DNA from: Planctomycetota bacterium
GTDB taxonomy: Bacteria > Planctomycetota > Phycisphaerae > Sedimentisphaerales > Anaerohalosphaeraceae
DNA length: 40,362 nt
Direction of reading: 5' to 3'
Assembly: GCA_016873215.1 (NCBI GenBank)
Contig: VGXU01000020.1
Location: 1-40,362 of the forward strand
Shown: positions 1 through 40,362 of the stretch, one piece after another
Numbering within the stretch: the stretch's first letter is position 1
How the letters are laid out: every line of letters begins with the position of its first letter
The notes under the pieces: generated by a model
The model's input: only the letters and a program-made list of their open reading frames with translations
What the model was told of the DNA's origin: nothing
Databases searched by the model: none
Program-made: the position numbers and the translations under genes

Positions 1-36
1 CGACATTCTTGCCAAACGGCCCAAATTTGAGAAAAG

Positions 37-111
37 TCGGGGTGACTGGATTCGAACCAGCGGCCTCCTGGTCCCAAACCAGGCGCTCTATCCAAACTGA
101 GCTACACCCCG
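37..111 (-). tRNA. tRNA-Pro (anticodon UGG)
   Basis: Read on the minus strand, this 75-nt stretch folds as a complete tRNA. It has a 7-bp acceptor stem (CGGGGTG with CACCCCG), a D arm, an anticodon stem CCTGG/CCAGG with loop TTTGGGA giving anticodon TGG, and a T arm with GGTTCGAATCC. The discriminator base is A. The next bases are CTT, so the CCA tail is not encoded and must be added by nucleotidyltransferase. It lies about 200 bp downstream of accA on the same strand and has its own likely promoter at 145-173. Confidence 0.96.
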
Positions 112-321
112 CTCATTGTCGTCCGGGCGACATAAGAATATCTTACTATACCCGTTTTCGCATAGAAAAACAAGCTTATCTAATTTGCTCTGTAGAAAAG
201 CTCAAATTCTGTCGCCCCTTCGGGGTCTAAAAACACAGGTTTTCTACAGGGCATATCTAATTCAGATGATCGAGAAAAACTGATAGAAGATGCCGGATGG
301 GGCTGATTTTTGGGGAAAATT
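112..321. other. Short intergenic region between tRNA-Pro and accA
   Basis: No gene is seen here. Apart from the tRNA promoter it holds a small GC hairpin at about 213-224 (CCCC-TTC-GGGG). This resembles the hairpins of the dispersed intergenic elements elsewhere in the window. It is not followed by a T run in either direction, so it is not a clear terminator for accA. Confidence 0.4.
145..173 (-). promoter_or_regulatory. Probable sigma-70 promoter of tRNA-Pro
   Basis: On the minus strand TTGTTT (173-168) and TATAGT (150-145) are separated by 17 bp. A start near 138 would give a leader of about 27 nt before the mature tRNA end at 111. Both boxes are good but not perfect matches. Confidence 0.5.
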
Positions 322-1428
322 TTAGCTTTCCACCGGCGTTTCGACGGGTGTTTCCTCGGCCTGTTCGATTTCTGCTTTGGCCGACAGCTTTTTGGGGATG
401 GATATGTCCGTCGTTTTGGGTTTCAATCTGGAAATTTCGACGCAGCCGGAGCCGAAGGAACGAATCTTCTGATACCGCTTTTCCATCAGGGCGTCGATTT
501 TGATTCGTTTTAATTCCGCCAGCGATTTCAGCAGAAACTGTTCGACGTTATAAATTGTGTCGTGAACGTTGCGATGCGCTCCACCGAGAGGTTCGGCAAT
601 CACCGTATCAATGAGTTTGAGGTTTTGCAAATCCTTAGCGGTCAGCTTCAAGGCCTCGGCCGCACGGGGAGCCTGTGAACCGTCGTGCCAGAGGATGGCG
701 GCACAGCCTTCGGGCGAGATGACCGAATAATACGAATACTGGAGCATCGCGAGTCTGTCGCCGACGCCGATACCGAGCGCGCCGCCGGAGCCGCCTTCGC
801 CGATGACGACGCAAATAATAGGGACGCGCAGCCGCGACATTTCCATCAGATTGACGGCGATGGCCTGAGATTGCCCGCGTTCCTCTGCCCCGATGCCGGG
901 ATAGGCGCCGGGCGTATCAATCAATGTGATGATGGGCAGGCCGAATTTCTCGGCCAGTTTCATTTTGGCCAGTGCCTTGCGATAGCCTTCGGGATTGGCG
1001 CAGCCGAAGTTGCAGGCGATTTTTTCTTTGATGTCTTTGCCTTTGTTGTGGCCGATGATCATGACTTTTTCCCGGCCGATTTGTCCCAGCGCCGTGACAA
1101 TGGCTTTATCATCGCCGAAGTTGCGGTCGCCGTGAAGGTGGCGGATGTCTTTGAACAGCAGACTCAGGTAATCGTTGAGCAGGGGTCTCTGAGGGTGGCG
1201 CGAAACCTGTACCGTCTGCCAGGCGCTCAGGTTGGAGTAGAGTTCCTGCAGGAGTTTCGTCTGCTCTTTCTGGAGCCGGCGAATCTCAGCGGCATTGGGA
1301 CCCTGGAGGGACTGGTCCTGTTTGCGCAGGTCTTCTATCTGCCGGTCGAGCTGGGCGACCTGGTCTTCAAACTGCAAATAGACTGTGGCCATTGGTGCGG
1401 CCGTTGGTTTTGTATCTATAGCAGGCAT
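322..1428 (-). CDS. accA: Acetyl-CoA carboxylase carboxyltransferase subunit alpha
   Basis: AccA with AccD moves the carboxyl group from biotin on BCCP to acetyl-CoA, making malonyl-CoA for fatty acid synthesis in the cytoplasm. The 368-aa product has an N-terminal helical region (about 14-70). The crotonase-type core carries DTPGAYPG (171-178), the oxyanion-hole stretch GEGGSGGALGIG (210-221) and ISPEGCAAILW (237-247), all characteristic of the family. The usual length is about 320 aa; the surplus is a polar C-terminal tail rich in Glu, Pro and Thr. The ATG at 1428 has AAGGA about 14 nt upstream, and the next in-frame ATG (residue 13) has no better site. No accD or accBC is nearby. A terminator-like hairpin lies in its leader. 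Confidence 0.96.
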   Translation of the reverse strand: MPAIDTKPTAAPMATVYLQFEDQVAQLDRQIEDLRKQDQSLQGPNAAEIRRLQKEQTKLLQELYSNLSAWQTVQVSRHPQRPLLNDYLSLLFKDIRHLHGDRNFGDDKAIVTALGQIGREKVMIIGHNKGKDIKEKIACNFGCANPEGYRKALAKMKLAEKFGLPIITLIDTPGAYPGIGAEERGQSQAIAVNLMEMSRLRVPIICVVIGEGGSGGALGIGVGDRLAMLQYSYYSVISPEGCAAILWHDGSQAPRAAEALKLTAKDLQNLKLIDTVIAEPLGGAHRNVHDTIYNVEQFLLKSLAELKRIKIDALMEKRYQKIRSFGSGCVEISRLKPKTTDISIPKKLSAKAEIEQAEETPVETPVES

Positions 1429-1461
1429 AAGCCGGTATTATATCCTTAATACGCTTGAACA

Positions 1462-1499
1462 TAAAAAAAATTCTGTCCATCCTACGGATGAAACAGAAT
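1462..1499 (-). terminator. Intrinsic terminator in the accA leader (possible attenuator)
   Basis: On the minus strand ATTCTGT (1499-1493) pairs with ACAGAAT (1476-1470), and inside it CATCC pairs with GGATG around a 3-nt loop. That makes 12 bp with a small internal loop, followed at once by eight T residues. It points toward accA and ends about 35 nt before its start codon. The neighbouring gene on the other side is divergent, so the only gene this can affect is accA. Confidence 0.7.
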
Positions 1500-1507
1500 G
1501 ATTAAAG

Positions 1508-1527
1508 ATACGGTTTCTCCGTAAACC
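1508..1527 (-). promoter_or_regulatory. Alternative hairpins upstream of the accA leader terminator
   Basis: TACGG (1509-1513) pairs with CCGTA (1519-1523), and the overlapping pair GGTTT (1512-1516)/AAACC (1523-1527) excludes it. In the minus-strand RNA, TACGGA (1523-1518) could instead pair with TCCGTA inside the terminator hairpin (1488-1483). This is the geometry expected of an antiterminator. The pairings are short, so chance is possible. Confidence 0.35.
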
Positions 1528-1581
1528 AATCACCATATCAGCATAATATAACAATAGCGCAGGGCAAAAGAAAGAAAAAAA

Positions 1582-1610
1582 TTGACTTATCGGCTTATTG
1601 GGTGTACTTT
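1582..1610 (+). promoter_or_regulatory. Weak candidate promoter of the prephenate dehydrogenase gene
   Basis: TTGACT (1582-1587) lies 17 bp from TACTTT (1605-1610). The -35 box is good but the -10 box is poor. It is placed about 40 bp before the chosen ATG at 1648. Confidence 0.35.
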
Positions 1611-1647
1611 CCTGGAAAGTGAGGTCTCCATAGGAGAATTTCTTAAG

Positions 1648-2529
1648 ATGCTTAATATAAAAGGGTTAAATAAAGTCTGTGTGATTGGAATGGGTCTTTT
1701 GGGTGCCAGCGTGACAATGGCGGCGATGCGTGCCTTTCCGAAAGTTTTAATTGTGGGGTTCAGTCATCGGGATTCCACGCGGAAAAAAGCTCGTCGGCTC
1801 AACACCGCAAATCATATCGCCGAGACGCTTGAGGAGGCAGTTCGTGATGCGGATATGGTGATATTGGCCACGCCGGTAATGACTTTTAAAGGATATTTCC
1901 GGCAAATCGCCTCTTTTTTGAAAAGCGGCTGTGTTGTGACGGATGTGGGGTCTACTAAAGTATGTGTTCACAAGTGGGCCAAGAAGAATCTGCCCAAGGA
2001 CGTTTATTTTGTGGGATCTCATCCGATTGCCGGCTCGGAAAAGCGGGGCGTGGAATATGCGAGGGATGACCTTCTGGCGGCCGCTCGCTGCATTCTGACT
2101 CAAACGCCAAAAACCAACAAACAGGCTGTGAAATTTACGAAGGGATTTTGGACGGCTCTCGGATGCCGGGTTGAAACACTGACACCGGTCAAACACGACA
2201 AAATTTACGGTTTCATCAGCCATTTGCCGCATATTACCGCCGCGGCGATAGTCAATGCCAGCAATTTTGAGGATATGAAGTTCGCCGGCAAGGGCTTTAT
2301 TGATACGTCCCGCGTCGCATCCAGCCCGGCGGACGTTTGGACGGATATTCTGCTGACCAACAGCCGGAATATCACGCGCGGCATCGACCGTTTAGCCCGG
2401 CAGCTTCGTGCCCTGCGCGGAGCGGTACACACCAAAAACGCCCGAAGGATTGCCTGGCTGCTCGAAAAGGCCCGTGCCAAACGACAGACTTTAATCGAAT
2501 ACAAACTCAATAAACGGGAATTGATGTAA
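1648..2529 (+). CDS. tyrA: Prephenate dehydrogenase (TyrA family)
   Basis: Oxidatively decarboxylates prephenate to 4-hydroxyphenylpyruvate in tyrosine synthesis; arogenate use cannot be excluded. The 293-aa protein opens with a Rossmann dinucleotide site, GMGLLGAS (14-21). The family hallmarks follow: DVGSTK (99-104) and the long active-site stretch GSHPIAGSEKRG (123-134) with the catalytic His. There is no chorismate mutase and no C-terminal ACT domain, so feedback control by tyrosine through such a domain is not expected. The frame is open upstream to 1582, but the ATG at 1648 has AGGAG about 12 nt before it and gives the normal N-terminus. aroF of the same pathway lies far away at 37021. 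Confidence 0.9.
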   Translation: MLNIKGLNKVCVIGMGLLGASVTMAAMRAFPKVLIVGFSHRDSTRKKARRLNTANHIAETLEEAVRDADMVILATPVMTFKGYFRQIASFLKSGCVVTDVGSTKVCVHKWAKKNLPKDVYFVGSHPIAGSEKRGVEYARDDLLAAARCILTQTPKTNKQAVKFTKGFWTALGCRVETLTPVKHDKIYGFISHLPHITAAAIVNASNFEDMKFAGKGFIDTSRVASSPADVWTDILLTNSRNITRGIDRLARQLRALRGAVHTKNARRIAWLLEKARAKRQTLIEYKLNKRELM

Positions 2530-2610
2530 AATTCGGTAACACAGTGCATCTTTTTGCGTCTTATTAAATGAGGGCGGTAGAAATGCGGGTATCTTCGGTT
2601 GCTCCTTCGG

Positions 2611-2650
2611 AACCTTGCCTGCCCACGCAAGCGTGGGCAGGGCACCCATT
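2611..2650. repeat. GC-rich perfect hairpin, REP-like intergenic element
   Basis: CTGCCCACGC (2619-2628) and GCGTGGGCAG (2631-2640) form a perfect 10-bp inverted repeat with a 2-nt spacer. A related hairpin with a GCCCTG/CAGGGC outer stem occurs at 20374-20405. It lies just upstream of the PilT-like gene and has no T run, so it is not an intrinsic terminator. Confidence 0.6.
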
Positions 2651-2672
2651 TAAAATGGAGGATTAAGTCAGG

Positions 2673-3701
2673 ATGCAGAATCGCAATCAGTTGTTTGATT
2701 TTGCGATCGGTCAGCATGCGACGGATATTCACATCTGTGCAGGCTCGGCGGTGCAACTGCGCGTCGGACGAAAGCTCAAGCCTGTGACGGAAGAGAGACT
2801 CACGCCGGAAAAAAGCCGGGAGCTTTCTTATGAACTGCTGACGCCTGAGCAGATACGGATATTCGAGGAGCAGTTGGACTACGACCTGATGCTGGCGTAT
2901 GGCGACGCGCGATTTCGGGTCAACGTGGGCTATTTTAACGGGGCGGTGGGGGCGACGATTCGAATTCTGTCGGGAGAGCCGAAATTGCCCGATGAGTTGT
3001 TTTTGCCGGAGACGGTCAAGACGCTGGCGATGAAAGATAAGGGCTTGATTTTGATTACCGGCAGTACCAGCCAGGGCAAGACGACGACGATGGCGTCGAT
3101 TATTGATTTTGTGAATACCAATTACAAAAAGCATATTGTGACGATTGAAGACCCGATTGAGTATATCCATACGAACAAAAAGGGGATTGTGCGGCAGCGT
3201 GAGGTGGGGCGGGATACGAAGACGTTTGCATCGGGGCTTCGGGCTGCGCTGCGGCAGGATCCGGACGTGATTGCCATCGGGGAAATGCGGGATTTTGAAA
3301 CGATTCGGATTGCGATGACGGCGGCGGAGACGGGGATTCTGGTGCTTTCGACGCTGCACGTGATTTCGATTGACAAGATGATTGAACGGCTGCTGAGTTA
3401 TGCCCCGGAGGAAAGCGAAAATACGATGCGCTTTCTGCTGGCCGAGACGCTCCAGGGTGTAATTCATCAGGAACTGCTGCCGCTGGTCGGCGGTGGGCAG
3501 CGTGTGGCCTGTGAGATTATGACTTCGACCAGCGGAGTGAAGAATATTATCCGTCATAAGGGCGGCTATCATCTGCGAACCGTGATTGATACGGGCCGAA
3601 AGGCCGGGATGTGCACCATGCTCGATTCGGTCAACGAACTGCTGAGTAAAAAGCTCATCAGCCCCGAAACGGCCGCCCGGGTATTGGTGAGTTATACTTA
3701 A
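2673..3701 (+). CDS. pilT: PilT/PilU-type twitching motility ATPase
   Basis: A hexameric secretion ATPase that would power type IV pilus retraction at the inner membrane. The 342-aa protein has the usual length. It carries an N-terminal PAS-like region with TDIHICAGS (17-25), a Walker A GSTSQGKTT (130-138), an Asp-box near 159-164 (TIEDPIE), a Walker B region RQDPDVIAIGEMRD (194-207) and the conserved STLH (226-229). The Walker A keeps Gly-Lys-Thr but has TSQ where the common form has TGS. GGAGGA about 11 nt before ATG 2673 supports the start. No other pilus gene is adjacent; a GspF-like gene is 19 kb away. PilU or a related paralogue is the main alternative. Confidence 0.87.
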   Translation: MQNRNQLFDFAIGQHATDIHICAGSAVQLRVGRKLKPVTEERLTPEKSRELSYELLTPEQIRIFEEQLDYDLMLAYGDARFRVNVGYFNGAVGATIRILSGEPKLPDELFLPETVKTLAMKDKGLILITGSTSQGKTTTMASIIDFVNTNYKKHIVTIEDPIEYIHTNKKGIVRQREVGRDTKTFASGLRAALRQDPDVIAIGEMRDFETIRIAMTAAETGILVLSTLHVISIDKMIERLLSYAPEESENTMRFLLAETLQGVIHQELLPLVGGGQRVACEIMTSTSGVKNIIRHKGGYHLRTVIDTGRKAGMCTMLDSVNELLSKKLISPETAARVLVSYT

Positions 3702-3837
3702 AGTGGCAACAATCAAGTCATATTTCGGAAGAACACCAAAGGTTCTTGTTCCATCGGGGTTGCAGTTTTGAAAATCTTCGATGAAACAGAGCGAAAACAC
3801 TTCACTTTTTGAGTAATTCTGGATAAGATACCGGACT

Positions 3838-3906
3838 GTTAAAAAAATTAAAGATCAAAAGGCAAAAGTCAAAATTAAGGAATCCGCCTTCGGCGGAAAA
3901 GTTTTT
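3838..3906. repeat. Dispersed intergenic element: A-rich string plus GC hairpin (copy before purSL)
   Basis: A purine-rich run containing AAAGGCAAAAGTC and AAAATTAAGGA leads into the hairpin TCCGCC (3883-3888)/GGCGGA (3892-3897) with loop TTC. The same layout occurs before purQ (6806-6866) and dppC (32110-32166), and partly before dppF and after the double-ACT gene. Confidence 0.6.
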
Positions 3907-3919
3907 ATAAGGATGAAAC

Positions 3920-6805
3920 GTGAGACAGTGGCGAATTGAGATTACCAGCAAGAAAGGCTTTCCGGATGTTTATGGCAAAGCGATGCTGGGCAGTATCCGT
4001 GAACTGGCGATTACGTCGGTCGAAAACGTGTTCTTCGCTCGGGTGTACCTGATTGAGGCGGATTTTGACGAGGCGTTTGCCGGGCGTGTGGCGAGGGAAT
4101 TGCTGGCCGACCCGGTGTGCCAGGATTATTTCATCGGGCGTTCGAGTGTGCCGGTAGGGCCGTCGCAGGCGACGCTGGTGGAAGTCCATCTCAAGAGCGG
4201 CGTGACCGACCCTGTGGCGGAATCGGTTCTGGCGGCGATGAAGGATATGGGCGCGGCCAACGTGCAAAGTGTCCGCACCGCCCGCAAATATGTCCTGCTG
4301 GGCAACATCAGCCCGGATGAGATGCAGACCATCAGCCGGCGGGCGCTGGCCAATGACTGTATCGAAACCGTCATCTGCGGCAGCGACGCCGAGCCGCCCA
4401 GCGCGCATACAAAACCTTATGAATTCAGCCTGACACATATCCCGGTTCGGGATTTGAACGATGAGCAGTTGACGCAGTTGAGCAAGCGGAAAGATTTATT
4501 CCTGAACTTGACGGAGATGCGGACGATTCAGGATTATTTTAAACGCATCGGACGCGAGCCGACGGATATCGAACTCGAATCGCTGGCACAAACGTGGAGC
4601 GAGCATTGCGGCCATAAAACATTTCGAAGCGCCGTTGATATGGAATGTGACGGAAAGGCCATTCATTTCAATAATCTTCTCAAAGAGACTGTTTTCAAGG
4701 CGACGCAGGATTTGAACAAGGACTGGTGCATATCGGTTTTTGCCGACAATGCCGGCGTGATTGAATTTGAAAATGACACGGCCGTCTGTTTCAAGGTCGA
4801 GACGCATAATCATCCTTCCGCGCTGGACCCTTACGGCGGTGCGGCGACCGGTATCGGCGGCGTTATCCGTGACCCGATGGGTACGGGAATGGGCGCCAAA
4901 CCCGTGGCCAATACGGATATTTTCTGTTTTGCCCGGCCGGATATGAAGCTGTCCGAGGTGCCGAAGGGCGTGCTGCATCCCCGTCGGATTATGAAAGGCG
5001 TCGTCTCCGGCGTACGCGATTACGGCAACCGGATGGGTATTCCGACCGTCAACGGTGCGATTTATTTCGACGACCGTTATATCGCTAATCCACTGGTCTT
5101 CTGCGGCAATATCGGCCTGATTCCGCGAGACAAATGCTTCAAGCACGCACGGACGGGCGATTATGTCGTCGTTGTCGGCGGGCGCACCGGACGCGACGGC
5201 ATTCACGGCGCGACGTTTTCCAGCGGCGAGATGACACACGAGCATGAGGATATTTTCTCCCATGCCGTGCAGATTGGGAATGCCATCACCGAAAAGAAAA
5301 TGCTCGACGTGATGCTGACGGCACGGGACAAAAATCTTTACAATGCGATTACTGACTGCGGGGCGGGCGGGCTTTCCAGCGCCGTCGGCGAAATGGGCGA
5401 AAAGCTCGGCGCCGTCGTCGATTTGGAAAAAGTGCCGCTCAAATACGCGGGGCTCAATTATACGGAAATCTGGATCAGCGAAGCGCAGGAGCGGATGGTT
5501 ATCGCCGTCGGGCCTGATAAGGTTGACGAAATCCTGGCCTTGTTTGCATCCGAAGATGTCGAGGCGACAGTCATTGGCCAGTTCACGGACGACCGCCAGC
5601 TTGTGCTGCGTTATAACGGCACCGAAGTGGGCCGGCTGGAGATGGAATTTCTGCATGAAGGTCTTTCGAAATACTCCCGCAAGGCCGTGTGGAACGCGCC
5701 GAAGCTGTCGGATCCGGCGGCCGTGAATAAAGAAAATCATAACGATGATGTGCTGGCGATTTTATCCAGCTATAACGTCGCCAGTAAGGAATGGGTCATC
5801 CGCCAGTACGACCACGAAGTGCAGGGCGCCAGCGTGATTAAGCCGCTGACGGGTGTCGTCAACGACGGGCCGTCGGACGCGGCGGTCATTCGTCCGCTGC
5901 ACCACAGCGACAAGGGGCTGGCGATTGCCTGCGGAATGAATCCCTGCTACGGCGAAATCGACCCGTACTGGATGGCGCTGTCGGGTATCGACGAGGCGAT
6001 TCGCAATTTGATTTGCGTGGGCGCCCGGCCGGACCGGATTGCGCTATTGGATAATTTCTGCTGGGGCAACTGCACTCGCCCGACGACATTCGGCTCGCTG
6101 GTTCGCGCAGCGCAGGCCTGTTATGACGGGGCGATGGGATTTGACGCGCCGTTTATCTCCGGCAAGGATTCGCTCAACAACGAATTTGTCTGCGAGGACG
6201 GCACGGTGATTTCCATTCCCGCGACGCTGCTGATCAGCGCGATGGGTATTGTCGATGACGTCAAACGCTGCGTGACGATGGACGCCAAAGAAGCGGGCAG
6301 CCTGCTGTTTATTGTCGGCCTGACCGGCGACGAACTGGGCGGCTCGCATTATTACCGCATCCGCGGCCACCTGGGAGCCAACGTGCCGAAGGTGGATTTG
6401 AAACGGGCCGCGCGGACGGCGAAAAAAATGCACGAGGCTATTATCAAGGGGCTGGTGCGAAGCTGTCATGATTGTTCCGAAGGCGGGCTGGCTGTGGCGC
6501 TGGCGGAAATGGCATTTGCCGGCGGGCTGGGCATCGAAGCCGACCTGCGGGGATTGCCCGTATCCAAAGACTGTGTTCGAACGGATGCAATGCTGTTCAG
6601 TGAATCCAACAGTCGGTACATTGTGGAAGTGTCGCCGCAGAATTTCCATGCGTTTGCGTCGCTGATGGCGGATTTGCCGTTTGGCCAGCTTGGAAAAATC
6701 ACGCAAAGCGGCCGGCTGGTGATTAAGGACAAAAATCAGGCGGTGGTGGTGGATTGCGATATTCAAACACTCAAGAACGCATGGCAAAAGCCATTAGCAT
6801 GGTAA
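3920..6805 (+). CDS. purL: Phosphoribosylformylglycinamidine synthase, PurS-PurS-PurL fusion
   Basis: The synthetase component that converts FGAR, ATP and ammonia (delivered by PurQ) to FGAM in purine synthesis. It is 961 aa long, against about 740 for a typical small PurL. The extra N-terminus looks like two tandem PurS-like units: about 1-78, and about 84-155 with VEVHLKSGVTDP. The PurL core follows with QTWSEHCGHKTF (224-235), ETHNHPSA (294-301) and, near the C-terminal end, DCSEGGLAVALAE around residue 852. A GTG at 3920 with AAGGA six bases upstream sets the start. purQ follows after 69 bp containing a repeat element. The PurS assignment of the N-terminus rests on sequence pattern only. 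Confidence 0.94.
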   Translation: MRQWRIEITSKKGFPDVYGKAMLGSIRELAITSVENVFFARVYLIEADFDEAFAGRVARELLADPVCQDYFIGRSSVPVGPSQATLVEVHLKSGVTDPVAESVLAAMKDMGAANVQSVRTARKYVLLGNISPDEMQTISRRALANDCIETVICGSDAEPPSAHTKPYEFSLTHIPVRDLNDEQLTQLSKRKDLFLNLTEMRTIQDYFKRIGREPTDIELESLAQTWSEHCGHKTFRSAVDMECDGKAIHFNNLLKETVFKATQDLNKDWCISVFADNAGVIEFENDTAVCFKVETHNHPSALDPYGGAATGIGGVIRDPMGTGMGAKPVANTDIFCFARPDMKLSEVPKGVLHPRRIMKGVVSGVRDYGNRMGIPTVNGAIYFDDRYIANPLVFCGNIGLIPRDKCFKHARTGDYVVVVGGRTGRDGIHGATFSSGEMTHEHEDIFSHAVQIGNAITEKKMLDVMLTARDKNLYNAITDCGAGGLSSAVGEMGEKLGAVVDLEKVPLKYAGLNYTEIWISEAQERMVIAVGPDKVDEILALFASEDVEATVIGQFTDDRQLVLRYNGTEVGRLEMEFLHEGLSKYSRKAVWNAPKLSDPAAVNKENHNDDVLAILSSYNVASKEWVIRQYDHEVQGASVIKPLTGVVNDGPSDAAVIRPLHHSDKGLAIACGMNPCYGEIDPYWMALSGIDEAIRNLICVGARPDRIALLDNFCWGNCTRPTTFGSLVRAAQACYDGAMGFDAPFISGKDSLNNEFVCEDGTVISIPATLLISAMGIVDDVKRCVTMDAKEAGSLLFIVGLTGDELGGSHYYRIRGHLGANVPKVDLKRAARTAKKMHEAIIKGLVRSCHDCSEGGLAVALAEMAFAGGLGIEADLRGLPVSKDCVRTDAMLFSESNSRYIVEVSPQNFHAFASLMADLPFGQLGKITQSGRLVIKDKNQAVVVDCDIQTLKNAWQKPLAW

Positions 6806-6866
6806 CGAAAAGTAAAAAGGTAAAAGGAAAAAGGTAAAATTAAGGATTGGCCTTTCGGGCCAGAGA
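6806..6866. repeat. Dispersed intergenic element (copy between purSL and purQ)
   Basis: It has an A/G-rich run with repeated AAAAGGTAAAA-type units, then ATTAAGGATTGG and a hairpin TGGCC (6848-6852)/GGCCA (6858-6862). It fills nearly the whole purSL-purQ gap and so is likely transcribed within the operon. Confidence 0.6.
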
Positions 6867-6874
6867 AATTTATT

Positions 6875-7675
6875 ATGGAACAAGTAAAAGCGTTAGTGTT
6901 GCGGGCGGCGGGCGTCAATTGCGACGTGGAAACAGAATATACTCTGCAATCGGCCGGCGCCGCCGCAGAACGGATTCATATTAACCGGCTTATCGAAAAC
7001 CCAACGATGCTGAATAATTTCCAGATTCTGGTTTTTCCCGGAGGGTTCAGTTATGGCGACGACGTGGCCGCCGGAAAAATTCTGGCTAACCAGGTCGTGC
7101 ATCATCTGACCGAGCCGCTGCACCGGTTTGTCGAGCAGGGCAAGCTCATTCTCGGTATCTGCAACGGTTTTCAGGTGCTGATTAAGACGGGCTTGCTTCC
7201 TGATTTGGACGGCAGGGCGACGCCGGACATGAATAATATGCCCGCGACGCTGACCGACAACGACAGCGGTAAATATGAAGACCGCTGGGTGTATTTGCAG
7301 CCTGGGACGACGCGGTGCGTATTCGTTGACCCCAATCGCAGATTGTATGTGCCCGTTGCGCATGGCGAGGGCAAAATTGTGACCAGAGACGCCGAGACGC
7401 TAGAACGCATCAAAGTCGGCGGGCACGTGGCGTTTCGTTATGTCGATGAAAACGGCAAGCCGGGGGCGTTTCCGATTAACCCCAACGGATCAACGGATGA
7501 TATTGCCGCGCTGACGGATTCGACGGGGCGGGTGATGGGGATGATGCCGCATCCGGAACGGTTTGTACGGTGGACGCAGCATCCCCGCTGGACCCGGCTG
7601 AAGCAAAAAGACGGAACACCCGACGGAATGACTATTTTTAATAATGCGGTCAATTATGTGCGTACACATTTATAA
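6875..7675 (+). CDS. purQ: Phosphoribosylformylglycinamidine synthase glutaminase subunit
   Basis: A class I glutamine amidotransferase that hydrolyses glutamine and passes ammonia to the upstream PurSL protein. The 266-aa product has PGGFSYGDDV (55-64), the nucleophile in LGICNGFQ (Cys96) and the His-Glu pair in PHPER (His226, Glu228). These complete a Cys-His-Glu triad. It is slightly longer than the ~225-aa Bacillus form, with an extra stretch in the middle (about 115-150), a feature also seen in some other bacterial PurQ. The ribosome site before ATG 6875 is weak. It is read with purSL, and dapL follows after 18 bp. Confidence 0.95.
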   Translation: MEQVKALVLRAAGVNCDVETEYTLQSAGAAAERIHINRLIENPTMLNNFQILVFPGGFSYGDDVAAGKILANQVVHHLTEPLHRFVEQGKLILGICNGFQVLIKTGLLPDLDGRATPDMNNMPATLTDNDSGKYEDRWVYLQPGTTRCVFVDPNRRLYVPVAHGEGKIVTRDAETLERIKVGGHVAFRYVDENGKPGAFPINPNGSTDDIAALTDSTGRVMGMMPHPERFVRWTQHPRWTRLKQKDGTPDGMTIFNNAVNYVRTHL

Positions 7676-7693
7676 ATGAAAGCTTGAAAAGCA

Positions 7694-8920
7694 ATGATTA
7701 CGATTAATGAGAATTTTCTGAAACTTAAAGCGGGCTATCTGTTTCCCGAAATCGGTCGTCGCGTGGCGGCATTTGCCAAGGCCAATCCCGCAGCGCGGAT
7801 TATTCGCCTCGGTATCGGCGACGTGACCGAGCCGCTGCCTGACGCGGTGATTAAGGCGATGCATGAGGCGGTGGACCAGATGGGCCGCCGGGATACATTT
7901 CACGGCTATGGACCGGAACAGGGCTATGAATTTCTTCGCAAGGTCATTGTCGAAAATGATTATGCCTCACGCGGCGTGAAAATCGACACGGATGAAATTT
8001 TTATCAGCGATGGCGCCAAATGCGATACGGGCAATATCCAGGAAATTTTCGGCCTGGATAACATTATTGCCGTGACCGACCCGGTCTATCCGGTCTATGT
8101 GGATACCAACGTGATGGCCGGCCGTACCGGCGACTGCGATGCTAACAGCCGGTATGCAAAAATCGTGTATTTGCCCTGTACCGCCCAAAATAATTTCGTC
8201 CCCGCGCTGCCGAAGGAAAAGGTGGATATCCTTTACCTCTGCTATCCCAACAATCCCACCGGCGCGGTGGCGACCAAAGAACAACTAAAGGTCTGGGTTG
8301 ATTACGCCAAACAGCACAAATCATTGATTCTGTTTGACGCGGCGTATGAGGCCTATATTCGTGACCCCAAACTGCCGCATACAATTTATGAAATCGACGG
8401 CGCAAAGGATGTGGCGATTGAATTTCGCAGTTATTCCAAGACCGCCGGCTTTACAGGCATTCGCTGTGCGTTTACGGTTGTACCTAAATCATTAAAAGCT
8501 TATACCAAAGACGGCAAGGCAGTGGAAGTGGCCCCGCTCTGGAACCGTCGGCACTGCACAAAGTTCAACGGAGTCAGCTATGTGACGCAGATCGGGACGA
8601 CGGCGGTTTATACGCCTCAGGGCAAGCAGCAGGTTCGCCGCATCATTGATTTATATATGGAGAACGCAGCGTTAATGGTCAAATCGCTGACAGAACTGGG
8701 CTATAAAGTTTATGGCGGCTGCAACGCGCCGTATGTCTGGGTTAAAACGCCGAATAATGTCGGTTCGTGGGAATTTTTTGACCTGTTATTGCAGAAGGCC
8801 AACGTGGTCTGCACGCCCGGCGCAGGCTTCGGCGCCGCCGGCGAAGGCTACTTGCGTCTCAGCGCCTTTAACCAGCCAGAACGGGTCAAAGAAGCGATGG
8901 ACAGAATTGCAAATCTGTAA
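7694..8920 (+). CDS. dapL: LL-diaminopimelate aminotransferase
   Basis: A PLP enzyme that converts tetrahydrodipicolinate directly to LL-diaminopimelate with glutamate, bypassing the DapC/D/E steps; it feeds lysine and peptidoglycan synthesis. The 408-aa length is typical. The N-terminus with FPEIGRRV and [11 protein letters not shown] is a DapL signature. The cofactor region has [17 protein letters not shown] and the Schiff-base lysine in [10 protein letters not shown] (Lys249). The start at ATG 7694 follows purQ closely, so co-transcription is likely. The DapL route occurs in plants, chlamydiae and several bacterial phyla, and fits the inferred planctomycete-like origin. Confidence 0.96.
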
Positions 8921-9072
8921 ACAGAAAAGTCGAAATCCGAATATCGAAATTCGAAACAAATTCGAATGTATGAAATTCAAATAATCAAAACAAATTATGT
9001 TTTGAACTTTGCTGTTTGTATTTTCGATTTGTTTCGTGCTTCGGATTTCGAGTTTCGGATTTAATAATTTTT
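8921..9072. repeat. Large imperfect inverted repeat built of CGAAATCCGAA-type units
   Basis: Left arm (about 8930-8975) reads AAATCCGAATATCGAAATTC and onward to GAAACAAATTCGAA. The right arm (about 9020-9062), read on the minus strand, gives AAATCCGAAACTCGAAATCC and then GAAGCACGAAACAAATCGAA. The two arms could form a long cruciform or RNA hairpin with an AT-rich centre. It fills the gap between dapL and folK and supplies the folK leader, which has no clear ribosome site. Confidence 0.65.
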
Positions 9073-10179
9073 ATGTCGAATCAAACAATTGCTTATATAG
9101 GCCTTGGGTCCAATCAGGACGACCGAAATGGGATTATCCAATCGGCCCTGGAGGCGATGTCGCGGACGGATGGCGTGCGGCTCCTGCGCACCAGCCATAT
9201 CATTGAAACCGAAGCTTTGTCGCCGTATCCGCAGCCGAAATATCTGAATGCCGTGGCGGAAGTGGAAACAATGCTGCCGCCAACGGAGTTTTTATCGCGA
9301 TTACAGCGCATCGAAAATCAATTGGGACGGGTGCGGACGAAAAAATGGGGGCCGCGCACCATCGACCTTGATTTACTGTTGTACGGTGACAGCATTATCG
9401 AGCAGCCGACCTTGTCTGTACCGCACAAACAGCTCCATCTGCGGAGTTTCGTTCTGTCGGGTCTGTGTGAACTTTGTCCGGATAGTTTACATCCTTTGCT
9501 GAAGGTGAGTTTTTCCGAACTGTACGGACGATTGAATGGCTGCAATTTCGGAATTGACGATGCAATGTCGATGTTGATTTCAATTGCCGGGCCTATCGGC
9601 GTCGGTAAAACCACACTGACCAGCGGCCTGTTAAAATACCTTTCGGCCGAGGGTATTTTTGAGGACTATGACAAAAACCCCTACCTGGCGGATGTTTATG
9701 CTGGGCAAAAGGAACTGGCTCTCGATTCGGAATTGTATTTTCTTTCCAGCAGCGTCCGCCAGTTGTCGCGCGAAACACTTAGGCCCGACCGGGTCTATCT
9801 GAGCGATTATGTCTTTGACAAGGCCCTGATGTACGCCCAAAACTGGCTGGAGCTGGATGCTCTGCGGGAATATGAAAAAATATTCGCGGAACAAAGGAAA
9901 AAAGTCGTTTCGCCCGTGCTGATCGTCTGTATCGATGACACGACACAGCATTGCTTAGAGCGGATTCATCAGCGAAACCGCAGATACGAACAAGGCATCC
10001 AATCGGGGTTTCTCAAACACCAGCAGGACTGGTATAATAGGCTCTACGCAGACTGGAAAGTCTGTCCGGTGATTCGAATCCCGGCTGCGGCGTGCCTGAC
10101 GGATGAGCAGGTACAAAAACTCGCGGCCCAAATTCGTTATTATCTGCCGGAGGCGGAAAAAATACGATGCAGTTGTTGA
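9073..10179 (+). CDS. folK: Bifunctional HPPK (FolK) - deoxynucleoside kinase fusion
   Basis: Residues 1 to about 160 are 6-hydroxymethyl-7,8-dihydropterin pyrophosphokinase of folate synthesis. It has AYIGLGSNQ (7-15) and the signature KWGPRTIDLDLLLYG (91-105) with the metal-binding Asp residues. Residues about 166-368 are a deoxynucleoside kinase-like domain with P-loop GPIGVGKTT (173-181), the DRVYLSDYVFDK stretch in place of the DRS motif, and an Arg-rich lid RNRRYEQ. The second half would phosphorylate a deoxynucleoside; its substrate is unknown. The frame is open to 9016, but ATG 9073 gives the standard FolK N-terminus. The end overlaps panC by 13 bp. Confidence 0.9.
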   Translation: MSNQTIAYIGLGSNQDDRNGIIQSALEAMSRTDGVRLLRTSHIIETEALSPYPQPKYLNAVAEVETMLPPTEFLSRLQRIENQLGRVRTKKWGPRTIDLDLLLYGDSIIEQPTLSVPHKQLHLRSFVLSGLCELCPDSLHPLLKVSFSELYGRLNGCNFGIDDAMSMLISIAGPIGVGKTTLTSGLLKYLSAEGIFEDYDKNPYLADVYAGQKELALDSELYFLSSSVRQLSRETLRPDRVYLSDYVFDKALMYAQNWLELDALREYEKIFAEQRKKVVSPVLIVCIDDTTQHCLERIHQRNRRYEQGIQSGFLKHQQDWYNRLYADWKVCPVIRIPAAACLTDEQVQKLAAQIRYYLPEAEKIRCSC

Positions 10180-11030
10180 AAACCATAAAAGAAGTACGGG
10201 ATGCTGTCGCTGCGGCTCGCAGGCAGGGCAAGATCATCGGTCTTGTGCCGACGATGGGGGCCTTGCACGCCGGCCACGGCTCGCTGATTCAAAAAGCCCG
10301 TGCCGATTGTAGCTTTGTGGTAGTCAGTATCTTTGTCAACCCGACGCAGTTTGGCCCGACCGAAGATTTCAACAAGTACCCGCGAACGCTCGATACGGAT
10401 ACCCGACTATGCGAATCGCTAGGGGTCGATTGTATTTTTGCTCCCTTGGCCGAGGAAATGTATCCGCAAAGGAATTTAACCTGGGTGGATGTGGAACAAA
10501 TGACGAAAGGGCTTTGCGGTGCGTCCCGGCCAGGACATTTTCAGGGCGTGGCTACGGTTTGCGCGAAGTTGTTTCATATTGTGCAGCCGGATAGGGTTTA
10601 TTTCGGGCAGAAAGACGCCCAGCAGGCCGCAGTGATTTGCCGGATGGTTACGGACCTGAATTTTCCGATGGAAATTATTGTCTGTCCGACGGTGCGTGAG
10701 CGGGATGGGCTGGCGATGAGCAGCCGGAATCGCTATTTATCGTCCGAACAGCGTAAACAAGCCGTTTGTCTGTATCAGGCGCTGTGCGGCTGCAGAAAGA
10801 TGGTTGAACAAGGGATAATTTCAACGAGCCAATTAATTGCGCAAATAAATCAGGTGATTACGACAGCCGGTGTGCAGGTGGAATATATCAGCATCGTGGA
10901 TGCCCAAACGCTCCAGCCGATGACGTCGCTGACGGCCGATGCCCTCGTCGCACTGGCCTGCCGGGTGGGGACGACCCGGCTGATTGACAATATGCTTATT
11001 TTCTTGAATCCGCCGCGGTTTCAGATATAA
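10167..11030 (+). CDS. panC: Pantothenate synthetase
   Basis: Joins pantoate and beta-alanine using ATP, the last step of pantothenate synthesis. The 287-aa protein has the expected length and motifs: PTMGALHAGH (28-37, the HIGH-type nucleotide site), VSIFVNPTQFGP, YFGQKDAQQAAV and MSSRNRYLS. GGAGG lies about 13 nt before ATG 10167, inside the folK reading frame, so the two genes are translationally linked. panD, which supplies beta-alanine, follows after 41 bp. Confidence 0.96.
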   Translation: MQLLKTIKEVRDAVAAARRQGKIIGLVPTMGALHAGHGSLIQKARADCSFVVVSIFVNPTQFGPTEDFNKYPRTLDTDTRLCESLGVDCIFAPLAEEMYPQRNLTWVDVEQMTKGLCGASRPGHFQGVATVCAKLFHIVQPDRVYFGQKDAQQAAVICRMVTDLNFPMEIIVCPTVRERDGLAMSSRNRYLSSEQRKQAVCLYQALCGCRKMVEQGIISTSQLIAQINQVITTAGVQVEYISIVDAQTLQPMTSLTADALVALACRVGTTRLIDNMLIFLNPPRFQI

Positions 11031-11071
11031 TCAATTGATAACCAACAATTTAAAGTTTGCAGAGAAAAACA

Positions 11072-11428
11072 ATGTTTTTGAAGGCGTTAAAAGGGAAGAT
11101 TCATCGCGGCCGGGTGACCCAGACGAAAGTCGATTACCCCGGCTCGATTGCGATTGATTCGGATATGCTCAAAGCCGCCGGGATTAATGTGTATGAAGAA
11201 GTACTGGTGGCCAATGTCTCCAACGGGCAGCGGGTGGAAACGTATGTTGTTCCCGCGCCCCCCGGCAGCCGGGACATTATCATCCTCGGCGCTGCGGCCA
11301 GACGTTTCGAGCCGGGCGATATCGTCATCATTATAAATTTCGGCTATTACAGCCCTGAGGAACTCAAGACGCATAAGCCCAAGGTGCTGATGTGCGACGA
11401 AAATAATCGCTATCAAATGCTGGAATAA
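11072..11428 (+). CDS. panD: Aspartate 1-decarboxylase precursor
   Basis: A pyruvoyl enzyme that makes beta-alanine from aspartate for pantothenate. The 118-aa product carries the self-cleavage site YPGS with Gly24-Ser25, the same position as in Escherichia coli. Cleavage there yields the pyruvoyl group. The C-terminal part around residues 78-95 matches the family. A TTG 15 bp upstream is in frame, but ATG 11072 places Ser25 correctly and is preferred. It sits directly downstream of panC, its pathway partner, and 4 bp before lgt. Confidence 0.95.
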   Translation: MFLKALKGKIHRGRVTQTKVDYPGSIAIDSDMLKAAGINVYEEVLVANVSNGQRVETYVVPAPPGSRDIIILGAAARRFEPGDIVIIINFGYYSPEELKTHKPKVLMCDENNRYQMLE

Positions 11429-11432
11429 ATTT

Positions 11433-12416
11433 ATGCATCCAGAACTGTTTGAGATTCCCTTTATCCACCTGACCGTCAAAAGCTACGGCATGATGATGGT
11501 CGTCGGGTTTTTAGCCGCGGTATTTGTGATGGGGCGGATAGCCAAGCAGTCCGGCTGCAAACCGGAGCAAGTCACCAATGCGGCTTTGTATTCGCTGCTG
11601 GTGGGCATTCTGGGGGCGCGGATGTTTTATGTGTTTCATCATCGCCGCCAGTTCATAGACAATTTCTTTTCCGTCTTTGCCGTCTGGCAGGGGGGGCTGG
11701 AGTTTCTGGGCGGCGTAGTTCTGGTCATCGTTTTTTTAGTGCTTTATCTGAGGCATAAAAGACAGCCGACGTGGGAGTATATGGATATTCTGGCCATTGG
11801 TTTAATGATTGGCCTTGGATTTGGCCGAATCGGCTGTCTCCTCAACGGCTGCTGTCACGGCAAAGTCACCGACTCAGCCGTCGGCGTTCGATTTCCTTAC
11901 GATTCATTTGCCTATAACAGTCAGGTGCGACCGGATTTGGCCCGCCATCGCACAGAACCCTATTTGAAAATTGACGATGGTTTCTTCGGTTACCTGTCCG
12001 CGGATGGAAGCTGGATTCCCGCCGCGGAAAATAAATACGATGCAGCCCTGAAGCCGTTTGATAAACTGACGGATACGCAAAAACAGCTTGTGACCACAGG
12101 CCCATATCGCTGTTTGAAGGTTCTGCCAACGCAGATTATATCCAGCGTCAGCGCGTTTTTGCTGGCCGTCGCGGCATATCTGTTTTGGCGAAAGTATGCC
12201 AGTCATCGCCCCGGCCTGATTGTGGCGACGCTGCTTTGGGCTTACGGTGTAATGCGATTTCTGATTGAATATCTGCGTGACGACAATCCGTTTGAATACG
12301 CATGGTGGGCGATTTACAGGGGCGGGACTATTTCGCAGAATATCTGTTTGTATCTGATTATTCTGGGCGTCCTGTTGACTATTTTTATTTTCAGGAAACC
12401 TGCAAAAAGGGATTGA
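11433..12416 (+). CDS. lgt: Prolipoprotein diacylglyceryl transferase
   Basis: An inner-membrane enzyme that transfers diacylglycerol from phosphatidylglycerol to the lipobox cysteine of prolipoproteins. The 327-aa protein has several membrane helices and the Lgt signature GRIGCLLNGCCHG near residues 131-143. It is longer than the ~290-aa E. coli form because of a soluble insert of about 55 residues (roughly 160-215) between helices. Its substrates in this window would include the lipoproteins at 24322, 27475 and 29339. It starts 4 bp after panD and ends before a strong terminator, closing the biosynthetic run. Confidence 0.94.
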   Translation: MHPELFEIPFIHLTVKSYGMMMVVGFLAAVFVMGRIAKQSGCKPEQVTNAALYSLLVGILGARMFYVFHHRRQFIDNFFSVFAVWQGGLEFLGGVVLVIVFLVLYLRHKRQPTWEYMDILAIGLMIGLGFGRIGCLLNGCCHGKVTDSAVGVRFPYDSFAYNSQVRPDLARHRTEPYLKIDDGFFGYLSADGSWIPAAENKYDAALKPFDKLTDTQKQLVTTGPYRCLKVLPTQIISSVSAFLLAVAAYLFWRKYASHRPGLIVATLLWAYGVMRFLIEYLRDDNPFEYAWWAIYRGGTISQNICLYLIILGVLLTIFIFRKPAKRD

Positions 12417-12442
12417 TGTTTTTGCGACTTCCGAAAAACAAA

Positions 12443-12478
12443 AAAACGCCCGGAGATGTTCCGGGCGTTTTGATTTTT
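12443..12478. terminator. Bidirectional intrinsic terminator between lgt and rplU
   Basis: AAAACGCCCGG (12443-12453) pairs perfectly with CCGGGCGTTTT (12461-12471) around a 7-nt loop. T-rich tails lie on both sides (TTTTGATTTTT rightward; the A run 12435-12446 read leftward). It serves the convergent lgt and rplU genes. Confidence 0.9.
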
Positions 12479-12500
12479 AAGTCGAAGTTTTTTTATCTGC

Positions 12501-12830
12501 TTAAGCTTCGATGCTGTCGATAGTGATTTGCAGGTATTTCTGCCGATGGCCGATTTTCTTGCCGCTGTTTTTACGCCGGCGAAACGTCTGCGGATACAGT
12601 TTAGGGCCGCTGACCACGGAATCCGCCGCGGAAACCTTAAAGCTGGCAATCACCTTGGCGCCGTCTAAGTAGGGCGTGCCAACCTTGATACTCTGGCCGT
12701 CGCTGACGAACAAAACCTTGTTCAATTCAATCGTCTTGGCGTCGGGTGCGACCTCGGTCAACTCGATATTGATTACGTCTCCCTCGGAGACCTTAAACTG
12801 CTTGCCGCCTTGTTCTATAACTGCGTACAT
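12501..12830 (-). CDS. rplU: 50S ribosomal protein bL21
   Basis: A 23S rRNA-binding protein of the large ribosomal subunit. The 109-aa product begins MYAVIEQGGKQFKV, the bL21 hallmark, and contains the basic stretch FRRRKNSGKKIGHRQ near residues 82-96. An ATG 33 bp further upstream is in frame, but AGGAG six bases before ATG 12830 fixes the start. It has its own promoter and ends at a terminator. bL27 (rpmA), its usual downstream partner, is not here. Confidence 0.97.
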   Translation of the reverse strand: MYAVIEQGGKQFKVSEGDVINIELTEVAPDAKTIELNKVLFVSDGQSIKVGTPYLDGAKVIASFKVSAADSVVSGPKLYPQTFRRRKNSGKKIGHRQKYLQITIDSIEA

Positions 12831-12887
12831 CAAAAACTCCTGAGATTTATTTTGCCATTGCATTCAATTCGACTATAAAGATTCGCT

Positions 12888-12915
12888 ATTGTAGTAGTTA
12901 AAGTGGCTTTGTAAA
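12888..12915 (-). promoter_or_regulatory. Promoter of rplU
   Basis: On the minus strand TTTACA (12915-12910) and TACAAT (12893-12888) are separated by 16 bp. They lie about 58 bp before the rplU start codon. Each box differs from consensus at one position. Confidence 0.65.
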
Positions 12916-13066
12916 GAAAAATTTTGGAGCCGGCGTAAAATTTCAGCAAAACGTTCCATTTTGCTTATTTTTTTGGATTTTGCCCTGTTTTGACGAAATA
13001 CTCTTATGTCATTTGGCAGGAATAAGGACTTGTTGTGTCTGTATTTTTAGGAGAATACCCGAAATT

Positions 13067-13909
13067 ATGGAAATGGCGATTGTCAACGACGATATGATTC
13101 CGATGGCCCAACTGGCCCCGGTTTATCAGGACCGCGGGATTTTTTTTGGCGATGGCGTTTATGAAGTGCTTCGCAGCTATGGCGGGCGGATTTTTGCCCT
13201 CGATGAGCATCTGGAGCGGTTTAGCCGGAGCCTGAAGGAAATCTGGATTGAAGGCGTGGATGTTCAGGAGATTCGGCGTAAAGTCGTCGCCGCGTTTGAA
13301 AAGGCCGGGTTCGACAACGCTCGGTGTTATTTTCACGTCACCCGCGGCTCGGAGCCTCGCAATCATCTCCCGGCCAAAGGCCTCAAGCCCAATTTCTTCC
13401 TGACGGTCAATCCGCTCAAGAGCCATCCTGAAGAAAAAGAGCATGGCATCAAAGTCTGCACGCATCCTGACCTGCGGTGGAAGCGGTGCGATATCAAATC
13501 GTTGAATCTGCTGCCCAACGTGATGGCCAAAATGGTCGCCGAAAAAAAGGGCTGTTATGAGGCGATTCTGGTCAATGACGCCGGCAATATCACCGAAGGT
13601 TCGGGCAGTGCGTTTTTCGCCGTCGATGCCAAACGCAAGACGCTGATTACGCATCCGCTCGGGTCGGAGATTCTGCCGTCGATTACGCGGTCGATGGTGG
13701 TCAAAATCGCCAAAAACTGCGGACTGTCCATCGTGGAAGAAAATCTGACGCCTGCGCAGGCTGTGGCTTGTGAAGAATTGGTTATGGCCGTGACGACCAA
13801 AGACATCGTACCTATCGTTGAATTTGACGGCCAGACCATCGGTTCTGGCAAATGCGGCAAACATACCAAAGCCCTGATTGACGAATTCGCCAAACTGGCC
13901 CGCGGCTGA
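13067..13909 (+). CDS. dat: D-amino acid aminotransferase (class IV PLP aminotransferase)
   Basis: Interconverts D-alanine and D-glutamate with their keto acids; D-glutamate is a peptidoglycan precursor. The 280-aa protein has the fold-type IV pattern. It starts with a short strand, then YQDRGIFFGDGVYEVLR (20-36), the PLP lysine in RCDIKSLNLLPN (Lys144, matching Lys145 of Bacillus D-AAT), GCYEAILV and NITEGSGSAFF. The stretch around the lysine is very close to that of bacillary D-AAT, which argues against IlvE or PabC. The frame is open to 12980. ATG 13067 follows AGGAG by 13 nt, and ATG 13073 is an alternative. Ends before a hairpin terminator. Confidence 0.83.
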   Translation: MEMAIVNDDMIPMAQLAPVYQDRGIFFGDGVYEVLRSYGGRIFALDEHLERFSRSLKEIWIEGVDVQEIRRKVVAAFEKAGFDNARCYFHVTRGSEPRNHLPAKGLKPNFFLTVNPLKSHPEEKEHGIKVCTHPDLRWKRCDIKSLNLLPNVMAKMVAEKKGCYEAILVNDAGNITEGSGSAFFAVDAKRKTLITHPLGSEILPSITRSMVVKIAKNCGLSIVEENLTPAQAVACEELVMAVTTKDIVPIVEFDGQTIGSGKCGKHTKALIDEFAKLARG

Positions 13910-13932
13910 TTTGTTTTATGGACAGAGAATAA

Positions 13933-13965
13933 AAAAAGGCGGGTGATGATGGCCGCCTTTTTGAG
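13933..13965. terminator. Intrinsic terminator after the D-amino acid aminotransferase gene
   Basis: AAAAGGCGG pairs with CCGCCTTTT around a loop of about 10 nt (13934-13961). A T run follows on the plus strand and a longer one on the minus strand, so it can work in both directions. Confidence 0.75.
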
Positions 13966-13980
13966 TTTTGTCGAAAACCG

Positions 13981-14091
13981 TTATTTGCGGACACTAAAGC
14001 CGACGTCTAGGAAAAGACCGGCGGCAACGTCATACAGAATCCCTGCAGGCCAACCCTGCCAAAAATCCGCGCTGGCGGAATCCGCTTGTCT
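13981..14091 (-). pseudogene. Possible C-terminal fragment of an unrecognised protein
   Basis: On the minus strand a frame of about 36 codons without a start codon reads through SADFWQGWPAGILYD and AAGLFLDVGFSVRK, then stops at 13981, just before the bidirectional terminator. The aromatic/Gly-rich ending looks like a real protein C-terminus more than random sequence. There is no room for a full gene, because a stop lies directly upstream at 14092. It may be a gene remnant; the family is not recognised. Confidence 0.25.
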
Positions 14092-14099
14092 TTATTTCC

Positions 14100-14129
14100 T
14101 TGACAATTCATGCGTTTTTTTTCTAATTT
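14100..14129 (+). promoter_or_regulatory. Candidate promoter of the anmK-murQ operon
   Basis: A perfect TTGACA (14100-14105) is followed 18 bp later by TAATTT (14124-14129). This lies about 45 bp before the chosen anmK start. The T-rich spacer is typical of strong promoters. Confidence 0.5.
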
Positions 14130-14173
14130 CACGAAATGAAGCGTAAAAGGATTTGCGAAACGGAAATTTGAAT

Positions 14174-15358
14174 ATGGCGAGACATGGAACCATACTCGAT
14201 TTATCGGCGAAAAAGCGTCTTCGCGTGGCTGGGCTTATGTCCGGTACCAGCGCCGACGGAGTCGATGTCGCCATAGTTGATATCGACAACCGCTCGACCC
14301 GGCTGGCTGCTTTTGCGATGTACCCCTATTCAGCGACAATCCGCAAGGCGATTTTCAGCTTATTTGACCCAGCGACTTCCACGGTTGACGAAATCTGTCA
14401 TTATAATTTTGTTCTGGGGGATATTTTCGCGGACGCTGTAATCAAACTTTGCGACTCTTCCGGAATTTCACTGAAAACGATTGATTTAATCGGCTCTCAC
14501 GGCCAGACCATTTACCACAATCCATCGAGCGGGCGCTATGCAAAGCGTCTGGTTCGTTCAACGCTCCAGATTGGCGAGCCGGCGGTCATCGCACAACGGA
14601 CGGGCATCACCACCGTCGCGGACTTTCGACCCGCCGATATGGCGGTGGGGGGGCAGGGCGCTCCGCTGGTTCCGTTTGCGGATTATATTCTGTTTGCGGA
14701 CAAGCGTATCACTCGCGCGGTTCAGAATATCGGCGGCATTGCAAACGTGACGTATCTGCCCGCCTCGTCGTCGCCGGACAAAATTATTGCCTTTGATACG
14801 GGGCCAGGCAATATGATTATCGATGGTCTTATCAATCTTATCTCTGGCGGCAAAAAACGTTACGACCGCAATGGAGCATTTGCCGCCAAAGGGACTGTGA
14901 GCCGGGTGATGCTGAGCAAAATGCTCAATCATCCATATTTTAACCGTCGGCCTCCCAAGACGACCGGCCGGGAGGAATTCGGTCTCCGGTACAGCCGTGA
15001 TATTTACAAATATGCTGTCACCCATCACGTTTGCAATGAAGATATCGTGGCGACGGCAACAGACTTTACCGCAGTGACAATCGCCGATGCTTACCGCCGG
15101 TTTCTGCCGAAGATGCCGGAGCAAGTTATCCTCTGCGGGGGCGGAGCGAAAAATAAAACATTGATAAAGATGCTGCGTGAACGGCTTGACAAAACTGAAA
15201 TTCTTACCACCGGCGATTTTGGCATTGACCCTGATGCAAAAGAAGCCGTTTCTTTTGCGATATTGGCATGGGCAGCGGTCAAAGGCGTCCCCGGCAGCGT
15301 ACCTGCCGCAACGGGTGGTCAAAGGCCGGTCATTTTAGGAAAGATAGTTCAGGTATAA
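14174..15358 (+). CDS. anmK: Anhydro-N-acetylmuramic acid kinase
   Basis: Hydrolyses the 1,6-anhydro ring of anhydroMurNAc and phosphorylates it to MurNAc-6-phosphate in peptidoglycan recycling. The 394-aa product has the family start GLMSGTSADGVDVA (20-33), then GSHGQTI, QIGEPAVIA, ADFRPADMA, QNIGGIANVTYL, FDTGPGNM and CGGGAKN, all characteristic. It is about 25 aa longer than the E. coli enzyme, mostly at the ends. An in-frame TTG at 14153 follows AAAAGG closely and is an alternative start. The stop overlaps the murQ start as TAATG, so the two are translationally coupled. Confidence 0.95.
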   Translation: MARHGTILDLSAKKRLRVAGLMSGTSADGVDVAIVDIDNRSTRLAAFAMYPYSATIRKAIFSLFDPATSTVDEICHYNFVLGDIFADAVIKLCDSSGISLKTIDLIGSHGQTIYHNPSSGRYAKRLVRSTLQIGEPAVIAQRTGITTVADFRPADMAVGGQGAPLVPFADYILFADKRITRAVQNIGGIANVTYLPASSSPDKIIAFDTGPGNMIIDGLINLISGGKKRYDRNGAFAAKGTVSRVMLSKMLNHPYFNRRPPKTTGREEFGLRYSRDIYKYAVTHHVCNEDIVATATDFTAVTIADAYRRFLPKMPEQVILCGGGAKNKTLIKMLRERLDKTEILTTGDFGIDPDAKEAVSFAILAWAAVKGVPGSVPAATGGQRPVILGKIVQV

Positions 15359-16263
15359 TGAAAAAAGACAGAGCCACTCTGACCACGGAAAAAAGAAACT
15401 GCAAAAGCAGGAATATAGACCGGCTATCCACTCTGCAAATCGTAGAGGTTATCAATACCGAGGATATGATTGTCGCGCCGGCGGTGGCGAAAGAGCGCAA
15501 GGCGATTGCGGCGGCCGTCGATGTCATCGTTAAGAGATTTAAAAAAGGCGGACGATTGTTTTATGTGGGTGCGGGTACCAGCGGCAGGCTTGGCGTTCTG
15601 GATGCGTCCGAATGTCCGCCGACGTTTGGCGTGAGGCCGACGCTGGTGCAGGGCATCATTGCTGGCGGACGCCGAGCACTGGTTCGCTCTATTGAAGGCG
15701 CCGAAGACCATGCCGAAGACGGGATGCGTTCAATCCAAAGGAAAAAAGTTAAAGCTAATGACGTCGTCATCGGTATCGCCGCCTGCGGCCTTACCCCGTT
15801 TGTACATGGGGCACTGAGCCGGGCAAGAAAGCTCGGAGCCGCAACGGTATTCATTACCTGTGCACCGGAGATGGTAAAACATCTGCCTGCCGACATTATT
15901 ATCAATCCCGTCGTCGGGCCGGAAGTAATCACCGGCTCAACACGGATGAAGGCTGGCACCGCGACAAAACTCGTTCTCAATACCATCACCACCGCCGTGA
16001 TGATCAAGCTGGGCAAGGTGTACGATAACCTGATGGTTGACCTGAACGCCACAAACGAAAAACTCAAAGATCGTTCCATCCGCATTGTCACCTGGATCAC
16101 CGGCCTTAGCCGAAAAAAGGCGGAGGTTCTGCTGGGCCGGGCCCGGGGGAGGGTCAAGGCGGCCATTGTCATGTATTTTCGAAATACGGACTTTACCGGC
16201 GCGCGGAAACTTCTCCGGCAGAACGATGACTCATTACGAAAAGTAATAGAAAGAGCACCATGA
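15358..16263 (+). CDS. murQ: N-acetylmuramic acid 6-phosphate etherase
   Basis: Cleaves the lactyl ether of MurNAc-6-phosphate (made by AnmK) to give GlcNAc-6-phosphate and D-lactate. The 301-aa length matches the 298-aa E. coli protein. The SIS-domain motif YVGAGTSGRLGVLDASECPP (69-88) includes Glu85, and GAEDHAEDG includes Glu117; these align with the catalytic Glu83 and Glu114 of E. coli. STRMKAGTATK is the second signature. The frame is open upstream to 15268 inside anmK, but ATG 15358 overlaps the anmK stop and gives the standard N-terminus. It overlaps the next gene by 4 bp. Confidence 0.96.
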   Translation: MKKDRATLTTEKRNCKSRNIDRLSTLQIVEVINTEDMIVAPAVAKERKAIAAAVDVIVKRFKKGGRLFYVGAGTSGRLGVLDASECPPTFGVRPTLVQGIIAGGRRALVRSIEGAEDHAEDGMRSIQRKKVKANDVVIGIAACGLTPFVHGALSRARKLGAATVFITCAPEMVKHLPADIIINPVVGPEVITGSTRMKAGTATKLVLNTITTAVMIKLGKVYDNLMVDLNATNEKLKDRSIRIVTWITGLSRKKAEVLLGRARGRVKAAIVMYFRNTDFTGARKLLRQNDDSLRKVIERAP

Positions 16264-17798
16264 CCGACCTTTGCCCGGCCTGTTGTATACTTGCGGCCAT
16301 AAACGGCGCGGATATGGCTATCGTTGCTGTCGCCGTGGCCATGCTTTTTGTCCTTTCCTGGGCGTTTGGCCGGAGGGAAGAAAATACCAATGATTTTTTT
16401 CTTGGTTCACGGAAAGTTTTTCCTATTGTCGCATCTTTATCTTTTGTCGCCACCGAAATCAGCGCTCTGACCCTCATCGGAGTTCCTGCGACGGCATACA
16501 GCGAGAACTGGCAATATCTGCAATTCTTCATCGGCCTGGCCGCCGCCCGCATCGCGGTGTGTTTTCTCTTTATCCCGGTGTTTTACAAATACAACTGCAC
16601 CAGCATCTATGAATATCTCCGGGACCGTTTTGGCCCCCAGACACAATACGCAGGCTCCATTTTTTTCTTTATCACCCGTCTTATCGCCGCGGGCGTCCGC
16701 CTGTATGCCGCGTGCATGGGAGTCGCCGTGATTATGGGGTGGTCGCTTGGTTTTGCCGTGCTGCTGTTTAGTGTCGTCAGCATCATTTTTATCGCATTTG
16801 GGGGCATTAAAGCCGTCGTCTGGGCCGGTGCTTATCAGGCCATGATGATCATCGCCGCAGGCGCGGTTCTGCTGGCGTACCTCATCTATCGGGTCGAAGG
16901 ACCTTTTGGGTCGGCCGTACAAATTGCCGTCGATGCGGGCCGGTTGAGCCTGTTCGACTTCCGCTTCGAACTGAATAATCCCGCGACATTCTGGGCGGTC
17001 GCTGCAAATGGTTTCTTCATCGGCCTTGCTGTCTTCGGTACCGATCAGGAGATGGCGCAGCGGCTGCTCACCGTCCAGACACACAAAAAAAGTCAGGAAA
17101 CGATCTTTATGACCATCATTCTGGGGCTGCCCGTGCTGTGTATCTACCTTGCCATCGGCACCGGCCTGTTTATCTTCTACCGGCAGCACCCCGACATCGC
17201 GGTGCTGGGGCAGGCCAAAGAAGTGATGTCACAATTTATCACGAATTTTCTGCCGGCCGGGCTTAAAGGGCTTTTGCTGTCGGCGATCATTCTGGCCAGC
17301 ATCGATTCACCGCTGGCATCGCTGGCATCGTCGTTTGTATGTGATATTTACCGTCCCGTCATCCGCGCCGGGGCCGGGGAAAGGCACTATCTTCTGGTAT
17401 CCCGCCTGGCGATTGTTGTTTTCGGCCTGATACTGGCACTGATTGCACTGGCATGCGCCCCGGTCCAGAATATACTCTGGTTTGCATTCGAGATATTCTC
17501 CGTGACGGGCGGCGCTACGCTCGGGGTATTTCTGCTGGGCATACTGACAAAGACAAAGGCGAACTATGCCAATATCGCCGCCATGATCATCAGCACTGTT
17601 GCCATGATGACTCTGCTGCTGTTGAAAAAATTCGGCCGGATTGACCTGGCATGGAACTGGCTTATCGTGATAGGCACGGCGACAACCATGCTGTTAAGTT
17701 ATATCCTCAGCAAGCTTGAGAAGGTATTAAATAACCGGTTGCGGCCGCTGCCGTTTGGCCGAGATGAAAAGAGCGAAAAGGATGGATTAATATGTTAA
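16260..17798 (+). CDS. Sodium:solute symporter family transporter
   Basis: A 512-aa inner-membrane protein with about 13 hydrophobic helices, belonging to the SSS family (sodium-coupled uptake of sugars, sialic acid, amino acids and others). Family marks include NTNDFFLGSRK near residue 42, ISALTLIGVPA with the helix-1 unwound region, TRLIAAGVRLY, and GTDQEMAQRLLT near residue 262. The substrate cannot be read from the sequence. Because the gene overlaps murQ by ATGA and follows anmK, the likely cargo is a cell-wall amino sugar such as anhydroMurNAc or MurNAc. That is inference from context. Confidence 0.88.
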   Translation: MTDLCPACCILAAINGADMAIVAVAVAMLFVLSWAFGRREENTNDFFLGSRKVFPIVASLSFVATEISALTLIGVPATAYSENWQYLQFFIGLAAARIAVCFLFIPVFYKYNCTSIYEYLRDRFGPQTQYAGSIFFFITRLIAAGVRLYAACMGVAVIMGWSLGFAVLLFSVVSIIFIAFGGIKAVVWAGAYQAMMIIAAGAVLLAYLIYRVEGPFGSAVQIAVDAGRLSLFDFRFELNNPATFWAVAANGFFIGLAVFGTDQEMAQRLLTVQTHKKSQETIFMTIILGLPVLCIYLAIGTGLFIFYRQHPDIAVLGQAKEVMSQFITNFLPAGLKGLLLSAIILASIDSPLASLASSFVCDIYRPVIRAGAGERHYLLVSRLAIVVFGLILALIALACAPVQNILWFAFEIFSVTGGATLGVFLLGILTKTKANYANIAAMIISTVAMMTLLLLKKFGRIDLAWNWLIVIGTATTMLLSYILSKLEKVLNNRLRPLPFGRDEKSEKDGLIC

Positions 17799-19477
17799 AA
17801 ACAGAGGGCTGTCGGTTATCTTCGCTTAAGCTGCAAAAAAGCATCTTCATACTGATCATTTCATATCTGGCGACCGTATGTGTCTTTCCCGTACCGCCCC
17901 TGATGGGCGGCTCGAATCGAATACAGAACGCGGAGACGGCCGGCTATCTGATTGTGCCTAACGAGAAAGTACCGGAATCTTACGACGCAGGATTTTCTTT
18001 GTATGTAGCGGCATGGCCTCTATTGGCTGAATATCCAGGTAATCGTTTTCAGACAGGCTTGTTTGGAACTTGGATGCACGCACAGTATGACGTTCCGGTT
18101 ACCGAAAAACTGTATTCCGATATTGAGGGCGGGCTGGGATGGTGGCACGACACACGATTTGCCACGGAGACACCGAAATTCATTATGGGGGGTGTGGCCC
18201 TGAATTTCAGTGCATGGGCGAATGGCCCAGGAGCTGGTAAAGGAAGGAATTGGGATGAACCAAAAGGCAATTATGGTATTGCGCAGATCAGTCCCTGGCT
18301 GCTATGGCCTCCCGATGGTCTGAATCTGAAGCGAGGCACCTGTGGTGAACTGTTCGGCTACGGCTATCTGACGCTTCCGTTGACGGAGGCCAAGTCCTCC
18401 ACGGCCGGCAAGAACATTCCCACCGGAAACAACTGCTGGACCTTGTTTTTAAACACGGGCAATTTCAAAGGCCCGGTTGCTTTTTTTACCCCCTATTTCT
18501 GGTCTCACCCATCAGTGGACGATCCTTGTTTGGCTGGAATGTTTCTGGATACTCGTCCATCACAGCCCAACAGGGCCTTGCAGATGGAAACCCAATATAT
18601 CCCCAGTGTTCAATCGGTTGACGCCAAAGGGAATACCTACGCCCGAATCGCTCCCACCGCGTTTCCACGAGGGCCCATGGGCGATTCAGTGGTTGTACAC
18701 CGCGTGACTTCTTACAAAAAGAAGGCACTTTGGGATGCCGTGCAAGCCTGGTTTAAGGGCGGCCCTGCGGCAAGCGGCACTATCGACCCCTTGGGATCGG
18801 TTGTACATACTTTCCCGGGACAAGGGGGAGCCACCTGGAAGATATATACGCCTTCCGTCGCACAGAAAGAAAGGGTGTCGCTGGCCTGGAGTTCTTTTGC
18901 TACTCCCATGGCGCCTGATCCAAACACCTTCGGGTACCGGTGGAACAACCAACTGGTTATGAAAAAAGATACAAAAAATGGCTCGCTGGTGATATTGCCC
19001 GAATACTATCGCCTGGTCGATGAAGATGGAAAGAAGCCGCAATGGGTTGTGGTGTCGTCCAAAGACGTTCCGGCCGAAACAGGACTAGCCGAGGTTCGCT
19101 TCAGTCGGCCCGCCGAGAGGCCTTCTGAGCCCTACGTCACTCCGGATGATCCTCAGAGTTGCTGGAAGCAGCCCGGCCCTGTCGCGGGTCCATTCCAGGC
19201 GCATCCGGGAGACGGCAGCGTGGTGACCTACTACTGGTATCGATTCGCCGATCAACCTGCTTTGCTCAATGCCGACCTGACGGCTTTAGAGCGGGATGCC
19301 CTGCAGAAACGGGTGGAAAAACTCCACCGAAACTGGACGAAAGATCGCAATTACCTGTCGCCGCCGACCCTTGGAAAACTGGCGAATATTGATCCTGCCC
19401 TGATTGTAACACCGCCGCCGGGGCTGGAGGCAGGGTATGTACCCATCGCAACACGACAAGCCGCGGAGGTTAAGTAA
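17792..19477 (+). CDS. Unknown secreted or membrane-anchored protein in the anmK-murQ operon
   Basis: The family is not recognised. The 561-aa product has a basic start and one hydrophobic segment at about 17-38, with no lipobox, so it is a signal peptide or anchor. The rest is soluble, rich in Trp, Tyr, Pro and Gly, with motifs such as GLFGTWMHAQYD, GGLGWWHDTRF and GNNCWTLFLNTG, and no repeats. This looks like an extracytoplasmic beta-rich protein. It overlaps the symporter by 7 bp, and AAAGGA five bases before ATG 17792 supports real translation. Context suggests a role in binding or releasing the substrate of the symporter. Its codon usage looks more mixed than its neighbours and a phage-like relic follows it, so acquisition is possible. 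Confidence 0.75.
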   Translation: MLKTEGCRLSSLKLQKSIFILIISYLATVCVFPVPPLMGGSNRIQNAETAGYLIVPNEKVPESYDAGFSLYVAAWPLLAEYPGNRFQTGLFGTWMHAQYDVPVTEKLYSDIEGGLGWWHDTRFATETPKFIMGGVALNFSAWANGPGAGKGRNWDEPKGNYGIAQISPWLLWPPDGLNLKRGTCGELFGYGYLTLPLTEAKSSTAGKNIPTGNNCWTLFLNTGNFKGPVAFFTPYFWSHPSVDDPCLAGMFLDTRPSQPNRALQMETQYIPSVQSVDAKGNTYARIAPTAFPRGPMGDSVVVHRVTSYKKKALWDAVQAWFKGGPAASGTIDPLGSVVHTFPGQGGATWKIYTPSVAQKERVSLAWSSFATPMAPDPNTFGYRWNNQLVMKKDTKNGSLVILPEYYRLVDEDGKKPQWVVVSSKDVPAETGLAEVRFSRPAERPSEPYVTPDDPQSCWKQPGPVAGPFQAHPGDGSVVTYYWYRFADQPALLNADLTALERDALQKRVEKLHRNWTKDRNYLSPPTLGKLANIDPALIVTPPPGLEAGYVPIATRQAAEVK

Positions 19478-19810
19478 GGTCTGGCAGGCATCTATCGTAA
19501 AATTATGCTGAACGCTATAGGACGGCGGGTCATTGAAACCATCGTCAACTGTTACAGTGATGGTGAACGGACCGCATTTTTTAGCCGGCGAATTTGCAGA
19601 GGTGATCAATTGTCCGGGTTTGCAGGTGTAGGGTCTGCCATTCCATTTCCATTGTTTCTCGGCGTGGTTGGCCAGCATCAGCTTCAACAGGCCCCTCGCA
19701 CTCGGTCGGGTTGACGTATGGGGGGTGAGGAAAATCGTGGACAAGAGAGATTGGTATGTCTATAATTCGCAAAATTTTGGAATTAACCACTATGACAGAA
19801 AGGTATCGCG
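19478..19810. other. Intergenic region between the unknown secreted protein and the cyclophilin
   Basis: No intact gene is seen on either strand. Its main content is the probable replication-gene relic on the minus strand (19575-19744). The final bases carry AAAGG seven nt before the cyclophilin ATG. No terminator for the upstream operon is clear. Confidence 0.4.
19575..19744 (-). pseudogene. Probable relic of a phage-type replication protein N-terminus
   Basis: On the minus strand the frame reads RGLLKLMLANHAEKQWKWNG then RPYTCKPGQLITSANS and AKKCG. The order LxLMLANHxxxxWxWNGxxxxCKPGQxITS is typical of the N-terminal domain of phage and plasmid replisome-organiser (DnaD/O-like) proteins. 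After KKCG the expected winged-helix continuation is lost. The frame then runs on as unrelated sequence into the antisense of the secreted-protein gene. There is no ATG. It is read as a decayed mobile-element remnant; the family call rests on pattern memory. Confidence 0.4.
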
Positions 19811-20317
19811 ATGGCTAATACGAAAGTGAAAATGCAGACGACGCTGGGGGATATAACGATAGAGCTTGACGCCGGGGCGGCGCCGATAACAGTGAAGAAT
19901 TTTCTGGAATACGTGAAAGATGGCTATTACGACGGGACGATATTTCACCGGGTAATCAAGGGATTTATGATTCAGGGCGGAGGGATGACCAAGGATTTGC
20001 AAAACAAGGCCTGCAACGAGCCGATAGTCAATGAAGCGTCCAACGGGCTGAAGAATAAACGGGGGACGATAGCGATGGCCCGGACCAACGACCCGGACAG
20101 CGCGACAAGTCAATTTTTTATCAATCATGCGGACAATGATTTTCTCGATTATCGCGGCCCGCAGCCGGACAAGATTGGTTATGCGGTATTCGGTAAGTTG
20201 ACGGAAGGTCTTGACGCGGTGGATAAAATCGCGGCGGTGAAAACCGGCCACAAAAGCCATTATGATGATGTGCCGGCAGAGCCGGTGGAGATTATCTCGG
20301 TGAAGGTTTGTTCATAG
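19811..20317 (+). CDS. Peptidyl-prolyl cis-trans isomerase, cyclophilin type
   Basis: Catalyses proline isomerisation during protein folding. The 168-aa product has no signal peptide, so it is cytoplasmic (PpiB-like). The cyclophilin core shows [17 protein letters not shown] (45-61, with the catalytic Arg in FHRV), [21 protein letters not shown] (85-105) and [16 protein letters not shown] seven nt before ATG 19811 supports the start. It stands alone between a decayed region and a long non-coding gap, so it is probably a single-gene unit. Confidence 0.93.
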
Positions 20318-20370
20318 TGGGCAATAGAATGGTAAAATCCGAATCGAGACGGTTCGGCTGCTTTAAAGAA

Positions 20371-20406
20371 TAAGCGCCCTGTCCACGCGCTTGCGGGCAG
20401 GGCGCC
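20371..20406. repeat. GC-rich hairpin element related to the one at 2611-2650
   Basis: GCGCCCTG (20374-20381) pairs with CAGGGCGC (20398-20405), with partial pairing continuing inside. It shares the CCCTG-CCACGC-GCAGGG layout with the earlier hairpin and lies about 55 bp after the cyclophilin gene. There is no T run. Confidence 0.5.
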
Positions 20407-20462
20407 AACTCTGAAATTATGTTCCTGTTTAAGTTTCCGTCAACCTAAACATCATACGCATC

Positions 20463-20513
20463 AAAAAGGGAGGCAAGCACATTTACGTTTAATAAATTGT
20501 AGGCTGCGCTCCC
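20463..20513 (-). terminator. Intrinsic terminator of the candidate small RNA
   Basis: GGGAG (20513-20509) pairs with CTCCC (20472-20468). The stem continues with small bulges through GCAG/TTGC and ACA-TTTA/TAAATGT, closing on a loop of about 7 nt. Five T residues (20467-20463) follow the 3' arm at once. Confidence 0.65.
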
Positions 20514-20593
20514 TGTTGCCCGCTGTGCTGTTTTCGAACGTTCCCAGGATTCGTTCATTTCGGCGTTAACCGCCTTAGGTTTGCACCGGCAAC
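20463..20593 (-). ncRNA. Candidate stand-alone structured small RNA
   Basis: Read leftward from a predicted start near 20593, the ~130-nt transcript folds locally. The 5' GTTGCC (20593-20588) pairs with GGCAAC (20520-20515), and inside it GTGC (20586-20583) pairs with GCAC (20528-20525). Two enclosed hairpins follow: GGCG/CGCC (20574-20571 with 20565-20562) and GAACG/CGTTC (20556-20552 with 20540-20536). A long terminator hairpin ending in five U completes it. A good promoter lies directly upstream. There is no reading frame of note and no gene downstream on that strand, so a riboswitch is unlikely. It does not match tmRNA, SRP RNA, RNase P RNA or the riboswitches I can recall. 6S RNA is not excluded. 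Confidence 0.5.
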
Positions 20594-20599
20594 ACATAT

Positions 20600-20628
20600 A
20601 ATATAACCCATAATGGATATGAAGTCAA
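20600..20628 (-). promoter_or_regulatory. Strong promoter of the candidate small RNA
   Basis: On the minus strand TTGACT (20628-20623) and TATATT (20605-20600) are separated by exactly 17 bp. Each differs from consensus at one position. The predicted start falls at about 20593, the exact 5' end of the closing stem of the RNA. Confidence 0.65.
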
Positions 20629-20800
20629 AAAACAGGGGCCCAAATGCGGCGATGATAGCTGTTAACCCTTCCAGAAAAAGAGGTTAGAGAAGACACGACA
20701 GCGAAAAATTTTACAGGCGGCGGGATGCGAAACAAGCGACAGAAACAGAAAAAAGCCTTTTTTAATATTATAGGGCCTGTAAGCTGGTCGTATCTGGTGT

Positions 20801-21715
20801 TCACCACTTGATTCGGATACCTTTTTCACGAGCGTCCGCGGCCCATTTTTTGATTTGCTCCAGAGCCATCTCCAGTTCTGCGGAGCTGTCGAGAAGGTTT
20901 TCGTAAAGTCTGCCGTCGTTGAGGAATTTGCCCGCGGAGCCGTCGCCGTTGTTGATTTTTTCCAGAACCTGGCGAAATTCTTTAGCCGCGGCGTCAAGGT
21001 CTTCGGCGACCTGCGTCATTTTTTCCGTACCGACATCCGAGAATTTCTGGACGGACTCAAGCGTCTGTCGAGTCTGTTCGGCAGCGGTGGCGATACGATC
21101 GAGTGTTTTTTTGATGTTGGTTTTATTCTGTTCGTCACCGATAATCTGGTTGGTATTGGCGGCGAGAGTCGTAATGGAATCCAAGAGATTTTCCAATTTT
21201 TTCTGAGTTTCCGGCGGGAAAAATTCACTATTGAGTCCCGTGGAACCGTTAATCTCAAGTTCGTCGCAGAGAAATCTGGTTTCCGGACGATTGGCGATCA
21301 GCGGCGCCGCCGGAGCATCGGTATTTTCTCTCAATTCAATATAGCTGCTTCCCAATCCGCGTTTCATCAATAACACATTAACATTAGAGGGGATGGTATT
21401 GTATTTCTTATCAATCGCCATTGTCACCTTAACGTCATGCCAGGATTTGCCTGTGTTTGCGTCTTTCTCAGGAGTAGGGGGGCTGACGAGAACGACGCGT
21501 CCGATTTGATAGCCGCAGAACTGGACGGGGGTTTCTCTTTGTACGCCGGAGGCGTCTCTGAATTTGGCCATCACATAAAACGAGTTGGCCTGGCTGACAA
21601 ACAAGGGCATGTCGCGAAAACGTCCGAGCATCCAGAGGAAAGCGAGAAACGCGATGAGCACGAAGGCGCCGACGATATAATTTTTTCTTTTTTGAAGTGA
21701 ATTGTAGTCAGTCAT
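20801..21715 (-). CDS. MCE-domain lipid transport protein (MlaD family)
   Basis: A 304-aa protein with an N-terminal membrane anchor (about 13-31) and an MCE domain (about 44-140) with the pattern ASGVQRETPVQFCGYQIGRV. A long helical C-terminal region follows, ending in the conserved KINNGDGSAGKFLNDGRLYENL. MCE proteins form hexameric rings or tubes that carry phospholipids between inner and outer membranes. Partners (MlaE permease, MlaF ATPase) are not in the window. The ATG at 21715 overlaps the stop of the upstream MerR-type gene as TAATG, and AAAGG lies nine nt before it. Translation is thus coupled to that gene. Confidence 0.87.
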   Translation of the reverse strand: MTDYNSLQKRKNYIVGAFVLIAFLAFLWMLGRFRDMPLFVSQANSFYVMAKFRDASGVQRETPVQFCGYQIGRVVLVSPPTPEKDANTGKSWHDVKVTMAIDKKYNTIPSNVNVLLMKRGLGSSYIELRENTDAPAAPLIANRPETRFLCDELEINGSTGLNSEFFPPETQKKLENLLDSITTLAANTNQIIGDEQNKTNIKKTLDRIATAAEQTRQTLESVQKFSDVGTEKMTQVAEDLDAAAKEFRQVLEKINNGDGSAGKFLNDGRLYENLLDSSAELEMALEQIKKWAADAREKGIRIKW

Positions 21716-21987
21716 TAAGCCGGACCTTTCCTGTTGGTCAATTTTTCTTCAAACAAGTCCCGAATCGCCCGCAGCGGATAGCCATTCTGATTAAGCTCCC
21801 AGATGAGGCGAATTTTTTTGATGGCCAGGTCGTCAAAAAGGCGCCGTCCGGTCGAGGTAATCTGTGTCGGTTCCAGCAGGCCAATCATCAGATAGTACTG
21901 CAGACTCTGCCGAGACACCTTTGCCAGTCTGGCAGCGGGGCCGATCGCGAGCAGTCTTTTTTTATCATCCGTTTTTTTGAGGGACAT
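21715..21987 (-). CDS. Small MerR-type HTH protein
   Basis: A 90-aa protein that is almost only a winged-helix MerR DNA-binding domain: AIGPAARLAKVSRQSLQYY (17-35), then GLLEPTQITSTGRRLFDD and IRLIWELNQNGYPLRAIRDLF. It has no effector-binding or long coiled-coil region, so it resembles HspR-like or minimal MerR proteins, and its signal is unknown. The start ATG 21987 lies inside the end of rnpA (23-bp overlap) and its stop overlaps the MCE gene. The frame is open further upstream inside rnpA, but that part is antiparallel coding noise and lacks MerR features. Confidence 0.78.
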   Translation of the reverse strand: MSLKKTDDKKRLLAIGPAARLAKVSRQSLQYYLMIGLLEPTQITSTGRRLFDDLAIKKIRLIWELNQNGYPLRAIRDLFEEKLTNRKGPA

Positions 21988-22393
21988 CCGAAGTCGATTC
22001 CCTGTTGTTGTGTTTCCCAATTGTTTTTTCGACCAGTTCCAGAAACAATTTTTCAAACTGGTTATAGGACATTACCGCCGGTTTGGGATTATCCGCCGAT
22101 GGAGTTTTTTTCGACATTTTCGGCCAAATAATTAAGACATAATCCCAATTCGGGGGCAGATTGTGCTGATGGAGACGAAAAGTCTCCCGTGCGAGTCTTT
22201 TAAGGCGGTTTCGCAGGACGGGGATGCCTGTGTTTTTGCTGATGGAGACGCCGAATCGAGGATAGGGCAGGCCGTTGGGACGGACGCAGAGCCTAAAAAG
22301 ACCCCGGACGGCGGACTGTTTGTGAGCCAGAACAGCCTTGAATTGTTCGTTGGAACAGAGGCGTTGCGATTTTTTGAGAAACAGACGTTTCAT
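21965..22393 (-). CDS. rnpA: Ribonuclease P protein component
   Basis: A basic protein that helps the RNase P RNA process the 5' ends of tRNA. The 142-aa product has LKKSQRLCSNEQFKAVL at the start, RFGVSISKNTG, and the family signature RNRLKRLARETFRLH near residues 61-75. After about residue 105 it has an extra polar tail of some 35 aa. rnpA normally follows rpmH near the origin. Here it follows a GspF-like gene and is overlapped by a MerR-type gene, so it has been moved into another operon. AAAGGA lies about 12 nt before ATG 22393. Confidence 0.92.
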   Translation of the reverse strand: MKRLFLKKSQRLCSNEQFKAVLAHKQSAVRGLFRLCVRPNGLPYPRFGVSISKNTGIPVLRNRLKRLARETFRLHQHNLPPNWDYVLIIWPKMSKKTPSADNPKPAVMSYNQFEKLFLELVEKTIGKHNNRESTSDVPQKNG

Positions 22394-22468
22394 CGTATTA
22401 CCCGTTCCTTTATCGGGGTTGGAGTTATTATCGGCGATTTAAAGAAAACATTGAAAAAAATAGCAATA

Positions 22469-23446
22469 CTAAAAATTCCCCAGGCTGTTAATCATTGTAC
22501 TGTAAATTTTCACAAAAGCCTTCACAATCAATATTGCCATCACAAAGACAAAGGCGAAGTAAATAAGCCGAGGCGTCCATGTGGAAATGAGATTAAAACG
22601 AAACTGGGCTTTATCCAGATATATCTCGGCGAGTTTTTCGGAGGCTTTGTCGAGGTCGCCGGATTCTTCGCCGACGGACCACAGTTCGAGAAATTCAGGG
22701 GGCAGTGACGGACTGAAGCCATTGGACATCGGTTCGCCTGATTTGGCCGCAGTGTACCCGCCTTCGAAAAGACGAGCGACAGCCAGATTGCCGCAGGTAC
22801 AGGTTGCGGATTCGGCGCATTGCAGAATCGGGATGCCGGCTTTGTACATCACGGAAAAGACAGAACAGTATCGTCCAATCGCCAGGCAGCGAAAAGCCGA
22901 ACCCAGCAAAGGTATCCACAGCACGAAGGTGTTCTGAATACGACGCAGAATTCCCGAAGGAGGAGTCAATTTGACTATGAGAAACATTATTGTGAGAGGG
23001 GCATAAAATGAAATCAAAGAAGATATCACAATGTGGAGATATGTTTCCATGCCTCCGCCATCCAGGGTCGCCCACGGGACCGGTATTAAGAATATTCCCA
23101 CATGAATCATAAAAAAGGGATATATAAGCCCGCTCAGAATCATCCGTTTTTGTTTTTGCATAAACTGATACCAGTCGCCGAGATTTTTGAGGATTTCGGC
23201 CAACTGTCCTGTCTGTTCGCCGACATGAACCAACATTACGTCCAGGGGTTCAAACAGGCGGGGAAATGCTTTCATCGACTCCGACATTTCGACGCCGGCG
23301 TGGATGTCTTCTTCTATATGCCGGAGGATATGCCGATGGCGTCTGAGAGATCGCTGCTGCGTGGTTCGAATCGCCCGCAGGATGGGCAATCCCGCGTTCA
23401 GCAAGGTGGACAGATTTTGATAGAAGTTGATTCGGAAGTCAGCCAT
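22469..23446 (-). CDS. Type II secretion / type IV pilus inner-membrane protein (GspF/PilC family)
   Basis: A 325-aa platform protein with two T2SSF domains. The first (about 5-95) has LLNAGLPILRAI and HVGEQTGQLAEIL. The second (about 195-300) has MYKAGIPILQCAES and SVGEESGDLDKASEKLAEIY. Three membrane segments are visible. It is shorter than usual (about 400 aa) because the N-terminal ~70 residues are lacking; a stop two codons before ATG 23446 rules out a longer form. No other secretion gene is adjacent. The pilT-like ATPase at 2673 could be part of the same machine, though this is only a guess. Confidence 0.85.
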   Translation of the reverse strand: MADFRINFYQNLSTLLNAGLPILRAIRTTQQRSLRRHRHILRHIEEDIHAGVEMSESMKAFPRLFEPLDVMLVHVGEQTGQLAEILKNLGDWYQFMQKQKRMILSGLIYPFFMIHVGIFLIPVPWATLDGGGMETYLHIVISSLISFYAPLTIMFLIVKLTPPSGILRRIQNTFVLWIPLLGSAFRCLAIGRYCSVFSVMYKAGIPILQCAESATCTCGNLAVARLFEGGYTAAKSGEPMSNGFSPSLPPEFLELWSVGEESGDLDKASEKLAEIYLDKAQFRFNLISTWTPRLIYFAFVFVMAILIVKAFVKIYSTMINSLGNF

Positions 23447-23481
23447 GCGTCAGACAAGGCCCTGTGCTGGTATAGACAAGC

Positions 23482-24294
23482 TCACGGTTCGAGCATCCCG
23501 GCGCAGAAAGATAATTCCTGTACGGTGACGAGGATACCGCTGCATTTGGAGAGGCTTCCCGTGACGGTTTCAATCCGGCGGATGATTTCGTTGGTCAGTT
23601 TTTTCTCGATGACCGCCAGAATGAGTTTGCAGAATTCCGAATGGTTATTGGCGCCGACGGCGGCAAAGAGTGGGATGGATTTGAGACTGGCGTGGCTGTT
23701 CTGAGCGTCGAGGACGGAAAGAGAACAACTTTCGATGCCGGCCATTGCGCCGAGGATTTTTTGAAAGATGGTCTGGTCCTGGACGAGGACGCTGAGCAGA
23801 TTTTTTCGGCCGGGTTCATAGGTGGGGATGTCGCCTTCTGCGGCCTGAACAAAGCGGTCGTAAAGAGCCTTTTCTGTTTTGGCCGTGATCATTTTTTTGA
23901 CCGCCGCGGCATCCTGCATCGCCTGTGAAATCGAAGACAGCAGGCGAATATGGGTTGTGCTGTCGGCTGTCGGCGCAATAATAAAAACAATCAGGTGTAT
24001 TTTTTTTTGGTCCGGCGCTTCGAAATCGACGCCGTTTGGAACGGAAATCAGGCCGACCACGAAATCATGTACGTTTTTGAGTCGGCAGTGGGGGATAGCG
24101 ATATCATTTCCGAAAGCTGTGGAACCGAGCGTTTCCCGTTCCTGCAGAGCCTCCAGCACAGCTTCTTCTGAGACGTGTCTGCACAGGGGGCTTTTTCGGG
24201 CCAGCGAGGCGATTTCACACAGCACCATTGCTTTGTCTTCAAAGGCGCCATTAACCTGAACGCATTCACGGCGAATCACATCGGATAATTTCAT
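23482..24294 (-). CDS. EIIA(Ntr)-type PTS protein with C-terminal PII-like domain
   Basis: Residues 1-150 are a PtsN-like EIIA domain with the phosphorylatable His in NDIAIPHCR (His69) and the preceding LGSTAFG. Residues about 160-270 look like a PII/CutA-type ferredoxin fold: a start LLSVLV, a middle LILAVIEKK, and a GILVTVQELSFCAG ending that matches the GILF-type C-terminus of PII-like proteins. PtsN relays the state of the nitrogen PTS to partner proteins, and a PII-like domain could add a small-molecule sensor. No HPr or EI gene is nearby. GGAAA six nt before ATG 24294 supports the start. The PII-like call is inference from pattern. Confidence 0.8.
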   Translation of the reverse strand: MKLSDVIRRECVQVNGAFEDKAMVLCEIASLARKSPLCRHVSEEAVLEALQERETLGSTAFGNDIAIPHCRLKNVHDFVVGLISVPNGVDFEAPDQKKIHLIVFIIAPTADSTTHIRLLSSISQAMQDAAAVKKMITAKTEKALYDRFVQAAEGDIPTYEPGRKNLLSVLVQDQTIFQKILGAMAGIESCSLSVLDAQNSHASLKSIPLFAAVGANNHSEFCKLILAVIEKKLTNEIIRRIETVTGSLSKCSGILVTVQELSFCAGMLEP

Positions 24295-24321
24295 ACAGAG
24301 TTTCCGATAAAGAATCTGAAT

Positions 24322-26085
24322 TTACACGCCCACGCTATTGGCATCCGCCGGAGGTGCGGCTTCATTAGCGTCCATAGGAGCGGCTTCTTCTTCCGCAAAG
24401 CCCTTGGCCTTAGCCTGTTCCATTGCCTGTTGTTCCTGGTCCAGGAACGGTGTAATTTGTTCGTCGCCGGGATACTCTTTACGGAGTTCCTGAATCCGTG
24501 TCAGCAGGCGTTCGACTTCGGCTTCGGCGGCGGTGGTGCGGAGTTTGCGCCAATTGACGAAATCTTTTTTGATTCCTTCCAACACCATTGTGGAATCAAC
24601 GGGCAGCATCGGAATAAAATCGATGCCTTTCGTCAGCAGTATTGCGGTGGCCGATTGTGAAAATAGCGGGCCGTACTCTTTTGCTTTTTCCACCAGCTTG
24701 TCGAGTTCAAGCTGTGTTTTTTCGGCGGTTTCAAAATCTTCGATTCGGTCGGCCAGGCGGATTTTGCTTTTGACGACCAGAAGTTGTCCTTTGAGGACGG
24801 CGCAGGTGGCTTTTTGATCGACATCCCGAAGCTGCCCGGCGGCGGAGGCAGCCTGTTGATAGAATTGAGCGGCCTGGTCGAAATACGCTATAGCCTTTTT
24901 TGTCATTTCTATATCGGGTTTGGAAGCAATCGGGGAGGAGAGTCCTTCCGCCAATACGGTTTCATACGTTCTGAGGATTCCTTCGAGCCGCAATCCGAGG
25001 TCGGAGGCGGTGTACACTTTGGCCGCCGTAATCGCACCGGCCAGGGCATAGGCCTGTCCCAGCGACATACTCACATTCGGTTCGAGTTGGCGGGAGCTGA
25101 CTCTTTGATATTTTTCGATGATTTCATTAACCGAATTGATTATTTCATCGGTGTTTTTGTTGTGTTGGGTCAGTTGAGCGACGAGCCGGTCGAGCTGCTG
25201 TTTAACATTGTCTTTTTGCTGACGGATTTCGGCGTCCAGTTCCTGCCGCTGTTTTTGCAGATTATCTCGGGAGGATGAAGTTTTTAGACCTTGCAGTTTT
25301 TCTTCGGTCTGCCGCAGATTATCCTGGAGACGTTTGAGGTGGGGCTGGACTATCTCGAGGTCGGAACTTACCTCCGCCAAGGCGTTTTCGGACTGTTGTG
25401 CTTTGATATAATATTCTTTTTTCTGGCTTTTGAGGTCGAAACCGGCTTTTTCCAATTCGGCCTGCTTGTCAATGGCAGCGGTCTGGGCCTGCCGAAGTTT
25501 TTGGTCGGCCTGAGCATCAAGATCGAGCATTGTATCGCGGGCCTTCTGGTAGTTCTGCTGCAAAGCGGTCTTTTTTTCGAGAAGCTGTTTTTCTTTTGCC
25601 TGGGCTTCGGCAAGTTGGCCTTTGAGGCTTTGGGCGTTGGGGTCCGAACCAATCCATCGTTCTGTCTCGACGATTTCCGCATCCGACAAGGCCAGCAGGC
25701 CCTGTATGCGCTGGTTCTGAGCGGTATTGTCGGCCAGGCGTTCGAGTGTCTGATTAAGGGTTCCGATAGCTTTGCTTAACTGCGAGGTTTGCACCTGCAG
25801 GTCGGTCCAATTCAATTGCATTTTTGCCAGCCGCATATCCGCCGCGACCAGCGAGGCTGAATCTCCCGAAAGCCCGCCTGCCCGACTGCGGGAAAGCGTT
25901 TTTTCGAGTTGTTCGCTGGTTGCCTGTGGGTCTCTGTTTTTGGCGAAGTTATCGAGCGTTTCAGAGGTTTGCTGCTGAAACTGACGAGCGGCCTTGTCGT
26001 TGGGGTCTTCGGAGCAGCCGAAAAGACAAGCCGAAACGACACAGGCGAAAACGATTTGAATCCACATTGGTTTTACGATTCTCAC
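24322..26085 (-). CDS. Large coiled-coil lipoprotein of unknown function
   Basis: The family is not recognised. The 587-aa product has a signal peptide ending in lipobox CLFGC, with Cys at about residue 24. It is therefore lipidated by Lgt and anchored facing the periplasm. Most of residues 85-330 is Gln/Lys/Glu-rich coiled coil; residues 350-560 are helical and may be TPR-like; and the tail is rich in Glu, Ala and Pro. The GTG at 26085 has GGAG seven nt upstream and is preferred over ATG at 26067. It is the first gene of the minus-strand series, with its own promoter, and the PtsN-like gene follows after 27 bp. Confidence 0.78.
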   Translation of the reverse strand: MRIVKPMWIQIVFACVVSACLFGCSEDPNDKAARQFQQQTSETLDNFAKNRDPQATSEQLEKTLSRSRAGGLSGDSASLVAADMRLAKMQLNWTDLQVQTSQLSKAIGTLNQTLERLADNTAQNQRIQGLLALSDAEIVETERWIGSDPNAQSLKGQLAEAQAKEKQLLEKKTALQQNYQKARDTMLDLDAQADQKLRQAQTAAIDKQAELEKAGFDLKSQKKEYYIKAQQSENALAEVSSDLEIVQPHLKRLQDNLRQTEEKLQGLKTSSSRDNLQKQRQELDAEIRQQKDNVKQQLDRLVAQLTQHNKNTDEIINSVNEIIEKYQRVSSRQLEPNVSMSLGQAYALAGAITAAKVYTASDLGLRLEGILRTYETVLAEGLSSPIASKPDIEMTKKAIAYFDQAAQFYQQAASAAGQLRDVDQKATCAVLKGQLLVVKSKIRLADRIEDFETAEKTQLELDKLVEKAKEYGPLFSQSATAILLTKGIDFIPMLPVDSTMVLEGIKKDFVNWRKLRTTAAEAEVERLLTRIQELRKEYPGDEQITPFLDQEQQAMEQAKAKGFAEEEAAPMDANEAAPPADANSVGV

Positions 26086-26122
26086 CGGAAATCTCCATAA
26101 ATAAAGCGTTTAAGAAAGGCGT

Positions 26123-26152
26123 ATCGTACCGGCTTTTAGGGCCAGGTGTCAA
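26123..26152 (-). promoter_or_regulatory. Promoter of the coiled-coil lipoprotein operon
   Basis: A perfect TTGACA (26152-26147) is followed after 18 bp by TACGAT (26128-26123) on the minus strand. This is about 38 bp before the GTG start. It lies back to back with the plus-strand promoter at 26201-26229. Confidence 0.6.
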
Positions 26153-26200
26153 GCCTTTTCCTAAATTAAGAGATGGGCCTTTCGGCGGGTATGATTTGGC

Positions 26201-26229
26201 TTGACAGGGTATTTGAGGAGGGTTATCTT
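26201..26229 (+). promoter_or_regulatory. Promoter of the HEAT-like protein / peptide transporter operon
   Basis: A perfect TTGACA (26201-26206) is separated by 17 bp from TATCTT (26224-26229). Transcription would start near 26236 and could run through the HEAT-like gene and the ABC transporter genes. Confidence 0.65.
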
Positions 26230-26301
26230 AGGGCTATTCAAGTAAGGTTCTTAAACATGGCTTCGTCGAAGCAGAGTGATTTCAAACGAAAAAGGCGAAA
26301 T

Positions 26302-27456
26302 ATGGTAAAAAACAGGTGTGCACAGCTTTGTTTTCTTGTGTTTTTGATGTCCTTTTCGGCGTGGTCTGTTGATACGACCCAGATTGAGGAGGTTCGCAGC
26401 AAACTGGCGCAATCCAATACGCAGCCGGATGCGGCGGCACTTCAGGTCATCGATAATTTCTGGCGCAAAAGTATCGACCAGATGATGTTGACGGAAGATA
26501 CAGACGAGATGGTGACTCTGCGGCAGGACCTTGAGAAGTTCAAAGGCGAAAATTCTCTGAGTTTTTACGCTTCCACCTATTTGAAAACCGGCCATACGCA
26601 TCTCAAAGTGGCGATAGACACGGTTGGCAAGTGGCAACAAAACGCCAAGAAAGTGAATGTTGAAAGAAATCTGATGATTTTAATCACCCGGCTGGGCGGC
26701 GTGGAACTGGCCGATTTGGTTATGGGCAAATTGTCGGACGTCGATCTTATGGTTCGCTACTGGGCGGTACGGTCTTTGACCGGCAAGGAAATCATTTCAC
26801 AGTTGAAGTCCGATGTGACGGGCGATGAAAAGCTGACTGCTCAGATTATTTCCGCTCTTGAAGGGTATCTCAAGAATTCGAGCGATACATTGCCGCTGCC
26901 GTTTGCGGCGGATTTCGCGGCGGTGATGAATACCACGGCGTCCCGCAAGCTGCTTTATGTGATGGCAGATCGGCGGATTGAAGCCTATATGAAATGGGCG
27001 GTGACGGATGAAACGATTGATGCCGGGATATTAAAAAACATGGGCAAATTATTCTCCGCAGTCACTGACCCGGCGGAGAAACAGGAATTGCTGAGTCGGT
27101 TCGGTCAGTTGTATTCCTGTGTTGTGCAGCGGTATATGCTGGGTGAGAATTTACCGCAGAGTGCCAAAGACCAGCTTGTGACGGTGATTGCGGAAGTTGA
27201 GGACAATATTATCAGCAAACAAATCCCGGGGTGGATGTCGAAATTCAGAATCGATTTGAGTAAAAATATGCCCATGGATAAAGATTACGAATTTCTTTTC
27301 GGCACCGCGGAAAGGGCGGGAGAACTGGCCGGCCGATTGGGTTTTAATTATGGCAAGAATGGTTCGGGCAAGATACGGGTCTCGCCCATATCACTTCCGC
27401 CGGCCCCCAAGGCTTCCGTTGCCGAGGATACATCTAAGACCGCGGCACAACCCTAA
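26302..27456 (+). CDS. Secreted HEAT-like helical protein of unknown function
   Basis: A 384-aa product with a signal peptide (about 1-22, cleavage after FSAWS) and a mainly helical body. The stretch LADLVMGKLSDVDLMVRYWAVRSLTGKEI (about 124-152, with a short break) resembles one HEAT repeat; others are weak. The last 30 residues are Pro/Ala-rich. An ATG at 26257 with AAGG nine nt upstream is an alternative start, but ATG 26302 has AAAAAGG at a good distance and gives a normal signal peptide. The peptide-binding lipoprotein gene follows after 18 bp, so it may act with the transporter. The function is unknown. Confidence 0.75.
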   Translation: MVKNRCAQLCFLVFLMSFSAWSVDTTQIEEVRSKLAQSNTQPDAAALQVIDNFWRKSIDQMMLTEDTDEMVTLRQDLEKFKGENSLSFYASTYLKTGHTHLKVAIDTVGKWQQNAKKVNVERNLMILITRLGGVELADLVMGKLSDVDLMVRYWAVRSLTGKEIISQLKSDVTGDEKLTAQIISALEGYLKNSSDTLPLPFAADFAAVMNTTASRKLLYVMADRRIEAYMKWAVTDETIDAGILKNMGKLFSAVTDPAEKQELLSRFGQLYSCVVQRYMLGENLPQSAKDQLVTVIAEVEDNIISKQIPGWMSKFRIDLSKNMPMDKDYEFLFGTAERAGELAGRLGFNYGKNGSGKIRVSPISLPPAPKASVAEDTSKTAAQP

Positions 27457-27474
27457 GTCTTTTGAAACAGGACG

Positions 27475-29337
27475 ATGACAGAATTTTGTTTGTACCGTAA
27501 AGCCATCAGGAACATCACGTCGGGACTGCAATCCGGTGCAAGGGTATTATTTTTCTCGGCGGTGCTGCTGTCAACAGGAGTGTTTTCCGCTGGGTGCAGG
27601 AAACAATCCTCCATAGACCCCAATGAACCAATTGTTCTTCAGCAGCGGCTTCGTGCGCGTGTTCAGACGCTGGACCCGATGGATGTGCGGGATACGACGG
27701 GGACGTGCGTGGCTTCGGATGTATTTGATACGCTGTATGATTATCATTATCTACGGCGGCCTTATGAAATAATTCCGATGCTGGCGGCGGCGATGCCGAC
27801 GATTTCCGGCGACGGAAAATGTTATACGATACCTCTCCGTCGGGACGTTTATTTTCACGACGATGCATGTTTTCCGTGGGGCGAAGGCCGGCTGCTGAGA
27901 GCAGAAGACGTGGTATATGCATGGAAGCGCATCGCGGATGTCAAGACACGTTCGGTAAGCTGGTGGATTCTGGACAGGCGTATCGCGGGTCTGGATGATT
28001 TTCGGGAATATACCAAAGGCTGCAAGCCGGGCGAAGTGGATTATGACCGGCCCATAGAGGGACTGACGGCGGTGGATGATTATACATTGCAGATCAAGCT
28101 GAATCGTCCGTGGCCGCAGTTTATATACTGGATGGCGTATATCGCGACGGCGCCGGTGGCGCGTGAGGCGGTGAAATACTATGGGCCGGAAATCGGGTTT
28201 CATCCGGTGGGGACGGGGGCGTTTAAGGTTGACCGGTGGCTGTCGGGGGCGTTTGTGGAGGCGTCACGGAATCCGCGATATTATGACCGTTATCCGCTGG
28301 ATGGCGAACCCAACGATATCAAAGACGGTTTTTTGGCCGATGCGGGCAAGCCGCTGCCTTTAGTTGACAAAGTGGTCTGGCGGGTTGTTGTTGAAGACCA
28401 GCCTCGCTGGCGGCTTTTTCTGAAAGGCTTGCTCGATATGGTCGGCGTTCCCAAGGACAACTTCGGGCAGGTGTTCACTGCCGGGGTAAAAATGAGCGAG
28501 GAATTCACCAGCCGGAATATCCGGATGATAAATTTTGACGAGCCAAGTACTTTCTGGGTGGCGTTTAATATGAAAGACCCGGTGCTGGGGAATAATAAGC
28601 CGCTGCGTCAGGCGATCAGTTATTCCATCGACCGCCAAAAATTCATAGACATTTTTTTTGACGGCAGGGCACATGAGGCGTATGGCTTTATTCCGCCGGT
28701 AATGCCGGGGTATGACCCGAATATCATTGCGATTTCCAATTCTTATTATGATATGGCCAAGGCGCGGGAATGTCTTGAGGAGGCGAAAAAGATTGCCGGC
28801 GGGGAAATTCCGCGGATGCGTATCGCTATCGGTGGAACCGACTCCACTTACCGCCAGATGTGTCAGTATATGCAGCGGTGTATGACGGCAATCGGGCTGG
28901 ATGTTGAGATTGATTTGTTTGACTGGCCGACGTTTCTGGAAAAGATGCGCAAGGGTGATATGCAGATGTTTATTGCCGGCTGGACGGCGGATTATCCGGA
29001 TGTGGAGAGTTTTATGCAACTATTTTACAGCAAAAATATTCCGTATCCTAACGATTGCAATTATTCCAATCCGCGGTTTGACGCGATTTTTGAGAAGATA
29101 TCGACGATGCCGGACTGTCCCGAACGCACGGCCCTGTACCGAGAGGCGCAAAAAATTATCAATGAAGATGTGCCTTGCGCATTTGCATATCATCGTGTTA
29201 GCTTTATAATGTGCCACGAATGGATTCAAAACGTCAAGCCCAACTCGTATAAGAATGAGATGTCGGGGTGGGGGATGACGAAATATTACCGAATCGATCC
29301 GCAAAAGCGGGAGGAATATAAATGGAAGTATCGTTGA
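27475..29337 (+). CDS. Peptide ABC transporter substrate-binding lipoprotein 1 (SBP family 5)
   Basis: A 620-aa extracytoplasmic binding protein of the Opp/Dpp class. It has a long basic signal peptide with lipobox FSAGC (Cys about 41). The SBP_bac_5 fold follows with RVQTLDPMDVRD, YTIPLRRDVYFHDD, the HPVGTGAFKVDRW signature near 243, and LRQAISYSIDRQKFID near 378. At about 600 aa it is larger than OppA (about 540). A second, clearly related binding protein follows immediately, and the permease and ATPase genes come after. The ligand is not readable; peptides, possibly murein peptides given the genomic context, are likely. Confidence 0.9.
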   Translation: MTEFCLYRKAIRNITSGLQSGARVLFFSAVLLSTGVFSAGCRKQSSIDPNEPIVLQQRLRARVQTLDPMDVRDTTGTCVASDVFDTLYDYHYLRRPYEIIPMLAAAMPTISGDGKCYTIPLRRDVYFHDDACFPWGEGRLLRAEDVVYAWKRIADVKTRSVSWWILDRRIAGLDDFREYTKGCKPGEVDYDRPIEGLTAVDDYTLQIKLNRPWPQFIYWMAYIATAPVAREAVKYYGPEIGFHPVGTGAFKVDRWLSGAFVEASRNPRYYDRYPLDGEPNDIKDGFLADAGKPLPLVDKVVWRVVVEDQPRWRLFLKGLLDMVGVPKDNFGQVFTAGVKMSEEFTSRNIRMINFDEPSTFWVAFNMKDPVLGNNKPLRQAISYSIDRQKFIDIFFDGRAHEAYGFIPPVMPGYDPNIIAISNSYYDMAKARECLEEAKKIAGGEIPRMRIAIGGTDSTYRQMCQYMQRCMTAIGLDVEIDLFDWPTFLEKMRKGDMQMFIAGWTADYPDVESFMQLFYSKNIPYPNDCNYSNPRFDAIFEKISTMPDCPERTALYREAQKIINEDVPCAFAYHRVSFIMCHEWIQNVKPNSYKNEMSGWGMTKYYRIDPQKREEYKWKYR

Positions 29338-29338
29338 G

Positions 29339-31174
29339 ATGAATGGTATAAACGGGACGAAATGGATTTTGGGACTGGCGGCGGCAATGCTGGCCGTCGG
29401 CTGCGCAAAAAAAGGCGACTCTGCCTCTAAAGACGAGATGATTCTCTGCCCGTATCTGCCGTCGCGGATTCAAACGCTGGACCCGGGCAATGCCCGTGAC
29501 ATGTATTCCATGGAGGTGGCGGCCCATATCTATGAGGCTCTTTATGTCTATCATTATCTGAAGCGGCCTTATGAAATTATCCCTCTATTGGCGGAAGACT
29601 TGCCTGATATATCTCCCGATGGACTGACCTATACGATTCGCATTAAAAAAGACGTTCATTTTCAGGACGATGCCTGTTTTCTGGATGGCAAAGGCCGGGA
29701 GTTGAAGGCGTCGGATTTTGTCTATGCCCTCAAACGCATTGCCAATGTCAAATATGCCAGTCAGAACTGGGCTCCGTTCGATGGTAAAATAGTCGGTCTC
29801 GATGATTTCCGCGAGTACACGAAGGGATTCAAGAAGCAATGGGATGTAGATTACAGCAGACCTGTGGAAGGATTGCAGGCGATTGATGATTATACGCTGC
29901 AAATCAAGCTGACCCGTCCATGGCCGCAGATCGTTGAGATTGTCCTGACGGATACCTCGACGACCCCGATTCCGCATGAAGCCGTTGACTTTTACCGCGA
30001 AGACATTATCCGTCATCCGGTGGGTACGGGGCCTTTTAAGCTTAAAACACTGCAGCCGAGCTGTTTTGTTGAACTGGTGCGGAATAAAAACTGGCGAGGG
30101 GAGTCGTATCCATCGGAGGGAGAGCCGAGCGATAAAGAAAACGGTTTTCTGGATGATGCGGGCAAGCCCATTCCGTTTGCCGACCGGATTATTTGGCGTG
30201 TAATTGAGGAAGACCAGCCGGCGTGGCTTTTGCTGATGCGGGGCAATATTGATGCGATGGATGAATTGCGGGGCATTCCAAAGGACAATTTTGATAAAGC
30301 CGTAACGGTTGAACGCACACTGACACAGTCGCTGATAGAACGCGGTCTGAAATTGCAAATTTATAACGATCCTTCGATTTATTGGGTGGGGTTCAACTTA
30401 AAAGACCCCGTGCTGGGAAAGAATCTTCCCCTGCGAAAAGCCATTTGTCGGGCGATAGACCGCAACCGATTTATTGATTTGTTTACGAACGGGCGTGCGA
30501 TGCCGGCACATGGTTTTGTCCCTCCGGGGCTGGATTCGTATGACCCTGATATCGTTCAATCAGGTTACTCCAAATATGACCTGGCCGAGGCGAAGCAGCT
30601 TCTCAAGCAGGCCGAACAGATTCAGGGTGGTGCGATCCCTAAATTGAATCTGGCAATGCCTGGCACCGACACGCTCTATCGTCAGTACGGCCAGTTTTTT
30701 CAGCGTCAATTTGAACAAGTTGGACTGGAACTGGGCATTGACTATATGGATTGGCCGACCTATATGGAACGGGCAAACAAGGGGCAATGTCAGATGTTTA
30801 TGAATGGTATTGTAGCCGGGTGTCCGGATGCGATAGATTTTCTGGAGATGTTCACGACGAAAAGCTTCGCCCCCGGCGCCAATAAATTTTTCTATTCCAA
30901 TCCGGCGTATGATGCGTTATATGACAAAGTGCGTGTGATGCAGTCCAGCCCGGAACGGGTGGAAATTTACCGGACATTGGAACATATGGCGATGGATGAT
31001 TATCCCGCCGTATTTATACTTCACCGGGTTGCTTATACGTTAGGCCATGACTGGTATAAGAATTTCAAACCTCAGCTTTACAGCCATGGGTTATGCAAGT
31101 ACCGTCGGGTGGATGTGAAACAGCGGGAAGAGTATCCGGCGCTGCTGAAGAAGCTGGAAAGGGAAGGCAAATGA
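29339..31174 (+). CDS. Peptide ABC transporter substrate-binding lipoprotein 2 (SBP family 5)
   Basis: A 611-aa paralogue of the preceding protein, with signal peptide and lipobox LAVGC (Cys about 22). It shares long matching blocks with its neighbour, such as RRPYEIIP/KRPYEIIP, HFQDDACF, HPVGTGPFKL and LRKAICRAIDRNRFIDLF. A tandem duplication followed by divergence is the simplest history. ATG 29339 is one base after the previous stop, and the stop overlaps the permease start as ATGA, so the three are translationally coupled. It probably gives the shared permease a second ligand range. Confidence 0.91.
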   Translation: MNGINGTKWILGLAAAMLAVGCAKKGDSASKDEMILCPYLPSRIQTLDPGNARDMYSMEVAAHIYEALYVYHYLKRPYEIIPLLAEDLPDISPDGLTYTIRIKKDVHFQDDACFLDGKGRELKASDFVYALKRIANVKYASQNWAPFDGKIVGLDDFREYTKGFKKQWDVDYSRPVEGLQAIDDYTLQIKLTRPWPQIVEIVLTDTSTTPIPHEAVDFYREDIIRHPVGTGPFKLKTLQPSCFVELVRNKNWRGESYPSEGEPSDKENGFLDDAGKPIPFADRIIWRVIEEDQPAWLLLMRGNIDAMDELRGIPKDNFDKAVTVERTLTQSLIERGLKLQIYNDPSIYWVGFNLKDPVLGKNLPLRKAICRAIDRNRFIDLFTNGRAMPAHGFVPPGLDSYDPDIVQSGYSKYDLAEAKQLLKQAEQIQGGAIPKLNLAMPGTDTLYRQYGQFFQRQFEQVGLELGIDYMDWPTYMERANKGQCQMFMNGIVAGCPDAIDFLEMFTTKSFAPGANKFFYSNPAYDALYDKVRVMQSSPERVEIYRTLEHMAMDDYPAVFILHRVAYTLGHDWYKNFKPQLYSHGLCKYRRVDVKQREEYPALLKKLEREGK

Positions 31175-32109
31175 CCGCCTTTATTATTCGCAGACTGATT
31201 TATATGATACCGATTGTGTTCGGCGTGCTGCTGGTGACATTCGTGCTGTTCACGGTGGTCGGCGGGGATATTTCGCAGCAGATTGCCGGCAAGAATGCCG
31301 ACCAGCAAACGATTGACGAAATCCGCCACGAGTACGGATTTGACAAGCCGCTGTTTTTGTCGTGGGACAGCCAGTTTATCGACCATTTCAAGAGAGCGGT
31401 CACGTTTGATTTCGGGCGGGCGATGGACCGTGAACGCATCAGCGAAAAGATCCGCCGGGGCGTCGGGCCTTCGCTGATGCTGACAGGGCCGATGTTTTGC
31501 GGCGAGCTGATTGTGGCGGTGAGCCTGGCGCTGATTATCGCCTTTGTCCGCGGCACGGTCTGGGACGTTTCGGCGGTGGTGATCTGTGTGGCGGGGATGA
31601 GTATTCCATACCTGAGTTTCATTATTTTCGGACAGTATTTCTTTGCGTACAAACTGGACTGGTTTCCGATCATTTACCTGCCGGAAGAGCCGATGATTAA
31701 AAGCGTTGGGCTGCCGATAGTGATTGGCATTATCGCCGGGCTGGGGGCTGAACTGCGGTTCTACCGCACGATTATGCTGGATGAAATTCGCAACGATTAT
31801 GTCCGGACGGCTTTTGCAAAGGGACTTTCTACGTCGCGAGTGCTGTTCAAACATGTGCTGAAGAATGCGATGATTCCCATTATTACCAACGTAGTGTTGG
31901 CGCTGCCGACGCTGATTCTGGGGTCGTTTCTGCTGGAGCGGTTTTTCGGCATTCCGGGGCTGGGATACCTGATGATTGAAGCTATCGGGTCGCGTGACTT
32001 TTTTATTATTAACGCAATGACATTTATTTTTTCGCTGCTGATCGTGGTCTTTACGCTGCTGACGGATATCTGCTACGCGCTGGTGGACCCGCGAATCAGC
32101 TTTAAGTAA
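31171..32109 (+). CDS. dppB: Peptide ABC transporter permease (DppB/OppB family)
   Basis: A 312-aa inner-membrane permease subunit. It starts with MTAFIIRRLIYMIPIVFGVLL, typical of the family. Six helices can be seen, with the EAA-type loop YVRTAFAKGLSTSRVLFKHVLKNA near residues 210-233 (the ATPase contact) and a C-terminal LTDICYALVDPRI. The frame is open upstream within the binding-protein gene, but ATG 31171 overlaps the preceding stop (ATGA) and follows GGGAAGG closely, which decides the start. Pairs with DppC 71 bp downstream. Confidence 0.94.
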   Translation: MTAFIIRRLIYMIPIVFGVLLVTFVLFTVVGGDISQQIAGKNADQQTIDEIRHEYGFDKPLFLSWDSQFIDHFKRAVTFDFGRAMDRERISEKIRRGVGPSLMLTGPMFCGELIVAVSLALIIAFVRGTVWDVSAVVICVAGMSIPYLSFIIFGQYFFAYKLDWFPIIYLPEEPMIKSVGLPIVIGIIAGLGAELRFYRTIMLDEIRNDYVRTAFAKGLSTSRVLFKHVLKNAMIPIITNVVLALPTLILGSFLLERFFGIPGLGYLMIEAIGSRDFFIINAMTFIFSLLIVVFTLLTDICYALVDPRISFK

Positions 32110-32166
32110 GTAAAAAATAAAAGGGTAAAAGTGAAAAGTGAGGACGACCCTGCGGGTCGGAGTGAA
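32110..32166. repeat. Dispersed intergenic element (copy between dppB and dppC)
   Basis: An A/G-rich run with AAAAGGGTAAAAGTGAAAAG units is followed by the hairpin CGACCC (32145-32150)/GGGTCG (32154-32159) with loop TGC. It has the same layout as the copies before purSL and purQ. It interrupts an operon without a T run, so it should not terminate transcription. Confidence 0.55.
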
Positions 32167-32180
32167 TAACAGGTTAAGAT

Positions 32181-33170
32181 ATGAGTGAAACAACAACACA
32201 GCAAAACGAGCCGGTGTCGCGTGGTTACTGGTCGGACGCTTTTCGCAGGCTTCGCCGACGCAAGCTGGCGATGGTCTGCTTTATTATCGTTCTGATTTAT
32301 GCGGCGATGGCGGCATTTGTCGGTATTGTGGAGACGGAGACATTCAAGAAGATATTTAAACTGGACGTGCCGATCGTTCGCTGGAATGAACAGGTGGGGC
32401 CCAGTTATCAGAAGCCGATGGCCCAGTATGATTTCAAGCCGGAGCAGTCGGAGACCAAAGTCAAGGGCTGGTCACTGTTCGGGACGGATTTTCTGGGTGA
32501 ATCGACACTGCGAAAAACACTATACGGCGTTAAAACATCGATGCTGGTGGCGTTTTGTGCCTCGATTATCAGTATTGGTATCGGGGTGCCGCTGGGGGCG
32601 CTGGCCGGGTATTATCGCGGCTGGGTCGATGAGACGATTGTCTGGTTTTATACGACGCTGGGGACGATTCCGTATATTTTGCTGCTGATGGCGTTTGCGG
32701 TGGCATTACGCGGGCGGGAATTTTTCGGCGTCGAAATTCGCGGCGCCCCGGCGGTGTATCTGGCTATCGGGTTGACCAGTTGGGTGGGGCTGTGCCGGCT
32801 GATTCGCGGCGAGATTATCAAACGCAAGGAAAGCGAATACGTGCTGGCAGCCCGCGCGATGGGCTGTTCGGACTTTCGTATTCTGTTCAGTCATTTGCTG
32901 CCGAATGTTTTTCATATTATTTTGATTAACTTTTCGCTTCGGTTTGTCAGTTTTATCCATGCCGAGGTGATATTGAGTTTCCTGGGGCTGGGCGAAAACG
33001 ACAAGCCGAGTTGGGGCGCGATGATAGACGCGGCCCGGACGGAACTGGCTCGCGATGTGTGGTGGGAAATGGCGGCGGCGACAGCGGCGATATTTCTGAT
33101 TTCGCTGGCGCTGAATATTTTCAGCGATGCGCTGCGGGATTGCTTAGACCCAAAACTGCGAATCGATTAA
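32181..33170 (+). CDS. dppC: Peptide ABC transporter permease (DppC/OppC family)
   Basis: The second inner-membrane permease subunit, 329 aa. The N-terminal region WSDAFRRLRRRKLAMVCFIIV (with a short cytoplasmic tail) matches the OppC start. A periplasmic stretch follows (about 45-110) with GTDFLGESTLRKTLYGVKTSM. The EAA loop is SEYVLAARAMGCSDFRILFSHLLPN near 220-244, and SFLGLGENDKPSWGAMI and a DCLDPKLR ending complete the pattern. Pairs with DppB. The ATPase gene starts 6 bp after its stop. Confidence 0.94.
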   Translation: MSETTTQQNEPVSRGYWSDAFRRLRRRKLAMVCFIIVLIYAAMAAFVGIVETETFKKIFKLDVPIVRWNEQVGPSYQKPMAQYDFKPEQSETKVKGWSLFGTDFLGESTLRKTLYGVKTSMLVAFCASIISIGIGVPLGALAGYYRGWVDETIVWFYTTLGTIPYILLLMAFAVALRGREFFGVEIRGAPAVYLAIGLTSWVGLCRLIRGEIIKRKESEYVLAARAMGCSDFRILFSHLLPNVFHIILINFSLRFVSFIHAEVILSFLGLGENDKPSWGAMIDAARTELARDVWWEMAAATAAIFLISLALNIFSDALRDCLDPKLRID

Positions 33171-33176
33171 AGAGCG

Positions 33177-34175
33177 ATGATGAATACGAACGAGACATTA
33201 CTTTCGATACAAAATCTTTCGACGCACTTTTTTACCCAGCAGGGTCTGGCCCGGGCGGTGCAGGACGTGAGTTTTGACATTCCGGCCGGCCAGACGGTGG
33301 CTCTGGTGGGTGAAAGCGGCTGCGGCAAGAGTGTGACGGCATTGTCGGTATTGCGTCTGATTCCCGACCCGCCGGGGAAAATTGTCGCCGGGGAAATACT
33401 GTTTAAGGGACAGAATCTGCTTGACCTGGCTGAGTCGCAGATGCGGCGTATTCGCGGCAATGAGATTGCGATGATTTTTCAGGAGCCGATGACCAGTCTT
33501 AATCCGGTTTTTACCATCGGCAACCAGATTGTCGAGGCCATCAGCCTTCATCAGGGTATTGGGGGTTCGCAAGCATGGGATAACGCTATTGATATGCTTC
33601 GCAAGGTCGGGATTGCCGACCCCGAGCGGCGTGTGGGCGAATATCCGCACCAGATGTCGGGCGGAATGCGTCAGCGGGCGATGATTGCGATGGCACTGTC
33701 GTGTTCGCCGGGACTTTTAATCGCCGATGAACCGACCACGGCGCTGGACGTGACGATTCAGGCCCAGATTCTTGATTTATTGAACCGCTTGCAGCGAGAA
33801 AACCAAATGAGTATTCTGCTGATTACGCACGATTTGGGCGTGGTGGCGGAAACGGCCCGGACGGTGGTGGTGATGTACGCATCCAGAGTGGTTGAAAAGG
33901 CGCCGGTGGAGGCACTTTTCGCCGAGCCGCTGCATCCTTATACGCAGGGCTTGCTGCGGTCGCTGCCGCGGCTGGGTGAGCGTAAGGAAAGGCTTTGGGT
34001 GATCGGCGGTACCGTTCCCAATCCGCTGGCGTTTCCGTCGGGCTGTAAATTTCATCCGCGCTGTCCCATCGGAAGTAATGACAAGCGCTGTCAGACCGTC
34101 GAGCCGTTGCTGAAGGAAGTCACGCCCGGCCATTGTGCGGCCTGCTGGTACGCCAAAGGATACGTTTCAAAGTAA
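33177..34175 (+). CDS. dppD: Peptide ABC transporter ATPase (DppD/OppD family)
   Basis: A 332-aa cytoplasmic ATPase that powers peptide import. It has Walker A GESGCGKS (45-52), the Q-loop [11 protein letters not shown], the signature MSGGMRQR, Walker [13 protein letters not shown] and the switch THD. The C-terminal oligopeptide-specific extension has four cysteines (CKFHPRCP and CQTVEP to CAAC), a layout known to bind an Fe-S cluster in some DppD proteins. Two adjacent ATGs (33177 and 33180) could serve as start. It works as a heterodimer with the next gene product. Confidence 0.95.
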
Positions 34176-34199
34176 AAAGGTTAAAATAACGAAAAAACT

Positions 34200-35183
34200 A
34201 TGCCGGAAAAAGATACATTACTTGAAGTGAAAGACCTTAAGACGCATTTTCCCATTCGCAAGGGCGTGCTGAACCGTACCGTGGGCTATGTCAAGGCGGT
34301 TGACGGGGTGAGCTTTTCCATTCGCCAGGGCTCGACGCTGGGCCTGGTGGGTGAAAGCGGCTGCGGCAAGACCACGGTGGGAAGGACGCTGCTGCGTCTG
34401 ATACCCGCTTCAGACGGCAAGGTCTTTTTCGAAGGACAAGATGTGCTGGGGCTTGCCGCTTCACGGATGAAGCATCTTCGCCGCCAAATGCAGATTATGT
34501 TTCAAGACCCGTATGGGTCGCTGAATCCGCGAATGACCGTGCGGGATATTGTCGGTGAAGGCCTGACGGTTCATCGTGTCGCGCGGGGCCGGCAGCGCAG
34601 CCTGCGGGTAAATGAGATTCTGGAGCAGGTGGGGCTTTCAGCCCGTTACGCGGAGCGTTTCCCGCACGAATTTTCCGGCGGTCAGCGGCAGCGCATCGGC
34701 ATCGCCCGGGCGCTGGCGGTCAATCCGAAGTTCATCGTTTGTGATGAGCCGGTCAGCGCCCTGGATGTCTCGATTCAATCGCAGATTATCAATCTCCTGC
34801 AGGATTTGCAGGAGAAGCTCGGCCTGACGTATTTATTTATCGCACACGACCTGGCGGTGGTGGAGCATATCAGCGAGTATGTCGCGGTGATGTATCTGGG
34901 GCGGATTGTCGAATATGCCCGGCGGGATGACTTGTATCTTCGCCCGCTGCATCCTTATACGAGAGCGCTTTTGAGCGCCATCCCCCAGCCCAACCCCGAA
35001 AAAAAACACAGCCGGATGGTTCTCAAAGGCGAAGTCCCCAGCCCGGCCAATCCGCCGGCCGGATGTCATTTCCATCCGCGCTGTCCCTGGGCTGAAGAAC
35101 GGTGCAAAACGGAGGACCAAAAATTGGAGGGCAAAGCCGATCAGCACTGTGCCGCCTGCTGGAAAACGGACAAAATCGTATGA
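34200..35183 (+). CDS. dppF: Peptide ABC transporter ATPase (DppF/OppF family)
   Basis: A 327-aa partner ATPase of DppD. It begins with [16 protein letters not shown], the OppF-type start. It has Walker [10 protein letters not shown], the Q-loop [15 protein letters not shown], the signature [15 protein letters not shown], Walker [15 protein letters not shown] and the AHD switch. The C-terminal extension again has spaced cysteines ([10 protein letters not shown] to CAAC). The gap of 24 bp from dppD contains a short A-rich run like that of the dispersed elements. Last gene of the transporter group; no clear terminator follows. Confidence 0.95.
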
Positions 35184-35202
35184 CAACTCTGTCGGCGGGT
35201 GA

Positions 35203-35231
35203 TTGACTGGTTAATCGGGTTGTGGTATAAT
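35203..35231 (+). promoter_or_regulatory. Strong promoter of the STAS-domain gene
   Basis: TTGACT (35203-35208) is separated by 17 bp from a perfect TATAAT (35226-35231). It lies about 27 bp before the STAS gene start. Transcription would begin near 35238, leaving a very short leader with AGGAG. Confidence 0.8.
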
Positions 35232-35257
35232 GGTTTTTTGTCAGGAGAAACAGGTTG

Positions 35258-35629
35258 ATGGAGCACAGGGGCGTTATGGAAATTGATGTTCGGGATGGGA
35301 TTACGATAATCCGTTTCGATGCCGCGGCGATCAGTGCCGTGGAAGGACTGGAAACTATCGCTCATGATTTGCGGCAGTTGATTGGGCAAAGTCAGCCGAC
35401 GAAAATGATTGTGGATTTCAGTCATGTGGTTTTTTTCAGTTCGCAGATGCTGGGGCTGCTGGTGGATGTATGGCGGCGATTGAAAGACTGCGGGGGTGCG
35501 TTGGTTATCAGCGGCATCAACCCTAATTTGACGCGTGTGTTTCGCATTACCAATCTGGATAAAGTGTTTGAATTTTATCCCGACATCGAGTCGGCCCTGA
35601 AGGCATTGGCCCAGCCTGCAGACGATTGA
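35258..35629 (+). CDS. STAS-domain protein (anti-sigma factor antagonist-like)
   Basis: A 123-aa single STAS domain of the SpoIIAA/RsbV type. These small proteins bind partner kinases or other regulators and are switched by phosphorylation of a serine. Here the Ser pair in VVFFSSQMLGLLV (Ser61/62) sits at that place, preceded by IVDFSHV, and ALVISGINPNLTRVFRITNLDKVFEFYPD completes the fold (split as GALVISGINPN and RVFRITNLDK). No anti-sigma kinase or phosphatase gene is adjacent, so the partner is unknown. ATG 35258 has AGGAG ten nt upstream; an in-frame TTG at 35255 is an alternative. Confidence 0.87.
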   Translation: MEHRGVMEIDVRDGITIIRFDAAAISAVEGLETIAHDLRQLIGQSQPTKMIVDFSHVVFFSSQMLGLLVDVWRRLKDCGGALVISGINPNLTRVFRITNLDKVFEFYPDIESALKALAQPADD

Positions 35630-35683
35630 CTCGCATAGGATGGTATTGCGGCAAATAAATAATGGGCAAGAAAGGGGATGGTT

Positions 35684-36133
35684 ATGTATCTCGAAACCCA
35701 GTTTTCAATTTTTATGGTTAATAAGCCTGGCGTGCTGGCTCGCGTTCTTCATGAGGTGGCCGTCGAGAAGATTAATATTGTGGCGATGACGATGATGGAT
35801 TCCGCTGAGCATGGCGTGATGCGGCTGGTGGGTTCGTCGTCGCAAAAGGTCCGTGAAGTGCTGAATCGTCTGAATCTGCAGTTCAATGAAACGGATGTGT
35901 TGTGTGTGAATTTGTCCAATAAAGCCGGCGCGCTGGCGGATGTGACGGCCAAGCTGGCCGAGGCGCATATCAACATTTCGTATGCATATGTAACGGCCGG
36001 CGCCCGCGGCGGTCGAACCACCGGCGTGCTGAAGGTCGCTGATGTGAGCAAGGCGATGAAAGTTCTGAATGGCGACACCAGCCACTCTCACAAAGAAGAT
36101 TCCGTTCGCCGTTCTCCCGCCGCCGGAAGATAA
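35684..36133 (+). CDS. Double ACT-domain protein
   Basis: A 149-aa protein made of two ACT domains. The first (about 5-70) has FSIFMVNKPGVLARVLHEVA, and the second (about 72-135) has VNLSNKAGALADVTAKLAEAHINI. ACT pairs bind amino acids and regulate enzymes or transcription; no catalytic domain is present. Similar free-standing ACT proteins occur in archaea and bacteria and are mostly uncharacterised. An ATG at 35678 is in frame but lies right against the AAAGGGG site; ATG 35684 gives proper spacing. aroF and prephenate dehydrogenase in the window are possible clients, but that is speculation. Confidence 0.84.
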   Translation: MYLETQFSIFMVNKPGVLARVLHEVAVEKINIVAMTMMDSAEHGVMRLVGSSSQKVREVLNRLNLQFNETDVLCVNLSNKAGALADVTAKLAEAHINISYAYVTAGARGGRTTGVLKVADVSKAMKVLNGDTSHSHKEDSVRRSPAAGR

Positions 36134-36144
36134 TTGGGTGAATA

Positions 36145-36192
36145 GTAAAAGGTCAAATACTACAATTTTACGTTAGCGTTAGACCTTATTTT
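36145..36192. terminator. Weak shared terminator between the double-ACT and inositol phosphatase genes
   Basis: AAGGTC (about 36151-36156) and GACCTT (about 36181-36186) can pair across a long loop, with ATTTTT following on the plus strand. The genes converge here, so a terminator is expected, but this stem is short. The left part also resembles the A-rich run of the dispersed elements. Confidence 0.3.
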
Positions 36193-37004
36193 TGAGCGGG
36201 GCGGGAAGAAAATTCCGTTTTTTTGGCTTCCCGCAGCAGGGGTTGCAGCGCCGAATGGATTGTCGCGTTGGCGCAGAGGATTTCGCCCGGCAGGTCTGTT
36301 TTCGTTCCGGAAAAGTCACTGACGACGGCCCCGGCCTGTTCGGCGATGAAGGCTCCCGCGGCGATATCATACAAATTCAGGTTCAGTTCCCAGAATCCGT
36401 CAAAACGTCCGCAAGCGACATAGCATAAATCCATTGCTGCCGAGCCGCAGCGGCGGATGTCCCGGATTTGGGGCAGCAGTTGGCAGAGATATTTCAGATT
36501 TCGCGACGCCCGCTCCTGTCGCAGACACGCAAATCCCGTGGCCAGCACACATTCGCCGAGGTCCTTTTGACCGGAGACACGAATTGCGGAGCCGTTTAAT
36601 GTGGGCGGCTGTTCCCGCATGGCTTCGAAAAGTTCATTTATTGCCGGCAGATAGACGGCGCCGAGCAGGGTGGAATTTTTATATTCGAGCGCGATGGAAA
36701 TGGAATAAAAGGGCTGGCCGTGGAGGAAGGAGGTTGTACCGTCGATGGGGTCGATGACCCAGCGGTATTCATTTCCCGCCGTTTGCCCGCTTTCTTCACC
36801 GAATATGGCGTGGTCAGGGAATCGCCGCCTGATTTTCTGTATCAGAAACTGTTCCACCGCGATATCGGCTTCGGTGACAAAATCCCGATGGGCTTTTGGA
36901 CTGACTTTTAGTTTATCCAGCCGCCGGCGATAATGCAGCGTAATCTGTCCCGCTTCCAAAATGATGTCCCGCAAAAAGAGTTGCGTATCGTGCAGCAATG
37001 TCAT
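36186..37004 (-). CDS. Inositol monophosphatase family protein
   Basis: A 272-aa Mg-dependent sugar/inositol phosphatase. Metal-site motifs are FGEESG (69-74) and WVIDPIDGTTSFLHG (82-96), with the third site LNLYDIAAGAFIAEQAGA near 210-227, where Tyr replaces the common Trp before Asp. Members act on inositol-1-phosphate, fructose-1,6-bisphosphate, histidinol phosphate or PAP, and the substrate cannot be told from these motifs. The frame is open up to 37052 inside aroF. ATG 37004 has AGGAA at a good distance, while ATG 37013 is directly against it. Follows aroF by 16 bp, so co-transcribed. Confidence 0.9.
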   Translation of the reverse strand: MTLLHDTQLFLRDIILEAGQITLHYRRRLDKLKVSPKAHRDFVTEADIAVEQFLIQKIRRRFPDHAIFGEESGQTAGNEYRWVIDPIDGTTSFLHGQPFYSISIALEYKNSTLLGAVYLPAINELFEAMREQPPTLNGSAIRVSGQKDLGECVLATGFACLRQERASRNLKYLCQLLPQIRDIRRCGSAAMDLCYVACGRFDGFWELNLNLYDIAAGAFIAEQAGAVVSDFSGTKTDLPGEILCANATIHSALQPLLREAKKTEFSSRPAQK

Positions 37005-37020
37005 TTTTCTCATTTCCTGT

Positions 37021-38040
37021 TTAGACTGTTTTATCGATGGCCTCAGCGACACGTCTGATACGTTTCATCAGGTCTTTGAGGGCTGCCGGGGTAATCGACT
37101 GGGCGCCATCCGATGCGGCGTGTTCCGGGTCGGGATGGGATTCGATAATCAGTCCATCGGCGCCGGCCGCCACCGCGGCCAGGCACATTGGCGGCACGAG
37201 GTGTGCATGGCCTGTGCCGTGGGAAGGGTCCACGATCACCGGCAGATGCGTGTTCTCGTGCAGTTCGGGCACCGCCGCCAGCGGCAGCGTGTTGCGAACG
37301 TAGTCTTCAAAGGTGCGGATGCCGCGTTCACAGAGAATGATGTTTTTGTTGCCGGCGTTGATGATGTATTCGGCCGCCAGCAGCAATTCTTCGAGAGTGG
37401 CACTCATGCCGCGTTTGAGCAGGACGGGCTTACTGGTCTTGCCCACGGCTTCCAGCAGAGGAAAGTGCTGCATATTTCGCGCCCCGATTTGCAGTATGTC
37501 GGCGGATTGCGCCACCAGCGAGACCTGCTCAACACCGACGACTTCGGTGACGACGGCCAGGCCTGTAATGTCGCGGGCCTCCGCCAGGATGTCGAGGCCT
37601 TCTTTGCCCAGTCCCTGGAAGCTATAGGGGCTGGAGCGGGGTTTGAATGCGCCGCCGCGAAGGCCGATGCAGCCTGCGTCTCTGACGGCCTTGGCGGTTT
37701 CTATCAATTGTTTTCGATTTTCCACAGAGCAGGGGCCGGCGATAACGCCGATTTTTTTGCCGCCGAGGGCAAAGCCGGAAGGTCCCAGGGCAATCAGGCT
37801 TTTGTCTTTTTTGACCTCCAGCGAGGCCATCTTGTAGGGTGCCAGAATCGGAACGATTTTTTCCACCATCGGGGCGTTTTCAATCGCTCCCTTATCGACC
37901 ATACGCTTGTCACCGAGGCAAGCGATGACTGTACGGTCGGTGCCGTAAATAACGTGCTCTTTCAGGCCGTATTCCCGCACGAGATCGACGACGTGCTGAA
38001 CATGGTCTTTGCCGGCATTGGGTTTCATTACAATAATCAT
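37021..38040 (-). CDS. aroF: 3-deoxy-7-phosphoheptulonate synthase, type I-beta
   Basis: Condenses PEP and erythrose-4-phosphate to DAHP, the first step of the shikimate pathway. The 339-aa protein has an N-terminal ferredoxin-like domain (about 1-68), as in Thermotoga and related DAHP synthases, where it mediates feedback inhibition by aromatic amino acids. The barrel has IAGPCSVEN (about 99-107), [43 protein letters not shown] and [15 protein letters not shown] nine nt before ATG 38040 sets the start. The gene heads a two-gene unit with the inositol phosphatase-like gene. Confidence 0.96.
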
Positions 38041-38089
38041 AACTTTGTACCTTTCCAGACGCGAAAATTCTGCTATAGTAAAAAGCCAT

Positions 38090-38118
38090 ATTATATCTGA
38101 AGTTAGAAGGGTTTTCCA
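38090..38118 (-). promoter_or_regulatory. Probable promoter of aroF
   Basis: On the minus strand TGGAAA (38118-38113) and a perfect TATAAT (38095-38090) are separated by 17 bp, about 50 bp before the aroF ATG. The -35 box is a partial match. Confidence 0.5.
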
Positions 38119-38160
38119 GAGATACCTGATGATGGATTTTAATGTTTATAGGGGTGTAAA

Positions 38161-38835
38161 ATGCGGCTTTTAGTGATTTCCGACATTCACGCAAGAATGG
38201 AGATGATCGGGCGTTTGATGGCTGTCGATATGACAGACATGGATTGTATTGTCATTGCGGGAGATATTACGCACTTCGGAGGGTATGTTGAGGCCGCGGC
38301 GGTGCTGGAGCCGATTATAAAAACCAAAATTCCCATTGTTGCCGTGGCGGGCAATTGCGATACGGATGGCGTGGAAGAATACTTAGCCGAGAAGAAAATC
38401 AGCCTTCAGGGGCACTATCTTCAGCAGGGGAAAGTGATTTTTGTCGGTGTCGGCGGTTCGCTTCCCTGTCCGAAAACCACGCCCGGCGAGTATGGGGATA
38501 ATGTATTGGAAACGGCGCTAAGTCGAGCCGTTCGACAGGCCGGGGAATCGTCTGGCGGTCAGGAAGAAGGTTCTTTGATTGTAGTGACGCATCAGCCCGC
38601 ATTTGGAACGAAAGTGGATTCCGTCGGCGAAAGATATACCGGAAGCGCCGCGATTCGCCGATTTATTGAGATTTATCAGCCGGTTCTTGCCGTGTCCGGT
38701 CATATTCACGAGGCGCCTGGTATGGACAGAATCGGGAAAACGACCCTGGTCAACCCCGGCCCATTGAAAGAGGGCCGATACGCTGTTGTGGAATTGCAGG
38801 CAGCGGCAGTGAACGTAATCCTCAGGCAGTTGTGA
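38161..38835 (+). CDS. YfcE-like metallophosphoesterase
   Basis: A 224-aa calcineurin-type phosphoesterase. The five metal-binding blocks are in order: SDIHAR (7-12), AGDITHFGG (33-41), AGNCDTD, VTHQP and SGHIHEAPG. Members hydrolyse phosphodiesters and the cellular substrate is generally unknown. It is slightly longer than the ~180-aa YfcE because of an insert between the GNCD and THQP blocks (about 80-140). AGGGG before ATG 38161 supports the start. It is divergent from aroF and convergent with sppA, 13 bp away. Confidence 0.9.
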   Translation: MRLLVISDIHARMEMIGRLMAVDMTDMDCIVIAGDITHFGGYVEAAAVLEPIIKTKIPIVAVAGNCDTDGVEEYLAEKKISLQGHYLQQGKVIFVGVGGSLPCPKTTPGEYGDNVLETALSRAVRQAGESSGGQEEGSLIVVTHQPAFGTKVDSVGERYTGSAAIRRFIEIYQPVLAVSGHIHEAPGMDRIGKTTLVNPGPLKEGRYAVVELQAAAVNVILRQL

Positions 38836-38848
38836 AACGGGGATTCAT

Positions 38849-39943
38849 TTATTTTCTTCCGTCCCACAGATACATCAGTTGCGGTACGACGAGTTTTTCC
38901 AGCATTTTAGAATCAATGATGGGAATCTGGCTTTTTGCCCCCAGTGAGGACAGCCAGGACAGAGGCCGATGGTATTCCACGACCCGGGCGTCGGAGATAT
39001 CGGCCAGTTTTTTCGTTGCGTTCACAGCGGCCTCAAAGTATCCAACCTCGTCGATTAAGCCATTGTGCAGAGCTTCATCGGCGGAATAAATGCTGCCGTC
39101 GGCCAGGAGCCGGACCTGTTCAGGCGTGAGGGCGTGTTTGCGTCCTTCGCTGACGAGGCTGACAAATCGTTCGTAAGCCGGGGTAATCAGTTTTTCATTG
39201 AGATATTGTTTTTGTTCTTCTGTCATCGGTGCATACATGCTGGGCCAGTCTTTTTTATCGCCGCTTTTAAGAACCTCCGGCTGAATACCGAGTTTGAGTT
39301 CAAGGAGGTCTTTAATGACGAGATGGTTCATAATGACGCCGATGGAGCCTGTGATGACGGTGGGTTCGGCGATGATGCGGTCGCAGGCGACGGCGCTGTA
39401 ATAACCGCCGGAGGCCGCGATAGTCTGCATAAACGCCACGACGGGTTTTCCGGTTTGCTGGCGGAGGTTGCCGACGTAATAATGAATCTGGTCGCTGGAA
39501 GAGACGGTTCCGCCGGGACTTGCGATGCGAAGAATCACACCCTTGACAGAATCATCTTCGTTTGCGGCTTTAAGCTGCAGCCGAACCTCTTCGCTCACAT
39601 CATCCTGAATGATGCCGTAAAGATTGATGACAGCTATTTTTTTCGCATGGGGGCCGTCTATGAGAGTGTTTTCCAGAAACTCAGTTTTGGCGGTGGCGGT
39701 GAATTTTTCGGCGGTGACGGCGGCGATTCCGATTCCCAGTACGATGAGAAACATAATGACATTGGCGATGATAGACAAACCCAGCAGAACATTGAGAAAG
39801 ATTCTCCAGCCGGACGTTTTTTGGGGGTTCTGCGGCGGGGCCTGGTATCGTTCCGTGGGTGCGGCAAAATTTCCCGTGGGTTGGTCCGATACCGGTCTGG
39901 CATTGCCGTCGCCGGAAGCTTCGATTTGAGGTTCAAAATCCAT
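38849..39943 (-). CDS. sppA: Signal peptide peptidase SppA (short form)
   Basis: A membrane-bound Ser/Lys protease that degrades cleaved signal peptides. The 364-aa protein has a polar Pro-rich cytoplasmic N-terminus (1-45), one or two hydrophobic helices (about 47-78) and a single crotonase-like catalytic domain. It shows IASPGGTVSSS (140-150), the nucleophile in AASGGYYSA (Ser178), GSIGVIM, and the general-base lysine in KSGDKKDW (Lys230/231). This is the ~330-aa Gram-positive/SohB-like class, not the 67K E. coli form. It has an excellent promoter upstream. Confidence 0.93.
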   Translation of the reverse strand: MDFEPQIEASGDGNARPVSDQPTGNFAAPTERYQAPPQNPQKTSGWRIFLNVLLGLSIIANVIMFLIVLGIGIAAVTAEKFTATAKTEFLENTLIDGPHAKKIAVINLYGIIQDDVSEEVRLQLKAANEDDSVKGVILRIASPGGTVSSSDQIHYYVGNLRQQTGKPVVAFMQTIAASGGYYSAVACDRIIAEPTVITGSIGVIMNHLVIKDLLELKLGIQPEVLKSGDKKDWPSMYAPMTEEQKQYLNEKLITPAYERFVSLVSEGRKHALTPEQVRLLADGSIYSADEALHNGLIDEVGYFEAAVNATKKLADISDARVVEYHRPLSWLSSLGAKSQIPIIDSKMLEKLVVPQLMYLWDGRK

Positions 39944-39978
39944 ACTATTTGCCCTTTCTGGCTAACTTATATGGGGAA

Positions 39979-40007
39979 ATTATAAGAACAATAATCAAGA
40001 AAGTCAA
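39979..40007 (-). promoter_or_regulatory. Strong promoter of sppA
   Basis: On the minus strand TTGACT (40007-40002) and a perfect TATAAT (39984-39979) are separated by 17 bp. The start would fall near 39972, about 29 bp before the sppA ATG. Confidence 0.8.
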
Positions 40008-40362
40008 TGCAATAGGTTTTCCTGAAAAGAACACGATGTCAAACGGCTTGTATAATCCGGAAAATTACCGATAGGCCGATAATGTTTACCTGCTCCGGAA
40101 CTATTTTATTAAAAAGGGTCTGAACAAGGCACACGGTCTTATAATTCTTTGTGTGTTAAGGCGATGTGTCATCTTTCGCCATTTATTTTTATAAACGCCG
40201 ATTTTCATCGGAGTTATATTTTCGTAAGGGGAATTCAATACTGTCCCATTAACTTGAGACTGTTATGATATAACTATTTTAATTGCATGATATTACAGCA
40301 AAAAACAACTGTTATCGATTTGAACTGGCTATTATCCTACAGTGATATTTTACTGTCACTTG
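40008..40362. other. AT-rich non-coding end of the window
   Basis: No plausible gene is seen on either strand. It holds small hairpins only: GGCGA/TCGCC at about 40160-40180, CCGAT/ATCGG at about 40198-40212, and ACAGT/ACTGT at about 40340-40357. None has the form of a good terminator or a known riboswitch. It may be the start of a gene-poor or acquired stretch continuing beyond the window. Confidence 0.35.

What the first reader, a model, noticed from the sequence alone, without database searches (positions are those of the whole stretch)
20463..20628. Stand-alone structured small RNA gene with promoter and terminator and no reading frame
In a 483-bp non-coding gap, the minus strand carries a TTGACT-17-TATATT promoter. 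About 7 bp later a transcript begins exactly at a closing stem (GTTGCC/GGCAAC, then GTGC/GCAC) that encloses two hairpins (GGCG/CGCC and GAACG/CGTTC). A long bulged terminator hairpin with U5 follows. Promoter, fold and terminator agree on one direction and one length of about 130 nt, and no gene lies downstream for a riboswitch to control. I do not recognise it as tmRNA, SRP RNA, RNase P RNA or a known riboswitch, so it may be a lineage-specific regulatory RNA or a divergent 6S-like RNA.
Basis: partly seen in the sequence, partly recalled or inferred. Interest (0 to 1): 0.72.

Follow-up and report, generated by a model that had tools for sequence, protein, structure and literature searches.

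The report
New conserved small RNA, Phycisphaerae bacteria
The stretch is a real gene for a folded RNA of about 130 letters that makes no protein, is kept across one group of poorly studied planctomycete bacteria, is in no RNA family library we could search, and carries a self-matching loop suggesting that two copies pair with each other.

Summary
Folding energy alone is not decisive (z -1.64), but homology is. A covariance model finds the RNA in 99 of 161 genomes of the window's order (Sedimentisphaerales/Phycisphaerae, Planctomycetota), essentially once per genome in the window's family and up to four diverged copies elsewhere. Compensatory changes support the fold: 18 of 29 pairs change on both sides; one P1 pair occurs as GC, CG, AU and UA. 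The promoter sits at a fixed distance; downstream genes point either way (61 same, 57 opposite), so it is not a cis leader. No Rfam family matches any member tested; the same genome has separate 6S and SRP RNAs; no Hfq or Ro60 was found.

Main-type copies that depart from it adopt other self-complementary cores (CCUAGG, CCAUGG, UCGCGA; wobble CCUGGG in the window). Adjacent central bases cannot pair within one chain, so this points to a kissing-loop homodimer, the logic used for OLE and GOLLD RNAs.

Verdict: a new, lineage-restricted family of stand-alone structured RNAs, probably trans-acting, perhaps dimeric. Expression, partner and function are untested.

The parts
20600..20628 (-). sigma-70-type promoter TTGACT-17-TATATT
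   Evidence: promoter of at least 9/12 in 88% of 138 homologs against 3% of shuffles, at a fixed distance in most
20463..20595 (-). RNA gene as modelled, 133 nt; the true 5' end is probably within a few bases
   Evidence: CM hits with full-length matches; no transcript data
20588..20593 (-). P1, 5' strand GTTGCC
   Evidence: pairs with 20515-20520; covariation
20583..20586 (-). P1b, 5' strand GTGC
   Evidence: pairs with 20525-20528
20562..20574 (-). P2 hairpin GGCG-GTTAA-CGCC
   Evidence: all 4 pairs change on both sides somewhere
20536..20556 (-). P3 hairpin GAACG-loop-CGTTC
20543..20548 (-). self-complementary core CCTGGG in the P3 loop (CCGCGG in most main-type homologs), proposed kissing-dimer site
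20525..20528 (-). P1b, 3' strand GCAC
20515..20520 (-). P1, 3' strand GGCAAC
20463..20514 (-). bulged intrinsic terminator; 5' arm AGGGAG with the conserved segment GCAGCCTACAA, 3' arm CTCCCT, T5
   Evidence: terminator pairs covary; the model match ends in TTT in 122 of 140 homologs
20456..20462 (-). GATGCGT, the window's divergent form of a TATGCGC motif just after the T-run
   Evidence: TGCGC in 78 of 139 homologs against 1.5% by chance

Best explanation
This is a stand-alone gene for a structured non-coding RNA of about 130 nt, transcribed from its own sigma-70-type promoter and ended by its own terminator. The RNA folds into a core closed by P1 (6-7 bp) and P1b (4 bp) that branches into hairpins P2 and P3, followed by the terminator hairpin. 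It most likely acts in trans. The P3 loop shows a six-base palindrome, and two copies probably join through it as a kissing-loop homodimer, presenting two copies of the conserved core and of the exposed segment in the terminator hairpin (GGCCYACAA) to a partner, which I rank as slightly more likely a protein than an mRNA. Shown by sequence: the gene, fold, promoter, terminator, distribution, independence from neighbouring genes, and the pattern of loop changes. Inferred: expression level, dimer formation, trans action, partner type. Rough likelihoods: real conserved RNA gene 0.97; not a cis leader 0.9; dimer 0.5; protein partner rather than base-pairing to mRNA about even.
For: Matches in 33 of 39 genomes of the family, one copy each apart from a weak antisense match in one, and in 99 of 161 of the order. 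An exact-pattern scan of about 85,000 species gave 42 hits; those from Planctomycetota that were re-scored match the model and the 8 others do not. Covariation in a structure-fitted alignment, in a structure-free one and by RNAalifold (19 of 27 pairs with compensatory changes). Pair 9-119 was not in the model that built the alignment, yet shows AU 22, GC 19, UA 4, GU 4. Promoter at a fixed distance. Downstream gene 61 same strand, 57 opposite. Neighbouring genes differ between genera. Dimer: the copies scoring at least 80 bits that were listed carry CCGCGG or a self-complementary replacement; the P3 loop is closed by a pair that itself covaries (AU 59, GC 3), leaving a 7-nt loop; two random substitutions keep Watson-Crick self-complementarity in 9 of 135 outcomes, so three independent lineages doing so has p about 3e-4, four 2e-5; no clear intramolecular partner for the loop. 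PMC12286853 uses the same test for OLE and GOLLD.
Against: No expression data. Some lineages (for example genera g28, g34, g38) and most diverged paralogs have lost P3 or its palindrome, so a dimer cannot be needed for every member. The window's own core, CCUGGG, pairs with itself only with two G-U pairs and, like L002, sits one base out of register. The other families of the order (f2-f6) gave almost no match (one, in f2), so the RNA is dispensable at that scale. The p-values assume independent lineages and a simple substitution model, and the choice of 'main-type' copies was made after seeing the loops.
Confidence: 0.6

Rival explanations
1. A monomeric, Hfq-independent antisense RNA that pairs with mRNAs through conserved single-stranded segments (P3 loop or the GGCCYACAA part of the terminator hairpin); the palindrome is incidental or contacts a target.
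For: Own promoter and terminator, no cis gene, diverged paralogs in family f7 as in sRNA families, strongly conserved unpaired segments. Hfq not found in this genome.
Against: Loop variants move from one palindrome to another, which a fixed mRNA target would not predict; much of the conservation lies in paired, covarying structure.
Confidence: 0.25
2. A cis-acting leader (riboswitch or attenuator) whose downstream gene has been lost or moved in the window.
For: Compact junction followed by a terminator resembles riboswitch layout; a same-strand gene lies within about 200 nt in many loci.
Against: Downstream orientation is even, 61 to 57; downstream families differ between genera; no upstream sequence that complements the GGGAG arm to form an antiterminator was seen (by eye).
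Confidence: 0.05
3. A CsrA-binding decoy: the conserved ACARGGA at the P1-terminator junction captures CsrA.
For: CsrA is encoded in this genome; A-N-GGA occurs in 126 of 140 copies.
Against: Most copies have only one or two GGA, and the conserved one is paired inside the terminator stem with covariation; CsrB-type decoys have many GGA in loops (own knowledge).
Confidence: 0.06
4. A chance arrangement of promoter-like, stem-like and terminator-like sequence.
For: Single-sequence fold z-score only -1.64.
Against: Homology and covariation across dozens of genera.
Confidence: 0.01

Closest known systems
OLE, GOLLD and ROOL RNAs (PMC12286853)
   Same: Structured bacterial RNAs in which symmetric loops kiss between identical chains; palindrome-to-palindrome changes in a loop were used as evidence of intermolecular pairing for OLE and GOLLD.
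   Different: Those are large RNAs whose oligomers were seen by cryo-EM; this one is about 130 nt with an unrelated fold, found only in Phycisphaerae, and its dimer is only predicted.
6S RNA (RF00013)
   Same: Stand-alone, structured RNA gene with a sigma-70-type promoter.
   Different: No match here; separate 6S gene in the same genome and in 125 of 159 genomes of the order; branched junction, not a long bulged hairpin.
HIV-1 DIS and similar palindromic kissing hairpins (PMC7357161)
   Same: Six-nucleotide palindrome in an apical loop as the dimer contact.
   Different: Part of a viral genome and unrelated; used only as a mechanistic analogy.
Multi-copy trans-acting sRNA families of bacteria
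   Same: Own promoter and terminator, intergenic, duplicated and diverging copies.
   Different: Hfq not found in this genome; conservation is dominated by a covarying structured core; no known target.
Rhodopirellula-1 motif (PMC2864571)
   Same: A planctomycete structured-RNA candidate listed without an Rfam accession.
   Different: Listed for Proteobacteria and Planctomycetes, with a 'y' in what I read as the cis-regulatory column; our family is not cis and was found only in Phycisphaerae. No direct sequence comparison was possible.

Membership tests
6S RNA (RF00013) | Match to the Rfam model above gathering score | tested here: not met
   No 6S match in the gap; true 6S at G000:C56 with 57.6 bits
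6S RNA (RF00013) | Long double-stranded hairpin with a central bulge | tested here: not met
   Consensus is a closed junction with two hairpins plus terminator
Any Rfam 15 family | Score above a family's gathering cut-off | tested here: not met
   Only a tRNA in the window; best weak hit 21.4 bits against a cut-off of 60; seven other loci also without a hit at the RNA
SRP RNA (RF00169) | Match to the SRP model | tested here: not met
   The genome's SRP RNA is elsewhere, G000:C6, 54.3 bits
Y RNA / YrlA | Ro60 (TROVE) partner protein in the genome | tested here: not met
   TROVE in 0 of 159 genomes of the order
Riboswitch or attenuator | Consistent same-strand downstream gene | tested here: not met
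   61 same strand, 57 opposite
CsrB/RsmZ-type CsrA decoy | Many GGA motifs in hairpin loops | tested here: not met
   GGA count is 1 or 2 in 124 of 140 copies; the conserved one is in a stem
Kissing-loop RNA homodimer | Palindromic apical loop with palindrome-to-palindrome changes | tested here: met
   in main-type copies; lost in most paralogs and some lineages
Kissing-loop RNA homodimer | Dimer observed in solution or by structure | not testable with these tools
   Needs native gel, mass photometry or cryo-EM

The most novel reading that the evidence does not exclude
A previously undescribed small RNA family of Phycisphaerae that works as a kissing-loop homodimer, an unusually small natural stand-alone bacterial RNA with sequence evidence for homodimerisation, whose duplicated copies in one family have shed the dimer loop and specialised.
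Probability: 0.45. Interest if true: 0.75.

Novelty: new variant of a known kind. Interest (0 to 1): 0.62.

Why it matters
The literature searches found nothing on this RNA, and little on non-coding RNA in Planctomycetota. A conserved RNA of about 130 nt with sequence evidence for homodimerisation would be a small, tractable case for studying natural RNA-RNA assembly, which one review calls rarely observed in nature (PMC7357161). It also gives a concrete annotation target: a model that finds the gene in 99 of 161 genomes of the order.

Tried and rejected
Mimicry of the 16S 530 loop (the 9-mer CCGCGGUAA matches it, from memory): disfavoured because departing lineages change the loop to other palindromes rather than keeping the rRNA sequence. 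Intramolecular pseudoknot of the loop: no complement clearly beyond chance. Y RNA: no TROVE protein. 6S, SRP: separate genes exist. Small-protein mRNA: lengths not kept in frame. L009 of the first DNA search and L069-L071 of the R1 search were judged false hits (coding sequence, or no promoter and terminator). The TATGCGC motif as a general terminator feature: T-runs elsewhere in the same loci carry it at about the rate I estimate for chance. Pairing of that motif with the 5' GUGCA: variants do not seem to covary (by eye). Literature searches found no description of this RNA. Laying out the whole genome for a target search was not possible.

Full report
What is there. By folding energy alone it is not special (z -1.64, 12 of 200 shuffles as good). 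No Rfam family reaches its cut-off anywhere in the window except a tRNA, nor is there a convincing hit at relaxed thresholds in the gap or at the RNA in seven other loci.

It is a conserved gene. A DNA search of 59 genomes (the window's own included) found eight strong matches in relatives, one of which, L009, proved to be coding sequence. A covariance model from five members found it in 33 of 39 genomes of the family, one copy each apart from a weak antisense match in one genome; one of the 33 is weak too, E 0.06. An exact-pattern scan of about 85,000 species returned 42 loci; the re-scored ones from Phycisphaerae, Sedimentisphaerales or Planctomycetota match the model, the eight from elsewhere do not. 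A second model found 99 of 161 genomes of the order. In the class sample it found two families outside the order, f12 strongly and f24 weakly, the latter at a locus I had judged a false hit; in the phylum sample it found only the window's own family. Family f7 genomes often carry two to four diverged copies.

The structure is supported by covariation. On the R1-fitted alignment 18 of 29 pairs change on both sides, against a mean of 11.1 in shuffles and at most 8 when slid. The fit is not the whole cause: pair 9-119 was absent from R1 yet appears as AU 22, GC 19, UA 4, GU 4; a MAFFT alignment of 74 main-type copies made without structure ranks the same P1, P2, P3 and terminator pairs high, though shared ancestry also lifts some spurious pairs there; RNAalifold predicts the same fold with 19 of 27 compensatory pairs, on an alignment fitted by the second model.

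It is a stand-alone gene. 88% of 138 copies have a promoter of at least 9/12 (shuffles 3%), at one fixed distance in most. By a simple reading-frame caller the nearest downstream gene is same-strand in 61 and opposite in 57 copies, and its family changes between genera. Lengths are spread over all remainders mod 3, and the 50-codon frame in the window is not kept.

It is not a known housekeeping RNA. The same genome has 6S (57.6 bits) and SRP RNA (54.3 bits) elsewhere; 6S is in 125 of 159 genomes of the order. Ro60 was not found in the order and no Hfq was found in this genome, while CsrA is present.

The palindromic loop. P3 ends in a loop closed by a pair that covaries (AU 59, GC 3), leaving seven nucleotides that include CCGCGG in most main-type copies. 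Main-type copies that depart from it have CCAUGG (two, in different families), CCUAGG (two), UCGCGA, or the wobble-palindromes UUGCGA and CCUGGG; L002 and the window have theirs one base out of register. The central two bases are neighbours and cannot pair within one chain, so GC to AU or UA points to pairing between two molecules. With two random substitutions, 9 of 135 outcomes stay Watson-Crick self-complementary, giving 3e-4 for three lineages and 2e-5 for four; this assumes independence. The loop has no intramolecular partner clearly beyond chance. The same reasoning was published for OLE and GOLLD (PMC12286853). Most f7 paralogs and a few genera have lost this hairpin or its palindrome, so the dimer, if real, belongs to the main copy.

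How it probably works. Shown: gene, fold, fixed promoter, terminator, distribution. Inferred: strong expression (from the near-consensus promoter), dimer formation, and trans action on a partner. I rank a protein partner slightly above mRNA pairing because the conservation is mostly structural and Hfq was not found, but nothing here decides it.

Limits. Genomes are largely drafts, so absences are soft. E-values from the session's models are rough.

Noticed in passing
window 20456-20462 (-) and the same position in homologs: A TATGCGC motif just after the terminator's T-run: TGCGC within 16 nt in 78 of 139 homologs (chance 1.5%), in 32 of 45 genera. Not a general feature of T-runs in these loci. 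Unexplained.
   Followed up: partly
loci L128-L223 (mostly family f7): Diverged paralogs replace the GGCCYACAA segment of the terminator arm by GGGUGACGAAAAG-like sequence and often lose P3, as if a second subfamily had formed.
   Followed up: partly
window 20365-20410: A second G+C-rich inverted repeat (GCGCCCTG...CAGGGCGC) just after the convergent cyclophilin gene, possibly its terminator.
   Followed up: no
G000, contig C56 13232-13413 and order-wide: 6S RNA reaches the Rfam cut-off in 112 of 159 genomes of the order, each listed genome with one match.
   Followed up: no
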